Positions 1 to 64,000 of a stretch of 64,000 bases of DNA are shown here, in pieces. This DNA is from Gemmatimonadaceae bacterium (GTDB lineage Bacteria; Latescibacterota; UBA2968; UBA8231): the NCBI GenBank assembly GCA_026706075.1, contig JAPOZM010000105.1, positions 1 to 64,000 on the forward strand, given 5' to 3'. Every line of letters starts with the position of its first letter. Positions within the stretch are counted from its first letter, which is position 1. The notes under the pieces are model-generated. The model was not told the DNA's origin. It worked only from the letters and a program-made list of their open reading frames with translations, and searched no databases. The position numbers were made by a program, and so were the translations under genes.

Positions 1-796
1 TCGGCTGCCACAGGGGCAGGCCGGGGCCGACCTCGTCGTCGAAGAAGAACAGCTCCAGCTCGCGCCCCAGGCGGCGGTGGTCCCGCTTCTTCGCCTCCTC
101 GAGCATCTTCAGGTGCCGGTCGAGGGCCTCGCGGCTGGCGAAGGCGGTGCCGTAGATGCGCTGCAGCATCTTGTTGCCCTCGTCGCCGCGCCAGTAGGCG
201 CCGGCGACGCTGAGCAGCTTGTAGTGCCGGACCTGTCCCGTGCTCAGCACATGGGGTCCGCGGCAGAGGTCGACGAAGTCGCCGTCGCGGTAGAAGGTGA
301 GGGACTCGCCGTCCTCGAGATCGTCGAGGATCTCCAGCTTGTAGGGCTCGTCCCGAAGGAGGCCGCGGGCCTCGTCCCTGCTCACCTCCTCGCGCTCGAA
401 GCGGTGGTTCTCGCGGACCACCCGCTTCATCTCCTTCTCGATCCGCCCCAGGTCCTCGGCGGTGAAGGGCTCGGGCACGTCGAAGTCATAGTAGAACCCG
501 TCGTCGATCGCCGGTCCGATGGCCAGCCTCGCCTCGGGGAAGAGCCGCCGCACCGCCTGGGCCATCACGTGGGACAGGCTGTGGCGGTAGACCCACGCCG
601 CCTCGTCGTCCTCCCAGGGGACGAGCTCGACCTCGTCGGAGGCCTCCAGCTCCGTGTGGAAGTCGACCCACTCCTCCCCCCGGCGGGCGGCGACGAACTC
701 CCGCAGCAGCTTCCGGTCGTGCCCGAGGAGAATCTCCTTGAGGTGACCGCCCCCCTCGTGCTCGAGCACCTCCTGTTCGCGTATCCGGATCCTCAC
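1..796 (-). CDS. thrS: threonine--tRNA ligase (ThrRS), N-terminal part
   Basis: Charges tRNA-Thr in the cytoplasm. The first 265 residues are visible and the rest lies beyond the window start. A TGS-like N-terminal region (about 1-60) is followed by the editing domain, with the motif HSLSH (His72, His76) and the motif CRGPH (Cys178, His182), the four residues expected in the ThrRS editing pocket. The catalytic core begins near the break. I chose the GTG at 796 because AGGAG lies six bases upstream and no better start exists in frame. Expression is probably controlled by the attenuator described at 818-1068. Identity is secure; only the 3' part is missing. Confidence 0.97.
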   Translation of the reverse strand, partial: MRIRIREQEVLEHEGGGHLKEILLGHDRKLLREFVAARRGEEWVDFHTELEASDEVELVPWEDDEAAWVYRHSLSHVMAQAVRRLFPEARLAIGPAIDDGFYYDFDVPEPFTAEDLGRIEKEMKRVVRENHRFEREEVSRDEARGLLRDEPYKLEILDDLEDGESLTFYRDGDFVDLCRGPHVLSTGQVRHYKLLSVAGAYWRGDEGNKMLQRIYGTAFASREALDRHLKMLEEAKKRDHRRLGRELELFFFDDEVGPGLPLWQP

Positions 797-817
797 TCCA
801 CGCTCCTGTGCGTCATG

Positions 818-853
818 AGAAAAGCCCACTGTCGGTCGGATTCGACAGCGGGC
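818..853 (-). terminator. intrinsic terminator / attenuator before thrS
   Basis: An 11-bp stem (853-843 with 834-824, one G-U pair) closes an 8-base loop and is followed by UUUUCU on the minus strand. It lies 22 bases upstream of the thrS start and 29 bases downstream of the leader-peptide stop. It therefore cannot end an upstream gene and is best read as an attenuator. Confidence 0.8.
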
Positions 854-882
854 TCTCTGGGAACTCTTCGGTCGGGAATCGC

Positions 883-1002
883 TTATCCCGGAGGGGCCAC
901 CGTCGGATGTCGGTCACGGGTACCCGTGACGGGCGTGGTCGTCCCGGGAGTGGTGGTCTCGCGGCGCGAGGCATCGGCCGTTGTCATCGGCTCCCGGGAC
1001 AT
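883..1002 (-). CDS. threonine-rich leader peptide of thrS
   Basis: A 39-codon reading frame ending in TAA. The ATG at 1002 has a strong AAGGAG eight to nine bases upstream (about 1015-1011). Eleven of 39 residues are Thr (positions 7, 8, 16-18, 21-23, 26, 28, 34), with the densest run at residues 16-28. It sits between a good sigma70-type promoter and an intrinsic terminator just before thrS. By analogy with the leader peptides of amino-acid biosynthetic operons (for example the thr operon of E. coli), ribosome stalling at Thr codons would sense charged tRNA-Thr. Function is inferred; the composition, ribosome site and flanking elements are seen directly. An in-frame upstream start (ATG at 1023) is possible but has a poorer ribosome site. 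Confidence 0.8.
   Translation of the reverse strand: MSREPMTTADASRRETTTPGTTTPVTGTRDRHPTVAPPG
895..905 (-). promoter_or_regulatory. candidate antiterminator segment
   Basis: The 11-base segment CGACGGTGGCC (905-895), at codons 33-36 of the leader peptide, closely imitates the 3' arm of the terminator. It can pair with the terminator 5' arm (853-843) over ten of eleven positions, with two G-U pairs and one C-C mismatch. Pairing would exclude the terminator. A ribosome stalled at Thr16-Thr26 would leave the segment free, and a ribosome at the stop codon would cover it. A perfect 18-base palindrome at 930-913 just upstream could form a pause hairpin. This was worked out by hand pairing, not by folding software. 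Confidence 0.6.
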
Positions 1003-1039
1003 GCAGGCGGCTCCTTCGGTCATGGCTGCGATGCGATCT

Positions 1040-1068
1040 AGTATGCCGCCCTTGCCGGAGAATGTCAA
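1040..1068 (-). promoter_or_regulatory. sigma70-type promoter of the thrS leader
   Basis: A perfect TTGACA (1068-1063), a 17-base spacer, then CATACT (1045-1040, four of six matches to TATAAT). It begins just after the stop codon of the MOSC gene on the same strand and would start transcription roughly 30 bases before the leader peptide. A perfect -35 box is notable in such GC-rich DNA. Confidence 0.75.
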
Positions 1069-1071
1069 ACC

Positions 1072-1520
1072 TCACTCCACGACGGAGACCGCGTCGCCGA
1101 GCCGGATGCGTCCGCTGCGCTCCACGGGGCCGAAGACACCGCCGCGCATCTCGATTCTCAGCGCTTCCTGCAGGCCCGCCCGCTGCAGGTCCATCCGCTC
1201 GCAGGGCACCGTCTCGCCGCGCACGGTCATCTCGGCCCCGCCGATGCGCAGGCTGCGGCCCACGAGGGAGCCCAGGTCGAGGCCGCGGACCACGAGGTTG
1301 GCGCGCCTCGCCCGCGGCGGCAGGCCGGCGCCCATCGCGGCCATCGCCTCCTCCCAGGCCTCGACGGAGAGCAGGGTCACCGCGCGGGACGGGTTGCGGC
1401 GGTGGTCCCCCGCCAGCCCCACGCCGGCCACGGCGATCACCTCCTCGCACTCCCGCGCCGCTCCCCGGCGCTCGGGGTAGACGAGGATCTCCTCCACCCG
1501 GCCTTCGGCGGGACTTCCGA

Positions 1521-1524
<4 letters not shown>
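1072..1524 (-). CDS. MOSC domain protein
   Basis: A 150-residue protein made of essentially one MOSC (molybdenum cofactor sulfurase C-terminal) domain. Visible features are a GLAGDH segment near residue 35, a VTLLS strand, and the motif VPCERMD with the Cys conserved in this family. MOSC proteins bind sulfur or molybdenum cofactor through that Cys; the substrate here is unknown. The GTG start overlaps the stop of the TPP enzyme gene (GTGA), which suggests translational coupling. There is no signal peptide, so it is probably cytoplasmic. Confidence 0.85.
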
Positions 1525-3155
<1,631 letters not shown>

Positions 3156-3192
3156 GCCTCTCCTCGAGTGCGCGGTTCCCGGCCCCGGGCGC

Positions 3193-4728
3193 TCACCAGC
3201 CGACGATCCCGTCTTCGATTCGCGCCAGGGCTCCCAGGAGCTGCCGCGCCTGGGGCGGGGACAGGTCGGCCTCGCCGGCGGACTTGCGCAACAGCTCCTC
3301 GGAGGTCGACGCCCGCCGCTCCTCGAAGATCCTGCGGCTGCGGGAGCCGAGGGCTCCCACGAAGGTCCGCACGGCTCCGGCCTCCAGATCGAGTCTCTCG
3401 GCGGCCCGGGCGTACCAGGCCAGGGCCTCCTCGTCCTCCCGGCCTTCCAGATTCCTCAGCAGGTCCACCAGGAACCGCCGCGCCTCGATACGGCCGCCGC
3501 CGGCGGCGGCGGCCATGTCGACGACGAGGATGTCGACGCGGACGCTGAGCTTGCCGACGACGATGCGCTGCAGGTGCCGACGCAGGACGGTGTAGTAGGA
3601 GTCGACCTGGGCCTCCGAGACGCGGGGGCCGCGCTCCAGCCGGCGCATCCAGTCCGGCGCCCGGGAGGCGGCCCGGCGGGCGAGGAGCTGGCGGTTCAGA
3701 CGCGCCCGCAGCGACAGCTGTCCGCCGCCCTGGCCTCCGGCGGCGCCGACCGTCCCGCCGCCCGTCGACGGCGCCTCGGCCGAGGGGGCGGGCGCCGCGG
3801 CCGCCACCGTCGACCGGGGGGCGGCCGGAGGCGCCGAGGCCTCCCGGGAAGCGGGGTCATCTGCCGCCGTGCCGGCCGCCGCCACATCTTGCGCCTGGAC
3901 CTGCCGGGAGCGTTCGATCGCCTGCCGCACCCGCGGGTCGAGGCCTTCCTCGGCGGCGACCGCCACCGGTCTCTCCATGACCTTGGCCTCGGGGGTCGGC
4001 CGCGGGCGCAGCCCCTCCGGACTCCCGCGCAGCACCAGCGGCCCCTGCCACCAGATCCAGCGGTCCCGGCCGCTGCCGATCTTGGCGCCCACCGGCCGTC
4101 CCGGCTGGTCGGCGTCGACGAAGAGGAAGAGGGCGTCGAACTCGTCGCCGGGCTGCGGCCAGGCGTCGAGCCAGGTCCAGGGGATGGCCATCTCGAAGCT
4201 GCGCGCCCGGCCCCGCACCTGGGAGGCCACCTCCACCGGCGGGCGTTCCGTCGGCGCCCGGCGCTGACGGCCGCCCCACCAGTACGGGCGGGAGCCGCCC
4301 TCGCCGCCGCCGGGAGGGGCGAGCCACAGGTTGTAGCCGGCGTCGGCCCCGGGCTCGCGGACGAAGAGCTTCATGTGGTCGTAGTAGAACATGCGGTCCC
4401 TGCGCTCGCCGGCGGGCCCGTGCCACTCGCGCTCGGCGGGCCGGACCCGGCCGGCGTCGAGGGTGTCGTCGTGGACCGCCGCGGCCACGTAGAGGTAGCG
4501 GGCGTCCCACTGCACGAGAACCACCGCCTCGTGGTCCAGACCGTCGGCGAAGACGCCGCGCAGCCCGACCCCGTCGGCGGCGGGCTCGACCGGGATCCAG
4601 GCGGCCTCCCCCCACTCGCGCAGGTCGCCGTCGAGGGTGACGGGACGCGACGGCAGCGGCACTTCCACGGCCGCCGCCGGGGCCGCCGGCACCAGGACCA
4701 GGACCAGGAGGAGGGGGAGCCGGTTCAC
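3193..4728 (-). CDS. secreted protein with CBM9/DOMON-like sugar-binding domain
   Basis: 511 residues starting at a GTG that overlaps the stop of the dCMP deaminase gene (GTGA). An N-terminal hydrophobic signal peptide ends around AAA-VEV. Residues about 25-230 have the pattern of a CBM9-like fold: 'VTLDGDLREW', then 'ARYLYVAAAVHDD' and 'FEMAIPW'. The middle is a low-complexity Ala/Pro/Gly linker, and the C-terminal 170 residues are charged and probably helical, with no family I recognise. It probably binds carbohydrate outside the cytoplasm. Similar CBM9-like domains occur in the proteins at 23198 and 25862. Confidence 0.7.
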   Translation of the reverse strand: MNRLPLLLVLVLVPAAPAAAVEVPLPSRPVTLDGDLREWGEAAWIPVEPAADGVGLRGVFADGLDHEAVVLVQWDARYLYVAAAVHDDTLDAGRVRPAEREWHGPAGERRDRMFYYDHMKLFVREPGADAGYNLWLAPPGGGEGGSRPYWWGGRQRRAPTERPPVEVASQVRGRARSFEMAIPWTWLDAWPQPGDEFDALFLFVDADQPGRPVGAKIGSGRDRWIWWQGPLVLRGSPEGLRPRPTPEAKVMERPVAVAAEEGLDPRVRQAIERSRQVQAQDVAAAGTAADDPASREASAPPAAPRSTVAAAAPAPSAEAPSTGGGTVGAAGGQGGGQLSLRARLNRQLLARRAASRAPDWMRRLERGPRVSEAQVDSYYTVLRRHLQRIVVGKLSVRVDILVVDMAAAAGGGRIEARRFLVDLLRNLEGREDEEALAWYARAAERLDLEAGAVRTFVGALGSRSRRIFEERRASTSEELLRKSAGEADLSPPQARQLLGALARIEDGIVGW

Positions 4729-5261
4729 CCCGAGGCCTCCCGCCGGCGGGATACGGCCCAGACCACGTCGGGATCGGCCATCTCCACCCGGTGCACGCCG
4801 TCGGGGAACCAGGACTGCAGGTCCAGGTAGCTCTCCTGCATCTCCTCGTCGGGATAGACCCAGTCGTGCAGGTAGTGGACGGAGGAGATGCGCGCCTGGA
4901 GCAGCTCCTTGGTGCACCCGAAGCAGGGGCGCATCGTCGAGTAGAGGACCGCCCCCTCGGTGGCGATGCCGAAGCGTGCCGCCGCGAGCAGGGCGTTCTG
5001 CTCGGCGTGGACGCAGATGCAGATGTCGTAGGCCCGGCCCGAGACGAAGCGCTCGCGGTCGGCGCAGCGGACGCATCCACCCTCGGTGCAGTTGGTCATG
5101 TTGGCGGGGGTGCCGTTGTACCCGGTGGAGATGATGCGGTCCTGCAGCACCAGGACCGCCCCGATGCGGTTGCCGAGGCAGTCGGCGCGGGCCCTCACGG
5201 CCATGGCGATGCCCATGTAGTAGTCGCCGCGCTCCGGCCGGCTGTGGTCGCTCACCGCCAC
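4725..5261 (-). CDS. deoxycytidylate (dCMP) deaminase family protein
   Basis: 178 residues. The zinc-dependent deaminase signature is complete: HAE (His85, Glu87) and PCFGC (Cys113, Cys116). An extra Cys/His-rich insert (Cys58, Cys63, Cys66, Cys81, Cys83) matches the second zinc site of dCMP deaminases of the ComEB type. It would deaminate dCMP to dUMP for thymidylate synthesis. The start is ambiguous: the GTG at 5261 lies directly against GAGAGG, while the GTG at 5255 has better spacing. The promoter at 5270-5298 reads away from it. Confidence 0.9.
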   Translation of the reverse strand: MAVSDHSRPERGDYYMGIAMAVRARADCLGNRIGAVLVLQDRIISTGYNGTPANMTNCTEGGCVRCADRERFVSGRAYDICICVHAEQNALLAAARFGIATEGAVLYSTMRPCFGCTKELLQARISSVHYLHDWVYPDEEMQESYLDLQSWFPDGVHRVEMADPDVVWAVSRRREASG

Positions 5262-5269
5262 CCTCTCAT

Positions 5270-5298
5270 TTGCCGACGGTCCGGCGGGGTCGGATACT
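5270..5298 (+). promoter_or_regulatory. sigma70-type promoter of the small membrane protein
   Basis: TTGCCG (5270-5275), a 17-base spacer, then GATACT (5293-5298). Each box matches four of six consensus bases. It faces the small ORF at 5346. Confidence 0.5.
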
Positions 5299-5345
5299 TA
5301 GCCTCATCCTCTTTACCTTCGCCTTCGGGCTCGAAGGAGGTGCCG

Positions 5346-5477
5346 TTGAACCCTCGCGAACAGCGGATCATGGCCGCCATCGGAGCGGTCGCCGCCATCT
5401 ACTTCTTCGAATTCAACGCCCTCTACCTGTTCGCCATCGCCGGCGTCATCTACTACATCCTGCGCAACCGTACCTGA
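5346..5477 (+). CDS. small two-helix membrane protein
   Basis: A 43-residue protein with a TTG start preceded by a near-perfect AAGGAGG five bases upstream (5334-5340). Most of it is two hydrophobic stretches separated by a short polar turn: about residues 9-23 (AAIGAVAAIYFF) and 26-40 (LYLFAIAGVIYYIL), with a basic C-terminus. No family is recognised. The strong ribosome site and promoter support a real gene rather than chance. It is divergent from the dCMP deaminase and convergent with the HhH gene. Confidence 0.65.
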   Translation: MNPREQRIMAAIGAVAAIYFFEFNALYLFAIAGVIYYILRNRT

Positions 5478-5483
5478 CGGCGG

Positions 5484-6023
5484 TCAGGCGCCTTGCACCC
5501 CCTGCGCCTCGCCCCGCCGACGCGCCTCCAGGTGCCGGCGGATGCTCGTCAGCCGCTTGCCTCCCAACCCCTTCACCCCGTCCAGTCCGCCCGCCTCCAG
5601 CCGCCGTTCCAGGGTCTCGAGCCCGTCGATGCCCAACTCCAGGAAGAAGGTGCGGGCCATCTTCGCGCCGAGACCGGGGATGTCGCGCAGCTCGAGGACC
5701 GACTCGGGCACCCGCCGCTTCCAGTCCTCCCACTTGGCGCAGGTCCCGGTGTCGACCAACTCGGTGAGGAGCGCCTGGATCGTGGGGCCCACGCTCGGCA
5801 GCTCCTTCAGCCGGCCCTCGTGCCTCAGTCTTTCCAGCGACTCGGGCCAGCGGCTGACGGTGTACGACAGGCGTTTGTAGACCGTGGCGTGCGACTCCTC
5901 GTAGCCGCCGATCACGAGGTAGTCGGCCAGGCGTGAGAGCCGGTCGCCGATCCGCTCGTTCAGCTCCCAGCGGGTGCGCCCCTTGCCGTCGGTGCGCGAA
6001 CGGTCCGACGCCTCGACGCTCAC
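5484..6023 (-). CDS. stand-alone helix-hairpin-helix protein, PolX N-terminal type
   Basis: 179 residues, GTG start with GGGAGG upstream. The layout matches the N-terminal HhH part of family X DNA polymerases: a helical start, ELPSVGPTIQALL near residue 75, then 'IPGLGAKMARTFF' near 115 and VKGLGGKRLTSI near 150. The nucleotidyltransferase and PHP domains of bacterial PolX are absent. It probably binds nicked, gapped or branched DNA without backbone sequence specificity. Whether it works with a repair enzyme encoded elsewhere cannot be judged here. Confidence 0.75.
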   Translation of the reverse strand: MSVEASDRSRTDGKGRTRWELNERIGDRLSRLADYLVIGGYEESHATVYKRLSYTVSRWPESLERLRHEGRLKELPSVGPTIQALLTELVDTGTCAKWEDWKRRVPESVLELRDIPGLGAKMARTFFLELGIDGLETLERRLEAGGLDGVKGLGGKRLTSIRRHLEARRRGEAQGVQGA

Positions 6024-6088
6024 CGCCCTCCCTCCCGAAGCACCCGCCTGCCGGTCGTGTCCGCCATCGTCGTCACCGGTCCGAGAAG

Positions 6089-7531
6089 ATACGCACTCGA
6101 CGGCCGGCGGGGAGACCCGCCCGCGGCGCCTGGGCCCGGTCCGCGCCGTCCCTCCTGCTCTGCACGGCGGCGGCGCTGCTCGCGACCGCCGAGGCCCGGG
6201 CCCAGGCCGGCCTCGAGGATCGCGCCGCCAACACCAGCCTTCTCGTCGACCTGGCCGCCGGCCCGCCCCCCTCCACCATCTCCGCCACGGGCCTCTACAG
6301 CGACATTCGCTCCCGGACCCCGTCGCCGGGACTGGTCCCGTTCTCGGTCAACTCGCCCCTGTGGTCGGACGGGGCCCACAAGGTCCGCTACCTCGCCCTT
6401 CCGGGCCTGTCGCAGATCGAGTTCTCCCGCGGCGGCCCCTGGCGGTTCCCGCCCAACACGGTCCTGGTGAAGAGCTTCTACCTCGACATGGTGCGGGGCG
6501 ACCCCTCGTCGCGGCGGATCGTGGAGACGCGGCTGCTGATCAGGGCCGGCGACAGCGACCGCTGGGAGGGCTTCAGCTACCGCTGGAACGAGGCCGGCAC
6601 CGATGCCGAGCTGCTGATCCCGGGGGGCACCGGGCGCTACGAGATCGTCGATCCCGCCGCCCCCGGGGGCCGCGCCCACGTGGACTACCGCTTCCCCGCC
6701 TCGGAGGACTGCAGCCGCTGCCACACCGTGCAGGTGGGACAGGTGCTCGGCGTGAGGACGGCCCAGCTCAACGGCTTCCACGACTACGGCGGCGTCTCCG
6801 CCCACCAGCTGGAGACCTGGAACCGCCTCGGCCTGTTCACCGAGGACATCGGCGGCGACTTCGACGAGCTCCCGCGGTGGGAGGACCCCGCCGATGACTC
6901 GGCCTCCCTGGCCGGGCGGGCGCGGTCCTACCTGGCCGCCAACTGCGCCAACTGCCACCGGCCCGGCGGCCTGCGGCGCACCGAGATCGACCTGCGCTAC
7001 GAGACGGCGCTGGAGGCCGCCGGCATCGTGAACGCGGCCCCCAACCTCGGCGTGGACGACTTCGACCGGCGCATCCTTCGGCCCGGCGACGGGGCCGGCT
7101 CCGTCCTCGTCCTGCGCATGCTGGCCCTCGACGACCGGCGCATGCCGCCCCTGGCCTCGGGGCTCGTCGACGAGGAAGGAGTGCGGATCGTCTCGCGCTG
7201 GATCGACGCTCTCGGCGAGCCGACGGCCGTCTCCGGCCCCCTGCCCTCCCCCGACGCCCCGACCCTGCTCCGGGGCTATCCCAACCCCTTCAACAGCTCC
7301 ACCACGATCACCTGGTCCCTTCCGCAGGCAGGTCCGGTCGACCTCGCCGTCCACGACGTCACGGGCCGGCGCGTCCGCACCCTGGTCTCCGCCCGGCTTG
7401 CCGCGGGGGAGCACCAGGCCCGCTGGGACGGCCGCGACGACAGGGACGCGCCGGCGGCCAGCGGTGTCTACCTGGCGCGCGTGCGGACGACGGCCGAATC
7501 ACGCACCTTCAAGCTGACCCTGCTTCGATGA
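6089..7531 (+). CDS. secreted diheme c-type cytochrome with T9SS-like C-terminal sorting domain
   Basis: About 480 residues. A hydrophobic signal segment (LLLCTAAALL, ending ARAQA) is followed by a domain with two heme c sites, CSRCH (Cys208) and CANCH (Cys286), resembling the SO_2930-type diheme cytochrome family. From about residue 397 comes a YPNPFN tail and an Ig-like module ending in a basic FKLTLLR, the pattern of T9SS type A/FlgD-like sorting domains. It likely transfers electrons at the cell surface. The start is uncertain: no ATG, GTG or TTG lies in frame between the signal segment and sequence overlapping the HhH gene. The position given is the ATA at 6089, used as a marker only. 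Confidence 0.75.
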   Translation: MRTRRPAGRPARGAWARSAPSLLLCTAAALLATAEARAQAGLEDRAANTSLLVDLAAGPPPSTISATGLYSDIRSRTPSPGLVPFSVNSPLWSDGAHKVRYLALPGLSQIEFSRGGPWRFPPNTVLVKSFYLDMVRGDPSSRRIVETRLLIRAGDSDRWEGFSYRWNEAGTDAELLIPGGTGRYEIVDPAAPGGRAHVDYRFPASEDCSRCHTVQVGQVLGVRTAQLNGFHDYGGVSAHQLETWNRLGLFTEDIGGDFDELPRWEDPADDSASLAGRARSYLAANCANCHRPGGLRRTEIDLRYETALEAAGIVNAAPNLGVDDFDRRILRPGDGAGSVLVLRMLALDDRRMPPLASGLVDEEGVRIVSRWIDALGEPTAVSGPLPSPDAPTLLRGYPNPFNSSTTITWSLPQAGPVDLAVHDVTGRRVRTLVSARLAAGEHQARWDGRDDRDAPAASGVYLARVRTTAESRTFKLTLLR

Positions 7532-7574
7532 CGGGCGCCTGCAGCGGATGGCCGCCCCCCGCGAAAGGAAGCCG

Positions 7575-9158
7575 ATGCACCCTCTCTCCCTCTCCCTCCT
7601 GACGGCCGCCCTCTTTCTGGCGGGCCCCGCCGACGCCCAGTTCGAGATCGGCGGGGACCCGCGGGTGAAGCCGGAGGACTTCACCATCACCACCTTCGCC
7701 GCCGGCCTCAACTTTCCCGTGGGCATGGCCGAGCTGGACGACGGCTCGATCCTCACCGCCGTGGCCAACGGCCCCACCCTCTTCGGCAGCGCCTCGGGCA
7801 CCATCCTGCGCCTCGTCGACGACGACGACGACGCCATGGCCGACCGCTGGATCCGGCTCGAGGAGGACCTGGCCGTGGGCGGTCCCACGGCCCTCGACCG
7901 GGCCGGCGACCTGCTCTTCGTCACCGGCCAGGGCCAGCCGATCCTCATCCTGCGCATGGGCCCGGCGCCCGGCTACGAGATCACCCAGGTGGGCCGCATC
8001 GACCTCAACGACGCCTCGCTGCTGCACCCGAACTCCGCCCTCGTGGCCCGCCAGGTGGACGGCGTCTTCGAGCTGTTCTTCCCCCTCGGGTCGGCGGTCA
8101 ACTTCGCCAGGACCACCCAGACCCGCCCCCTCGTCAGCGACTTCGGCCTCTCCGCCGACCTGGCCTGCGACGCCATCCACCGCCTCACCTTCCGCTTCGA
8201 CGGCGACACGATCCGCGACGCCGAGGTGACCCAGATCGCCACCGGCCTGCGCTCGGCCTCGGGACTGGCCTTCCACCCCGGGACGGGGGACCTCTACTTC
8301 GAGGACAATGGCATCGACGGGCTGCAGAACGCCATCGAGGCCCACAGCGCCGACGAGATCAACATGATCCCCGACGACCAGCTCGGCGGCGAGATCGAGG
8401 ACTTCGGCTTCCCCGACCACTACATCGCCTACCGCACGGGTGAGTTCGTCGGCGGCGGCGCCATCCCGCCCCTGGTCGCCTTCCTGCCCCTGCCCGACCC
8501 GGCCACCGGCTCCGAGGCCGAGGGCCCGAACGAGATCGCCTTCGCCCCGCCCGGGTTCCCGCCGGGCCTCAACAACGGGCTCTTCGTCGGCTTCCACGGC
8601 CAGTTCTTCCGGGGCGGCCTCGCCAACGAGGAGAACCCCCTGGTCTACGTCGACCTGGAGACGCGGGAGTACTTCCACTTCATCAGCAACGAGGAGCCCG
8701 CCGTGGGCCACCTGGACGGGCTGCTCTCCTCGGGCGACCGGCTCTACGTGGCCGACATCTCCAACCGGGGCGGGCTCGGCAACTCGGACCGCAACTCCGG
8801 GGCGATCTACGTGATCCGCTACACCGGCCCCGACCTCACCGCCGTCGGCGAGCTCTCCGTCTCCCGGCCCGGGGGCTTCTCCCTGGACCGGGCCTTCCCC
8901 AACCCCTTCAACTCCTCCACGACGATCCGCTTCACCGTGCCGGAAGGGGCGCGCCAGGCGGCGCGGCTGGACGTCCACGACCTGACGGGCCAGCGGGTGA
9001 GGCGCCTCTTCGACGAGATGGTGAGCGGAGGCGCATACGCCGTCGCCTGGGACGGCCGCGACGGCACGGGGCGCCCGGCGGCCAGCGGCACCTACGTGTA
9101 CCGCCTCGTCTGCGGCGAGAGGTTCATCGCGGCGGGACGGGTGACCCTGCTCAAGTGA
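7575..9158 (+). CDS. secreted glucose/sorbosone dehydrogenase-like beta-propeller with sorting tail
   Basis: 527 residues. The ATG at 7575 follows AAAGGAAG. The signal peptide ends in ADAQ. Residues about 25-430 form a propeller of the soluble PQQ glucose/sorbosone dehydrogenase type, with 'FPVGMAELDDGSILTA', an Asp-rich turn and repeated blade strands. From about residue 440 the tail PNPFNSSTTI and an Ig-like module end in VTLLK. It lies 43 bases after the diheme cytochrome, so both may be exported by the same route. Oxidation of a sugar with electron transfer to the cytochrome is plausible but inferred, and a cofactor-free binding role is also possible. Confidence 0.8.
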   Translation: MHPLSLSLLTAALFLAGPADAQFEIGGDPRVKPEDFTITTFAAGLNFPVGMAELDDGSILTAVANGPTLFGSASGTILRLVDDDDDAMADRWIRLEEDLAVGGPTALDRAGDLLFVTGQGQPILILRMGPAPGYEITQVGRIDLNDASLLHPNSALVARQVDGVFELFFPLGSAVNFARTTQTRPLVSDFGLSADLACDAIHRLTFRFDGDTIRDAEVTQIATGLRSASGLAFHPGTGDLYFEDNGIDGLQNAIEAHSADEINMIPDDQLGGEIEDFGFPDHYIAYRTGEFVGGGAIPPLVAFLPLPDPATGSEAEGPNEIAFAPPGFPPGLNNGLFVGFHGQFFRGGLANEENPLVYVDLETREYFHFISNEEPAVGHLDGLLSSGDRLYVADISNRGGLGNSDRNSGAIYVIRYTGPDLTAVGELSVSRPGGFSLDRAFPNPFNSSTTIRFTVPEGARQAARLDVHDLTGQRVRRLFDEMVSGGAYAVAWDGRDGTGRPAASGTYVYRLVCGERFIAAGRVTLLK

Positions 9159-9165
9159 GGATGCC

Positions 9166-10080
9166 ATGAAGCCGGAGCTGCTCTCTCTCACCCGGGTCTG
9201 GGACGAGGCCCCCCACAGCGCCTTCACCGACCTGCTGCGGCATGGCGGCCGCTGGTGGTGCACCTTCCGCGAGGCTCTCGATCACGGCCCCAGCCTGGGT
9301 ACCCTGCGGGTCCTCTCCTCGGAGGACGGCGCCGGCTGGACCCGCGTTGCCGAGGTCGCCGAGCCCGGCGTCGACCTGCGGGACCCGAAGCTGTCGGTGC
9401 GGCCCGACGGCCGCATGGTGCTGCTCACCTGCGCCTGCGTCTACGACGAGGAGAACAACTACCTGACGCGCTCCCCGAGGGTCTGCTTCTCGGACGACGG
9501 GGTGAGCTGGACGGCGCCGGCCCGCTTCCTGGCCGAGGACCACTGGCTGTGGCGGGTCACCTGGCACGGGGAGGTCGGCTACGGGGTCTCCAAGCTGGGC
9601 GAGGGCAGCTACCCGCGCCGGGGGTTCCTCTACCGCACCCGGGACGGCCTCGAGTGGGAGTGGCTCACCGAGTTCTTTCTGCCCCGGGAGACCTGGACGG
9701 CGAGCGAGACGACGGTGAGGATCCTGGACGACGAGCGCATGGTCGCCCTCGTCCGGCCCAACTGGATCGGCGTCAGCTCACCGCCGTACCGGGAGTTCGA
9801 GTGGACGGAGCTGGAGGAGCGCATGGGGGGCCCGAACTTCCTCGTGCTTCCCGGTGGCCGCATGTGGGCCTGCGCCCGGGGCCGGCACCTCGACGGCGGC
9901 GCCGCCACCGTCCTGTCGCGGATGACGGAGACGGAGTACGAGCCGGTGATGCGGCTGCCGAGCGGCGGCGACTGCTCCTACCCGGGCATGGTCTGGCACG
10001 AAGGCCTGCTGTGGATGAGCTACTACTCCTCCCACGAGGGCAAGGCCTGCATCTACCTGGCGAAGCTCCGCCTGCCCTAG
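9166..10080 (+). CDS. sialidase-like (BNR/Asp-box) beta-propeller protein
   Basis: 304 residues, starting seven bases after the preceding propeller gene. It has an Asp-box (FSDDGVSW) and blade-like repeats (LRDPKLSVRPDG; ILDDERMVALV) typical of sialidase-superfamily propellers. No signal peptide is visible, so it is probably cytoplasmic. I cannot place the Arg triad and nucleophile Tyr of true sialidases with confidence. It may act on another glycan or be catalytically distinct. Related Asp-box proteins are at 20805 and 37627. Confidence 0.7.
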   Translation: MKPELLSLTRVWDEAPHSAFTDLLRHGGRWWCTFREALDHGPSLGTLRVLSSEDGAGWTRVAEVAEPGVDLRDPKLSVRPDGRMVLLTCACVYDEENNYLTRSPRVCFSDDGVSWTAPARFLAEDHWLWRVTWHGEVGYGVSKLGEGSYPRRGFLYRTRDGLEWEWLTEFFLPRETWTASETTVRILDDERMVALVRPNWIGVSSPPYREFEWTELEERMGGPNFLVLPGGRMWACARGRHLDGGAATVLSRMTETEYEPVMRLPSGGDCSYPGMVWHEGLLWMSYYSSHEGKACIYLAKLRLP

Positions 10081-10108
10081 GCCACCGCGCCGGCCGTCTC
10101 CCCCCGCC

Positions 10109-10804
10109 TCAGGAGCCGGCGCCCTTCTCCCCGTCGAGCATGGCCTCCACCTCCCCGGCCACCCCGTCCACCACGGCCTGCAGGATCGCCTTGCCCTTGT
10201 CGAGGCTGGCCTTCTTCGCGTTGTCGTAGTTGACGCCGCCGACGCGGACCCGCTGCGGGAAGCGCGCCAGGGCGAAGGAGGTCTCGAACTCGCCGGCGTG
10301 GCCCGCCGAGCGCTCCAGCTCGAGGTTGGCCTCGTACCACTCCTGGCTGACCGTCTCCCAGTAGGTCACGTAGCGCACCCCCATGGCGTCGAGCCGGGCC
10401 AGTCCCTCGGGGGCCTTGGTCTCCATGTTCTTCCTCTTGTTGCCGCCGTGGCCGTTGACCACCATCACCTTGCCGACGCCGAGGCGCATGAGGCTGTCGC
10501 AGACGTCGTGGACCGTCTCCATGTGGACCTCGGCGCGCACCGTGAGGGCCCCGCCCCGGGCCATGTGGTGCTCGGAGACCGTCATGGGGATGGTGGGGGT
10601 CACCACCACCCGCGGCCAGAACCGCAGGGCCGCGCGGCGGACGATCTCGGTGACCGACGCCGTGTCGTGGATCATGGCCAGGTGGTCCTGGTGCTGCTCG
10701 GTGGCCCCCGTGGGCACGATGCCGGCCTCGATCGTGCCGTCTGCCACGGCGTCGTTGAACTCCTTCCTCGTCAGCTCCCCGAAATGGACGTTGCCCGGTC
10801 GCAT
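10109..10804 (-). CDS. creatininase family amidohydrolase
   Basis: 231 residues; the ATG at 10804 has GGAGAGAGAGG upstream. Creatininase-family metal ligands are visible: Glu36 and His38 in GATEQHQDH, Asp47 in MIHDT, the motif VNGHGGN, and a Glu in GHAGEFETS. The family hydrolyses cyclic amides and formamides (creatinine, FAPy compounds). The substrate here is unknown. It is convergent with the sialidase-like gene and divergent from rhaM. Confidence 0.9.
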   Translation of the reverse strand: MRPGNVHFGELTRKEFNDAVADGTIEAGIVPTGATEQHQDHLAMIHDTASVTEIVRRAALRFWPRVVVTPTIPMTVSEHHMARGGALTVRAEVHMETVHDVCDSLMRLGVGKVMVVNGHGGNKRKNMETKAPEGLARLDAMGVRYVTYWETVSQEWYEANLELERSAGHAGEFETSFALARFPQRVRVGGVNYDNAKKASLDKGKAILQAVVDGVAGEVEAMLDGEKGAGS

Positions 10805-10883
10805 CCTCTCTCTCCTGTGACTACGATTTGAACCGCAGGCAGCAAGTATAGCCCTTCGCCCCGACCCGATCAGGAGACCGCAC

Positions 10884-11216
10884 ATGTACTCCACCGCCCT
10901 CGTCATGCGACTGCGCCCCGGCGGCTACGCCGGCTACAAGAAGGCCCACGACGAGCTGTGGCCCGAGATCAACCGCTCTATGGCCGACCACGGCGTCAGC
11001 ATGGGCATCTACCGCCACGGCGACCTGCTCTTCCTCTTCGCCTGCGCCCCCACTCGGGCCGACTGGGAGGCCAGCCGGGAGTACCCGATCCTGGAGGAGT
11101 GGACGAAGTACATGCGGGAGTACCTCGACGACGGCGACGACGGGGAGCTGTTCTTCGAGCCCCTCGAGGAAGCCTTCGTCTTCGGCCTCTTCGACACCGA
11201 GGGGATGCACCGGTGA
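10884..11216 (+). CDS. rhaM: L-rhamnose mutarotase
   Basis: 110 residues, full length for the family (about 104). It begins with the characteristic 'MRLRPGGYAGYKKAHDELWP', contains the active-site-like segment MGIYRHGDLLF, and has a WTKYM region near residue 75. It interconverts the anomers of L-rhamnose or a related sugar. An AGGAG ribosome site precedes the ATG. The next gene starts at GTG overlapping its stop codon, so the two are coupled. Confidence 0.92.
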   Translation: MYSTALVMRLRPGGYAGYKKAHDELWPEINRSMADHGVSMGIYRHGDLLFLFACAPTRADWEASREYPILEEWTKYMREYLDDGDDGELFFEPLEEAFVFGLFDTEGMHR

Positions 11217-12226
11217 AGACCCGGGAGCTGGTCGTCGTCGAGCCGGGGCGGATCGAGCTGCAGGAGGCCGATCTCGACGAGGATCTGGCCCCCCACGAGA
11301 TCCTGGTGGAGACGGAGCACTCCATCGTCTCCGCCGGCACCGAGGGCGCCGGCTTCACCGGCCTGGTGAGACAGATGCCCTTCGGCGACGCCGGCCGCTA
11401 CCCCCGCGGCACCGGCTACGGCAACCTCGGCCGGGTCCTCGCCGCCGGCTCCCCCGACCTCGGCTGCGCCCCCGGGGACCGGGTCCTCACCTTCGCCCGC
11501 CACGCGTCACATGCGAAAGCGGACGCCGGCCGCTTCGCCCTACCCGTGCCGGACGGACCACCGGGGGAGCACCTCGTCTTCGCGCGCATGGCCGGGGTGT
11601 CGATCTCGGCCCTGCGCTCCTCCTCGGTGCAGCCGGGGGACGCGGTCCTCGTCATCGGCATGGGCCTGGTGGGCAACCTCGCCGCCCAGCTCTTCCGCCT
11701 GGCCGGCGCCGACGTAGCCGTGGCCGACCTCTCCGGCCTGCGGCTGCAGCGCGCCCGCCAGTGCGGCGTCGAGCGCGTCATCCATCCGCCGGGCGAGGAC
11801 CTGGTGGAGACCGTGAGGGAGTGGACCGGCGGCGAGGGGGCGCGCGTCACCGTAGAGGCGATCGGCGTGAGCGAGGTGATCGCCCAGGCCGTGGACTGCA
11901 CCGCCCGCCACGGCGAGGTGATCCTCCTCGGCAGCCCGCGGGCCCGGGCCTCCTTCGACGTCACCCCCATGCTCCTGCGCATCCACCTCGAGGCGATCCG
12001 CATGATCGGCGCCCTCGAATGGCGCTGGCCGCAGCACCCCACCGAGCGCACCCGCGACCTGGACAGCAACTACCGCCAGCTGGCCGACTGGATCGCCGGG
12101 GGCCGGCTGCGGGTGGAGCCCCTGCTCACGCACCTGGTCCCGCCGGCGGAGTGCCAGCGGATGTACGACGGGCTCGCCCACCGGCGGGAGGAGTACCTCG
12201 GGGTGGTGTTCGACTGGGGGACGTAG
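11213..12226 (+). CDS. medium-chain (zinc-type) dehydrogenase
   Basis: 337 residues from a GTG overlapping the rhaM stop (GTGA). A GroES-like N-terminal domain contains SAGTEGAGFTG and GTGYGNLGRV. The Rossmann domain follows, with VIGMGLVGNLAAQLFR near residue 145 and a TVEAIGV strand. The usual catalytic-zinc Cys-Gly-x-Asp motif and the four-Cys structural lobe are not apparent. This fits the threonine dehydrogenase-like/BchC-like subgroup better than a classical alcohol dehydrogenase. With rhaM beside it, a sugar or polyol substrate is likely. Confidence 0.8.
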   Translation: MKTRELVVVEPGRIELQEADLDEDLAPHEILVETEHSIVSAGTEGAGFTGLVRQMPFGDAGRYPRGTGYGNLGRVLAAGSPDLGCAPGDRVLTFARHASHAKADAGRFALPVPDGPPGEHLVFARMAGVSISALRSSSVQPGDAVLVIGMGLVGNLAAQLFRLAGADVAVADLSGLRLQRARQCGVERVIHPPGEDLVETVREWTGGEGARVTVEAIGVSEVIAQAVDCTARHGEVILLGSPRARASFDVTPMLLRIHLEAIRMIGALEWRWPQHPTERTRDLDSNYRQLADWIAGGRLRVEPLLTHLVPPAECQRMYDGLAHRREEYLGVVFDWGT

Positions 12227-13845
12227 GGGTGGCGTGGACCTAAGTGCACCACTTCGAAACAGGCACCCAACTCCTCTTGGGGACATGAAGCATGTTCAGG
12301 CCTGAAATACACCCAGACGCCGCCTTGAACCTGAATCGTAGAGCCCTGTCCATCTGTAAGGACACATCTGTGACCCCGGTCAGTGAGATCCGCTCCACCA
12401 AGGAAGCCACAGACACCTCACCTCGATCGCCTGATTTTCACGTCTCTGCTGTGATCACTGAGGCGGACATCATTGGCGAGATTACCACTGGTCTATCCGA
12501 TTCAGAAGGAAACAAGGTCACGCACGAGTGGTACGACGAATCTCAGCGTTACTCCATATCCGAGGAGAACTATAGAAGCGTCATCACTCTTGCTACCCAG
12601 CTCCTAAAGTCCAAGGAGATTCGCGTTTCCTTGTCACGCAAGGCAATAGAAGAGATCATTTGTGACTGGGTACGTCAATACTCGACTGGACTCATCACTC
12701 ACAACTTCGTCGAGTTCTTCACCTTGGAAGCAAGGAAGCGTGTACGTCTGCTCCAAGTCTTCGCACCGATTCGATCTCTATGCATCGAGAAAGCCTTCAC
12801 CCTAGGATTGGTGCGCTTTGAGCCCATAGAAGGCCAGCGCATAGATGCTTGGGAGAAACAGGCAATCTCACGCGCCCCGGACAGGGAATGCGCGATCAAG
12901 GAATTCTACGAACGGCGGATTCGACCAATCCAGGGATATACTGCTGCGATGCTGGAGGCAGAAACTGAAGAGCAGCGGGCTCATGATCTCATACTTGAAG
13001 AGGCTCAGAGGTCGCTTAGCCTTCTGAGGGTTTTCACTCAGTCTTCGCTGCTCCCAAACATGACTTCGCCCTGCGTTCTGTGGGGCACCGGACATTCAGA
13101 CTCTTCCTTCATTCTTAGGTTCGAGGGAGGGGAGTTCAGTGGCCTCCATGAAGCGCTCCTAGGACCAGGCGATCAACCCACAGTACTATCTTCGACAGCG
13201 ATTGATGATGCCTATAGGATTGGTCTTGAGCGTGTGCATGAGATACTGCTTTCCGAGAACAGGTCCGACCTGGAACAGGTTGTACTCGAAGCTCTTCTGC
13301 TCTACTCAAGGTGCACTATAGCCAAGGATCCTGCCGACAAACTAGTCTACATCCTAGTGGGCTTAGAGAGCGTGCTTCTGAAAGATCCGAATGAATCAAT
13401 CGCCCAGAATCTTTCCGAGCGGATTGCATTCCTTATAGCGAGGGACCTGCCCAAGAGGAAGGAGATTGTGCAGACAACAAGAGATGCCTATAGGATACGC
13501 TCTGACTTCATACATCATGGGGCCTCGCCTGAATCACTTGATACCCTTCGTGAATTCATGGAAATCGCATGGTACTCTGCGCTTGCACTGATTGGCGCTA
13601 CACGCACCCTGAAATCTCGAGGGGCCCTTATCGCTGAGCTTGACGACAGACGACTATCCTGAATCCTTGGGAAGTGGCATTGTCGCTACAGCATCGCCAT
13701 CGAACGCTGGGACACTTGGAGTGACAAGGGAGAGACGGCAGACGCGCAGGTTCAACGATGGCGAAGTCTTTCCGCGCTCTGATACATCAGGATGCCTCGA
13801 CGCGACGATAGGGAGCAGCAAGTGCGACTAGGCACTGTAAGGGCC
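12227..13845 (+). other. lower-GC island carrying one HEPN-like gene
   Basis: Base composition changes sharply. The 60 bases from 12541 contain 29 G+C, while the 60 bases from 11701 contain 49. The shift starts after the dehydrogenase stop and ends before the redoxin gene at 13846. Codons such as AGA, ATA and CTA, rare elsewhere in the window, are frequent. The 180 bases after the gene (13663-13845) hold no feature I can see. No flanking repeats, integrase or tRNA is visible, so the mode of transfer is unknown. Confidence 0.7.
12292..13662 (+). CDS. HEPN-like (Apea-type) domain protein
   Basis: 456 residues in low-GC DNA. The N-terminal and middle regions are mostly helical with no family I recognise. 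The C-terminal part (about 330-440) has the segment LEALLLYSRC, then LVGLESVLL, and near the end the motif RSDFIHHG, in which Arg403 and His408 form the Rx4H motif of HEPN RNases. It resembles the Apea-like HEPN group, often found in defence or toxin-like settings. No partner antitoxin is adjacent. The upstream ribosome site is weak and the start could be a later codon. Confidence 0.6.
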   Translation: MFRPEIHPDAALNLNRRALSICKDTSVTPVSEIRSTKEATDTSPRSPDFHVSAVITEADIIGEITTGLSDSEGNKVTHEWYDESQRYSISEENYRSVITLATQLLKSKEIRVSLSRKAIEEIICDWVRQYSTGLITHNFVEFFTLEARKRVRLLQVFAPIRSLCIEKAFTLGLVRFEPIEGQRIDAWEKQAISRAPDRECAIKEFYERRIRPIQGYTAAMLEAETEEQRAHDLILEEAQRSLSLLRVFTQSSLLPNMTSPCVLWGTGHSDSSFILRFEGGEFSGLHEALLGPGDQPTVLSSTAIDDAYRIGLERVHEILLSENRSDLEQVVLEALLLYSRCTIAKDPADKLVYILVGLESVLLKDPNESIAQNLSERIAFLIARDLPKRKEIVQTTRDAYRIRSDFIHHGASPESLDTLREFMEIAWYSALALIGATRTLKSRGALIAELDDRRLS

Positions 13846-14409
13846 TTACCGCACCACCTCGTCCACCTGGGCCAGGATCTCCTCGACCGCCGGGCGGTCG
13901 GAGATGCTCTCCCCCACGAACCTCCAGACGATGCGCCGGTCCGGGGTGATGATGAAGGCGGACGGCGCGGCGACGCCGTCGTTCAGGAGGTTGTAGACCC
14001 CGTAGTCCCGGGCCACGGCGCCGTCCTCGTCGGAGAGGATGGGGAAGCCGGCGCCGCTGAGCTCCGCCATGTTGCGCGCGTCCTCGAGATCATCGGTGCT
14101 GATCGCCGCCAGCGATACGCCGCGCTCCACGAAGGCGGGGTGGGACTCTGCCAGCTCACCTAGCTGGGCCCTGCAGAGACCTCAGAAGAACCCCCGGTAG
14201 AACACGAGCACCGCGGCGGCCCGATCCTCCAGCAGGTCGGAGAGGAAGACGGAGTCCCCGTCGGCGGCGGGCAGGGTGAAGGCCGGGGCCCGCTCGTCGA
14301 CGGAGACCCCCTTGTCGGAGTCCGAGCCGCAGCCGGCGAGAACCGCCATGGCCGCGGCCAGGAGCGGGACCATCGCTCTCGCCCCGCTCCTGGCGAGGAC
14401 GCCGGTCAT
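13846..14409 (-). CDS. redoxin (AhpC/TSA-type) lipoprotein with in-frame UGA, probable selenoprotein
   Basis: 187 residues if UGA 14184-14182 is read as selenocysteine. The ATG at 14409 overlaps the stop of the isomerase gene (ATGA). A lipobox (VLAGC, Cys27) implies membrane anchoring on the outer face. The redoxin fold follows: APAFTLPAADGD, LVFYRGFF, then Sec76-Gly-Leu-Cys79, RAQLGEL, 'GVSLAAISTDDLEDAR' and 'GFPILSDEDGAVARDYGV'. In relatives this site reads YRG-x-W-C-P-x-C, so Sec replaces the peroxidatic Cys (UxxC). Frame and homology continue on both sides of the UGA, and a SECIS-like hairpin follows it. It would reduce peroxides or disulfides. Read conventionally, the gene looks like two broken pieces. 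Confidence 0.85.
14143..14181 (-). promoter_or_regulatory. bacterial SECIS element after the UGA codon
   Basis: Immediately 3' of the UGA the RNA can fold into a hairpin. A lower stem pairs 14178-14174 with 14150-14146, extended by two pairs beyond a U-U mismatch. An upper six-pair stem, CCAGCU with AGCUGG (14167-14162 with 14156-14151), carries a five-base AGGUG loop. The loop GG begins 21 bases after the UGA, within the spacing expected for SelB-recognised bacterial SECIS elements, which need a G near the start of the apical loop. Folded by hand. Confidence 0.7.
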
Positions 14410-15233
14410 CCTCCCTGGGCCTCGTTCAGCACCTGGCGCAGGTGCCGCGCGGCGAGGCGGACGCACTCCTCCCAGCCGCAGCTGTTGCGGTCCCCGATCT
14501 CGAAGACCATGCCGAGGGAGCCGTTGAACCCGACCTCCTGGAGGAGGCGGACCACGCGCGGGTAGTCGATCCACTCCTCGTGCCCGGCGTCGATCTTGTA
14601 GATCTTGGCGCGCACGTAGATCGCGTGGGGCGCCGTGGGCCGCAGGTAGTCCTCGTAGAGGTCGACGTCCGGGTCGAACTCCCCTCGCACGTGGGAGCCG
14701 ATCGCCCCCTTCCACTGTCCCGTGTCCATGAGGAAGTGGAAGTTCGGGCGGTCCACGTCGCCGAGGATGCGCAGGGCCTGCCTGGCGGTCATGCAGAAGC
14801 TGCTCTCGTCGTGGTTCTGCAGGGCCAGGGTCACCCCCTGGGCGGCGGCGTAGTCGGACAGCTCCTGGAAGCTGGCCACCATGGGCGCCCACAGGCGCTC
14901 CTGCTCCTCCACGGAATCCGGCCACTTGGCGCGGGCGAAGACGCGCACCATCTGGGCGCCCAACTGCGCCGCCGTGTCCACGTCCTGCCGGCCCTGGGCC
15001 AGGCGCTGCTCCTTCTCCTCCGGGGGGCCGGCGTAGGAGCCGGAGCCGGCGTAGCCGATGGTCAGGCCCCGCCGCACGCAGTGCCAGCGCACGGCCTTGA
15101 GCCGCTCCGGGTCCCGGTCCAGGCCCGAGAGGTGGATGTCGATTCCGTCGAGGCCCAGTTCGGCGGCCAGGTCCACGGTCTCGTCGATGGGGGCTCCCGC
15201 CCCCTCGCGCGCCATCATGCTCAGTCGAATCAC
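14406..15233 (-). CDS. sugar phosphate isomerase/epimerase (TIM barrel)
   Basis: 275 residues; the GTG start overlaps the stop of the upstream serine hydrolase gene. It has the xylose isomerase-like barrel pattern: LGLDGIDIHLSG near residue 27, 'LALQNHDESSFCMTARQA' in the middle, FHFLMDTGQWKG, and FEIGDRN near the end. These segments supply the usual Glu/His/Asp metal ligands of AP-endonuclease-2-like isomerases. The substrate is unknown, but the surrounding genes point to sugar metabolism. Coupled downstream to the selenoprotein gene (ATGA). Confidence 0.85.
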   Translation of the reverse strand: MIRLSMMAREGAGAPIDETVDLAAELGLDGIDIHLSGLDRDPERLKAVRWHCVRRGLTIGYAGSGSYAGPPEEKEQRLAQGRQDVDTAAQLGAQMVRVFARAKWPDSVEEQERLWAPMVASFQELSDYAAAQGVTLALQNHDESSFCMTARQALRILGDVDRPNFHFLMDTGQWKGAIGSHVRGEFDPDVDLYEDYLRPTAPHAIYVRAKIYKIDAGHEEWIDYPRVVRLLQEVGFNGSLGMVFEIGDRNSCGWEECVRLAARHLRQVLNEAQGG

Positions 15234-16138
15234 TCGTCCCTCTCCTTCAGGCTTTCGGGTGAAAGGCTCTCCACGGCCAGACGGCAGGCCTCGGCGATGA
15301 CCTCGGCGCCGTCGGCCTCGTCGCCGGCGGCGGTGGCGAAGCCGGCCGCCACCAGCGGACCCGACGGCAGGAACAGGATACCCACGTCCCCCTTGATCCG
15401 TCCGCTGGAGCCGTACTTGTGGGCGATCACCACGCCGGGGTCGACGTGGCGGGGCAGCATGCGCCGGTCGCGGCCGCTCTTCAGCAGCTCCACCATCTGC
15501 GCCGAGGCGGCCTCGTCGACCACCCGGCCCCGGTGGAGGGCCTTGAGCAGGCCGCCCATGTGGGCCGGGGAGGCGACGTTGTTGTCGGGCGCGTCGTGGT
15601 AGGGCCAACTGTCGTAGTCGAGGCCCTCCTCCTTCATGCGCCGCGCCATCTCGCCGTCCGCCTCCGGACTCGGGGTCCGGTCCGCCATGTTCACCATGGC
15701 GTAGTGGTAGCGGCTCATGGTGCTGTTGGTGCGCAGGTCCCCGAAGCCGAGGCCCTCCATGGTTCGGTTCACCTTGTCGAGTCCCACCACCCCCATGAGC
15801 ATGTCGGTGGCCACGTTGTCACTGACGTGGATCATGAAGCGGCAGTAGTCGAGGAGGGTCAGCTCGGGCTCGTCGAGGGCCAGGCCCAGGCCGCCGGAGC
15901 CGTGGGTGCTGATGGGGCCGGCCAGCCGCCGGCGCTCCGAGAGGGACAACTCCCCGGCCGCGGCCTGGCGGAAGAGCTCGACCATGACCGGCACCTTGCA
16001 GACGCTCGCCGTGGGGAACCGCTGACCGGCGTTGACCGAGGCCGTGGCCCCAGAGGCGAGGTCCTCCGCGTAGAAGCCGAAGCGCCCGTCGAAGGCGGCG
16101 CCGAGGGCCTCGATCTCCCGCTGTGGGAGGGCGGTCAC
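15230..16138 (-). CDS. class A beta-lactamase-fold serine hydrolase
   Basis: 302 residues from a GTG overlapping the upstream stop. The penicillin-recognising fold is clear: Ser45-Val-Cys-Lys48 (SxxK), Ser106-Asp-Asn108 (SDN) and HKYGSSG, which replaces the third KTG box with KYG. A clear ExxLN omega-loop motif is not visible and there is no signal peptide, both unusual for a periplasmic resistance enzyme. It sits inside a sugar-metabolism operon. An esterase or amidase role on a metabolite seems as likely as beta-lactam hydrolysis. Confidence 0.75.
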   Translation of the reverse strand: MTALPQREIEALGAAFDGRFGFYAEDLASGATASVNAGQRFPTASVCKVPVMVELFRQAAAGELSLSERRRLAGPISTHGSGGLGLALDEPELTLLDYCRFMIHVSDNVATDMLMGVVGLDKVNRTMEGLGFGDLRTNSTMSRYHYAMVNMADRTPSPEADGEMARRMKEEGLDYDSWPYHDAPDNNVASPAHMGGLLKALHRGRVVDEAASAQMVELLKSGRDRRMLPRHVDPGVVIAHKYGSSGRIKGDVGILFLPSGPLVAAGFATAAGDEADGAEVIAEACRLAVESLSPESLKERDE

Positions 16139-17703
16139 GTCGACTTGGGTCCGATGCGGTCCTGCTTGAGGCCGAGGGGACGCTCCATGTCGCGGTAGCG
16201 CATGTAGAGCTCGACGCCGCTCAGGGAGCGGGTGAACGCGGCCCGGGGCTCGCAGCTCTTCACGTCCACCTCGACGATGTTCTCCCCGCGGCGCACGCTG
16301 TCCACGTCCAGCCGGAAGCGGAACCAGTGATAGGAGCCGGCCATCGGCGCCTGGAGCTCCTGGGTGCCGTAGAGGCGCACCGGGTAGAACAGGGCGCGCT
16401 CGTCGGTGATCTCCGCGTCGGCCACGTCCAGCGTCTGCCCGTTGAAGCGGATCTCGACGTCGTCCTCGATGCAGTAGAAGTGGAAGAGGAGGGTGAGGAC
16501 CGGCTTGCGCATCTCCCCGTCGGCTCGGGCCGCGTCGACGTCGTCGGCCACGTGGATGGGGACGCGCAGGACCTCGCCCGCCTCCAGGGGCAGGGGCAGG
16601 ACCCGGTGGGGCGTGGTCGTCTCGCCCTCGGCCGGGCCCTCCCGCGGCTGCAGGAAGTAGCGCTTGTCGCGGCGCTCCGTGGTCTCCGGGTAGGCCATCT
16701 CCCGCAGGAAGGCGTGCTCCTCGTCGGCGAAGGGCCAGGGCATGTACCCGTGGTAGAGGCCGGCCCAGCCGTCGAGGGCCAGGCTCTGCTGCAGGGCCCG
16801 CCACATCTCGATGTGCAGGAAGGGGACGGCCTCGTGCAGGACTCGGCGCGGCGGCCGGTAGTAGGCGGCGGCGCCGGCGGCGTTGGCCGCCCGGGGCAGC
16901 CACGTCGGCTTGGGCTCGGTGTCGGTGAGGATCCACCCGTCCTGGCCGACGACATGGTCGACGATCCCGGCCTCGAGCCAGCCGGTCACGTCGAGACCGG
17001 CGGCCCGGTTGACTTCCTCTTGCAGGTCGACGCGCACCATCAGGGGCAGCCGCTCCCCGCCGTCGGGGGTGGTCTCGTCCATGAGCTTGCGCAGGTCGGC
17101 GATGAAGCCGCTCATGATCTCGGCGGCGCTCTCCTCGCCGGTCTTGAAGTACTGGGTGCCGAAGAGGAAGTCGAGCTCGAGACCGTGGGGCCCGTAGTCC
17201 TCCAGGAGCTCCCGCAGCAGGGCGAGCTTGTAGTCGCGCACCTCGGCGAGGGCGAAGTCGTAGCCGAAGAGGTGGCGGCCCTCCTCGCCGATGCTGACCT
17301 CGGCGCCCTTCTCCCACTTCAGGCGGCCGCAGCGCTGGGCCCCGGGACTGTGCGAGTCCTGCATCTTCAGGCTCGGGACGACGCGCACCCCCAGCTCGCG
17401 GCCTCGCTCGATGCAGGCCCGCACCTGGTCGGTGCCCAGACGCCGGCCCTCCTCGACCATGCGCATGATGCGCCAGTCGATGTAGGACTCCCAGGTCTCC
17501 TTCCACTGCCCCACGGAGCGGCCCACCTTGGTGTCGTGGAAGAACACGTCGCCGTAGCCGAGACCGAGGGCGAGGGTGTCCGCCCCGGTGCCGGCCAGCT
17601 CGTCCACCGGCCACTGAAGCATGTGCAGGCTCGCCGGCGGCTCGATCCGCTTGGCGTGGTAGTGGTGAGCGTCGCTGTAGTGGATCAGCCGCGGTCTGTG
17701 CAT
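16135..17703 (-). CDS. uncharacterised TIM-barrel glycoside-hydrolase-like protein
   Basis: 522 residues. The N-terminal two thirds look like a (beta/alpha)8 barrel of putative glycosyl hydrolases: 'GTGADTLALGLGYGDVFFHD', then 'LGVRVVPSLKMQDSH', GLELDFLFGTQYF (acidic, plausible catalytic strand) and IVDHVVGQDGW. Residues about 385-500 look like a beta-sandwich. No signal peptide is present. The exact family is not recognised. It heads a coupled run with the serine hydrolase, isomerase and selenoprotein genes. Confidence 0.5.
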   Translation of the reverse strand: MHRPRLIHYSDAHHYHAKRIEPPASLHMLQWPVDELAGTGADTLALGLGYGDVFFHDTKVGRSVGQWKETWESYIDWRIMRMVEEGRRLGTDQVRACIERGRELGVRVVPSLKMQDSHSPGAQRCGRLKWEKGAEVSIGEEGRHLFGYDFALAEVRDYKLALLRELLEDYGPHGLELDFLFGTQYFKTGEESAAEIMSGFIADLRKLMDETTPDGGERLPLMVRVDLQEEVNRAAGLDVTGWLEAGIVDHVVGQDGWILTDTEPKPTWLPRAANAAGAAAYYRPPRRVLHEAVPFLHIEMWRALQQSLALDGWAGLYHGYMPWPFADEEHAFLREMAYPETTERRDKRYFLQPREGPAEGETTTPHRVLPLPLEAGEVLRVPIHVADDVDAARADGEMRKPVLTLLFHFYCIEDDVEIRFNGQTLDVADAEITDERALFYPVRLYGTQELQAPMAGSYHWFRFRLDVDSVRRGENIVEVDVKSCEPRAAFTRSLSGVELYMRYRDMERPLGLKQDRIGPKST

Positions 17704-17781
17704 CGTCTCCCTCCCGGTTGGTGCGGGTAAGTTGGGCGCCCGGAGCCCGCCCCGGCAAATGCCGCCCCGGGGGACGGGGGC

Positions 17782-18798
17782 TCAGGAAGGCGGCTCCTTG
17801 CGCAGGGCGTTGCCGTCGGAAATCCCGCAGCCGGCCAGCAGGGTGCGCTGCACGGCCAGGTCGTGGTCGGCCCCGTAGTCGGGCTCCTTGCCGCCGCGGA
17901 TGCAGGCGGCCAGCTCCCGCAGCAGGGTGGGGTCGGTCTCGCCCCGGGCGCGGTCGGCGGTGACCCACTCCCCGGCGGGGTAGCCGTCGACGGGGCTCTT
18001 CAGAAACACGCGCAAACCGTCGGAGCCCAGGGGCTCGTGGAGGGCCGTGCCGGCGGTGCCGTGGACCTCCAGCCGGCGGTCCATGCCGATCTGCATGGCC
18101 GTGGTGTCCACCGTGCCGAGCCCGTCCCGGCACTCGTGGACGACCACGGCGTTGTCGACCTCGGAACGGTCGCCGTAATGGCAGGCGAGGGCCGAGTGCA
18201 CGCGCAGGGGCTCCCCCATCATCGTCACCATCAGGTCGAGGAGGTGGCCGGCCATCTCGAAGTAGACGCCGCCGTGGTAGACGGTGAACTCCTCGGCCAG
18301 CTGCGGATGCCAGCCCATCGGCTTGGGGATGTGGCCCCGGAACTGGTAGACCTGGCCGAGGGCGCCGGCGGCGGCCAGGCGCAGCAGCTCGCGGACGGCG
18401 GCGTTGTAGCGCCACATGTAGGCCAGGTGCAGCTGCAGGCCGGCCTGAGCCGCCAGGTCCTGGAGCCGCGAGAACTGGGCCAGGTCGACGCCCGCCGGCT
18501 TCTCGAGCAGGACGTGCTTCCCCGCCCGCAGGGCCGCCTCGGCGTAGTCGAGGTTCTGGTAGACGTGGCCCTCGACGACGACCGCCTCGGCGTCGCTGGC
18601 CAGCACCGCCTCCACGGAGGGGAAGACCGGCAGCGGCCCTCCCTGTCCCGCCCAGCGCTCCTGCCTGCGGGCGATGACCTCGTCGTCGGGGTCGTACATG
18701 CCCAGCAGCTCGAACTCGTCGGGGCGGCGGTGGGCCTCCTCCACGTGCATGGAGGCGTGGCTGTGCCAGGCGCCGAGAAACGCGAACTTGAGTCTCAT
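17782..18798 (-). CDS. Gfo/Idh/MocA family oxidoreductase
   Basis: 338 residues. N-terminal Rossmann fold with FLGAWHSHASMH, then GKHVLLEKPAGV carrying the family EKP motif with its catalytic Lys. The C-terminal domain includes YHGGVYFEMAGHLLDLM with the conserved Asp/His region. It would oxidise or reduce a sugar or cyclitol with NAD(P). Divergently paired with another Gfo/Idh/MocA gene 47 bases away. The genes downstream at 17703-13846 may be co-transcribed. Confidence 0.92.
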   Translation of the reverse strand: MRLKFAFLGAWHSHASMHVEEAHRRPDEFELLGMYDPDDEVIARRQERWAGQGGPLPVFPSVEAVLASDAEAVVVEGHVYQNLDYAEAALRAGKHVLLEKPAGVDLAQFSRLQDLAAQAGLQLHLAYMWRYNAAVRELLRLAAAGALGQVYQFRGHIPKPMGWHPQLAEEFTVYHGGVYFEMAGHLLDLMVTMMGEPLRVHSALACHYGDRSEVDNAVVVHECRDGLGTVDTTAMQIGMDRRLEVHGTAGTALHEPLGSDGLRVFLKSPVDGYPAGEWVTADRARGETDPTLLRELAACIRGGKEPDYGADHDLAVQRTLLAGCGISDGNALRKEPPS

Positions 18799-18845
18799 CC
18801 TCCCTCTCCCTTATTCTCCGGCCCCCTCGAAAAGGAGCCCATGAC

Positions 18846-19853
18846 ATGACGGATACGCCCCTTGGCTGGGGCCTCATCGGCTGCGGCGGCGCCGGCCGGG
18901 GCCACGCCCGCGGCGCGGCGGAGCACCCCGAAGTCGCCGTGCGCGCCTTCTGCGACGTCGATCCAGGTTCCGCCGAGAGACTCGCCGCCGAGCACGAGGG
19001 CGCCGTGCACACCACCGACCCGGAGCGGCTGTTCTCCGACCCCGGGATCGACATCCTCTCCATCGCCACGGCCCACGATTCCCACGCCGACCTGGCGGTG
19101 GCCGCCCTCGAGGCCGGCAAGCACCTCTGGCTCGAGAAGCCGATGGCCATGACCGTGGCCGACTGCCTTCGCATCGAGGCGGCGCGCCAGGCCGCGGACC
19201 GTCGCCTGATGCTGAACTTCTCCATCCGCTTCTCCGGCGCCGCCCGGGCCGTGCGCGAGCGCCTCGGCCGGCCCCTGGTCAGCCACGGCCAGTGCACCCA
19301 GGCGCCCGCCGACCTGACGACCTGGCGCTGGCACCCCGAGGTCGGCGGCGGCCCCCTCTACGATGTCGGCGTCCACGCCCTCGACCTGCTCTGCTGGATC
19401 CACGACGACGACCCGGTGGAGGTCTACGCCACCGGCGGCCAGGTCACCCACCCCGGGCAGCTCGGCAGCCCGGAGATGGTCGACACGGCGGCTGCCACCC
19501 TGCGCTTCGGCAACGGCTCGGTGGCCACCTTCCTGATGACCGACGCCGGCCGCAACGAGCTGTTGTCGAAGTGGTTCTTCGAGTTTTTCGACGGCGCCGG
19601 CACCGCCGTCCTCCACGAGCACTTCGGGACCGCCACTTTCACCGCCCCCGACCCCGATTCGGGCGACTTGGTGAGCGAGACGGTCAAGCCCGGACCGGTG
19701 CCGCGCATCGGCGACCTCGTGGCCGCCGTCCGCTCCGGCACGGAGCCCGCCATCAGCTCCCGCGAGGGCATCCGCTCGACCCTGCTGGTGGAACGCATCA
19801 TCGACTCGATCGGCAGCGGCCGCCCGCAGAAGGTGGAGATGCCGGCCTTCTAG
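18846..19853 (+). CDS. Gfo/Idh/MocA family oxidoreductase
   Basis: 335 residues. WGLIGCGGAGRGHARG gives the dinucleotide-binding loop and GKHLWLEKPMAM the EKP motif. GGGPLYDVGVHALDLL provides the conserved Asp and His of the active site. AGGAG precedes the ATG. Its stop codon overlaps, tail to tail by four bases, the stop of the PhyH-like gene on the other strand. It differs clearly from its divergent neighbour, so the two are not a recent duplication. Confidence 0.93.
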   Translation: MTDTPLGWGLIGCGGAGRGHARGAAEHPEVAVRAFCDVDPGSAERLAAEHEGAVHTTDPERLFSDPGIDILSIATAHDSHADLAVAALEAGKHLWLEKPMAMTVADCLRIEAARQAADRRLMLNFSIRFSGAARAVRERLGRPLVSHGQCTQAPADLTTWRWHPEVGGGPLYDVGVHALDLLCWIHDDDPVEVYATGGQVTHPGQLGSPEMVDTAAATLRFGNGSVATFLMTDAGRNELLSKWFFEFFDGAGTAVLHEHFGTATFTAPDPDSGDLVSETVKPGPVPRIGDLVAAVRSGTEPAISSREGIRSTLLVERIIDSIGSGRPQKVEMPAF

Positions 19854-20725
19854 GCATCCGCCCGCGGCATCCCCAGGCTCCGGTGCCGCTGCTGCCAGCT
19901 CCAGCGGCGGCTGCCCGACAGCAGCGGCCGGTGCTCCTCCGGCGCGTCGGCCACGAAGGCGGCGCCGGGCTCCTGGCCGTTCCAGGCCTGGAACATGGTC
20001 GGCGTGTACCCTCCGATGACGATGACGCGCTCCCGGTCCGAGCGGATGTGCCCCGTGGCGTGGATCAGGGACTCGCCGAAGAGCATGGTCGAGCCGGCCG
20101 GCGCCTCCACCTGGTGGATGAGCGACGGGTCTTCGTACGCGCAGGCGATGATCTCGTCGCGCGGCGCCTTGATCTTGTGGCTGCCGGCGATGCAGACCGT
20201 GCCGCCGTCGTCGGGCCCCAGTTCGGTGAGGTTGGTCAGGGTCTTGACGAAGGTGCAGTGGAAGAGGCCGTTCTCGGTGTAGGTCCCCAGGTCGGGACGG
20301 GTGCCGGTGTGGAAGCCGAAGCCGTCCCCGGGCTGCGGCGGATCGTCGGGATCGCGCTCGTTCATGACCGCCTCCGACTCCTCGAGCCGCACCTCGCCGC
20401 CCACCAGCTCCTCGGCCATGCCCACCAGCCGCGGGTGGGTGAGGTAGTCGTAGATCGCCGGGTCCGCCTCGAGGATGTGGGCGAAGTGCCGGTGGCGGGG
20501 CCGGTCGGCGCTCAGCCGGCAGCCGCGGACCACGGCGCCCTCCCCCGCCGCCGCCAGGTCGGCCTTGAGCCGCTGCATCGCCTCCAGCAGACGGCCGGTC
20601 TCGTCGGCGCTCAAGGTGCCGGGCACGACGACGTAGCCGTACACGTCGAGATGGTAGCGCTGGGCCGGCGTCAGGGCGGGGAAGGGACGTTCGAACCCGG
20701 AGCCTTCGGGGCTGCTCTGGCTCAT
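19850..20725 (-). CDS. phytanoyl-CoA dioxygenase (PhyH) family protein
   Basis: 291 residues. Cupin-type non-heme Fe(II)/2-oxoglutarate oxygenase: VYGYVVVPGTLSADE at the start, FGFHTGTRPD (candidate His-x-Asp-type ligands), GTVCIAGSHK, and LIHATGHIRSDRERV with the distal His and the Arg that would bind 2-oxoglutarate. PhyH relatives hydroxylate diverse small molecules. The substrate here is unknown. Divergent from the sialidase-like gene at 20805. Confidence 0.85.
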   Translation of the reverse strand: MSQSSPEGSGFERPFPALTPAQRYHLDVYGYVVVPGTLSADETGRLLEAMQRLKADLAAAGEGAVVRGCRLSADRPRHRHFAHILEADPAIYDYLTHPRLVGMAEELVGGEVRLEESEAVMNERDPDDPPQPGDGFGFHTGTRPDLGTYTENGLFHCTFVKTLTNLTELGPDDGGTVCIAGSHKIKAPRDEIIACAYEDPSLIHQVEAPAGSTMLFGESLIHATGHIRSDRERVIVIGGYTPTMFQAWNGQEPGAAFVADAPEEHRPLLSGSRRWSWQQRHRSLGMPRADA

Positions 20726-20804
20726 GGAGGCTCAAGATACCGCCCGGTGCGGAGGCCCTCCAAACGTTGACCCCGGCCGCGCGGCGTCCGACCTTGGCCG
20801 AGCC

Positions 20805-22052
20805 ATGCAGACGATCACCGTATCCCGCAACGACGAGATCTACGAGGCCTTCGCCGACGTGGCCCGGGCCGCCGACGGCACCCTGGTCTGCACCTACCGC
20901 GAGAGCATGGGACACAGCTCGCGCCCCTTCTCGCGCGTCATCGTGCGCCGCAGCTTCGACCGCGGCCTGACCTGGGGCCCACGCCAGGTGGTGGTCGAGC
21001 GCACCGAGGAGGAGACGGCCCGGGGGCTGGGCCGGCTCAACTGCTCGCGCATCGCCGCCTGCGGCGACGGCACCCTGCTGCTCGTCGTCGACCTGCTGCT
21101 GAGGGAGACCTTCGAGGAGTACCTGGAGCCGCACCCGTGCATGATCCTGCTGCTGCGCAGCCGCGACCACGGGGCGACCTGGGAGGGGCCGGAGGAGACC
21201 GGCCTCACCGAGGGCATCGTCCCCTCGATCAAGGAGCTGTCCAGCGGCGACCTGATCGTCGGCGTCACCGAGCAGTGGCCGGGTCCGAAGGGCGTGGAGG
21301 ACTACGTGGAGGCGCCGACCTGCTTCCTCTCGGGCGACCAGGGCCGCACCTGGGACGGGCCCTTCCGGATCCCGGACCCCGAGGGATCGCCCTGGACCGG
21401 GCGCCCCTGGAGGCTGAACGAGGGGGACTTCGCCGAGATGGACGACGGCACCCTGGTCTGCTACCTGCGCGAGGACGGCGAGGGCCTGGGCGCCTGGAAG
21501 AGCTTCTCCGGGGACGGCGGCCGGGCCTGGTCGACGCCGGTGCGGACCCGGATGACGAGCTGCCTCGGCCGCCCCTCGGTGGGACGCCTGCGCTCGGGGG
21601 AGGTGGCCGTCACCTACCGGGTCGCCTGCGGCCTGTCGACCTCCCTGGGCCTCTACGTGGAGACCGCGGCCGAGGCCCTGCGCGGCGCTCCCGCCCCCGG
21701 CGGGGCCCCGGCCGACCCGGAGCAGTACCAGGGCGAGACCGAGGCCCGCTTCGCCTTTCTCGACAACGACCGCGCCCTGTCGGCCGACAGCGGCTACTCG
21801 GGCTGGGTGCAGTTGCCCGACGGCGCCCTCTACGTGGTCAACTATGTCACCGACGACGCGCCCCGCGCCCACATCCGCGGTTACCGCGTCGACCGCGAGG
21901 ACTGGTACCTCTTTCCCGAGGGGGCGATCCGCGCCAACCACCCCCTGTCGGCGAATCCCACCTACTACGAGAAGGGCCAGCAGATGGCCCGCGACCAGCA
22001 GCTGTGGGTCGACGGCCAGGACTGGTCCCGCCGGGTGCCGACGCAGAAGTAG
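20805..22052 (+). CDS. exo-alpha-sialidase-like Asp-box propeller protein
   Basis: 415 residues. At least four Asp-box motifs are visible (SFDRGLTW, SRDHGATW, SGDQGRTW, SGDGGRAW), spaced as blades of a six-bladed sialidase-type propeller. The N-terminal ADGTLVCTYRES fits the first blade. I chose the ATG at 20805 because the preceding in-frame codons are proline/arginine-rich and overlap the divergent promoter region. There is no signal peptide. A true sialidase function is not proven, and the family also includes other hydrolases and binding proteins. Confidence 0.8.
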   Translation: MQTITVSRNDEIYEAFADVARAADGTLVCTYRESMGHSSRPFSRVIVRRSFDRGLTWGPRQVVVERTEEETARGLGRLNCSRIAACGDGTLLLVVDLLLRETFEEYLEPHPCMILLLRSRDHGATWEGPEETGLTEGIVPSIKELSSGDLIVGVTEQWPGPKGVEDYVEAPTCFLSGDQGRTWDGPFRIPDPEGSPWTGRPWRLNEGDFAEMDDGTLVCYLREDGEGLGAWKSFSGDGGRAWSTPVRTRMTSCLGRPSVGRLRSGEVAVTYRVACGLSTSLGLYVETAAEALRGAPAPGGAPADPEQYQGETEARFAFLDNDRALSADSGYSGWVQLPDGALYVVNYVTDDAPRAHIRGYRVDREDWYLFPEGAIRANHPLSANPTYYEKGQQMARDQQLWVDGQDWSRRVPTQK

Positions 22053-22070
22053 GGTTGCCCCGCCCCGCGT

Positions 22071-23192
22071 TCACGGCGACTCCTTCAGGAACCTGCACCC
22101 GAACCGGGCCAGCTGGATGGCGGTCCTCCCCGCGGGGGTCTCCATCGAGGTGTCGGCCCCGAGGACGATCAGGATCTCCGCCGCTTCCACCTCGCCGGTG
22201 TAGGTCGACCGGTGCAGGGGCGTGCGCCCCTTCGAGTCGGGCCGGTCCAGGTCGGCGCCGTGGGAGGCCAACAGCCAGATCATCTCCGTGTGTCCCCACT
22301 CCGCGGCCAGGTGCAGGGGCGTGCGGTCGGTCCCGGTCGCGGCATCGACCTCGGCTCCCTTGGCCAGCAGCCAGGCCGCGCAGCGGCGGGCATCGCCCCG
22401 CACCGCCCAGTGGAGCGGCGTCATGCCGGCCTCGTGGCGGTCGGTGACCGCCGCCTCCCCTCTCCCCACCAGTTCCCGCACGCGGTCCAGGTCGTCCCGG
22501 CCGCAGGCCGAGTAGACGTCGTAGTACGCCCCGCGCTCGAGAAGGAACTCGGCGAACCGCATCCGCTCCCCCCACAGCCGGGGATTGTGCCAGGGTGAGA
22601 AGGCGCCGTCGAAGGGCGGCGCCACGGCGTCCTGCAGCACCGTCCGGCCCCGTTCGCCGTTGCCGGTCAGCTCGGCTTCCGGGTCGCCTCCGTACCCGAG
22701 GACGAACTCCGCCACTTCCCGCGGCCTGCCGATGCACCCGTAGAGCAGGGTCGCGTGGCCGGGGATGCCCCTGGGTTTGGCGTTCACCACGTTGGCGTTG
22801 GAGACCCCCGCATCGAAGAGCGTCCGCAGGGACTCGAGGTTGCCGTTGGCGAAGGCCCGGAAGACCGGGTGGTACTCGTGCCGGCGGTCCATCCCCGTCT
22901 GGCAGTCGTAGAGGTGGTCGACGCCCTGCTCCAGCAGGAACCGCACCGCTTCGTGGGTCCCGTGGTAGACGGTGGCCGGCACCAGGGCCAGCGGTCCGAC
23001 GGTGTCCACCAGGGTAGGGTCCTCCTTCAGGAGGGCCTTCATCCGGGGCACGTCGCACTCGGCGTGGCTGTCGTCGCTCGCCCTGTGAGCGGCGGCGGTG
23101 ACGAACTCCCGCTCCCGGCGGGTCAACCTGCGGCCCTCCCGCCGCTCGAAGGCCGCCTCCAGCTTGATCCTCACACTCTCCGCGGGGTCCAT
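22071..23192 (-). CDS. ankyrin repeat protein
   Basis: 373 residues. Ankyrin-type repeats fill the C-terminal half, with segments such as GMTPLHWAVRGD, RTPLHLAAEWGHTEM and GRTPLHRSTYTGEVE, and looser repeats further upstream. The N-terminus (about 1-60) is charged and probably helical. No signal peptide is seen. The start lies five bases after the stop of the HEAT/CBM9 lipoprotein gene, so the two are probably co-transcribed. It probably mediates protein contacts. Confidence 0.85.
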   Translation of the reverse strand: MDPAESVRIKLEAAFERREGRRLTRREREFVTAAAHRASDDSHAECDVPRMKALLKEDPTLVDTVGPLALVPATVYHGTHEAVRFLLEQGVDHLYDCQTGMDRRHEYHPVFRAFANGNLESLRTLFDAGVSNANVVNAKPRGIPGHATLLYGCIGRPREVAEFVLGYGGDPEAELTGNGERGRTVLQDAVAPPFDGAFSPWHNPRLWGERMRFAEFLLERGAYYDVYSACGRDDLDRVRELVGRGEAAVTDRHEAGMTPLHWAVRGDARRCAAWLLAKGAEVDAATGTDRTPLHLAAEWGHTEMIWLLASHGADLDRPDSKGRTPLHRSTYTGEVEAAEILIVLGADTSMETPAGRTAIQLARFGCRFLKESP

Positions 23193-23197
23193 TGTGG

Positions 23198-24562
23198 TCA
23201 GCGGAACAACAGCGCGCCGAACTCGTCTGGGCTGTGCGCGTTCATGCCGAAGGTGCGGACCCACTGTGTGTACTCCCGCCCGCGGAAAGTCCGCACGAAG
23301 TTGACCCCCCAGACCGTCCCGGGCTTCGGCCGCGGCAGCTGCGGCTGTCCGAACTCCAGCCGGTATTCCACCGACCAGAGATCGTCCCCGACATGGGCGG
23401 CCGCCCGGCCGTCGGCCTCCCATTCACGGTCGATACCGCCTCTCCCGGATATGAACCTGTCCGATACGACCCCCCTCGTGTTGACCCCGCTGTGCACGTA
23501 GTCCCGACGATCGAGGTCCGCATCGATGAAGAGTTCCACCATGTCCTCCCTGAAGATGTGTTCGTCGTGACCGCTGTCCGTGACCACGAGGCTGTCGAGC
23601 TGATCGTCGAACCCCCGGAACCCGAGGAACAGGGCCTCGGACGTGTAGCCCACGAGGAACTCGCTCCGCAGATCGGAGGACACGGCGGCATTGTGGGTCC
23701 CGCTGAACTGGTAGAAGGTGTCGGCCCGCGCCGCCTCGGCCCACACGGTCTCGTCGAGCCGTCCGTCGATGCGCGGCTCCGACCGCAACCGGGGAACGTC
23801 CAGGAGCATGCCGTGTTGCCGCAGACGCTCCAGACCCTCGTCGACCTGGCCGTGGTCGTAGAGGTGCCGGGCGAGCCGGTAGTTGGCTCGCTTGCCGCCG
23901 GGCCAGGCAGCGACGGCCTGACGGTAGAGATCCGCCGCCAGGTCCAGATCGGCCTCGAGCTCGGCCTTGCGGGCGGCGGCCAGGAACTCGTCCACCGCCC
24001 CGGCGAGCCGGATCCGGGCCTCCATGCGGGTGCCGCTGTGGCTGGAGCCCGCGAACCTCAGCGCCTGGGCGTGGATCCGCCTTCGCAGGTCCTCGTCCAG
24101 TGCGTCGAGACGGTTCAGGGCCAGGAGGCACTCATGGAGGACAGAAGGATCCGACTCTGCCTCCAGGGCCTGCAGGAGGGCGCCCGCGGCCTCGAGGCGC
24201 CTCTGGACCCCCAGCCCCCGGGCGATGCGGGCGCGGACCGCGGGGTCGCCGTCGGTGAGCAGGTGGTGCTCCAGACGGGGGAGGATGCGTCCGTCCTCGA
24301 CCCGCGTCATCAGGCTGAGCAGGATGTCGACCAGGTGGGGGCGCGCAGCGCCCCGGGAGGGATCCTCGAGGGCCGCCAGCAGCGGCGGCACGGCGCGGTC
24401 GGTGGCCAGCAGCAGCTCCTGGCGCGCCGATTCCCGTTCTTCCGGGTCTTCGAGCCGCTCCACCAGGTCGTCGAGATTCGGCCCGCAGGCGGTCAGGCCC
24501 AGGGCCTGCAGGAGGAGGAGGGCGTGCCTGAGTCCCCTGGTGGCGGTCCGTCGGTCGCTCAT
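23198..24562 (-). CDS. lipoprotein with HEAT-like repeats and C-terminal CBM9/DOMON-like domain
   Basis: 454 residues; GGAGGG precedes the ATG. A lipobox (LGLTAC, Cys26) marks a lipoprotein. Residues about 30-210 resemble HEAT-type helical repeats (AVPPLLAALEDPS; DPAVRARIARGLG) and 210-270 a TPR-like segment. From about 275 the 'RIDGRLDETVWAEA' and 'VELFIDADLDRRDYVH' strands mark a CBM9-like sugar-binding domain ending in WVRTFG. It is probably an outer-surface carbohydrate-sensing or scaffold protein. Confidence 0.7.
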   Translation of the reverse strand: MSDRRTATRGLRHALLLLQALGLTACGPNLDDLVERLEDPEERESARQELLLATDRAVPPLLAALEDPSRGAARPHLVDILLSLMTRVEDGRILPRLEHHLLTDGDPAVRARIARGLGVQRRLEAAGALLQALEAESDPSVLHECLLALNRLDALDEDLRRRIHAQALRFAGSSHSGTRMEARIRLAGAVDEFLAAARKAELEADLDLAADLYRQAVAAWPGGKRANYRLARHLYDHGQVDEGLERLRQHGMLLDVPRLRSEPRIDGRLDETVWAEAARADTFYQFSGTHNAAVSSDLRSEFLVGYTSEALFLGFRGFDDQLDSLVVTDSGHDEHIFREDMVELFIDADLDRRDYVHSGVNTRGVVSDRFISGRGGIDREWEADGRAAAHVGDDLWSVEYRLEFGQPQLPRPKPGTVWGVNFVRTFRGREYTQWVRTFGMNAHSPDEFGALLFR

Positions 24563-24709
24563 CGGAAAACCCTCCCTTCCGAGGCGAGTCCGGGCTCCCG
24601 GGCGCCTGTCGACGCCGTCGCCGTCGGCGGCCACTTGAGCCCGGCCTCCCGGCAGCACACAATACGACACTCCCGCCGCCGATGCGTCCACCCCTCAGGA
24701 GCCGTCCCC

Positions 24710-25789
24710 ATGACTCGACCTTCGCCCGACCTGCACCAGGTCGACCCCCTCACCGAGAAGCAGATCGCTCTGTTCAAGCGCGACGGCATGCTGATCCTGC
24801 CGGGAGTGCTCGACCCGGACCTGTGCCGCCGGGCCCGGGACCAGATGTGGGAGATCATCGGCGAGCACCGCCCCGCCATGCGACGTGACGATCCCGCCAC
24901 CTGGGTCCCCTTCTCCGAGGAGGAGAAGGCCTCCTACCCGCGCGCCGACACCGGGGGCGATCCGTACTTCTCCGGCAGCAACCACCGGTACTACATCCGC
25001 AACGGAGTCGAGGAGCTGCTGCTGGATCTGGCGCCCCGAGCCCTGTGGGGCGTCGCCGAGCAGCTGCTGGGCGAGGGCGAGGTGGTGTGGCCCGCGGGCG
25101 CCGACGAGGCCGGCGAGACCATCGGCCCGTGCCTGCTGACCGAAGGGACCCTCGGGGGCTTCGATCCCCACCTCGGCGGCGAGCCCGAGAAGTGGACCGG
25201 TCCGGCCACGGGCCGGACCGAGCAGGTGCGCCTGCCGAAGACCGGGCCCACCTGGATGACGGCCCAGGGCACGCGCGGGCTCTACTGCACCCTCCCGAAC
25301 AGCCCGCCGCCCCCCGCCCACTACCGCGGCGCCCACGCCGAGGCCCTCTACGAGACGCGCTGGCGGATCCAGATCGCCGCCTACATCGACGACCTGCCCG
25401 AGAGGGCCGGCGGCCTGACCCTGTTCCCGGGGAGCCACCGGCGCATCTGGGACCACCGGGAGGCCCTGCACCGGGACTGCCCGCCGCCCGCCGTGCCGGA
25501 GGGCTCGCCGGAGTGGAACGGGTACACCGCGCCCCCCCTCCCGGAGATCAAGGCCGACACCGAGCCGGTGGAGACGGCCGGCCCCTCGGGCTCGGTCGTG
25601 CTCTGGCACGCGAACCTCCTGCACATGGCCGGTCAGAACCAGCGCCGCGACGTGATCCGCCAGGCGACGATCTACGCCTTCGCCAAGACCACCGAGTCGG
25701 TGCCGGACGAGGTGGTCAAGCGGGACCCCAGCGGCGATCTGTGGCGGGACTGGTCGGAGGCGGTTCGCTCGATCGAGGCGGCAGCGTAG
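24710..25789 (+). CDS. phytanoyl-CoA dioxygenase-like protein
   Basis: 359 residues, ATG at 24710 with AGGAG upstream. The start 'KQIALFKRDGMLILPGVLD' is the typical PhyH opening. Later segments IAAYIDDLPERAGGLTLFPGSH and VLWHANLLHMAGQN match the second metal-site strand, with a distal His followed by an Arg (RRDVIR). The middle carries a longer insertion than usual. A non-heme iron oxygenase role is likely, with unknown substrate. Confidence 0.8.
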   Translation: MTRPSPDLHQVDPLTEKQIALFKRDGMLILPGVLDPDLCRRARDQMWEIIGEHRPAMRRDDPATWVPFSEEEKASYPRADTGGDPYFSGSNHRYYIRNGVEELLLDLAPRALWGVAEQLLGEGEVVWPAGADEAGETIGPCLLTEGTLGGFDPHLGGEPEKWTGPATGRTEQVRLPKTGPTWMTAQGTRGLYCTLPNSPPPPAHYRGAHAEALYETRWRIQIAAYIDDLPERAGGLTLFPGSHRRIWDHREALHRDCPPPAVPEGSPEWNGYTAPPLPEIKADTEPVETAGPSGSVVLWHANLLHMAGQNQRRDVIRQATIYAFAKTTESVPDEVVKRDPSGDLWRDWSEAVRSIEAAA

Positions 25790-25861
25790 AGCGGACGGTC
25801 ACCCCGCGGCAGCACGGCATCGCGCCGCCGGCCGCGTCAGTGCGGCCGATGGGATGGCGGA

Positions 25862-28800
25862 TCAGCGCGCAGCGGCCGCCTCGGCCAGCGGCAGCAGCCA
25901 GAGCACCTGTTCCGGCGCGTGGCCCTCGTCAGCCGGGATGCCCCGGTCGTGCACGGTGGCGGCGCCCTCCAGCCTCCCGTGGTTCCCGTGAGGCGACCGG
26001 TCGGCCAGCGGCTCGGGCCCGTCCATCGGCCACCAGCCCACCAGCCCCGGCTCGTCCCCGCGCAGCCCGTCCCGCATCGACGCCCGGATCTGCTCCCGGG
26101 TGCGGGCCACGTTCCAGATCTGCACGTCGTCGAGCAGGGCCGGCGTGTGCTCCTCGTAGCCGGTGGACCCGATCCAGACCGGGTTGCCGGTGGACGAGAT
26201 CCTCTTCCCCGGCACCTCGGCTTCGGCCGCCAGTTCCCCGTTCACGTACACCCGCATGCGCTCGCCGTCGTAGGTGCCGGCGTAGTGGGCCCACTCGAGA
26301 TAGGGCAGGGAGAAGGCGGTCAGGTTCGTCTGCCCATCCTCCCAGCGCAGGCGGAAGCCGCCGCCGCCGCCGGGCATGTGAAGCACGTACGACCACGTCT
26401 CGTCGACCTGCCGCCACTTGCCGAGCACGGTGCCGCCGCGGTCGATGCGGTAGACCCAGGCGGCGAGGGTGATCTCCTCGCGGATGTCGAGGGAGAGAGT
26501 CGGCTCCACGTGTGCGTATCCGAGCTCGCCCCGCAGGCCCTGCGTCCGGGCCCGCACCCGGTGGATGCCGTGCTCCGGCCCCGCCTCGAGCAGCAGGGCC
26601 TCCAGGTTCTGATCGAGGGAGGCGCCGGCGTCGCGCAGCAGAACCTCGATCCCGGCGTGCTCGTGCTCGACGGCCAGGTCGAGGGCCGACCAGCCGTCCC
26701 ATCGCCGCGCCTGGATCTGCCCCGGCTCCTCCTCCAGGACCTGACGGACCCGGCCTTCGTCCCCGGCCAGGACCGCCGAGATCAGGTCGACCTCGGCGCC
26801 GCGGTCGAGCAGCAGGGCGATGAAGGAGCTCCCGCAGCGTCCTTCCAAGTGGGCGCGCTGCAGGGGGGTGCGGCCCCGGTTGTCGACGGCGTTCACCTCG
26901 GCGCCGCGGTCCAGCAGCAGGGCGGCGATCTCCTCGTCGCAGTCGTCGGCCGCCTCGTGCAGCGGTGTGCCGCGGTGGCCCGTGTCGTGCCGCAGGTCGA
27001 TCTCGGCGTGGACGAGATCCGGGTCCCGGTCGAGCTCCTCCACGATTCGATCGAGGTGGCCGAGCATGATGAGATGACCCAGGTCGTACCGCCCCCCCGC
27101 CGCGATCAGGGCCTCGAGGGTGGCGATGTAGGCCGCCTTGTATCGCCTCTCGTGGGCCCCCTCGTGGGCCGTCTCCGACATGACCTCGTCGTCCGCCACG
27201 CCGCCGTGGGCGAGGTACAGCCCGGTCAGCCGGGCGTTGCCGAAGAACCCCGCATAGCCCGTGGCCGTCAGCCCCGTGCCGCGCGCCTGGCCGCCGCGGG
27301 CGTTGACGTCGGCGCCGTGCTCGATCAGCAGCCGCGCGATCTCGTGCTCCGCGTCGGTGGCCGACGTGTAGACCGTGACCACGCGATGGAGGAAGGTGCT
27401 GCCCTCGCGATAGGCGTCCGGCGAGTAGATCCTCCTCCGGGCCAGGTCCGGGTCGCGTTGGAGGAGAGCCGCCACGGAGGCCGCATCGTCGCGGTCGATG
27501 GCCATCACCATGGCCAGGACGTCGGCCACCTCCCCGGCGGGCCTCACCGGATACTCTTCGCCGGCATCGACCGCGAAGCCGGCCATGGCCACGTCGCGCA
27601 GCGAAACCCTCCACAGTCCCCCGGGCGAGCCTCGCCGCTCGTGGTAGGTGATGAACGGACGCAGCCCCAGCCACCAGGCCGCTTCGCCGACGAGGCGCGT
27701 CTTCTCCGCCCCGGCGCCCAGCAAGGTGACCGAGCTGACCAGCTCGAGGGGCTGTCCGTACGTGCCCGGAGCCAGCTGCACCGTATCCCCGGGACTCGTC
27801 GCCTCGAGGGCCTGCCGGATCGCCGCGAAGGGGCGGGCGGCGCTGCCGTCGCCGTCCGGGCCGGCGTCGTCGTCGACGTGAAAGCGGGTGCCCAGGTCCT
27901 CGATCGACAGATCGACCGTCGATCGCCCGTCCTGCCGGACGCGCACCTCCCGGGCGGCGGAGGCTCGCGCACCGCGCCCCGTGGCCGCCACCGAGTAGCG
28001 TCCCCCCTCCACGCTCCTCTCGTAGCGGCCGTCGCTGCCGGTGAAGGCGAGCAGGGTCGGCCGGCCGGGCTGCCGGATCTCCACCTGCGCGTCGACGACC
28101 GGCCGCCCCCTGTGGACGTCGGTGACGCGTCCGGAGACCAGGCCGAGCCGGCCGAGAAGGCTCTCGTCGACGACCGGGCTCACCTGGACGTTCAGGCCGT
28201 CGTAGCTGTCGACGAAGATCAGATCGGACCGGCTGGCCCCCGAGCCCCGGGGCGTCCAGGTCACCCAGTTGCCGAGTCCGCGCCCGTCTGCATCGGAGAC
28301 CACGACCTCGAAGCCGATCTTCATCCCCGCTTCGATGGGGCCGCCGTGCGGGAATCCCGGCTGCACGGGGATCGCCCACTCGTAGACCGTCACGCGGCCC
28401 CGGTTGGAGTAGGCGGCCCTGGCGTCGGCGAACCGGGGCAGACCGTTCAGGAACGCCGGGTTGCCGCTGGCCCGGGCGACGAAGCGGCCCGGGCCCGGGA
28501 CCATGGCGTAACGGGCGAGGGCGCGCCCGTCCCCGCCCCGGGGTCGAGAGTCGACGTATATCTCGCACAGGTCCTGGGTGTTGTACGAGGGCCTGTCGGG
28601 CAGCACCACCACGTCCTCGTCGCGCACCACGATCGCCAGGTAGAGCAGGCTCTCGGCGGCATCGTAGCCGACGTGGAAGTTGGCCGTCAGGTCCTCCGGA
28701 CCTTCCGGCGGCTCCGGCTTGTAGTACTCCGAGAGCTGGTCGATGGGATACGCCGCCATCGCCTCGGGCCAGTCGTCGAGCCGGCCGTCGATGGTGATGC

Positions 28801-31800
28801 CGTCGAGGGGGATGGCGTGGGCCGTGCGCTCGGTCGGCGGCGGAGCAGCGGCTTCCGCCGGCGGCCTTGGGGCGGCCGGCGCTTCGGCCAGGGGCAGCAG
28901 CCACAGCACCCGCTCCGGCGCGTGGCCCTCGTCGGCGGGGATACCCGAGGCGTGGACGGCCGCCGAGCCCTCCAGGCGCCCGTGGTTTCCGTGGGGCGAC
29001 CGGTCGGCCAGCGGATCGGGCCCGTCCATCGGCCACCAGCCCACCAGACCCGGCTCGTCGCCCCGGAGCCCTTCGTGCATGGACCGCCGGATCTGTTCCG
29101 GCGTGCGCGCCACGTTCCAGATCTGGGCGTCGTCGATCAGGGCCGCCGTGTGATCGAGGTAGCCGCTGGCGCCGATCCAGACCGGGTTGGACGTCGAGTT
29201 GATCCGCTTGCCGGCCACCGGCTCCTCGGCCACTACCTCGCCGTTGACGAAGACCCGCATGCGGGCCCCGTCGTAGGTGGCCGCGTAGTGGACCCACTCG
29301 TGGTACGGCAGCCAGTACCCCCGCAGGCCGGTCTGGCTGCCGTCCTCCCAGCGCAGGATGAATCCGCCCCGGGGCAGGTGCAGCACGTACGACCAGGTCT
29401 CGTCCACCTGCCGCCACTTGCCGATGAGGGTGCCGGCGCCGCCGCCGTCGTCGACCCGCCAGAGCCAGGCCGCCAGGGTGATCTGGTCGCGGATATCGAG
29501 GGAGGCCGCCGGCTCCAGGTGCATCCAGCCCGGATCGCCGCGCGTCACCGTGACCTGCGACAACACACTGTGCACGCCGTCTGACGGGCCTGCCTCGGCC
29601 AGCATCGACTGCACCCGCTGGTTGAAGGCGCCCCCCGCCGCGCGCAGGAGCGTCTCGAGCTCGGCGTCCTCGCGGTCCACCGCGACATCGAGGGCGGAGC
29701 GCCCGTCCCGGCGCAGCTGCCGGATCCGCGCCGGGTCTTCGGAGAGGATGGCGCGCACCCTCTCGACGTCTCCGGTCATCACCGCGGAGATGAAGTCCAC
29801 CTCGGCGCCGCGGTCGAGGAGCAGGTCGACGAGGTCCTCACCGCAGCCGCCCTCCAGGGCGCGCTGCAGCGGCGTCCTGCCCTCGCTGTCGAGCCCGTTC
29901 ACGTCGGCGCCGCGGTCGAGGAGGGCCGCGGCGACTTCGGTCTCGCAGCCGGCGGCGGCGTGGGTCAGCGGCGCCCCGGTCGTTCCCCGGTCCCGGATCA
30001 TCGGCGACATCTCGTGAAGGCGCCGGGGATCCTCGTCGACCTCGGCCAGCAGCCTCTCCACGTGTCCGAGCGCGACGAGGTGGGCCAGGTCGTAGGGGCC
30101 GCCCGCCGCGATCAGCATCTCGAAGGCCGGGATGTAGCTCTCCTTGTTGCGCTCCTGGGAGCCCTCCCTGGCCGTGCCGTGCGTGACCTCGGCGTCGGCC
30201 ACGCCGCCGTGCGCGAGGTAGAGCTCGACCAGCCGCGGGTTGCCGAAGAACCCCGCGTAGCCGAGGGCCGTGCGCCCCTGGCCGCGGGCCTGGCCGCCCC
30301 TGGCGTTGACGTCGGCGCCGTGGGCGATCAGCAGCCGCGCGATCTCGTGCTCGGCGTCGCTGGCGTCGGTGTACACGGTGACGACGCGGTGCAGGAAGGT
30401 GCTGCCGTGGACCGGCGCATCGGGCGAGTGGATCCGCGCCGACGCCAGGCTCGCGTCCCTCTCGAGCAGGGCGGCCACGGCGCCGGGATCGTCGCGGTCG
30501 ACGGCCATCATCATGTTCAGGCTGCCGGCCACCTGCCGTGCGGCGCGCACCGGGTAGCGCTCGCCGGCGTCGATGCGGAACCCCTCCATGAAGACGTCGC
30601 GCAAGGCGATGCGCCACCAGCCCCCCGGCGGCGCCCCGGGGCGGCTGAAGTAGGCGATGAAGGGGCGCAGGGCCATGCCCCAGGCCGCCTCGCCGGTCAC
30701 CAGAGTCTCGTCGTACCCGGCGCCGGCGAAGGTGACGCCGCTGACCAGCTCGACGGGGTTGGCGTAGGTGCCGGGCGCCAGCTGCACGGTGTCGCCGTAG
30801 CTCGCCGCCGCCAGGGACTGCTGGATTGTCGCGAAGGGACGCCCGGCGCTGCCGTCGCCGCCGGGGGACGCATCGTCGTCGACGTGGAAGCGGGTGCCCA
30901 GGTCCCGCAGCGCGGCGGTCACCGTCGAGGTCCCGCCGGCGGTGATGTCGACGCCCTCGGCGTGCGCCCGGTAGCCGTTGGTGTTCAGCCGCACCGTGTA
31001 CGACCCCGGGGGCAGCGGCTGGCGGGCGAGGCCCCGGGCGCCGGTGACGTCGGCCAGGAACAGCCTGCCGTCCTGCCAGACCTCGTACCGCGCCCCTTCC
31101 AGCGGCGCCCCGCCGCCGCGGGCCTCCACCCGCAGCGTGCCCAGCGGCCCGGCCGCCAGGATGAGCCGGCCCACGTTGGGCGGCTGGTGCTTGGCCCGGT
31201 TGGGCGTCCAGGCGATCCAGGCCGAGGTGTCCCCGGGCCCGTCGTTGTCGACGGCGACCACGTCGAAGGAGAGGATCCGCCCCGGCCTCAGCTCGACCGG
31301 CTCGTCGGCCGACTCGCCGAGGGCGGTGAGGGCCCACTCGTAGACGCTGACGTCGCCGCGGCGCCCGAACACGGCCCGGGTGCCGACGCTCTCGGCCGAC
31401 TTCTCGTCGTCGAGGTGCTCGTGGTAGACGGCGGGATTGCCGGCCTCGAAGTAGCCTCCGCCGGGCGGCACCAGGCTGTAGCAGTAAGGCGGCACGTGCA
31501 GGAGCCCGGCCAGGTTGACCTCGCCGGCGTCGGTGGCGCGCACGTTGCGCCAGGCCGCATGCACGCGGTCGTCCCAGTGCTCCATGGCGACGTAGATCTT
31601 CTGCGTCTCGACGCTGTAGCCGACGCGGAAGCTCGGGCTGAAGTCGGTGCTGGTGCCCAGGTCGGTCCCCGACAGATCGGTGGACCCGTAGACGTCCGTG
31701 TTCTCCCGGGGCGTGAAGACCGCCATGTCGTCGGGCCAGTCGTCGAGCCGGCCGTCGACGGTGATCCCCGACAGGGGCACGGCGAAGGCCGTCCGGCCGA

Positions 31801-31969
31801 CGGGCGGCTCGACCCGCGCCCGCGGCTCCGCCCCGGCGCCCGGAGTCCCCGGGGCCGCGAGCCCCGCCGCCAGCCCCGCCGCGAAGGCCGCGGCGGCAAC
31901 CCGGCCGCTGCGGCGCGCCGCCCCCTCTCGCACCAGCTCCTTCATCGTTGCATTCCGGTTCGCCGCCAT
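25862..31969 (-). CDS. giant secreted protein: two tandem CBM9/beta-helix/ankyrin/LamG modules
   Basis: 2035 residues. The ATG at 31969 follows AAAGGAGGG. An Ala-rich signal segment lies near residues 20-45. The body is one module repeated twice. Each copy has a CBM9-like domain (DGITxDGRLDDWP type; about residues 57 and 1045), a carboxypeptidase-regulatory-like strand region, a pectin-lyase-like 'RFHVDDD...DTVQLAPGTY' stretch (near 360 and 1365), ankyrin repeats (about 490-780 and 1490-1780) and a LamG/concanavalin-like domain with WRQVDETWSYVLH (about 810-1000 and 1820-2020). It ends LLPLAEAAAAR with no NPFN tail. It probably binds glycans at the cell surface. Confidence 0.8.
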   Translation of the reverse strand: MAANRNATMKELVREGAARRSGRVAAAAFAAGLAAGLAAPGTPGAGAEPRARVEPPVGRTAFAVPLSGITVDGRLDDWPDDMAVFTPRENTDVYGSTDLSGTDLGTSTDFSPSFRVGYSVETQKIYVAMEHWDDRVHAAWRNVRATDAGEVNLAGLLHVPPYCYSLVPPGGGYFEAGNPAVYHEHLDDEKSAESVGTRAVFGRRGDVSVYEWALTALGESADEPVELRPGRILSFDVVAVDNDGPGDTSAWIAWTPNRAKHQPPNVGRLILAAGPLGTLRVEARGGGAPLEGARYEVWQDGRLFLADVTGARGLARQPLPPGSYTVRLNTNGYRAHAEGVDITAGGTSTVTAALRDLGTRFHVDDDASPGGDGSAGRPFATIQQSLAAASYGDTVQLAPGTYANPVELVSGVTFAGAGYDETLVTGEAAWGMALRPFIAYFSRPGAPPGGWWRIALRDVFMEGFRIDAGERYPVRAARQVAGSLNMMMAVDRDDPGAVAALLERDASLASARIHSPDAPVHGSTFLHRVVTVYTDASDAEHEIARLLIAHGADVNARGGQARGQGRTALGYAGFFGNPRLVELYLAHGGVADAEVTHGTAREGSQERNKESYIPAFEMLIAAGGPYDLAHLVALGHVERLLAEVDEDPRRLHEMSPMIRDRGTTGAPLTHAAAGCETEVAAALLDRGADVNGLDSEGRTPLQRALEGGCGEDLVDLLLDRGAEVDFISAVMTGDVERVRAILSEDPARIRQLRRDGRSALDVAVDREDAELETLLRAAGGAFNQRVQSMLAEAGPSDGVHSVLSQVTVTRGDPGWMHLEPAASLDIRDQITLAAWLWRVDDGGGAGTLIGKWRQVDETWSYVLHLPRGGFILRWEDGSQTGLRGYWLPYHEWVHYAATYDGARMRVFVNGEVVAEEPVAGKRINSTSNPVWIGASGYLDHTAALIDDAQIWNVARTPEQIRRSMHEGLRGDEPGLVGWWPMDGPDPLADRSPHGNHGRLEGSAAVHASGIPADEGHAPERVLWLLPLAEAPAAPRPPAEAAAPPPTERTAHAIPLDGITIDGRLDDWPEAMAAYPIDQLSEYYKPEPPEGPEDLTANFHVGYDAAESLLYLAIVVRDEDVVVLPDRPSYNTQDLCEIYVDSRPRGGDGRALARYAMVPGPGRFVARASGNPAFLNGLPRFADARAAYSNRGRVTVYEWAIPVQPGFPHGGPIEAGMKIGFEVVVSDADGRGLGNWVTWTPRGSGASRSDLIFVDSYDGLNVQVSPVVDESLLGRLGLVSGRVTDVHRGRPVVDAQVEIRQPGRPTLLAFTGSDGRYERSVEGGRYSVAATGRGARASAAREVRVRQDGRSTVDLSIEDLGTRFHVDDDAGPDGDGSAARPFAAIRQALEATSPGDTVQLAPGTYGQPLELVSSVTLLGAGAEKTRLVGEAAWWLGLRPFITYHERRGSPGGLWRVSLRDVAMAGFAVDAGEEYPVRPAGEVADVLAMVMAIDRDDAASVAALLQRDPDLARRRIYSPDAYREGSTFLHRVVTVYTSATDAEHEIARLLIEHGADVNARGGQARGTGLTATGYAGFFGNARLTGLYLAHGGVADDEVMSETAHEGAHERRYKAAYIATLEALIAAGGRYDLGHLIMLGHLDRIVEELDRDPDLVHAEIDLRHDTGHRGTPLHEAADDCDEEIAALLLDRGAEVNAVDNRGRTPLQRAHLEGRCGSSFIALLLDRGAEVDLISAVLAGDEGRVRQVLEEEPGQIQARRWDGWSALDLAVEHEHAGIEVLLRDAGASLDQNLEALLLEAGPEHGIHRVRARTQGLRGELGYAHVEPTLSLDIREEITLAAWVYRIDRGGTVLGKWRQVDETWSYVLHMPGGGGGFRLRWEDGQTNLTAFSLPYLEWAHYAGTYDGERMRVYVNGELAAEAEVPGKRISSTGNPVWIGSTGYEEHTPALLDDVQIWNVARTREQIRASMRDGLRGDEPGLVGWWPMDGPEPLADRSPHGNHGRLEGAATVHDRGIPADEGHAPEQVLWLLPLAEAAAAR
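25865..28838 (-). repeat. second copy of the large internal duplication
   Basis: This stretch encodes the second module series in the same order as the first. LamG-end phrases (DGLRGDEPGLVGWWPMDGP) are almost identical to copy one, while the CBM9 part has drifted more. Confidence 0.75.
28880..31803 (-). repeat. first copy of the large internal duplication
   Basis: This stretch encodes the first CBM9-like, beta-helix-like, ankyrin and LamG series of the 2035-residue protein. Phrases such as WRQVDETWSYVLH, NPVWIG and ADEGHAPE recur at matching positions about 990 residues later. Confidence 0.75.
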
Positions 31970-32031
31970 GCTCAACCCTCCTTTGTCTCGTACAATCCTG
32001 CCCCGTCCGCCTTCCACCCGGAGAAAACTCG

Positions 32032-33033
32032 ATGACCGACCCGAACCCCATCAACTGGGGAATCCTGAGCACCGCCCGCATCGGCGCCACCGCCTTCGTG
32101 CCTTCGGCCCGCGCCACCCCCGGCGCCCGGGTCCTCGCGGTGGCCAGCCGCAGCCGGGAGAAGGCCGAGGCCTGGGCCCGCGAGCACGACATCCCCGTGG
32201 CCCTGGGCAGCTACGAGGCCCTGGTCGAACATCCCGAGATCGACGCGATCTACATCTCGCTGCCCAACTCGCTCCACGCCGAGTGGACCGTGGCCGCCGC
32301 CCGGGCGGGCAAGCACGTGTTCTGTGAGAAGCCCCTGGCCGTCACCGCCGAGGAGGGCCGGCGGATGGCCGCCGCCTGCCGCGAGGCCGGGGTGCTGCTC
32401 TTCGAGGCCTTCGTCTTCATGCACCACCCCCAGAGCCGGCGCCTTCTGGAGATCGTCCGGTCCGGAGAGATCGGCGCCCTGCGCCACATCGACGCGGGCA
32501 TGACCTTCCCTGTCGACGATCCCTCGAACATCCGCATGATCAAGGCGCTGGGGGGCGGCAGCATCTACGACGGCGGGGTCTACCCGATCACCTTCGCCCG
32601 CTTCATCGCCGGCGGCGATCCGGTGAGCGTGATGGCGAACATGCGCTTCGACGACCGGTCCGGGGTGGACGTGGCGGTGTCGCTGATCCTCGAGTTCCCC
32701 GGCGGCCTCACGGCGACCCTGAACTGCGGCTTCCAGGGCCGCGGCGGCGCCCATGCCCGGATCACCGGCTCCGAAGGCCGGCTGGTGGTGCCCACCCCCT
32801 ACCACCCCGGCCCCGAGAGCCGCTTCGAGGTCGTCCCGGCATCCGGCGACGGCCGTGCGGAGACCACCTGCACGGGGACCCCGCCCTTTCAGCCGGCGAT
32901 CGAGTTCTTCCAGCGGTGCATGCGCGGGGAGGAGACCCCCGCGTACATGGCCGACCGCGCCGAGGGCACGCTCCGGGTGGTGGAGGCGGCCTTCGAGTCG
33001 GCCCGCACGGGCCGGCGGGTGGACCTGGGCTGA
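32032..33033 (+). CDS. Gfo/Idh/MocA family oxidoreductase
   Basis: 333 residues. WGILSTARIGATAFVPSA is the Rossmann start seen in the dimeric dihydrodiol/D-xylose dehydrogenase-like branch, and GKHVFCEKPLAV gives the EKP motif. FEAFVFMHHPQSRRL and GSIYDGGVYPITFARF follow in the C-terminal domain. GGAGAAAA precedes the ATG at 32032. Divergent from the giant surface protein gene, 62 bases apart. A sugar substrate is likely. Confidence 0.93.
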   Translation: MTDPNPINWGILSTARIGATAFVPSARATPGARVLAVASRSREKAEAWAREHDIPVALGSYEALVEHPEIDAIYISLPNSLHAEWTVAAARAGKHVFCEKPLAVTAEEGRRMAAACREAGVLLFEAFVFMHHPQSRRLLEIVRSGEIGALRHIDAGMTFPVDDPSNIRMIKALGGGSIYDGGVYPITFARFIAGGDPVSVMANMRFDDRSGVDVAVSLILEFPGGLTATLNCGFQGRGGAHARITGSEGRLVVPTPYHPGPESRFEVVPASGDGRAETTCTGTPPFQPAIEFFQRCMRGEETPAYMADRAEGTLRVVEAAFESARTGRRVDLG

Positions 33034-33101
33034 GAGAGCTCCCGCGGCGGGGCCCTGGGCCTCTCCGTGCGAGCTATCAGGCCCCCCGGGTCAGGGCAAG
33101 G

Positions 33102-34997
33102 TCACTCCGCCACGACCTTGATCTCCAGGCTCGCGGTGCCCGCGAGATAGAGGTCGACCTCCTCCTGGGCGGAAGCCGTCGGCGGGGGGCCCGGGTCCTG
33201 GGGGAAGAAGCCGCCGAGACCCTGGTCCCCTGAATCGGTCGGCGGCTCTCCTTCCGCCTCTACCGGAAGGGGCATGACGTAGGTCATCCGCGCCTTCAAC
33301 TGGACGTTCCCGTCCTCCTCGTTCAACCGGGCGAAGGCGTCCTCCAGGGTCTCTTCTCCGTCGCCACCCCCAAAGCCCGGGTCGAAGAACCCGAAGAACG
33401 GGTCGCTCTCCCCGGTGACGTCCGGCAGGGACGCCGCCGAACCGGCCTCCAGCTGGTAGACCCCGGGGGGAAGGGTGTCGGGCAGTTCGAGGTCCACCTC
33501 GATCTCCCGGTCGCTCCGCCGGCCCACCCGCATCGAGGTCGTGACCGTCAGCACGTCTCCGGGACTGACGACGGTGTCGGCGACAACCTCAACGACCTGG
33601 GCGAATCGGGGCTCGGGGATCACCTCGACCCGAACCTCGGCCTCCTGGAGCCGCACGGCATAGTCGTTCCGCGACATGAGCTGTACCAGGGCGTCGAAGA
33701 GGTCGAAATCGGCGACGGAGATCAGACCGAGGAGCCGCCCGTTGGGCGCGGCGTACAGGCGGGCTCTGGAAAGGGTCGAGTCCGTCCCCCGGAAGGAGAT
33801 GTCCGTGGTGACGCGGACGCTGTGGTTGCCCTCGTTCTCGAGCCGGTTGAAGAGGGGGCTGAAGGCGGCGATGCCGAGGAGACTGCTCGCATTGACGCGG
33901 GCGGGCAGCCTGTGCACCAACTCTTCCTCGACTCCCGAGGGGTAGATGTAGCGGCTGGTGACCGTTACCAGCTCCGGACCCTCTCCGAGCACACCGCGCA
34001 CGGCGGGCAGCCGGTCTTCGGTAAGGGTGCCGCGAACCGTCGGGTTGAGGGTGGCGAACTTGAACGGCGCCGAGAGGTTGGAGATCTCTCCGAGCACCTT
34101 CGCCTCGATGATCGGCAGCGCCACCGAGCCCGCCTGGTTCATCGGATGCCCGAACCCGTACACACGATCGCCATCCACATACGAAATGGTTCCGATGGAG
34201 CCTCCCGTGATCTCGCCGAGAAGCACACCGACCGCCAGCGGGCGGCCGGCCTCGAAGCTCTCCTGCCGCTCCTGGGTCAGGGCGGCGGAGACGGCCCCGC
34301 TCCATGGGGAGGACCTGTCCGCGGGCAGGGGCTGCGCGGGGTTGAGGCCCGTCACCACGAAGGGGACCTCCAGGGGGGTGACGCGGGCGCCGCCCCAGGT
34401 GGCCGCGGGTTTGCCCGCGGGCAGGGTGCCGCGCTGGCCGATCACCCATTCGATGGGGGTGGCGAAGAAGTAGTAGGGCGGGCTGTCCTGGGCGCTGAAC
34501 CCGTAGGCGATGGCGCCCCAGGTGCCCTCCTCCGAGAACACGGGGGACCCGCTCATTCCCTGGGCGATGCCGCCGAGCTGGATCAGGACCGGATCGGAGG
34601 CCTCCACCATGATCACCGGCATGGGCGGCAGGAAGTCGTCGACGACCGCCACAAACCTCATCTCCAGGTCGGCGAGCTCGCCGTTGGCGAACTCGGTCCG
34701 CATGTAGAGCGGCATGCCCTGCGGCATGGAGCGAGCCTGGTCGATGGAGACGATGGCCGACAGGTCCCAGGGCAGCAGCTCTCCGCCCGGCCGCAGGACC
34801 TCATCGCCGGCCGCGGCGAGGGAATCCGCCGCGGCCTCCACGGAACCGGCGGCGGCCACCATCGCATCCGCCGCCGCGATCATCGAGTCGGCTGCCGCTT
34901 CTCTCGGGTCGACTACCGGGGCCGTTGGTGCATCGTCGTCTCCACAGGCCCACAGGCCGAGGCAGAGCAGCGGGAGCAGCGCGGTTCGGATCGACAT
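33102..34997 (-). CDS. SpoIVB-like (S55) peptidase-domain lipoprotein
   Basis: 631 residues. A lipobox (LGLWAC, Cys18) is followed by an Ala/Asp-rich helical stretch. GIAQGMSGSPVF (Ser149, Ser151) matches the serine region of the S55 family and is followed by a GAIAYGFS strand. YGFGHPMNQAG near residue 275 matches the second family block. The C-terminal third is beta-rich with an acidic Gly-rich segment near 560. The family is known from sporulation signalling (SpoIVB). This bacterium shows no sporulation genes here, so the role is probably another envelope proteolysis or a non-catalytic use of the fold. Confidence 0.75.
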   Translation of the reverse strand: MSIRTALLPLLCLGLWACGDDDAPTAPVVDPREAAADSMIAAADAMVAAAGSVEAAADSLAAAGDEVLRPGGELLPWDLSAIVSIDQARSMPQGMPLYMRTEFANGELADLEMRFVAVVDDFLPPMPVIMVEASDPVLIQLGGIAQGMSGSPVFSEEGTWGAIAYGFSAQDSPPYYFFATPIEWVIGQRGTLPAGKPAATWGGARVTPLEVPFVVTGLNPAQPLPADRSSPWSGAVSAALTQERQESFEAGRPLAVGVLLGEITGGSIGTISYVDGDRVYGFGHPMNQAGSVALPIIEAKVLGEISNLSAPFKFATLNPTVRGTLTEDRLPAVRGVLGEGPELVTVTSRYIYPSGVEEELVHRLPARVNASSLLGIAAFSPLFNRLENEGNHSVRVTTDISFRGTDSTLSRARLYAAPNGRLLGLISVADFDLFDALVQLMSRNDYAVRLQEAEVRVEVIPEPRFAQVVEVVADTVVSPGDVLTVTTSMRVGRRSDREIEVDLELPDTLPPGVYQLEAGSAASLPDVTGESDPFFGFFDPGFGGGDGEETLEDAFARLNEEDGNVQLKARMTYVMPLPVEAEGEPPTDSGDQGLGGFFPQDPGPPPTASAQEEVDLYLAGTASLEIKVVAE

Positions 34998-35308
34998 GCT
35001 TCCTCCTCTATTCGCGGTGGCGGTGTTTCACAGGATCAGACGGTCCCTGCCGAGTCCGGTTCCCGTCCTGACGTTTTCCGTGGACCGGAGTCTTTTGCCG
35101 TTTTCGGATGGTGCCGGACAAATGGTGGGTTGGCCCGGGTCGAGCCGTCAGCAAACCTACGGCTCATCGCAGAATGTGCAACCCGGCTCCCCGCAACCGA
35201 CTCCGGGGTGAATGTCTCGAAGGGAGCCTGCCAGGGACCCCCCGGCCTCCCCCCTACTTGAGCCTCTCCCGGCGGTGCCCTTCCTTCCGGCTCGGGAGGA
35301 TTGCGTTG
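34998..35308. other. intergenic region between divergent genes
   Basis: 311 bases between the S55 lipoprotein and the redoxin/dioxygenase fusion. It is slightly less GC-rich than the flanks and must contain both promoters. TTGCCG and ACAAAT boxes 17 bases apart near 35095 are too weak to call. GGGAGG before the ATG at 35309 and GAGGAGGAAG before the S55 gene are the only clear signals. I see no coding potential, repeat or RNA gene. Confidence 0.5.
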
Positions 35309-36364
35309 ATGAACGAAGACCGGACCAACGGATTGTCCCGCGGCGAGAGGGCGCCCGATTTCGTGGCCCCCCTCGACGGGACGGGTCCCGCCCGCTTCTA
35401 CGGACGGGCCGGGGGAAGGCCCGCCGTCCTGGTCTTCGCTTCGGGAGTGTGCCCCCGGGTGCGGGCCACCTTCGACAGGGCGAGGGAAGAGGCCAGCCGC
35501 CACCTGGTGGTGCCGGACGACGCCGAAGCGGAACCCCCCTCCGGCGTCGACCTGTTCCGCGACGACGGCAAGCTGAGGGCCGCCTTCCGCCTGCCGGAGG
35601 ACGGGTCCGCCCGGGCCGTGGTGCTCGACCGCAACCTGCGCGTCCTGGAGTGCCTGGCCCTCGGCGGCGGAAACGCCGCGGATCGCCTGGCGGAGGTTGT
35701 TCGCCAGGCCGGCGCCGCGGTCCCGGCCGCCACTGTCACCGCCCAGGCGCCGGTGCTCTTCGTGCCCCGCGTCCTCGATCCGGACATCTGCGAGCACCTG
35801 CGGCAACTCTGGGGAGCTTCTCACGCCGCCACCGGCGTCGAGCGCTCGGCCGGCGGCCGCCGTGCGGAGGTGGTCGCGGCGGAGGCCAAGCGCCGCCGCG
35901 ACCACGTGGTGGAGGAGGCGGAGCTTCAGCGGCTGCTGACCCGAACCCTCGGCCGCCGGCTGCTGCCCGAGGTGCGGCGCGTCTTCGCCTTTGGCGCCGA
36001 CCGCTTCGAGGGCTTCAAGATCGCCTGCTACGAGGCCTCCTCGAGCGGCTTCTTCGCCCCTCACCGCGACAACCTGAGCCCGGCCACCGCCCACCGCCGC
36101 TTCGCCCTCTCCCTGAACCTCGACGACGGCTACGACGGCGGCGAGTTGCGCTTCCCCGAGTACGGGGGCTCGCTCTACCGGCCCGCCGCCGGCGAGGCCC
36201 TGGTGTTCTCCTGCGCCATGCTGCACGAGGTCGTCCCCGTGACCCGGGGGCGCCGGTTCGCCCTGCTCTCATTCCTCTTCGGACCGCAGTCCGCTCGCGC
36301 CAGCGGCGCCCGCGCCGCCTCGCCATCCACGCCTTCGAAACCGCCCCACACCGGAGAAAGCTGA
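35309..36364 (+). CDS. redoxin-like / 2-oxoglutarate-Fe(II) oxygenase fusion
   Basis: 351 residues. Residues 1-140 resemble an AhpC/TSA redoxin domain (GERAPDFVAPLDGTG; VLVFASGVCP), but only one Cys remains at the active-site position. From about 150 a prolyl-4-hydroxylase-like domain begins. PHRDN supplies His252 and Asp254, 'RRFALSLNLDDGYDGGELRF' is the family strand, and MLHEVV supplies His306, with TRGRRFAL giving the 2-oxoglutarate Arg. It probably hydroxylates a peptide or small molecule. The enolase-superfamily gene starts at the base after its stop. Confidence 0.8.
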   Translation: MNEDRTNGLSRGERAPDFVAPLDGTGPARFYGRAGGRPAVLVFASGVCPRVRATFDRAREEASRHLVVPDDAEAEPPSGVDLFRDDGKLRAAFRLPEDGSARAVVLDRNLRVLECLALGGGNAADRLAEVVRQAGAAVPAATVTAQAPVLFVPRVLDPDICEHLRQLWGASHAATGVERSAGGRRAEVVAAEAKRRRDHVVEEAELQRLLTRTLGRRLLPEVRRVFAFGADRFEGFKIACYEASSSGFFAPHRDNLSPATAHRRFALSLNLDDGYDGGELRFPEYGGSLYRPAAGEALVFSCAMLHEVVPVTRGRRFALLSFLFGPQSARASGARAASPSTPSKPPHTGES

Positions 36365-37630
36365 ATGCGCATCACCGAGATCGAGGTCATCCCCCTGCGC
36401 GTCCCCTACGAGGACCGCCTGCGCCGGCGCTACCACCACTTCCAGATGGGGGAGGAGCACACCGTCTACAAGTTCCATACGGACTCCGGCCTCGTCGGCC
36501 TCGGCGAGAACCCCGGGCCGCCGCTGGCCGCTTCGGTGGTCGAGGCCTACGCCGGCACCGACCCCTTCGACCACGTCATGGGCACCGGCCCCTTCAACCT
36601 GGACATGGCCTGCTACGACCTGATGGGCAAGCACCTCGGCGTACCCATGTGGAAGGTGATGGGGCAGCAGGTGCGCCAGTGGGTGAGCATGGGCTGGTGG
36701 ATGCCGTGCATGTCCCCCGAGGACTCGGCCGAGGAGGTCCGGGTCGCCGCCGAGCGCGGCTACCGCGGTCTCAAGTGCAAGGCCCGCGCCTTCTACGACG
36801 TGGTCGAGCAGTCCCGGGCGATGCAGGAGGCGGCGCCGCCCGACTTCCGGGTCGAGTTCGACTTCAACGGCTCCCTCGTCAACGTCGAGCGGGCCCTGCC
36901 GATCCTGCGGCAGCTGGAGGAGATCCCCGTGGTCAAGGGCGTGGAGGAGCCGATCTTCGCCTACGACGTGGAGGGCTGGCGGCGCCTGCACCAGGAGGTC
37001 CGCATCCCCTTCTACCTCCACGGGGTGGGGACCATCTTCGACGGGCCCTCCCGGCAGCCGTCGGGCCCGTGGCTCGGCCTGCGGGCCGGCGACTTCGACG
37101 GCGCCCTCTGCAGCCACGAGAACGTGCGCAACGCCATGGCCGCCTCGTGGGCCTTCGCCGCCGCCAACACGCCGATCCTGCTGCAGTACGTGGGCACGGG
37201 GATCACCGCCGCCTTCGCCTGCCACCTGGGCGCGGTCATGCACACGGCCACCCTGCCGGGGGTGACCGCCCATCACACCCGCGACGACCTGATCGCCGAG
37301 CCCCACGTGATGCAGCGGGGCTTCATGAAGGTCCCCGAAGGCCCCGGCCTGGGGGTCGAGCTGGACGAGGACGCGGTGGCCCGCTTCGGGGAGACGCCGG
37401 CCCCCGACTGGCCGCGCCACTTCTCCGTCGTCACCCTGCCCGGGGGCTTGAGGCACTGTTACCGCAACCTGCAGCAGGCCGAGCGGCTGATGAAGCAGGG
37501 CGTGGACGAACCCTTCGCCCCGGGCGTGCGCCTCGACGAGCGCGAGGACGACGGCAGCGACGAGTTCGACCGCACCTGGAACCGCCTGCAGCAGCAGGAG
37601 TGGCCGATCTGGGAGACGGAGGGAGCATGA
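36365..37630 (+). CDS. mandelate racemase/muconate lactonizing (enolase superfamily) enzyme
   Basis: 421 residues. The N-terminal capping domain (MRITEIEVIPLRVPYED) is followed by the barrel with Lys137-Cys-Lys139 (KxK acid/base), Asp166 in FDFNG and Glu194-Glu195 in VEEP as metal ligands, and a later HGVG strand. These are the catalytic elements of sugar-acid dehydratases and racemases of this superfamily. The specific substrate cannot be told. It is tightly packed: TGA-ATG with the gene before and ATGA overlap with the gene after. Confidence 0.9.
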   Translation: MRITEIEVIPLRVPYEDRLRRRYHHFQMGEEHTVYKFHTDSGLVGLGENPGPPLAASVVEAYAGTDPFDHVMGTGPFNLDMACYDLMGKHLGVPMWKVMGQQVRQWVSMGWWMPCMSPEDSAEEVRVAAERGYRGLKCKARAFYDVVEQSRAMQEAAPPDFRVEFDFNGSLVNVERALPILRQLEEIPVVKGVEEPIFAYDVEGWRRLHQEVRIPFYLHGVGTIFDGPSRQPSGPWLGLRAGDFDGALCSHENVRNAMAASWAFAAANTPILLQYVGTGITAAFACHLGAVMHTATLPGVTAHHTRDDLIAEPHVMQRGFMKVPEGPGLGVELDEDAVARFGETPAPDWPRHFSVVTLPGGLRHCYRNLQQAERLMKQGVDEPFAPGVRLDEREDDGSDEFDRTWNRLQQQEWPIWETEGA

Positions 37631-38733
37631 CCTCCCCGGCGGGAGAGGGAGGCGGCATCACCGCCGACGAGCTGCGGGCGATGCAGGCCGCCGACTATGT
37701 CCTCCTCGAGCGCGGCGGCGAGCTGGAGCGGGTGCCGGTGCGCAAGACGCGGCTGCCCCTCGACCCGGTGGGCCACGTGCAGCGGCTGAACTTCACCGCC
37801 GCCCCGGACGGGACCCTGTACGCGGCCCAGCACAGCCTCTGGCACCGCTCCGCCGACGGCGGCGAGAGCTGGACCCACCTGGAGCGCCCCTCGCCCGGCG
37901 AGGGCTGGCGGCTCCAGTTCGCGCCGGACGGATCGATGGTCAACGTCGGCCCGGGGCCCGAGGGCCGGCCGGCCGTGTGGTCGTCGGGCGACGAGGGCGA
38001 GAGCTGGCGCCGCATCGGCGGCCTGGACGCCGGCGGCGAGGGGGCGCGGCTCGACCTCGGGTTCTCGGTGACCCGGCTTCCCTGCGGCGCGCTCCTGGTC
38101 CCGCTGCTGGTGGTGGAAGGCGAAGGAGAGGAGGATGCCTCGGCAGGCTCGCGAACCTGCCACATGTACCGGTCCGACGACGGGGGCCGCAGCTGGGAGC
38201 GGGCCGGCACCATCGGCGAGTGGTGCCACGAGGTGAACCTGACGGTGCTGCCCGACGGCCGCCTGCTGGCCGTCATCCGCTACCAGCGGCCGAGGCTGCC
38301 GGAGGACCCGGAAGAGCTTCTGCAGGAGGCCGGCCACCCCGAGTGGCCGTACAAGCACGTCTTCCTGTCGCACTCCGGCGACGAGGGCGCCACCTGGGAA
38401 CCGCCGCGCCAGCTGTGCACGGTCTACGGCCAGTGCTACGGCGCCGCGGGGGTGCGGCCCGACAACACCGTCGCCGTCGTCCACGACCACCGCTACCCGC
38501 GCTCCCTGGGCAGCGGCCGGGCGCGGGTCAGCCGCGACGGCGGCGACACCTTCGGCGGCGAGGTCTACTACCTGGTCCACGGGTACGCCGCGGGGTACGC
38601 GGCCACCCTCTCCCCCGACGGCGAGTCGTTCCTGACCCTCACCGGGTCGTGCTACGCCGACGTCGACTCCGGCTGGAACGCCGCCATCGGCACGACCCGC
38701 TTCGTCCTGATCCGCTGGCGGCCCGTGGACTGA
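37627..38733 (+). CDS. sialidase-like Asp-box propeller protein
   Basis: 368 residues from an ATG overlapping the preceding stop (ATGA). Asp-box motifs are clear (SADGGESW, SGDEGESW, SDDGGRSW, SGDEGATW, SRDGGDTF), one per blade. No signal peptide is visible. It is coupled to an enolase-superfamily gene, so it may supply or sense the glycan whose acid that enzyme handles, although an Asp-box propeller alone does not prove hydrolase activity. Confidence 0.8.
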   Translation: MTSPAGEGGGITADELRAMQAADYVLLERGGELERVPVRKTRLPLDPVGHVQRLNFTAAPDGTLYAAQHSLWHRSADGGESWTHLERPSPGEGWRLQFAPDGSMVNVGPGPEGRPAVWSSGDEGESWRRIGGLDAGGEGARLDLGFSVTRLPCGALLVPLLVVEGEGEEDASAGSRTCHMYRSDDGGRSWERAGTIGEWCHEVNLTVLPDGRLLAVIRYQRPRLPEDPEELLQEAGHPEWPYKHVFLSHSGDEGATWEPPRQLCTVYGQCYGAAGVRPDNTVAVVHDHRYPRSLGSGRARVSRDGGDTFGGEVYYLVHGYAAGYAATLSPDGESFLTLTGSCYADVDSGWNAAIGTTRFVLIRWRPVD

Positions 38734-38746
38734 GGGCCCGCCGCCC

Positions 38747-39766
38747 TCAGGAGCGGTCCTGCTCGACGAACTGGATCCACAGGGGGCTCGTGCCGACCTC
38801 GCAGGTCTGGATCCGCTCGAGGGCGCCGCTGCCGGCGTCGATGCGGAAGACCGCCACCCTTCCCGTATTCTGCCCCGCTGAGTAGAGATACCTCCCCGTC
38901 GGGTCCAGGTCGAAGAACCGGGGCGTCGCCTCGGTGGGCGTGTGCCCCCTGGGAGTGAGCCGGCCGTCGCCGGCGACCTCGAAGAGGGCGAGGCTGTCGT
39001 GGCCGCGGTTGGAGCCGTAGAGGTGCCGGCCGTCGGGGGTGATGGCGATCTCCGCCGTGGAGTCGCCCTCGGCGGGGGCGCCGTGGGGCAGGGTGGGGAG
39101 CATCTGGAAGGAGGAGAGGCGGCCGGTCTCGGAGTCGAAGTGGTGGGCGGAGACGGTGCAGCCGTCCTCGTTGATGGAGTAGAGGATGTCCAGGGACGGG
39201 TGGAAGACGAAGTGGCGGGGGCCTTCGGCCGTGTCGGGCTGGACCTTCGGCGGGTCGTTGGCCGTCAGGGCCCCCGTGGCCTCGTCGAAGCGGAACTGGA
39301 AGATGGCGTTGCCCGGCACGGTGTGCGGCACGTAGGCGAAGCGGTTGGAGCGGTCGGTCTGGATACTGTGAGCGTGGGCATCGGTCTCGATCCACTGAAG
39401 GGGCTCGGGCGACAGGCTGCCGTCGGCCCCGATGCCGTGGACGGAGACGCCTCCCGCCCCGTAGTAGGTGGCCAGCAGGAACCGGTCGGTGTTGTCCGTG
39501 GCGAGGTAGGGGGCCCCCTCGGAGACGCTGGTGGCGTCGATCCTCGACAGGGCGCCGCTGCCGCGGTCCAGGTCGTAGCTGACGTACTCCCCCTGCGAAC
39601 GCAGGCAGGCGAAGAGGCGGCTGCCGTCGCGGTTGGTGGCCAGGGCTCCCGGCGAGCCCCCCAGGGCGATGTCGGCCTGCGCCTCCAGGAGGCCGCTCTC
39701 CTCGTCCATCAGGAAGTGGGACAGAAAATCGCTGCCGGCGTTCGACACATACACGTGGTAGGGCAT
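38747..39766 (-). CDS. lactonase family protein (6-phosphogluconolactonase/Pgl-like propeller)
   Basis: 339 residues; GGAGAGATC precedes the ATG. A seven-bladed propeller pattern runs through the protein (VYVSNAGSDFLSHF; GSPGALATNRDGSRLFAC; AEIAITPDGRHLYGSNRGHDS; FFDLDPTGRYLYSAGQ), as in the YbhE/Pgl lactonase family. It would open a sugar lactone to the acid. It is divergent from the DUF6785 gene and convergent with the sialidase-like gene, and it fits a sugar-acid pathway here. Confidence 0.88.
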   Translation of the reverse strand: MPYHVYVSNAGSDFLSHFLMDEESGLLEAQADIALGGSPGALATNRDGSRLFACLRSQGEYVSYDLDRGSGALSRIDATSVSEGAPYLATDNTDRFLLATYYGAGGVSVHGIGADGSLSPEPLQWIETDAHAHSIQTDRSNRFAYVPHTVPGNAIFQFRFDEATGALTANDPPKVQPDTAEGPRHFVFHPSLDILYSINEDGCTVSAHHFDSETGRLSSFQMLPTLPHGAPAEGDSTAEIAITPDGRHLYGSNRGHDSLALFEVAGDGRLTPRGHTPTEATPRFFDLDPTGRYLYSAGQNTGRVAVFRIDAGSGALERIQTCEVGTSPLWIQFVEQDRS

Positions 39767-39907
39767 GATCTCTCCTCGTCCTTCGGTTGTCTGCCGCTGT
39801 CGACGGCCCCCCGGGGAGGCCGGGCCGCAGGAAGATAGGGCCCCTTCCCGGGAGCGCGAGCCCCCTGGTTTGGCGCCCCCCGCCGCGGGGTCTACCGTTG
39901 TGCGGCC

Positions 39908-42070
39908 ATGAGAATCGGAATCCCCCAGGACTTCCGCCGCTACCTCTCCCTGCGGGGCGCCTCGGTGACGCGGGAGAGCGAGGCCGACCACCAGCCCCTG
40001 AGCGCCCGGGCCCTGGCGGTGGGCACCTTCCTCTCCTTCTTCCTCGGCGTCGGCGCCAACTACGCCGACATCGTCATCAAGGGCAGCTACATGACCCTCG
40101 ACATGAGCACGCCGGGGGCGATCTTCCTGTTCCTCTTCCTCGTGGGGTTCCTCAACACCCTGTTCAAGGCGACGGCCCGCGCCTGGTGGATCTCGGCCCT
40201 GGTCACGGTCGCCCTGGCCCTGGCCTGCGGCTACCGCTTCGCCCCCTTCGACCAGCTGCCCCTGTACTCCCCCGCCGTGCTCCTCTGCGGGTTCCTGCTG
40301 ACGGCGATGGCGGTCAACACCGTTCTGGCTGCCGGGGGCCGCAGCCTGGCCCTCAACCGCTCGGAGCTGATCGTCGTCTACATCATGCTCATCGTCGTCG
40401 CCTCGGTCTCCACCATGGGCGTGTGCGAGGCGATCCTGCCGTCGATCAGCGGCTTCTTCTACTACGCCAACCCCGAGAACAAGTGGCAGGAGCTCCTCTT
40501 CCCCCACCTGCCGGCGGCCCTCACCGTCGACGACGGTCACGGCAACGAAGCGTTCTTCGAGGGCCTCGGCGCCGACGCCTACAGCGTGCCCTGGGAGTTG
40601 TGGCTGCGGCCGGTGGCCCTGTGGGGCATCTTCCTCGTCGCCCTCTACCTGGCCATGGTCGGTATCGCCGTCATCCTGCGGCGCCAGTGGATGGACCGCG
40701 AGCGGCTCTCCTACCCGCTGGTGCAGGCGGCCCAGGTCATGATCCGCGGCGAGGAGCCCGGCCGGCTGGTCAATCCCTTCTTCCGGAGCCGCGTCATGTG
40801 GGCCGGCGCCTCCGTGCCCATGCTCGTGGGCCTGCTCACCGGCCTCAACAAGTACCTCGGGGCCTTTCCGGTCATCCCCACGGCCTGGACGATCCCCATC
40901 GGCTTCGGCCAGTCCCTCAACATGACCCTCAGCTTCGCCGTCGTCGGGTTCTCCTACCTCATCGGACCGGACATCGCCGCGGGCATCTGGGGCTTCGCCC
41001 TGCTGTCGAAGCTGGAGAAGATGGTCTTCGTCGCCAATGGCGTGACCAAGCAGCAGGACGTGTGGGGCGTGCACGTCACGGAGCTGATGAACTACCAGGG
41101 TCTCGGCGCCCTGCTCCTCTTCGTCGCCCTCGGCCTGTGGGTCGGCCGCGAGCACCTGAAGCAGGTGGGCCGGTGCTGCCTCGGCCTCGATACGCCGCTG
41201 AGCGACGACGACGAGATCATGTCCTACCGCACCGCCGTGCTGGCCACTCTCCTCGGCACGGGAGTGATGGTGGGGTGGTTCGCCTTCATCGGCACGCCCC
41301 TGTGGGCCAGCCTGCTCTTCATCGTGCTCGTCATGGCCATCTTCACGGCCCTCACCCGGGTCGTGGCCGAGTCGGGGGTGGCCGCCATCATCACTCCCAT
41401 GAACGCTCCCGACTTCATGATGTTCGGCCTCGGCTCGAAGCTCGTTGGCATCAAGGCCATCGCCAACTTCTCCCTCGGCTACATCTTCCTCGCCGACCTG
41501 CGCATCTTCCTCATGGGCGTCGTCGCCAACGGCCTCAAGCTGATCGAGGGCATGAGCAAGCAGAGCCGCCGGGTGGTGATGCAGGCGATCCTCATCGCCC
41601 TGTTCTGCGGCGTCATCGGCTCCCTGTACACGGTGCTGGAACTCTCCTACCGCGACGGCGGCATCAACTTCAGCGGCTGGTTCTTCAAGAGCCTGCCCCT
41701 GCGCATGGGCAACACGGCCCTGAAGGGCATGGAAACCCTCGGCGTCTACTGGGCCGGACTGGGCTTCGCCGGCATCGGCGCGGCGGGCATGGTGGTCCTC
41801 ACCTGGCTGCGCCAGCGCTTCCTGTGGTGGCCCCTGCACCCGATCGGGTTCCCCATCATGACGAGCTGGGTCATCGACTGGATGTGGTTCAGCGTGTTCT
41901 TCGCCTGGCTCGTGAAGGTGACGGTCCTCAAGTACGGCGGCGCCGCCCTCTACACCCGCAGCCGCGACTTCTTCCTCGGCATGATCGTGGGCCGCATGCT
42001 CATCAGCGGCGGCTGGCTCGTCGTGGACTACATGACCGGCATGGTGGGCAACTCCATATTCTGGATCTGA
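39908..42070 (+). CDS. DUF6785-type polytopic membrane protein
   Basis: 720 residues with a dozen or more hydrophobic segments spread along the chain, beginning near residue 35 (AVGTFLSFFLGVGANYADIVI). GRSLALNRSELIVVYIM and HPIGFPIMTSWVIDW, near the two ends, are shared in pattern with the protein at 52130. The family is uncharacterised and loosely resembles oligopeptide-transporter-like permeases. It starts an apparent operon with an enolase-superfamily enzyme and a LacI regulator. Transport of a sugar acid or similar is inferred only from that context. Confidence 0.75.
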   Translation: MRIGIPQDFRRYLSLRGASVTRESEADHQPLSARALAVGTFLSFFLGVGANYADIVIKGSYMTLDMSTPGAIFLFLFLVGFLNTLFKATARAWWISALVTVALALACGYRFAPFDQLPLYSPAVLLCGFLLTAMAVNTVLAAGGRSLALNRSELIVVYIMLIVVASVSTMGVCEAILPSISGFFYYANPENKWQELLFPHLPAALTVDDGHGNEAFFEGLGADAYSVPWELWLRPVALWGIFLVALYLAMVGIAVILRRQWMDRERLSYPLVQAAQVMIRGEEPGRLVNPFFRSRVMWAGASVPMLVGLLTGLNKYLGAFPVIPTAWTIPIGFGQSLNMTLSFAVVGFSYLIGPDIAAGIWGFALLSKLEKMVFVANGVTKQQDVWGVHVTELMNYQGLGALLLFVALGLWVGREHLKQVGRCCLGLDTPLSDDDEIMSYRTAVLATLLGTGVMVGWFAFIGTPLWASLLFIVLVMAIFTALTRVVAESGVAAIITPMNAPDFMMFGLGSKLVGIKAIANFSLGYIFLADLRIFLMGVVANGLKLIEGMSKQSRRVVMQAILIALFCGVIGSLYTVLELSYRDGGINFSGWFFKSLPLRMGNTALKGMETLGVYWAGLGFAGIGAAGMVVLTWLRQRFLWWPLHPIGFPIMTSWVIDWMWFSVFFAWLVKVTVLKYGGAALYTRSRDFFLGMIVGRMLISGGWLVVDYMTGMVGNSIFWI

Positions 42071-42094
42071 TCCAAAGCGAACCGAGGAGAAGAG

Positions 42095-43327
42095 ATGCGC
42101 ATCAGCCAGGTCGACATCATCCCCATCCGGCCGCGCTTCGCCCGGCGCTACGAGGGCCACGAGATCCGCATGCGGTCGATCGATCAGCGGACCGTCTTCC
42201 GCGTCGCCTGCGATGACGGCGTCGTCGGCTACGGCGACTACCGCTGCGCGCCGCCGCCGCAGTCGGTGGCCGACGCCATGCTCGGCCGCAGCCCCTTCGC
42301 CTTCCTGCGCGACGAGAGCCTGCCCCTGGGCCTGGGCGCCGCCTGCTACGACGCCGCCGGCAAGCACCTGGGGATCCCGGCCTGGCAGCTGATGGGGTCG
42401 CGGCAGCGGCAGCGGGTGCCGGTGTGCGCCTGGACGCGCCCCGGCCCGCCGGCGGTGATGGCGGCCGAGATCGAGCGCGCCGCCGCCGAGGGCTACCTGC
42501 TCTTCAAGGTCCACACCTGTCAGCACCACGACCTGCTGGAGCAGCACCGGGCGATCGACGACGCGGCGCCCCCCGACTTCCGCATGCACTACGACTTCAA
42601 CCACAACCGCACCCTGGCGGGGGTGCTGCCCATTCTCGAGCAGCTGCCCATGGCGCGCGTCGCCTGTGTCGAGGACCCCGTCGTCCTGAGCGACCTCGAG
42701 GGCTGGCGGCGCCTGCGGGAGCGTCTGCCCGTGCCGGTGCTGATGCACGTGCCGCCCCTGAACGGCATCCAGGAGATGCTCATGGGCTGCGCCGACGGCT
42801 ACATTATCGGCGAGTACTGCGGCGGCTTCGGCGACGCCCTGATCCGCGGCCACGCCTACGCCCGCGCCGGCCTGCTCAACGTGGTGCAGCTCACCGGCGG
42901 CATGCTCACCAAGGCGTTTGCCCTGCACTTCGCCTGCACCCTGCCCAAGGGGCACACGATCAACCTCGTGGACCAGTACGAGGACGACGTGACCCGCCAG
43001 GTCATCCCCATCGACGGCGGCAGCTCGCCCGTGCCCGAAGGGCCGGGACTGGGGATCGAGGTGGACGAGGAGGCTCTGGGCGAGTTGGCGTCCCGGCCGG
43101 CGCCGCGGCTCCCCGAGCACGTGGGGGTCCTGCGCCTGGCCGGCGGCCGAGTCCTCTACACGGCCTCGATCCCCGACCTGGGCCAGGTCCTCGGCTTCGA
43201 GGAGGGTACCCTCCGCGGCGTCGACTTCTCGGTCTGGGAGGATGACGGCTCGGAGGAGTTCCGCCGCGTCCGGGAGCGGGTTTCCCAGGGAGGCTACTGG
43301 TTCGCGCCGGCCGGGCCCCTGGTCTAG
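42095..43327 (+). CDS. enolase superfamily enzyme (mandelate racemase type)
   Basis: 410 residues; GAGGAGAAGAG precedes the ATG. The capping domain is MRISQVDIIPIRPRF. In the barrel, Lys138-Val-His140 replaces the KxK of the enzyme at 36365, Asp167 lies in YDFNHN, and Glu193 in VEDPV. The changed second residue suggests a different reaction or substrate from its relative. Its length and a closing FSVWEDDGSEEF segment are similar to the other copy. Probably co-transcribed with the upstream membrane protein. Confidence 0.87.
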   Translation: MRISQVDIIPIRPRFARRYEGHEIRMRSIDQRTVFRVACDDGVVGYGDYRCAPPPQSVADAMLGRSPFAFLRDESLPLGLGAACYDAAGKHLGIPAWQLMGSRQRQRVPVCAWTRPGPPAVMAAEIERAAAEGYLLFKVHTCQHHDLLEQHRAIDDAAPPDFRMHYDFNHNRTLAGVLPILEQLPMARVACVEDPVVLSDLEGWRRLRERLPVPVLMHVPPLNGIQEMLMGCADGYIIGEYCGGFGDALIRGHAYARAGLLNVVQLTGGMLTKAFALHFACTLPKGHTINLVDQYEDDVTRQVIPIDGGSSPVPEGPGLGIEVDEEALGELASRPAPRLPEHVGVLRLAGGRVLYTASIPDLGQVLGFEEGTLRGVDFSVWEDDGSEEFRRVRERVSQGGYWFAPAGPLV

Positions 43328-43355
43328 TTTGGCTTCCCTACTCGGGACGGAAGGC

Positions 43356-44366
43356 ATGAGAAGGAAACAGGTCACCATCAAGGACATCGCCCGGGAACTG
43401 GGCGTCTCTCACATGACGGTCTCGCGGGCCCTGTCGCCGGACCCCAAGACCGCGGCCCTGGTAACCCCGAAGACCCGGGCCCGGATCAAGAAGCTGGCTG
43501 CCGACCTCGGCTACACCCCCAACTTGATAGCCAGGGGGTTCGTCACGGGAAGGACGAATACCCTCGGCCTGCTGACCTCCAAGATCAACTGCGAGCCTTT
43601 TGGCCGTCAGGCCGACAAGATTCTCAGGGCCGCGGACTGGCAGGGCTACCAGATCCTGGTGGCCCTGGCCGCCAGCCCTTCGGACGCGCCGGAGGACCGG
43701 AGGCGGCAGATCCATCAGATGATTTCCCGAGGTGTGGACGGACTGCTCATCCATGCGCGAGGGACCGAGGGAGAGTCCGAGCTCATTCTGCAGGCGGTGA
43801 AGGGGAGGGTGCCGGTGGTGACCTTCTTCCACCCCTCGACCCCGGACTTGTGCGGAGTCGCCCTGGACGATGGGGAGGGGATCTTCGAGGCCACCTCGCA
43901 TCTGATACGGCGGGGGCACGAGCGGATCGGGTTCATCGGAACCGATTGCACCCACCATGGCCCCGGGGCTGCCAAGGCCCGCGGGTACTTTCGTGCCATG
44001 GAGATGCGCGGCCTGGCACCGGAGCACCTCCCTTCGCCTCCCCCCATGCAAGCTGCGTATGAGCTGGGCAAGGCGGTTGCGGACCGGTTCACGGCTTTTG
44101 TCTGCCGAAGCGACCACGTGGCCATCGGCCTCTGCCGCGGTCTCCAGGAGTCGGGGCTTCGCGTCCCCGAGGATGTGGCTGTAGTGGGTTGCGGCGATCT
44201 GGACGTGTCCGCCTATTCCACTCCGGCCCTGACCACGCTGGCCATTCCCTACGACCAGATCGCCGAAGCGGCGATGGACCTGATGCTGGAACAGCTTCAG
44301 GGCGACGCCGCTCCTCGGCAGGTGACTCTGACCCACCGGCTGGTCGTGCGCGATTCCTGCGGCTGA
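43356..44366 (+). CDS. LacI family transcriptional regulator
   Basis: 336 residues, typical of the family. The N-terminal helix-turn-helix VTIKDIARELGVSHMTVSRAL (about residues 7-27) is followed by the hinge region TPNLIARGFVTGRTNTLGLL and a periplasmic-binding-like sensor domain ending in LTHRLVVRDSCG. GGAAGG precedes the ATG. It closes the run that begins with the membrane protein at 39908 and may regulate it. I could not find a convincing operator palindrome upstream of 39908. Confidence 0.93.
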   Translation: MRRKQVTIKDIARELGVSHMTVSRALSPDPKTAALVTPKTRARIKKLAADLGYTPNLIARGFVTGRTNTLGLLTSKINCEPFGRQADKILRAADWQGYQILVALAASPSDAPEDRRRQIHQMISRGVDGLLIHARGTEGESELILQAVKGRVPVVTFFHPSTPDLCGVALDDGEGIFEATSHLIRRGHERIGFIGTDCTHHGPGAAKARGYFRAMEMRGLAPEHLPSPPPMQAAYELGKAVADRFTAFVCRSDHVAIGLCRGLQESGLRVPEDVAVVGCGDLDVSAYSTPALTTLAIPYDQIAEAAMDLMLEQLQGDAAPRQVTLTHRLVVRDSCG

Positions 44367-44375
44367 CCCTCGAAC

Positions 44376-45731
44376 TCAAGTCATCCACCGCGGCCAGACC
44401 GCCTCGGCCAGGAAGAGCTGCGACTGCCGGGCGCCGCCCGCGCCCCAGGCCGTCCAGCGGTCGTCGGGCGAGAACGCCGGGTGCGGATGGATGCAGCGCC
44501 ACACCGTGTCGTGGCGCGCCAGCGGCCGCATCTCGATGAACGGTCCCCGCTTGCGGAACACGCCGATCCAGCGGTGCGCCTCCGGCCAGCGGTAGCCTTC
44601 CGGCCCGATCGCCTGGGGATCGCGGCGCGCCGACGACACGGGGCCCTCGGCGGCCTCGCCTTCCCCTTCCTGCACATACCGCTCCAGGTCGCCCCGTCCC
44701 TCGAACCAGAACGGGCCGGGGTCGGCGGCGTCGCCCACCCAGAGGTCGGCCTTCGAGTTGCACTTGAAGTGGATGGGCTCGCGGCCGGGGAAGACCCAGC
44801 GGCGGTCCACCCGGTTGACCAGGTCCACGTCGATCATCTCCGCGCGCCGCACCGGGCTGACCGGGACGCCGTCGCGGTCGTGTTGGGTGTAGGTGTACAG
44901 CAGCGACTCGACGTGGTTGTCCGGCGCCGGGTAGTAGTGGTTGACCATCTCGAACGGCTGCTGAGCGAAGATCGGCAGCGGATCCTGCAAGGGCACCAGC
45001 CGCTCCAGGTCGACCCGCATGAACCACATCGTCTTCAGCCCGGTGGGCTGGGTGCGGGTGTAGCTGCCGAAGAACAGGTAGGAAGGGTCGCCCCGGCAGA
45101 TGTACAAATGGCTGTCGGCCGCGGCGAGGTTCTCCGCGCTCGGGCCGTGGTAGACGACCGCCTGCCGCCCTTCCTGAAGGTCGCACAGCACCACCAGCGT
45201 CTCGCTGCCGTGCCGGTAGCGGTTCTCGTCCCGCCACGGCCAGTCCGATGCGCCCTCCGGCCGGCAGCTCAGCACCATGTAGCGCCCGCAGCTCGACAGG
45301 TCGGGGCCGCCCAGGTTGCCGCATCCCGGCGGCGACTCGGCCACGACCTCCTCGCGCAGGCTCTCCATGTCCAGGCAGCAGACCCGCTTGCCCCGGCTGT
45401 AGTAGATGCGTCCGCGCTCCGGGTCGCAGGTCAGACCGCCGGAGCCCGCTCCCCCGCCGGGTCGCTTCTCGATGCCGGCCAGCACCGGCGGCTCGTCCGA
45501 GTCGGTGAGCTGCACGATCGCGCCGGAGGCGATCTCCACCGCGTAGATCTGGCCGATGCCCGACCGGTTGGACGAGAACACGTAGCGCCCGGACCCGTCG
45601 ACGAACCCCTCCTGGTTGTAGTACGGGTGCACGTTGTGGCACGGCGCGTCGGTGAGCTGCACCACCTTCACCCCCGTCGCCGGCTCGCGGTACTCCCGTT
45701 TCTCCGAACGCAGAACGTCACCCTGTGCCAT
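44376..45731 (-). CDS. oligogalacturonate lyase-like propeller protein
   Basis: 451 residues. The start 'VVQLTDAPCHNVHPYYNQEG' and YVFSSNRSGIGQIYAVEI resemble the seven-bladed oligogalacturonate lyases (PL22) and TolB-like propellers. Later His-bearing strands (EMVNHYYPAPDNHVES; EPIHFKCNSKADLWVGD; IHPHPAFSPDDRWTAW) could supply the metal site of that family. No signal peptide is present, consistent with the cytoplasmic family. Cleavage of oligogalacturonate would feed uronic acid pathways. A non-catalytic propeller remains possible. Confidence 0.6.
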   Translation of the reverse strand: MAQGDVLRSEKREYREPATGVKVVQLTDAPCHNVHPYYNQEGFVDGSGRYVFSSNRSGIGQIYAVEIASGAIVQLTDSDEPPVLAGIEKRPGGGAGSGGLTCDPERGRIYYSRGKRVCCLDMESLREEVVAESPPGCGNLGGPDLSSCGRYMVLSCRPEGASDWPWRDENRYRHGSETLVVLCDLQEGRQAVVYHGPSAENLAAADSHLYICRGDPSYLFFGSYTRTQPTGLKTMWFMRVDLERLVPLQDPLPIFAQQPFEMVNHYYPAPDNHVESLLYTYTQHDRDGVPVSPVRRAEMIDVDLVNRVDRRWVFPGREPIHFKCNSKADLWVGDAADPGPFWFEGRGDLERYVQEGEGEAAEGPVSSARRDPQAIGPEGYRWPEAHRWIGVFRKRGPFIEMRPLARHDTVWRCIHPHPAFSPDDRWTAWGAGGARQSQLFLAEAVWPRWMT

Positions 45732-45854
45732 CTGTGGCCTCCCTCGCCATCATACCGCGCCCTCCGCGGAGCGTGCGCCGCGACCATACCGGGCGATCAC
45801 GCCGCTTACGGTCCGAGAATCTAGACCCGGCCCGTCCCTTCGCCACCGGTTTCT

Positions 45855-45866
45855 CCCCCCCCCCCC
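45855..45866 (+). repeat. homopolymeric C tract (12 bases)
   Basis: Twelve consecutive C residues lie between two divergent genes, about 75 bases before the start of the Gfo/Idh/MocA gene at 45941 and 125 bases before the start of the lyase-like gene. Such a tract can slip and alter promoter spacing, but it is also a common sequencing error site. Confidence 0.6.
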
Positions 45867-45940
45867 GCCCCGACGGGCGGACCGCCCGGGGACAGCCGCA
45901 CCGCTTGCTCCCCGGTCGGGCTCTGCAGAGCTTGTGCACG

Positions 45941-46966
45941 ATGAGACCAGTCACTCGCCACGGGATCGCCGTCGTCGGCACCGGCTACATCGGGGGCCAG
46001 CACATGGGCGCCGTCGCCGCCAACCCCAGGGCTTGCCTGGAGGTGATCTGCTCCACGGAACGCAGCCGCGGCATCGCCGAGGAGCTGCGGCAGGCCCACG
46101 GGGCCGGGCGCACCACCACCGACTACGAGGACGTGCTCGACGACGACCGGGTCGACGTCGTCTACCTGTGCACGCCGAACTCCCGGCACGAGGCCCAGGC
46201 GGTGGCCGCCCTGGAGACGGGCAGGCACCTCTTCGTCGAGAAGCCCCTGGCCGTGACCGTGGCGCAGGCCCGCCGCATCGTGGCCGCCGCGCGCGCCTCC
46301 GGCACCCGGGTCATGGTCGGCCACGGCGCCCGCTTCAGCCGCATCTTCGTCGCCATCCACGAGCTGGTGCGCAGCGGCCGGCTGGGCGAGGCCTGCTTCG
46401 TGGAGGGGGACTACGTCCACGACCTCGGCCCCTTCCTCGGCCTGCCGGGCCACGACTGGTGGATGGACGCGGCCGACGAGGGGCCGCTGCCGATCCTCGG
46501 CGGCGCCTGCCACCCCGTCGACCTGATGCGCTGGATCGCCGGCGAGATCGTCGAGGTCAGCGCCTTCGGGGCCCGCCGCAACATCCCCGAGGCCCCCTGG
46601 CACGACACGGTGATCGCCAACCTCCGCTTCGCCAGCGGCGCCCTGGGCAAGTGCCTGGTCTCCTGCGGCGCCAAGGTCCCCTACGCCATGAACCTCTCCT
46701 ACTACGGCACCCGGGGCTCGGTGATCAACGACCGCCTCTTCCTCGACGGCATCCCCCACGTGGAGGAGTTCATGCGCCTGCCCGTGCCGATCCGGGCCGA
46801 GGACCACACCTGCGCCGAGGAGCTGGACCACCTCCTCGATTGCGTCGAGTCCGGGGAGCCGACGGCGATCGACGCCGTCGAGGGGGCGCGCTCGCTGGCG
46901 GTCTGCTGCGCCATGGCAGAGTCGATCGAGGCCGGCCGTCCGGTGCCGGTGACCCTCGACTTCTGA
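45941..46966 (+). CDS. Gfo/Idh/MocA family oxidoreductase
   Basis: 341 residues. HGIAVVGTGYIGGQHMG is the nucleotide-binding loop and GRHLFVEKPLAV the EKP motif. HDLGPFLGLPGHDWWMD is an uncommon insert near residue 165, and GGACHPVDLMRWI carries the conserved His/Asp. The ribosome site is weak. The ATG at 45941 was chosen because upstream in-frame codons are proline/arginine-rich. The next gene starts at TGATG overlapping its stop. Confidence 0.9.
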   Translation: MRPVTRHGIAVVGTGYIGGQHMGAVAANPRACLEVICSTERSRGIAEELRQAHGAGRTTTDYEDVLDDDRVDVVYLCTPNSRHEAQAVAALETGRHLFVEKPLAVTVAQARRIVAAARASGTRVMVGHGARFSRIFVAIHELVRSGRLGEACFVEGDYVHDLGPFLGLPGHDWWMDAADEGPLPILGGACHPVDLMRWIAGEIVEVSAFGARRNIPEAPWHDTVIANLRFASGALGKCLVSCGAKVPYAMNLSYYGTRGSVINDRLFLDGIPHVEEFMRLPVPIRAEDHTCAEELDHLLDCVESGEPTAIDAVEGARSLAVCCAMAESIEAGRPVPVTLDF

Positions 46967-47892
46967 TGGGGGACCTGCGGCGTCTGGACGCGCTGCCCCG
47001 GGGCTGCTCCGCCTCCGCCTGGCTCGAGGGGCTGCTGCCGGATCCCCCGGAAGACCTCGAATCCCGCCTCGACCGCTGCCGCAAGCTCCTCGATGATGGC
47101 CGCTTCGACCGGGAGGCCAGTCTCTTCGCCGGCCGCCGGGAGGACCCCGCCGCCCTCGTGGTGTGCACCACGGCCGGGTCCGCTTCGCGCCTCGAGATGC
47201 TCGCCGTCGGGGAGGGTGACCGGCGCCGCGGCCTCGGGAGGGCCCTGCTGACGGCGGCGGTCTCCTCCCTGCGGGCGCGGGGACAGGCCACGGTCCGCGC
47301 CGAGCCGGTGTCGAGCCGCGAGGGGCCGTGGCGGTCCCTTCTGGAGTCCCTGGGCTTCGAGGGGCGCTCCCTCGGGTCCCTGCGCATGCACCGGCGGCTC
47401 AACGGCCGGCTTCCCGCCCACCCCGTTCCTCCGGGGTACGAGCTGCGCTGCCTCCGGCCCGGGGAGGAGGAGGCCTGGGTCGAGTTGAGGAACGCCTGCT
47501 TCCCCGGCGACCCCTGGCCGCCGGAGCGCTACGGAAGCGAGCTGTCCGACAGCCCCGTGTACGAGCTTGATAGAATCCTGGTGGCCACGCGGGAGGGGCG
47601 GCTCGCCGGCACGACGATCGCCTGGGAGGCCGACTACGGAGGGTCGCCCGGCGGCCTCATCCACTGGGTCGGGGTGCATCCCCGTCACCGCGGCGCCGGC
47701 CTGGCCAAGGCCCTGAACGCGCGCGCCCTGCGGCAACTGGCGGACCGGGGCTACGCCGAGGCCTGGCTGAACACGTCGCGCCGCTTCGAGCCGGCCGTGG
47801 GCCTCTACCATCGGCTGGGCTTCGAGATCCACCGGGAGATGCTCGCCTATGAGCTGATCCTTGGCGGCCAGGCGGAGGCGCCGGCGCCGTGA
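46966..47892 (+). CDS. double GNAT-domain N-acetyltransferase
   Basis: 308 residues with two GNAT folds. The first has LEMLAVGEGDRRRGLGRALL near residue 85 (acetyl-CoA-binding RRxGxG/A loop). The second has WVGVHPRHRGAGLAKALNARAL near residue 232 and ends in LYHRLGFEIHRE. The arrangement resembles mycothiol synthase-like tandem GNATs, but the substrate is unknown. TGATG coupling before and GTGA coupling after place it inside the sugar cluster. Confidence 0.85.
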   Translation: MGDLRRLDALPRGCSASAWLEGLLPDPPEDLESRLDRCRKLLDDGRFDREASLFAGRREDPAALVVCTTAGSASRLEMLAVGEGDRRRGLGRALLTAAVSSLRARGQATVRAEPVSSREGPWRSLLESLGFEGRSLGSLRMHRRLNGRLPAHPVPPGYELRCLRPGEEEAWVELRNACFPGDPWPPERYGSELSDSPVYELDRILVATREGRLAGTTIAWEADYGGSPGGLIHWVGVHPRHRGAGLAKALNARALRQLADRGYAEAWLNTSRRFEPAVGLYHRLGFEIHREMLAYELILGGQAEAPAP

Positions 47893-48899
47893 CCGCGATC
47901 CCCACCCTCCTCGTCGGCGGCGGCCGCATGGGAACCGCCCACCTGCGGGGGATCGCCCGCATCCCGGAGCTGGCCGCGGTGACCGCCGCCGTCGAGCCCC
48001 ACGAGGCGCACCGCGAGCGCCTGCGGCGGGACCACGGCATCGAGCGGCTCCACGACGACCTGGGCTCCGCTCTCGAGGCGGAGCCGGTGGAGGCCGTCTT
48101 CGTCTGCACGCCGAACCACGTGCACGCCCGCTACGCCCTCGCCTGCCTGCGCTCGGGCCGGCACGTCTTCGTCGAGAAGCCCCTGGCCCTGACCGTGGGC
48201 GACGCCGACGCCATGGTGGCCGCCGCCGAGGCCGGGGGGCGACTGCTCATGTCGGGACAGACCCTGCGGTTCGAACCCCGTCTGCGGCAGGTGAAGGCGC
48301 TCCTCGACGGCGGCCGCATCGGCGAGGTGCGCCACGTCCTGCACCGGCGCATGAGCCCGGGCCGCGGCGGCGACGAGGCCAGCTGGTTCGCCCGCCAGGC
48401 GGAGTCGGGCGGCATCCTGCCGGGGATCGGGTCCCACTCCTTCGACATTCTCCTCTGGTGGCTCGGGGACCGGGCGGCCACGGCCTACGCCGTGGTGCGG
48501 GCCCTCGACCCCCATCCGGCTGTCGACATCGAGGACGAGGTCTCCATGGTCGCCGTCACCCGCCGGGGGGCGATCCTCAACGTGGCCCTCTCCTTCCACC
48601 ACCCGGCCGGCTACGAGTGGACCGTGGCCGGCACCGGCGGGGTGATCCAGCTCGCCTCGACCAGCGGCGGCCTGATCGTCAACGGCGATCCCCTGGAGCC
48701 GCAGCCTTCGGTGACCCTGCCCGGCGAAGAGGACATCCACCGCGAGTTCTTCACCGCCATCCGCGACGGCCGCCCCCTGGCCCAGGCGGCCGGCGCCGAG
48801 GTCCGCCACACGGTGGCCCTCGCCTGCGCCGCCGGGGAGTCGGGCCGCACCGGCCGGGTGGTCGCCGTCGACCCTGGACCCTCAGGCGCAGGAGGCTGA
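47889..48899 (+). CDS. Gfo/Idh/MocA family oxidoreductase
   Basis: 336 residues from a GTG overlapping the preceding stop. LLVGGGRMGTAHLRG forms the Rossmann loop, GRHVFVEKPLAL the EKP motif, and GGILPGIGSHSFDILLW the conserved active-site His/Asp segment. Two bases separate its stop from the next GTG start. It probably shares a pathway with the isomerase that follows. Confidence 0.92.
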   Translation: MTAIPTLLVGGGRMGTAHLRGIARIPELAAVTAAVEPHEAHRERLRRDHGIERLHDDLGSALEAEPVEAVFVCTPNHVHARYALACLRSGRHVFVEKPLALTVGDADAMVAAAEAGGRLLMSGQTLRFEPRLRQVKALLDGGRIGEVRHVLHRRMSPGRGGDEASWFARQAESGGILPGIGSHSFDILLWWLGDRAATAYAVVRALDPHPAVDIEDEVSMVAVTRRGAILNVALSFHHPAGYEWTVAGTGGVIQLASTSGGLIVNGDPLEPQPSVTLPGEEDIHREFFTAIRDGRPLAQAAGAEVRHTVALACAAGESGRTGRVVAVDPGPSGAGG

Positions 48900-48901
48900 G
48901 C

Positions 48902-49801
48902 GTGTTCCGCATCGGCGCCATGAGCATCGCCCTCGGGAGGGAGATCGACGGAGGGCGGACCCCGGAGCGGATCGTGCACGAGGCCGCCCGCCTCGGCCTC
49001 GACGGGGTCGAGTTCTACGAGTCGGACTGGGGCGGCTCCCCGGGGGACCCGGCGGCGGCCCCCGCCCTCGCCGAGACGGCCGCCGCCGCCGCGGTGCGGC
49101 TCTTCGCCATCGGATCCGCGGCGCGGCTGGGATACCACGACGGGCGCGCGGTGGAGGCGATGGCCACGCTCCGGCGGCAGGTCGACGTGGCGGCGGCGGT
49201 GGGCGCCCGTGTGGTGACCTTCGCCGCCATCGACTCCCAGCCCCTGCCCGCCGGCCGGGACCCGTCCCAAGGCGGACTGCCCTTCGCCGGCGCCGCCGGT
49301 CCCCTGGTCCGCCAGATGCGCGAGCTGGCCGAGTACGCCGGCGAGCGCGAGGTGGAGGTGGCCCTCCTCAACCACGGTTCCTTCGCCTGCACCAGCTGGC
49401 ACCAGGAGTGGGTGGTGCAGCTGGCCGGCGCCGCCAACGCCGGGGCCTGCCTCGATCCGGGCAACTACCTCTACTACGAGGGCGAGGACCCGGTGGCCGC
49501 CACCCGGCGGCTGCGGGAGCGGGTCACCGCCGTGCGCCTCGGGGACTGGCGCCTCCGGGAGCGGGACCTCGTGGCCGCCGGGTTCGCCGCCGACGGCGGG
49601 TTGCACCCCTGGGAGGCGGCGGTCTTCGGCGAGGGCGAGGTCGACCACGGCGCCTGCCTGCGCCTCCTGCGGGAGGCGGGTTACGACGGCTGGCTCTCCA
49701 TCAAGAGCGCCGGCTCCTCCCCCCTCGGGCCGGACGACGCCCTGCGCCGAACCCTGGATGAGGTGCGGCGGCTGGCGGCCTCCATCGACGGAGAATCCTG
49801 A
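48902..49801 (+). CDS. sugar phosphate isomerase/epimerase (TIM barrel)
   Basis: 299 residues, GTG start. LGLDGVEFYESDWGG carries the first barrel acid. 'VEVALLNHGSFACTSWHQEW' and ACLDPGNYLYYEG provide the central metal-site segments, and YDGWLSIKSAGSSP the last strand. The usual final Glu is replaced by Lys (LSIK), so metal ligation may differ from the standard family. Coupled by TGATG to the amidohydrolase gene. Confidence 0.85.
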   Translation: MFRIGAMSIALGREIDGGRTPERIVHEAARLGLDGVEFYESDWGGSPGDPAAAPALAETAAAAAVRLFAIGSAARLGYHDGRAVEAMATLRRQVDVAAAVGARVVTFAAIDSQPLPAGRDPSQGGLPFAGAAGPLVRQMRELAEYAGEREVEVALLNHGSFACTSWHQEWVVQLAGAANAGACLDPGNYLYYEGEDPVAATRRLRERVTAVRLGDWRLRERDLVAAGFAADGGLHPWEAAVFGEGEVDHGACLRLLREAGYDGWLSIKSAGSSPLGPDDALRRTLDEVRRLAASIDGES

Positions 49802-50961
49802 TGTCCTTCGACCTCGTCCTCAGCGGCGGCCACGTCATCGACCCGCGCAACGGCCTCGACGGCCCCATGGACGTGGCCGTCCAGGACGGCCGCATCGCCG
49901 CCGTGGGCCCCGGCCTGGCCGCCGGCGCCGACCGCAGCGTCGACGTGGGCGGCCTCTACGTCACGCCGGGACTGATCGACATCCACCTCCACGCCTTCGG
50001 CGGCTTCAACGCCTGGTTGTTCCCCGATCCGTACTGCCTGAGCTGCGGGGTCACCACCGCCGTCGACACCGGCAGCAGCGGCTTCAAGGACTTCGAGCGC
50101 TTCCGGGAGACGATCATGGAGCCGTCGACGACCCGGGTCCTCGCCTTCCTCAACATCGTCGGCGCCGGCATGACCGGGCCTCCGGAGCAGGACACGACGG
50201 ACATGGACCCGGAGCCCTGCGCCGAGACGGTGGGCGCCCACCGCGACCGCCTCGTGGGCACCAAGTCCGCCCACTTCGGGGGGCCGGGATGGGAGTCGGC
50301 GGGGGGCGCCATCGAGGCCGCCCGCCTGAGCGGCACCATCGCCATGGTCGACTTCTCGCCGCGGCCCACGCGGACCTACGCCGAGCTCCTCGAGCGTTTC
50401 GAGGCCGGCGACATCCACACCCACCTCTACTCGACGCGCACGCCCTTGGTCGACAAGGAGACGCGCAGGGTCGCCGACTACGTGTGGGCCGCCCGCGAGC
50501 GCGGCGTCGTCTTCGACCTGGGCCACGGCAACATGAGCTTCTACTGGCACCTGGCGGTGCCGGCCATGGAGCAGGGCTTCCCGCCCGACACGATCAGCAC
50601 CGACCTGCACCGCCGCAGCCGCCTGCTCTCCAACGCCACCATGGACGTGACCATGTCGAAGATGCTCGCCGTGGGGATGCCCCTGCGGGAGGTCGTGCAC
50701 CGCTCTACCTGGCGCCCGGCGCAGGTCATCGGCCGGCCGGAGCTCGGGCACCTGGGGGTGGGCGCCGAGGCCGACATCGCCGTCCTCGAGCTGGTCCCCG
50801 GCGAGTTCCGGTTCGTCGACAGCACCCGCAGCACCATGCCGGGCCGGCACCGCCTGCAGTGCCACATGACCCTGCGCGCCGGCGAGGTGGTGTGGGACCT
50901 GCACGGACGCTCCTTCCCTGACTGGCGGGAAACGCTGCCCACCGCCTGGCGCCGCGAGTAG
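49801..50961 (+). CDS. amidohydrolase/deacetylase family metalloenzyme
   Basis: 386 residues. Beta-sandwich start (LVLSGGHVIDPRNG), then the metal motif DIHLHAF (His62, His64), HTHLYS in the middle, FDLGHGN and STDLHRR with further ligands, and a C-terminal VGAEADIAVLEL sandwich strand. This is the D-aminoacylase/dihydroorotase-like branch often annotated as amidohydrolase/deacetylase. Together with the adjacent GNAT gene it may handle an acylated amino-sugar or amino acid, which is inference. A one-base overlap joins it to the isomerase gene. Confidence 0.88.
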   Translation: MSFDLVLSGGHVIDPRNGLDGPMDVAVQDGRIAAVGPGLAAGADRSVDVGGLYVTPGLIDIHLHAFGGFNAWLFPDPYCLSCGVTTAVDTGSSGFKDFERFRETIMEPSTTRVLAFLNIVGAGMTGPPEQDTTDMDPEPCAETVGAHRDRLVGTKSAHFGGPGWESAGGAIEAARLSGTIAMVDFSPRPTRTYAELLERFEAGDIHTHLYSTRTPLVDKETRRVADYVWAARERGVVFDLGHGNMSFYWHLAVPAMEQGFPPDTISTDLHRRSRLLSNATMDVTMSKMLAVGMPLREVVHRSTWRPAQVIGRPELGHLGVGAEADIAVLELVPGEFRFVDSTRSTMPGRHRLQCHMTLRAGEVVWDLHGRSFPDWRETLPTAWRRE

Positions 50962-51080
50962 CCCGCCGCCAGCCCTCCTCCCGGGGGGTCCGTGACCGGG
51001 GGCGGGCAAAGACCGTAATTGTCCCGCCGCCGCCCCGCGGCAGGCGCCCTGCAAAGGTTTTCACCACGAGGAACCGCCAC

Positions 51081-52109
51081 ATGCGACCAGAAGAGATCCA
51101 GGCCGCCATCGACCGCTGCCCCCGGCGGCGGATGCTGCACCTGCCCACCCCCCTGCAGCCCCTGGACCGCCTCCAGGAGGTCGTCGGCGGCCCCCGGGTC
51201 TGGGTGAAGCGCGACGACCTGACGGGGCTGGCCTTCGGCGGCAACAAGTCCCGCTACCTCGAGTTCACCCTCGCCGAGGCGATCGAGCAGGGCGCCGACG
51301 CCGTCGTCCTCAGCGCCGTGGTGCACTCCAACCACTGCCGGCAGTTCGCCGCCGCCGCCGCCCGCCTGGGCCTGGAGGCGGTGGTCGTCCTGCGGCAGAG
51401 CGACACCCCCATGGGGCTCACCGACCCGGTGACCGGCAACTACCTCCTGCACCATCTCTTCGGGGCGCGGGTCCGCGTCGCCCCGCCGGAGGAGGTGGGC
51501 CCAATGATCGAGGAGGAGATGGAGCGCTTCCGGCGCCGGGGCCGCACCCCCTTCACGGGGGTCTCGGCGGTCCTGTCCCGCGTCGCCTACGTGCAGTGCG
51601 CCCTGGAGCTGGCGGCCCAGTGCGACGCCGCCGGCGTCGAGCCCGCCGAGGTCTTCGTCGGGTCCGGCGGCAACAGTCTCGCCGGGCTGGTGGCCGGGTT
51701 CCGGCTGCTGCGCCGGCAGACCCCCTTCATCGGCACTCCACAGAGCCACGTGGCCGACGCCGGGTCCGCCGCCGGGTCGGTCGTTGCGAGGGCGTCCGAG
51801 ACGATCGAGCGCCTGGGTCTGGCCTGCGATCCGATGCCGGCGGCGGACGGCATCCGCGTCGACGACCGCTGGGTCGGCCCGGGGTTCGGGATCCTCGACG
51901 GGCCCACCCGCGAAGCGATCGGCCTGCTCGCGCGGACGGAGGGGCTCCTGGTCGATCCCACTTACACGGGCAAGGCATTCACCGGCCTGCTGGCCGAACT
52001 CCGCGGCGGCCGCTGGGCCGAGGACGCCGACATCGTCTTCGTGCACACCGGCGGCACGCCCCTGGTCTTCACCTACGGGGAGAGCCTGCTCGAGAAGTCC
52101 CCAGCCTGA
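51081..52109 (+). CDS. PLP enzyme of the ACC deaminase/D-cysteine desulfhydrase family
   Basis: 342 residues. VWVKRDDLTGLAFGGNKSRYLE contains the PLP-binding Lys56. SNHCRQFAAAAARLGL gives the phosphate-side region, VGSGGNSLAGLVAG the Gly-rich loop and VHTGGTP the closing motif. Members cleave 1-aminocyclopropane-1-carboxylate or D-cysteine. The motif alone does not decide between them, and D-amino acid use is the commoner bacterial role. The 119-base gap before it holds no clear promoter. Confidence 0.88.
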   Translation: MRPEEIQAAIDRCPRRRMLHLPTPLQPLDRLQEVVGGPRVWVKRDDLTGLAFGGNKSRYLEFTLAEAIEQGADAVVLSAVVHSNHCRQFAAAAARLGLEAVVVLRQSDTPMGLTDPVTGNYLLHHLFGARVRVAPPEEVGPMIEEEMERFRRRGRTPFTGVSAVLSRVAYVQCALELAAQCDAAGVEPAEVFVGSGGNSLAGLVAGFRLLRRQTPFIGTPQSHVADAGSAAGSVVARASETIERLGLACDPMPAADGIRVDDRWVGPGFGILDGPTREAIGLLARTEGLLVDPTYTGKAFTGLLAELRGGRWAEDADIVFVHTGGTPLVFTYGESLLEKSPA

Positions 52110-52129
52110 TCCGAGGACTCTGCACCCCC

Positions 52130-54100
52130 ATGCTCTCCACCCCGTCCCGCGCGCAGACCGCGAGCCAGCCCGTGACCCTCCGGGGCCTGGCCGTGGGCGC
52201 CGTCATGTGCGCGGTCATCGCCGTGGGCATCCCCTACGGCGCCATGGTGATACAGGGGACGCGCCTGGGCCTCAGCTCGTGCACGCCGGCGGCCTTCTTC
52301 CTGCTCTTCGTCCTGCTCCTCACCGTGCAGGTCGTGCTCGGGGCCGTGCGCCGCACCTGGGCCCTGAGCCGGGCCGAGCTGATCACCGTCTTCATCATGA
52401 TGGCCGTGGCCACCGCCATCCCCACCCGCGGGGTCACGGGCATGCTGCTGCCCATGATGACGGGCACCTTCTACTACGCCACGCCCGAGAACGAGTGGGC
52501 GACGCTGATCCACCCCCTGCTGTCGGACTGGATGGTCGTCTACCACCCGACGGCGGTGAAGGAGTTCTACGAGGGCACCACCAGCGGCTCGGGGATCCCC
52601 TTGGACGTCTGGGCGCCCCCCCTGCTGCGCTGGTTCTCCTTCTTCGCCGGCTTCTGGCTCGTCCTCGTGTGCGCCATGGTCATCCTGCGCCGCCCGTGGG
52701 TCGAGCACGAGCGCCTCGTCTTTCCCCTGGCCCAGCTCTCCCTGGCCATGATCGAGGACCGCCGCGGCGACCGCGGCGAGATCCTCAAGCCCTTCTTCAA
52801 GTCCCCGGTCATGTGGTGCGGGATGGCGGTCCCGCTGATCCTGGGCAGCGTCAACGCCCTGAGCCACTACTTCCACTTCATCTCGCCCATCAACCCCGCC
52901 GCCTCCGTGCCCCTCTTCCGCGACTCGGTGATCCTGCGGCTGCGCATCAACTACCTGATGTTCGGCTTCGCCTACTTCATCAACTCCGGGATCGCCTTCA
53001 GCCTGTGGTTCTTCTACCTCCTCAACACCCTTCAGGAGGGCCTCTTCCGCATCGTCGGGATCCACAACGCCGAGGAACTCGGGCCGTGGACCGGCTCCGG
53101 GCCGGTGGGGGCGATCATGGGGCACCAGATGATGGGCGCCCTCTTCGTGCTCGTGTTCTTCAGCCTGTGGACCGCCCGCGGCCACCTGAAGCAGGTGGTG
53201 CGCAAGGCCCTGGGCCGCGCCCCCGAGGTCGACGACAGCCGCGAGATCCTCTCCTACCGGGGCGCTCTCGGCGGGTTCGCCGCCGGCGTCCTCTTCATGG
53301 GCTACTGGCTGTGGAAGAGCGGCATCCCGCCGCACATCGTGCCCCTCTTCATTCTGTCGGCCCTGGTAATCCTCATCGGGCTGGCGCGGGTCATCGCCGA
53401 GGCGGGCATGCCCACGGTGACGCCGGAGATGGTGCCCGCGGGATTCGTGGTCTCGGGCGTGGGGGTCCCCGCCCTCGGCATGCAGGGCATGGTGGCCACC
53501 GGCTACACCCTGGCCTGGATGGGAGACCTGCTGGTCTTCATGACCGCGCCCCTGGCCAACGCCATGCGCCTCGGCTCCGAGGCCACGGCGAGGCGCCGCT
53601 GGCTGGCCGTCGCCATCGCCGTGGCCATGGCCGTCGGCCTGGTCCTGTCGGCGTGGATGCTGCTGCACCTCGCCTACCGCGACGGCGCCCTCAACCTGCA
53701 CCGGCAGTACTTCGGCGGCTTCGCCCAGTACCCCTCCAGCTTCGCCGCCCAGAAGCTGGCCACCCCCACCGGCCCCAACCTGATCGGCTGGCTGTGGACG
53801 GCCGGCGGCGGCGGCGTCATGGCCCTGCTCATGACGGCCCGGCACCGCTTCGTCTGGTGGCCCCTCCATCCCCTCGGCTTCGCGGTCAGTCCGGGCTGGG
53901 CCCTCAACAACATCTGGTTCTCCATCTTCCTCGCCTGGCTGATCAAGGTGGTGGTCCTCAAGTACGGGGGCCCCGGCCTCTACCGGTCGACGCGGCCCTT
54001 CTTCCTGGGCATCGTCCTCGGCCAGTTCGTCGTCGGCGGCCTGTGGCTGGTGATCGACGGGTTCACCGGGACCGTGGGCAACAGCATCCCGGTGTACTGA
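52130..54100 (+). CDS. DUF6785-type polytopic membrane protein
   Basis: 656 residues with a dozen or more hydrophobic segments, starting near residue 25 (AVGAVMCAVIAVGIPYGAMVI). It parallels the protein at 39908: 'TWALSRAELITVFIMMAVA', the ARVIAEAGMPTVTPEM segment and a closing HPLGFAVSPGWALNN block match its counterpart. The ATG at 52130 has only a distant GAGGA. It follows the PLP enzyme gene by 20 bases, so both may serve one amino-acid-like substrate. Function is uncharacterised. Confidence 0.75.
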   Translation: MLSTPSRAQTASQPVTLRGLAVGAVMCAVIAVGIPYGAMVIQGTRLGLSSCTPAAFFLLFVLLLTVQVVLGAVRRTWALSRAELITVFIMMAVATAIPTRGVTGMLLPMMTGTFYYATPENEWATLIHPLLSDWMVVYHPTAVKEFYEGTTSGSGIPLDVWAPPLLRWFSFFAGFWLVLVCAMVILRRPWVEHERLVFPLAQLSLAMIEDRRGDRGEILKPFFKSPVMWCGMAVPLILGSVNALSHYFHFISPINPAASVPLFRDSVILRLRINYLMFGFAYFINSGIAFSLWFFYLLNTLQEGLFRIVGIHNAEELGPWTGSGPVGAIMGHQMMGALFVLVFFSLWTARGHLKQVVRKALGRAPEVDDSREILSYRGALGGFAAGVLFMGYWLWKSGIPPHIVPLFILSALVILIGLARVIAEAGMPTVTPEMVPAGFVVSGVGVPALGMQGMVATGYTLAWMGDLLVFMTAPLANAMRLGSEATARRRWLAVAIAVAMAVGLVLSAWMLLHLAYRDGALNLHRQYFGGFAQYPSSFAAQKLATPTGPNLIGWLWTAGGGGVMALLMTARHRFVWWPLHPLGFAVSPGWALNNIWFSIFLAWLIKVVVLKYGGPGLYRSTRPFFLGIVLGQFVVGGLWLVIDGFTGTVGNSIPVY

Positions 54101-54115
54101 AGGGCGGGAGTCCGC

Positions 54116-57100
54116 CTAGCGGGCCACGACGAGGACACCCCTCCGCCGGGTCTCGCCGCCGTCCACCCGGGCGCTGAGGAGATAGGCGCCGTTGGCCAGG
54201 CCGGCCGGCGCCTCCCATGAGAGCGCGTTGTACCCGGCTTCGCCGCTCGCCGTCACTTCGTCGACGAGGCGTCCCGCCAGGGTGTGGACCGAGATCCTCA
54301 CCCGGCCCGCGGGCGCGCTGAGGGTAAAGGAGAAGTGGCCCCCCCCGGCGGCCAGCGGGTTGGGATGGAAGAGGAGGTCGTCCAGCTCCGCATCGACCTC
54401 CTCCGAGACCCGCACCTCGAGTTCCCCCTCGGCCCAGTTGTTGCGCGCGTCCCAGGCCTCCAGGCGGATGCGGTGGCGGCCCGGCTCGAAGCCGGGCAGG
54501 TCGAAGAGGACCTCGCCCTGGCGGAAGTCATCCACGGCGTGGTAGTCCCGGGTGACGTCGAGGACCGCCTCGTCGAGGTGCAGGCGGATGCCGTGGCCCA
54601 CGTCGCCGGTGATGTTGACGCCGCTGGCGTCCCTCAGGGTCGCCCGCAGGGAGGCGTCGCCGCGCAGGACGTGGCCCTCCGCGAGGACCCGGCCGGCGTG
54701 CTCGAAGGCGATCGCCGGTCCCTCGTCGTCCTCCGAGACCACGGCCCCCGAGAGCCCGGTGAAGGCCAGGGGCCCGGCGGCTCCGTAGGCCGAGCCCCCC
54801 GGGCCCCAGGCCAGGGCGCTCGCCCTGCCGGCGAGGCCGCGGTAGGTGATGTCGCGGGGGACGAGGAAGTCCACGGAGAAGCGGCCCGAGGCGACGGGGT
54901 AGAGCCCCCGGAAGAGCGGGTTCCCCGGCCGCTGGTACTCCAGGGTGACGCCCTGCTCGACGCGGCGCCGCAGCGAGCTGGAGTCGAAGACCTGGAGGCG
55001 GACCCGGCCGTCGAAGGGGACCTCCTCGCCGCCGCGGGTGATCCGCCCCACGAGGCGGGCCATCTCCAGGGCGCGCAGGGTGTCGGCCACCTCCAGCTCC
55101 ACCCGCAGGCGCGGCAGCGCCAGCCGCGTCGCCGGATCTCCGAAGAGGCTGAAGCGGCGCGTGTTGTTGCGGTTCTGCACCGACCGCAGCTTGGCCTCGA
55201 GCAGGGCCTGCCCCACGGGGACGCCCTCGCGGCCGCTGGTGAGCAGCCTGGCATGGAAGTGCCGGGCCAGCTCCATGTTGCTGGGGTGGAACCCGACGCG
55301 GGTGGCGGCGATCATCGCCACCACGCCGCCCTCGCGCCGCTTCAGAAGGGCCTCCGGCATCGAGTCCCGGTTGGGATCGTCGAAGATGCCCAGCTGGCTG
55401 GCGGCGCCGTAGGCCAGGGGCAGGCGGCGCCCGTTGTTCAGCTCCTGCAGGTCCTGGCTGAGGCGGAATATGACCTCGTGGGACAGGACCTGGGAGTTGC
55501 CGTGCCCCACCCAGGTGAGGAGCAGCGAACCCCGGGAGAAGCTCTCGAGGAAGTCCTCCCGGGCGCGCGGCTTGAAGCGGCCCTCGAGGGGGTAGTCGAC
55601 GAGGTAGAGCTTCTCCACGTCGAGATCCGGGGGCAGTTCCGCCGCCAGCTTCTCCGCGTCCACGACGAAGTCCCCCTCCACCCGGTCCGGCTTGTCCGCG
55701 TGGTACGTGTCGTCGGCGGCCAGCAGCATGCGGCTGCGCCAGGGGCCCTGCTCCGGCTCGCGGTCGTAGGCGATGAGCTTGTCGACCACGCCGGCGGCCT
55801 CCTCGGCGGAGCGGACCGGGATCCGTCCCACGGCCATGTCCGGCAGGTCGTCGTCGCCGGAGACGCGCACGTACCACTCGTCGTAGGTGCTCTCCTCCTC
55901 CTCGTAGGGGGGAACCCAGTTGCCGACCCCCGTCCCCAGGTTGTCCCGGTAGTCGAAGTTGCCGTCGCCTAGGAGGAGGACGAAGCCCGGGGAAGGCCGC
56001 CCCTCCTCGAAGGCGTGATGGAGGAAGTTGCGCAGCGCCGCCGGGTCGAGAAGCCCCCCGGAGAAGGCGTCGTAGATCTCGTCGGTGAGCACCACCTCGG
56101 TGGAGAAGGGCCGGCCGTGGCGGTCGTCCGCGGCGCGCCAGGCCGCCAGGCGGGTCGCCTCCGTCTCGAGGTCGGGGTGGGTGAGGACGAGGTAGTCCGC
56201 TCCCGAGAACCTGTCGAGGAGCCGGTGGGGCGGCCGCTCCTCGATCCTCGGGGGGCGGCGGAGCCCCGCGGGACCGGCCACGGCGTAACGGGCGCCGGGG
56301 CCGGCGCTGTCGGCGAAGGTCACGCGGCCCTCGGACGGGGAGTACTCCAGCCCCGCGACCTCGCGCAGGCCGCCGTCCTCCACGGCGAAGACGCGCGGAG
56401 CCTCCTCGAATCCCGTGGCCCGGTAGGCGGCCGCGCCCTCGCGGGCCGGCAGGAACAGCTGCCCCGCCTCGGCGTGAGGACGGCGTTCGTACTCCAGCTC
56501 GAACCAGTCGATCAGGACCCGCCACCCCCGGAGGTGACGGACGTCGAGCTCGTTGATCCCCTCCACCGCCCCCGTGGTCCGCACCTCGGAGACGAAGGGG
56601 CCGTCCTCGCTGGCCCGGGCGTTCCCGGCTCGGCGCCCGTTCCAGCGCAGTTGCAGGGACTCTCCGTCCCTCGTCAGGGAGATGCCGCGCAGGCGGATGA
56701 GGACCGGCGTCTCCTCGGCGGGCGACCGCAGCAGGGCGGGGAAGGTCTCCTCGTCGCCGGCTGACATCCGCAGCCAGTACCACTCGGTGCCGCTGGCGAT
56801 GTTCTCCGCCGTGGTGTGGGTCGAGAAGTGCTCGCCCTCGAGACGGACCCGCTCGGTGAAGCGGTCGACGGCCTCGGCCGCCGCCGCGGGAGGTGGGCGG
56901 GGCTCCCTGCGCAGGGCGCGCTCGGGATCGGCGGTGACGAGCCAGTACGCGTTCTCCCCGGTGTAGGGGTTGTGCAGCCACCGGCTGTCGTCCCCCTCGC
57001 CCTCCCAGCGGGAGGAGGCCTCGCCGTAGAACAGCAGTTCGTCCTCCTCGTCGAAGGTGCCGTCCCCCCCGTCCTCGACGATCACGGCCACGGGCGCGAG

Positions 57101-57793
57101 GGCAAGAGGCCCCCGAAGCTCGTCCGGGTCGAGGGGGCGGCCGCCGCCGTAGAGCAGGGCCAGGCCGGAGCTCGCCGCGCCCCGGGCGCCGGGCAGGTCG
57201 GCGCCGGTGAGGCGGTAGAGGCCGGTGGTCCGGACGGTGATCTTGTACACGGGACCGGCCGCGGCGCCGGCGGCGCGCCTCGGGGCCTCCGGCGGCCGGC
57301 GCCCCAGCCGCCAGCGGCGGGCCTGCTCGTGGTTGAGGACGGCCCCGGCGTAGAGAGCCTCGTCCGTCCCCGGGGAGGAGGATCGTCCCGGTCCGCGGCG
57401 AGAGCCGAAGCGGACCTCGGCCACGACCCGGCCCAGGGGTTGCTGCCCGTGCCGTCCGGAGAACCGGATGCGGGCCACGCGCTGGCGGCGAAAGCGGCCC
57501 ACCTCGAGCAGCTCGGCGGCCGGCGGCGGCGAGACCCGCGCCTCCGGCTCCGGCTCGGACCCCTCGCCGCAGATCATCCCTCCCGGCCGCTCCTCGAGAG
57601 TCAGCAGGTGCAGGGTGGGCTCCGCGCCCGGAGGGAGGCCGACGAGCACGCTCTCGGAGGCGGCGCAGGGGCCGGTGACGCGGTGCTCCAGGCGCAGCGA
57701 CGAGTCGTCGACGCCCACCAGCCGGACATCGGCCGAGGCCGCCGCCGCGGCTGCCAACAGCAGGAAGGGGAGCCTCGGACGGCGCTCAGTCAT
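54116..57793 (-). CDS. porU: PorU/gingipain (C25)-like T9SS sortase with Ser in place of catalytic Cys
   Basis: 1225 residues with a signal peptide ending SAD. The N-terminal beta region contains YKITVRTTGLYRLTGADL, typical of the PorU start. The C25 peptidase core includes VLLLGDGNFDYR, VGHGN with His764, and ASQLGIFDDP followed by 'EGGVVAMIAATRVGFHPSN'. PorU relatives have TCEFGRFDDP here, so the nucleophile Cys is Ser799 (AGC). The C-terminus has an Ig-like and FHPNPL sorting module ending VLVVAR. PorU attaches T9SS cargo to the surface. The Ser could mean an inactive scaffold or altered chemistry. Its start overlaps the propeller gene stop by eight bases. Confidence 0.75.
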   Translation of the reverse strand: MTERRPRLPFLLLAAAAAASADVRLVGVDDSSLRLEHRVTGPCAASESVLVGLPPGAEPTLHLLTLEERPGGMICGEGSEPEPEARVSPPPAAELLEVGRFRRQRVARIRFSGRHGQQPLGRVVAEVRFGSRRGPGRSSSPGTDEALYAGAVLNHEQARRWRLGRRPPEAPRRAAGAAAGPVYKITVRTTGLYRLTGADLPGARGAASSGLALLYGGGRPLDPDELRGPLALAPVAVIVEDGGDGTFDEEDELLFYGEASSRWEGEGDDSRWLHNPYTGENAYWLVTADPERALRREPRPPPAAAAEAVDRFTERVRLEGEHFSTHTTAENIASGTEWYWLRMSAGDEETFPALLRSPAEETPVLIRLRGISLTRDGESLQLRWNGRRAGNARASEDGPFVSEVRTTGAVEGINELDVRHLRGWRVLIDWFELEYERRPHAEAGQLFLPAREGAAAYRATGFEEAPRVFAVEDGGLREVAGLEYSPSEGRVTFADSAGPGARYAVAGPAGLRRPPRIEERPPHRLLDRFSGADYLVLTHPDLETEATRLAAWRAADDRHGRPFSTEVVLTDEIYDAFSGGLLDPAALRNFLHHAFEEGRPSPGFVLLLGDGNFDYRDNLGTGVGNWVPPYEEEESTYDEWYVRVSGDDDLPDMAVGRIPVRSAEEAAGVVDKLIAYDREPEQGPWRSRMLLAADDTYHADKPDRVEGDFVVDAEKLAAELPPDLDVEKLYLVDYPLEGRFKPRAREDFLESFSRGSLLLTWVGHGNSQVLSHEVIFRLSQDLQELNNGRRLPLAYGAASQLGIFDDPNRDSMPEALLKRREGGVVAMIAATRVGFHPSNMELARHFHARLLTSGREGVPVGQALLEAKLRSVQNRNNTRRFSLFGDPATRLALPRLRVELEVADTLRALEMARLVGRITRGGEEVPFDGRVRLQVFDSSSLRRRVEQGVTLEYQRPGNPLFRGLYPVASGRFSVDFLVPRDITYRGLAGRASALAWGPGGSAYGAAGPLAFTGLSGAVVSEDDEGPAIAFEHAGRVLAEGHVLRGDASLRATLRDASGVNITGDVGHGIRLHLDEAVLDVTRDYHAVDDFRQGEVLFDLPGFEPGRHRIRLEAWDARNNWAEGELEVRVSEEVDAELDDLLFHPNPLAAGGGHFSFTLSAPAGRVRISVHTLAGRLVDEVTASGEAGYNALSWEAPAGLANGAYLLSARVDGGETRRRGVLVVAR

Positions 57794-60011
57794 CGCGGAT
57801 CACCGCCAGCTTCCCCCGCGCGCTCGCCTCCGCGCCGCTCAGGCCGAGGGTGTAGTAGTACACCCCCGAGGCGACGGCGGAACCGCCGTCGTTCCTCCCG
57901 TCCCAGACGACCGCCCCCCCGAGGTCGGACTCCAGGGTGCTCACGAGGCGGCCGTCGGCGGAGAACAGGCGGATCCGGGCGCCCGGCGGCAGGCCCTCGA
58001 AGGTGACCCGGGCGCCGGCCCCGGAGACGAAGGGATTGGGGTAGATCCGCACCCCCTCGTCCAGATCTCCCCTCCCGGCGGCCACCCGCAGCCCTCCGAG
58101 GCCCCCGCGGGTGCCGATCCAGAGCTGGCCGCTGGTCTCGTCGAACCGCAGGGACAGCACGTGGTCGTCCACGAGGCAGCTGTTCTCAGCGGTGTACGTC
58201 TCCACCAGGCGGCCGGAGTCGTGGAGCTGGGTCAGCCCTCCCTCGGTGCCGACCCAGACCGACCCGCGGCCGTCGAGCTCGATGTCGGTGATCACCGGGG
58301 AGGCCAGGCCGTGATCGCGCCGGTAAGCCCGCCAGCTGACGATCTCGAAGTCCCTCGAGGCCCGGTCGTACCGGTAGCGGGCCCGGAACAGGCCCTCGGG
58401 CGTGCCGATGTAGAGGACCTCCCCCGTGGAGGCCAGGGTCCTGACCTCGTCGCTGGTCATCCGCGGCTCGGTGCCGGAGTCGAGGGAGATGGCGTGATCG
58501 TCCGCCGGGTCGAAGGGAGTGCCGCCGTCGTCGAGGAGGAGGACCCCGTCGAGGACGGCGGCCATCAGCACCAGCCCCCGGCCGTCGGCGACGACCTCGT
58601 TCAACTCGCGGCCCCGGGTCAGTCCCAGGCTCTCCAGATGGTGGAGGTGGCTGGCGCCGGTGCGCGGGTCGAAGACAGCGAGCCCGGCCTGCAGGTTGAG
58701 GGCCCACACCAGGCCGTCATCGACGGTCAGGTCGTTCACGACGACGAAGCTGGGGGAAGCGACGACCCCCCGGAGGGCGGAGTTCGTCTGGTCCAGCCGC
58801 CCCCAGCCGCCGCCCGGGCCCCGGACCCCTATTCCGTTTCCCCAGGTTCCCGCCCACACGCCGCCGTCCTCGGTGACCTCCACGGCCACGGCCACGTCCG
58901 AGGGCAGGCCGGAGCCCACTCCGTGGACCCTCCAGCCGGAGGAAGTCATGTGCGCCACCCCGATGGGGATCCCCTCCCGGTCGTTGGGCACCACCGCCGC
59001 CCAGAGGTCCCCTTCCGGGGTCGAGGCCAGGTCGTGGAAGCTCGTGGCCGGGGGATCCCCGGGATCGGGAAGGGGAGGGCCTCCCAGGGAGCGGAGCCCG
59101 CTCCTCGTCCCCACCCAGGTCTCCCCCTCTCCCCCGGCGACGGCCAGCGGCACCGCGGGCGCGGCGCCCAATTCCGTCCACTCTCCGGCGCCCCGGCGCT
59201 CGTAGACGATGCTGCGGGTGGCTGCCAGGAGCGCGCCGCCCCCGCCCCCCAGAACGCGCACATCGACCGGGGCGGACTCCGGTTGCCAGACCCCCTCCTC
59301 CAGGCGCCACAGCCCCGCCTCGCCCAGGGCCAGCAGGTCGCCGGCGGCAGAGGCAAGCGCTGCCACCGCCCCGGTCCTCCCCTCGGTGAGCCAGGAGTCC
59401 GGGTTCTGCAGGTTCTCCGCCGCCAGGTCCACCCAGGCCACGCCCTCGGGGGTGCCGGCCACCAGGAGTCCCGAATGCTCCACCAGGGCCGTCACCCCCG
59501 TGTTGCGGGGGAAGTCTCCGAGCTGCCAGTAGTTCTCCTGCACGCGCAGGACATCGGTGAGGAGGACGCTGATGCCGGCGTCGCTGCCCACGTACATCCT
59601 GTCCCGCACCTGGAGGAGGGCCCTCACGCCGAGGTCGGCGAAGATCGTCAGGAGCGGATCGAAGCGTGAGCCGGCCGGCCGGTAGCGGCTGATGCCGCCG
59701 AAGTCGGAAGCGAACCACAGATCTCCCGCCGGGTCGGCGGCGATGGCGGTGATGCGGCCCTCGGGCAGGCCCTGCAGGCGGGTGAACCGGGCGTACCGGC
59801 CGGTCTCCCGGTCGAAGTGCAGCACCCCTCCGTCGGTGGCCGCCCACACGCCGCCGGACCCGGCGACGAGAGCGTTGACCGGCCGCATCGGGGTCAGGGC
59901 CGACCAGTTCCCGCACGCCGCCTGCGAGTCCGCCGGCCCCGGCAGCAGGAGGAGGCCGGCGAGGACCGCCGGGGGGAGGCTGCTCAGGATGTGCGGGCCC
60001 TTGAGAGACAC
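57786..60011 (-). CDS. PorZ-like protein: two beta-propellers and sorting domain
   Basis: 741 residues, GTG start, signal peptide ending ADSQ. Repeats such as VNALVAGSGGVWAATDGGVLHF, 'ITAIAADPAGDLWFASDFGG' and VITDIELDGRGSVWVGTEGG are two-component-regulator-type propeller blades. Enough are present for two propellers. A YPNPF tail and Ig-like module with GVYYYTLGLSG end the protein. This is the architecture of PorZ, which in P. gingivalis assists the PorU sortase. The immediate overlap with the PorU-like gene supports that role, but assignment rests on architecture and context. Confidence 0.65.
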   Translation of the reverse strand: MSLKGPHILSSLPPAVLAGLLLLPGPADSQAACGNWSALTPMRPVNALVAGSGGVWAATDGGVLHFDRETGRYARFTRLQGLPEGRITAIAADPAGDLWFASDFGGISRYRPAGSRFDPLLTIFADLGVRALLQVRDRMYVGSDAGISVLLTDVLRVQENYWQLGDFPRNTGVTALVEHSGLLVAGTPEGVAWVDLAAENLQNPDSWLTEGRTGAVAALASAAGDLLALGEAGLWRLEEGVWQPESAPVDVRVLGGGGGALLAATRSIVYERRGAGEWTELGAAPAVPLAVAGGEGETWVGTRSGLRSLGGPPLPDPGDPPATSFHDLASTPEGDLWAAVVPNDREGIPIGVAHMTSSGWRVHGVGSGLPSDVAVAVEVTEDGGVWAGTWGNGIGVRGPGGGWGRLDQTNSALRGVVASPSFVVVNDLTVDDGLVWALNLQAGLAVFDPRTGASHLHHLESLGLTRGRELNEVVADGRGLVLMAAVLDGVLLLDDGGTPFDPADDHAISLDSGTEPRMTSDEVRTLASTGEVLYIGTPEGLFRARYRYDRASRDFEIVSWRAYRRDHGLASPVITDIELDGRGSVWVGTEGGLTQLHDSGRLVETYTAENSCLVDDHVLSLRFDETSGQLWIGTRGGLGGLRVAAGRGDLDEGVRIYPNPFVSGAGARVTFEGLPPGARIRLFSADGRLVSTLESDLGGAVVWDGRNDGGSAVASGVYYYTLGLSGAEASARGKLAVIRDD

Positions 60012-60017
60012 CCCGGG

Positions 60018-60962
60018 TCAGCGGAAGACGGCCTGGATCATGGCGCGGATGTAGCCGATCGCGTAGGCCGTGCCCGCCCACCGGGCGCCCTCGGAGGCGA
60101 TGCCGGGAGTGTGATCGAGCATGAAGGGGCCGTCGAAGCCGATCTCCCGGTAGGTCCGCATGGCCAGGTACATGTCCATGTCCCCCTCGTCGACGAAGAC
60201 CTCCTGGAACTTCCCGAGGCCCCCGCGGATGTTGCGGAAGTGGACGGTGCCGATCTTGCCCAGGCTGCCGATGCGGCGGATGGCGGCGGGGATGTCCTCC
60301 CCCATCTCGGCGACGCAGCCCTGGCAGAAGAGCATGGCGTTCGCCTCGCTGGGGGCCAGGCCGAAGAGGGTCTCGAAATCATCGAGGGTGGACAGGACCC
60401 GGGCGGCCCCACCGAGGGGCTCGGCGATAGGCGGGTCGTCCGGATGCGCGGTGAGGAGCACGCCGCTCTCCTCGGCCACCGGGACGATGCGCTCGACGAA
60501 GGTCCCCAGGTTCTCCCGCAGGCGCTCGTCGGAGATGCGCAGCTCCGGATGGTCCTGCGGGTTGGCCCGGAACTCGTCGCCGTCGAAGGTGCTGTAGCGC
60601 GCGCCCCCCCGGCCGATGGTCGGCTCGGTCCGGAAGTTGCCGATGCCCCTGAAGTTGTAGCCCAGGGTGGGGATCCCCGCGGCGCCGAGGTTGCGGATCA
60701 TCGTGCACCAGCCCTCGATGCCCTCGTCCCGGCCGGCCCGGCCGTGGATGATGTGGCGCTCCGGCCGGAGGCCGACGTTGTAGAGCTTCATCCCGTGGGC
60801 GTCGACCTTGCGGCAGGCGTCCCTCCACAGTCCGCTCCGGTCCTCTCCGGCCCGGGGCGGAGGCGGGTGCATGATCGCCACGTAGTCGACGCCGATCGCC
60901 TTCAGGGTCCCGAGGGTGTCGTCGGTGAGGTCATCGAGGGTCAGGTGGTGCTGCACCGTCAT
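60018..60962 (-). CDS. uxuA: mannonate dehydratase family protein
   Basis: 314 residues; GGAGGAGG precedes the ATG at 60962. UxuA motifs are present: LTAHPDDPPIAEPLGG, AMLFCQGC, IGTVHFRNIRGG and the acidic VDEGDMDMYLAM, which supply His, Cys, His and Asp residues of the Mn site. It is shorter than E. coli UxuA (about 394). It would dehydrate D-mannonate to 2-keto-3-deoxygluconate in glucuronate breakdown. Seven bases or fewer separate it from the PorZ-like gene, so a surface-sorting pair and a sugar-acid enzyme share a transcript. Confidence 0.85.
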   Translation of the reverse strand: MTVQHHLTLDDLTDDTLGTLKAIGVDYVAIMHPPPPRAGEDRSGLWRDACRKVDAHGMKLYNVGLRPERHIIHGRAGRDEGIEGWCTMIRNLGAAGIPTLGYNFRGIGNFRTEPTIGRGGARYSTFDGDEFRANPQDHPELRISDERLRENLGTFVERIVPVAEESGVLLTAHPDDPPIAEPLGGAARVLSTLDDFETLFGLAPSEANAMLFCQGCVAEMGEDIPAAIRRIGSLGKIGTVHFRNIRGGLGKFQEVFVDEGDMDMYLAMRTYREIGFDGPFMLDHTPGIASEGARWAGTAYAIGYIRAMIQAVFR

Positions 60963-61120
60963 CGGATCGCCTCCTCCGGCAGTCGTGGCAAGGGCAAGGG
61001 GCGGGATAAACGGGCCTGACCGCGAGATGGTCAAGATCGGATGGTTTGACGGAGTCTCGAGGTCGGAGCGAGATTCGCCGGCTGTCCACGGCTGCGCCCG
61101 GTCCGCGAAAGGAGTCAGCC

Positions 61121-63511
61121 ATGACCATCTCCCGGTCACTCTGGAAGACGGCCGCCCCCGGCCTCGCCCTGCTGCTCCTGGGCCTGACGGCGGAGAGCGG
61201 GGGCGCCGAGGAGGACTACCCGCCCGGCACGTTTCAGCTGACGCCCACGGTGGACCTCGGGTTGCAGCCCGTTCCCGTCCACGTGCCGGACCGCTTCAGC
61301 GGCATCCCCCGCGACCTCGTCCTCAACCTGCCCCCCGGCTTCTCCGCCTCCGTCTTCGCGGCCTACGACTTCACCCAGCCGCGCTTCATGGCGGTGAGCC
61401 CCGAGGGCGTGCTCCACGTGGCCGACATGAGGGCCCGGACGATCGTCGCCCTGCCCGACCGGGACGGCGACGGCGTCGCCGACGAGGCGATCGTCGCCGC
61501 CCGCGGCTTCACGCGCGCCCACAGCCTGGCCTTCTACAAGGGGGCGATGTACGTGGCCGACACCAACCGCATCGTGCGTCTCACCGACGCCGACGGCGAC
61601 GGCGTCTACGAGGAGCGGGAGAACCTCGTGCCCTCCCTGCCCGAAGGGGGGTGGCACTCGACGCGCACCATCGTCTTCGATGAGGAGAACGACCACTTCT
61701 ACGTCGGCGTCGGCTGGCCCTGCGACATGTGCCGGCACCCCGATCCCGAGCGCGGGACCGTGCTCCGCTTCAACGCCGACGGCAGCGGCCGCCGCGTCTT
61801 CGCCAGCGGCATCCGCAACCCCATCGGCATGGCCCTGCACCCGGTGACCAACCAGCTGTGGGCGACCAACAACGGCCACGACACCGAGGGCGCCAGCCTG
61901 CCGCCGGAGTGGATCGACATCATCCGCGACGGCGGCTTCTACGGCACCCCCCTGGCCTACGGCTACCAGGTCTACGTCGACTTCGACCTGCCCAGGTACC
62001 GGGAGAACCTGCCGCTCTCCCCCCAGGACTCGACCCTGGTGGAGAGCATGGTGCGCCCCGCCGCGCTGATCCCCGCCCACCTGGCGCCCATGGGCCTGCA
62101 CTTCTACACCCCCGGCCAGTTCCCGGCTCGGTACCGCGGGGCGGCCTTCGTCGCCATCCACGCCGGCCACGCCAAGCTGGCGCCGGTCCCGGGGTACAAC
62201 GTCGCCGTCCTCTTCAGCGAGCCCGACGGGTCCGACGCCCGCATCGCCGACTTCGCCACCGGCTTCCAGACCGGTACCGAGGTCTCCGACGTGTGGGGGT
62301 TTCCGGTGGGGATCGTCAGCGACGAGGCGGGAAACCTCTACGTCTCCAGCGACCGGCACGTGCGCGCCATCCTGAGGATCACCCACGGACCCGTCGCCGC
62401 CTCCTGGGAGCACACCTTCCCGGGCTCGATCGTGAACGGCGCCACCCTGGCGGTGGAGGCCGGCGTCCGTGTCGAGCGGCTGGCCCCCGGCGGGGAGAGC
62501 CCCGCGGTCACCGCCGACCTCAGCGCCCTGGGAGGCGCCTCGGAGGTCCCCCTGGAAGAGGTGGGGGAGCGCACCTGGCGTCTGCGGACCTCCCTCGCGG
62601 TGGACGCACCGCCGGGGCTGAAAACGGTATCCGTCCTCGTCGAGCAGCGCGCCGGCTCCGAGACCCACGGCTCGAGGCTGACGGCCACGGTGATGGTGGA
62701 GCCCGACGAGATGGTCCCCGATCTGGTGATCTTCGACGAGAGCCTGGCCGACGGCTGGTCGGTCTTCAACGGCACCTGGCTCGACGACTTCTCCTTCGAC
62801 CTGGCCGAGCAGGAGGAGGTCTTCCAGGGCCGCCGCTCCGCCACCTTCCCCGTGCGCTGGGAGGACTGGGACTGGGTCGTGAAGTTCCTCCCCGACGAAC
62901 CCCTGGATCCGGCGGGCTACGGCCACCTGCGCTTCGCCTTCCATCCCGGCCTCTCCGTGGTCCGGGGACAACCGCGGTTCACGATCTACCTGGCCGAGAC
63001 CCTGATCGACCTGGCGGCGGAGGGACTGGTGGAGACCGAGCCCGCGCGGCCGGGCCGCCATCGCTTCGGCGACGACCGCTGGCAGGTGGTGGAAGTGCCC
63101 CTCGCCGCCTTCGGACCGCCCAAGGAGATCCGCGAGGTGACGTTCTCGGGCAACTTCGGGGGCCGGTTCTTCATCGACGACCTGCGCCTCACGGGGGCTG
63201 TCCCGACGGCCGTGGGAGAGGTGGCCGCGGTGCCTTCCGTTTTCGCCCTGGAGCAGAACCACCCCAACCCCTTCAACGGCTCCACGCGCATCGGCTTCAC
63301 CCTGCCCGGCGGTCCGGCGCGGCTCACCCTCTACAACCTGCTGGGTCAGAGAGTTGCCAGGCCCCTCGATGGCGACGGCCCCGCCGGGGACCGGACGATC
63401 CTCTGGGACGGCCGCGACGACCGCGGCCGGGAGCTGGCCACCGGGGTCTACCTCTACCGGCTCGAATCCGCCGGACAGGTGCAGACGCGCCGACTGGTCC
63501 TGCTGCGCTGA
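61121..63511 (+). CDS. secreted PQQ-dehydrogenase-like propeller with T9SS-like sorting tail
   Basis: 796 residues; AAAGGAG precedes the ATG at 61121. The signal peptide ends about GGAEE. Residues 60-440 form a glucose/sorbosone dehydrogenase- or membrane-bound PVC-type propeller (NLPPGFSASVFA; GIRNPIGMALHPVTNQLWATNNG; FVAIHAGHAKLAP). A middle beta region follows (DESLADGWSVFNGTWLDDF, resembling a carbohydrate-binding sandwich). From about 710 HPNPFNGSTRIGF and an Ig-like module end in RRLVLLR. It is probably a surface sugar-oxidising or binding protein and a candidate client of the sortase at 54116. Confidence 0.82.
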   Translation: MTISRSLWKTAAPGLALLLLGLTAESGGAEEDYPPGTFQLTPTVDLGLQPVPVHVPDRFSGIPRDLVLNLPPGFSASVFAAYDFTQPRFMAVSPEGVLHVADMRARTIVALPDRDGDGVADEAIVAARGFTRAHSLAFYKGAMYVADTNRIVRLTDADGDGVYEERENLVPSLPEGGWHSTRTIVFDEENDHFYVGVGWPCDMCRHPDPERGTVLRFNADGSGRRVFASGIRNPIGMALHPVTNQLWATNNGHDTEGASLPPEWIDIIRDGGFYGTPLAYGYQVYVDFDLPRYRENLPLSPQDSTLVESMVRPAALIPAHLAPMGLHFYTPGQFPARYRGAAFVAIHAGHAKLAPVPGYNVAVLFSEPDGSDARIADFATGFQTGTEVSDVWGFPVGIVSDEAGNLYVSSDRHVRAILRITHGPVAASWEHTFPGSIVNGATLAVEAGVRVERLAPGGESPAVTADLSALGGASEVPLEEVGERTWRLRTSLAVDAPPGLKTVSVLVEQRAGSETHGSRLTATVMVEPDEMVPDLVIFDESLADGWSVFNGTWLDDFSFDLAEQEEVFQGRRSATFPVRWEDWDWVVKFLPDEPLDPAGYGHLRFAFHPGLSVVRGQPRFTIYLAETLIDLAAEGLVETEPARPGRHRFGDDRWQVVEVPLAAFGPPKEIREVTFSGNFGGRFFIDDLRLTGAVPTAVGEVAAVPSVFALEQNHPNPFNGSTRIGFTLPGGPARLTLYNLLGQRVARPLDGDGPAGDRTILWDGRDDRGRELATGVYLYRLESAGQVQTRRLVLLR

Positions 63512-63523
63512 CCACGGCGGCGG

Positions 63524-64000
63524 TCAGCGCTCGGGCAGCACCAGGTGGAGCTGACGGGCCAGGGTCCCCGTCGTCATGGCGTGGACCACGGCGTTGATGC
63601 CCAGGCGCAGGTGGGCCTCGTTGCCGAAGGGCTGGGCCCAGAAGTGGACGTAGCCCTTGTCGGCGAAGAGGCCGGCGAGGCGCCCCTCGAGGAAGACCCC
63701 TTCCAGGTAGTGCCGCGGCCAGGCCTCCTCCCAGCCGGGAGGGGGCCCGTTGAAGTCGTAGAAGCAGCTGTAGAGCGGGTGCCCGTCCGGTATGCGCCGC
63801 AGCCGCCCGCTGTGGCCGAGGGCTTCCTGGAAGAGGCCGCGCAGGGCCGCCTCGGCCTGGCTGAACTCCAGGCCGGGCACGGCGTTGTCGGCGAAGACGA
63901 AGCCGCCGCCGCGCAGGTACTCCCCGAGGGCCCGGGTCTCGCTGTCGGTGAGGTCGAAGACCTCGTCGGCGGTGATGTAGACGAAGGGGCTGCGCATGAA
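63524..64000 (-). CDS. DUF4159 domain protein, C-terminal part
   Basis: The frame is open to the window edge, so the N-terminus is missing. PFVYITADEVFDLTD and LRGGGFVFADNAVPG are typical of the DUF4159 domain, followed by RIPDGHPLYSCFYDFNGPPPG and a closing INAVVHAMTTG. Such proteins are often found beside MoxR-type ATPases and von Willebrand-domain proteins, none of which is visible here. Convergent with the propeller gene, 12 bases apart. Confidence 0.85.
   Translation of the reverse strand, partial: FMRSPFVYITADEVFDLTDSETRALGEYLRGGGFVFADNAVPGLEFSQAEAALRGLFQEALGHSGRLRRIPDGHPLYSCFYDFNGPPPGWEEAWPRHYLEGVFLEGRLAGLFADKGYVHFWAQPFGNEAHLRLGINAVVHAMTTGTLARQLHLVLPER

Follow-up and report, generated by a model that had tools for sequence, protein, structure and literature searches.

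Peroxiredoxin-like (Prx-like) selenoproteins with a UxxC motif were described within pfam00578 in 2005 and 2008 (PMC1088965, PMC2398784) and are covered in a 2026 review (PMC13188914), which lists Prx-like records such as WP_010940744.1. For the peroxiredoxin-like family, a selenocysteine (Sec) form with UxxS is listed as well (PMC13188914, PMC9312934). The bacterial SECIS (bSECIS) element is held to have a loop of 3-9 nt, a stem of 4-16 bp, a G in loop positions 1-2, a spacing of 16-37 nt and an energy of <= -7.5 kcal/mol (PMC13188914).

Here we analyze a gene in a 64,000-nucleotide stretch of contig JAPOZM010000105.1 (the window), for which a first-pass annotation had proposed a redoxin lipoprotein split by UGA and probably a UxxC selenoprotein. 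The annotation had also stated that Sec at this site is known in Prx-like selenoproteins; the UxxC class has been known since 2005. The predicted protein has in common with the UxxC selenoproteins of pfam00578 the AhpC/TSA domain, UxxC instead of TxxU, and a SECIS directly past the UGA. Judged by its sequence, it belongs to this already known class as an added example. Compared with the named members of the class, to which we liken it by their description, it differs in being a putative lipoprotein with the motif FYRGFFUGLC. With the peroxiredoxin-like cd02970 / AhpC-TSA_2 type it shares the FYRG..(C/U) active-site loop, which reads FYRGFFCPRD in cyanobacterial homologues, but it has UxxC rather than UxxS and its weak match to PF13911 (20.3 bits) lies below the Pfam cut-off of 27. 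The Sec-peroxiredoxins PrxU / Prx (TxxU) carry the same Pfam domain and the PrxU model NF040737 gives a weak match (50.1 bits vs a cut-off of 270); in the window protein, however, Sec stands three residues earlier, at the Thr position, and the catalytic Pro and Arg are absent. The best NCBIfam model is that of the SelL-related redox proteins (NF040769), yet its 63.8 bits, with the best stretch at residues 40-137, stay under the curated cut-off of 120.

Results

The minus-strand frame contains a single TGA and is otherwise open from its ATG, which shares bases with the stop codon of the sugar-epimerase-like ORF lying upstream (ATGA), down to a TAA terminator (Table 1). When translated with read-through, it matched PF00578 (AhpC-TSA) with 101.6 bits (cut-off 26) over residues 37-162, with the UGA inside the matched stretch. 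The frame and the family pattern are intact across the UGA, as had been claimed for this locus at the outset. Reading the N-terminus against the lipobox pattern [LVI][ASTVI][GAS]C points to LAGC at residues 24-27, and the orthologues have LAGC or LVGC. Across the window, 213 TGAs have at least 45 open codons on either side, and only 6 of them are flanked by coding-like GC3 on both sides. A G-bearing hairpin accompanies just two of these six, namely the TGA described here and the one at 17784, which is the natural terminus of a Gfo/Idh-type ORF. The TGA at 14184-14182 together with its hairpin is more than chance. No link to a redox partner was seen in the genomic neighbourhood, where the upstream genes are sugar-epimerase-like and Gfo/Idh-like; the orthologues occupy other genomic contexts than the window gene.

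Table 1. Features of the predicted selenoprotein gene, in window coordinates.
Feature	Position	Strand	Details and basis
Predicted selenoprotein gene, complete	13846..14409	(-)	187 residues, Sec at 76; ATG 14409, TAA 13848-13846
In-frame TGA, read as U76 of FYRGFF-U-GLC	14182..14184	(-)	TGA in orthologues, Cys in homologues
Cys79, second residue of UxxC	14173..14175	(-)	Column of the peroxiredoxin peroxidatic Cys; alignment to 2cx3 and ResA
Putative lipoprotein signal peptide, lipobox L-A-G-C27	14329..14409	(-)	Sequence reading only
Predicted SECIS hairpin CCAGCU-AGGUG-AGCUGG	14151..14167	(-)	6 bp, 5-nt loop 14161-14157; pairing in 17 sequences, covariation, RNAalifold
Extended SECIS region, possible lower stem below the hairpin	14143..14181	(-)	Folding; alternative pairing more stable

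The AlphaFold model of the protein showed a confident Prx-type fold (mean pLDDT 84.7) with U76 directly before helix 77-95, and the nearest solved structures were Bcp4 and AhpE peroxiredoxins, the best being Bcp4 (TM 0.87 by target). This closeness of the overall fold to the Bcp and AhpE peroxiredoxins speaks for a true peroxiredoxin using Sec as its peroxidatic residue, a proposal about the chemistry alone that can stand beside the selenoprotein reading. We nevertheless consider it improbable, because the active site does not fit. In the alignment to peroxiredoxin 2cx3, CGLC lies over SPVC, and the ungapped alignment of the motif likewise pairs U76 with the Thr/Ser of PxxxTxxC, and C79 with the peroxidatic Cys. 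The initial placement of the UGA at the peroxidatic Cys was thus wrong. C79 is the sole residue kept of the canonical PxxxT(S)xxC plus Arg signature: R72 takes the place of the Pro, U76 that of the Thr, and P149 stands in the column of the catalytic Arg. Moreover, the Sec-peroxiredoxins known are TxxU and not UxxC (PMC1088965, PMC2398784). In the alignment to ResA, the residue opposite U76 is the first Cys of CxxC. As the UGA sits on the Thr/Ser position and the Pro and Arg are missing, we infer a Prx-like UxxC thiol oxidoreductase, the activity being putative; hydroperoxide reduction may take place through another geometry. The cyanobacterial Cys homologues retain only the first Cys (CPRD), a pointer that position 76 is the essential one.

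The first-pass annotation had described a SECIS-like hairpin starting at once after the UGA, with a GG-bearing loop 21 bases away. The position of the GG, 21 nt past the UGA, was borne out and the hairpin covaries. The hairpin begins 14 nt past the UGA and its loop at 20 nt; single-sequence folding lends it no significance (see below). With 6 bp, the 5-nt loop AGGUG, a spacing of 20 nt and an energy of -7.8 kcal/mol for the isolated hairpin, it lies within the published constraints (PMC13188914). All six pairs are formed in 17/17 distinct Sec-type sequences (100%), which are mutually related and do not count as independent events. Compensatory double changes among the 17 sequences affect three of the six pairs (GC/CG, GC/AU and CG/UA). 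As a control, partner columns slid by 1-3 positions pair in 0-43% of cells. RNAalifold, unaided, predicts the same helix. The five core pairs are complete in 24 of 27 Sec-type sequences vs 1 of 31 Cys homologues; the three exceptions are the UxxS paralogues L056-L058, whose hairpin has another register and which were excluded from the 17. In synonymous shuffles the five core pairs survive complete in about 10-25% of cases per sequence, which indicates that the protein motif Q-L-x-x-L itself favours part of the hairpin. Folding of the window's own SECIS by itself was not significant for a sequence of its composition (z = +0.2 to +0.3; stem probability ~0.2), and an alternative pairing gains a further 1.1 kcal/mol in stability. 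No family exceeded its gathering score in an Rfam scan of the window. The structural case for the predicted SECIS rests on comparison, and single-sequence folding alone is uninformative.

The selenoprotein reading had been tied to the presence of sel genes in the genome, and these were all found. A selB gene scores above the curated cut-off, a selA-like ORF, which we named selA from its position, lies immediately upstream of it on the same contig, and a tRNA-Sec with the anticodon TCA follows 16 nt downstream of selB. This selA-selB-tRNA-Sec cluster is compact (L038, 9601-13059 on the minus strand), and the ORFs listed for selA and selB overlap each other. The selD gene (L075, from 1501; G000:C7:42957-43880) carries an in-frame TGA of its own in the motif TCGU and likely encodes a Sec-containing selenophosphate synthetase, as far as the sequence goes. 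A tRNA scan of the window found none, since the tRNA-Sec lies on another contig. The assembly is a multi-contig bin with an estimated contamination of 9%, and the sel genes are on contigs other than that of the window. A look for 16S rRNA in the bin found none. In the phylum, SelB is above its cut-off in 44 of 64 genomes, and within this class in almost all of them. Its near-universal presence in the class indicates that the Sec trait belongs to the lineage, which eases the worry about bin contamination. In the other families of the phylum SelB is mostly absent.

The same codon is TGA, and UxxC is present, in 7/7 orthologues found in separate assemblies of other genomes of the family (62-64% identical), and one of the seven comes from a single-contig genome. 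TGA also occupies the homologous codon in more distant homologues of the class (L077-L081 and L083-L087, with FYRGYWUPHC) and likewise in a paralogue encoded by the window's own genome (L061, with FYRAHWUPHC). In the UGA column, TGC or TGT (Cys) stands in the homologues from cyanobacteria and in a few others, within the near-identical FYRGFF-C-PRD. Pairwise comparisons gave a dN/dS of about 0.10-0.32 after the UGA, showing that the C-terminal part is selected as a protein, and the frame is under purifying selection on each side of the UGA. Both comparisons by which the first-pass annotation could be checked, the alignment of Cys homologues over the UGA and the position of the UGA in relatives, came out in its favour: the Cys falls in the same column, a sequencing error is refuted, and together with the covarying SECIS and the Sec machinery they uphold the UxxC selenoprotein that it had proposed.

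Related Prx-like genes with TGA codons were observed alongside. L061 (1501-2040 on the minus strand; G000:C80:29220-29759) is a second Prx-like protein of the genome and has a 7-bp hairpin with the loop GUC; its sequence makes it a probable further selenoprotein, akin to those of L077-L087. The Prx-like proteins of L048, L050, L051 and L054 are longer and carry the motif SASWUG[FS]C; their genes have TGA at the same codon, a hairpin with a GGUCG loop and an additional C-terminal stretch in frame. The UxxS paralogues L056, L057 and L058 (FFRGTWURRS) come from sister genomes and have a different hairpin of 7-8 bp, which is out of register with the SECIS of the others.

UGA is reassigned in some bacterial lineages, and on this general ground the codon might be read as Trp or Cys through a changed code or a suppressor, without selenium. 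We rate the chance of this as very slight. Six of the seven orthologues use TGA as their genuine gene terminator. UGA thus keeps its role as a stop in them, and its recoding is context-specific and not a general reassignment. In addition, the residue of the homologues in this column is Cys and not Trp, and selA, selB, selC and selD are all in the genome together with a covarying SECIS. A lone TGA in an otherwise good gene resembles a fresh nonsense mutation, and a pseudogene or a miscalled TGC/TGT could account for it; however, the identical TGA in independent assemblies refutes this, and the purifying selection past the TGA and the covarying hairpin speak against it too, leaving its probability negligible. 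Just as negligible is a split gene, with translation ending at the UGA and a separate C-terminal protein of 94 residues starting from a GTG at 14130. Mechanical ORF calling does yield two unrelated pieces, 13846-14130 (with this GTG start) and 14182-14925, as had been foreseen for standard gene calling. However, the 94-residue fragment would be missing the initial beta strands, the loop of the active site and the greater part of the first long helix (H77-95), and there would be no explanation for the conservation of FYRGFF, GLC and the hairpin between the pieces.

Discussion

We are highly confident that the gene is intact and that its UGA is read as Sec by means of the hairpin, yielding a U76-C79 redox protein of antioxidant type, putatively a lipoprotein, with a peroxiredoxin-like thioredoxin fold. 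The fold, the motif, the conservation of the UGA, the covariation of the SECIS and the presence of the machinery are computational observations, from which we infer Sec insertion itself. SelB carrying Sec-tRNA-Sec would bind the hairpin just downstream of the UGA and deliver Sec at this codon in place of release-factor action. The product would be exported as a lipoprotein and located at the cell envelope, where it probably faces the periplasm. There, U76-G-L-C79 would act as a redox pair placed at the N-terminal end of a helix; U76 would most likely make the nucleophilic attack and C79 provide the resolving thiol. The cycle would be thioredoxin-like and either thiol:disulfide exchanging or hydroperoxide-reducing.

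We further speculate that the FYRGFFUGLC lipoproteins are a subfamily of their own among the Prx-like selenoproteins, not yet catalogued, in a class with near-universal Sec decoding and an undescribed selenoproteome. We hold this only tentatively, with the chances somewhat below even; the subfamily may be uncatalogued because no NCBIfam model reaches its cut-off for the window protein. A gene that is called as fragments or as a pseudogene would also leave its protein missing from the databases. Knowledge of selenocysteine itself is unchanged by the finding. Reading the gene correctly gives a little-studied lineage a reliable set of Sec redox proteins that are probably anchored in the membrane, and it supplies a SECIS with clear covariation that single-sequence folding would miss.
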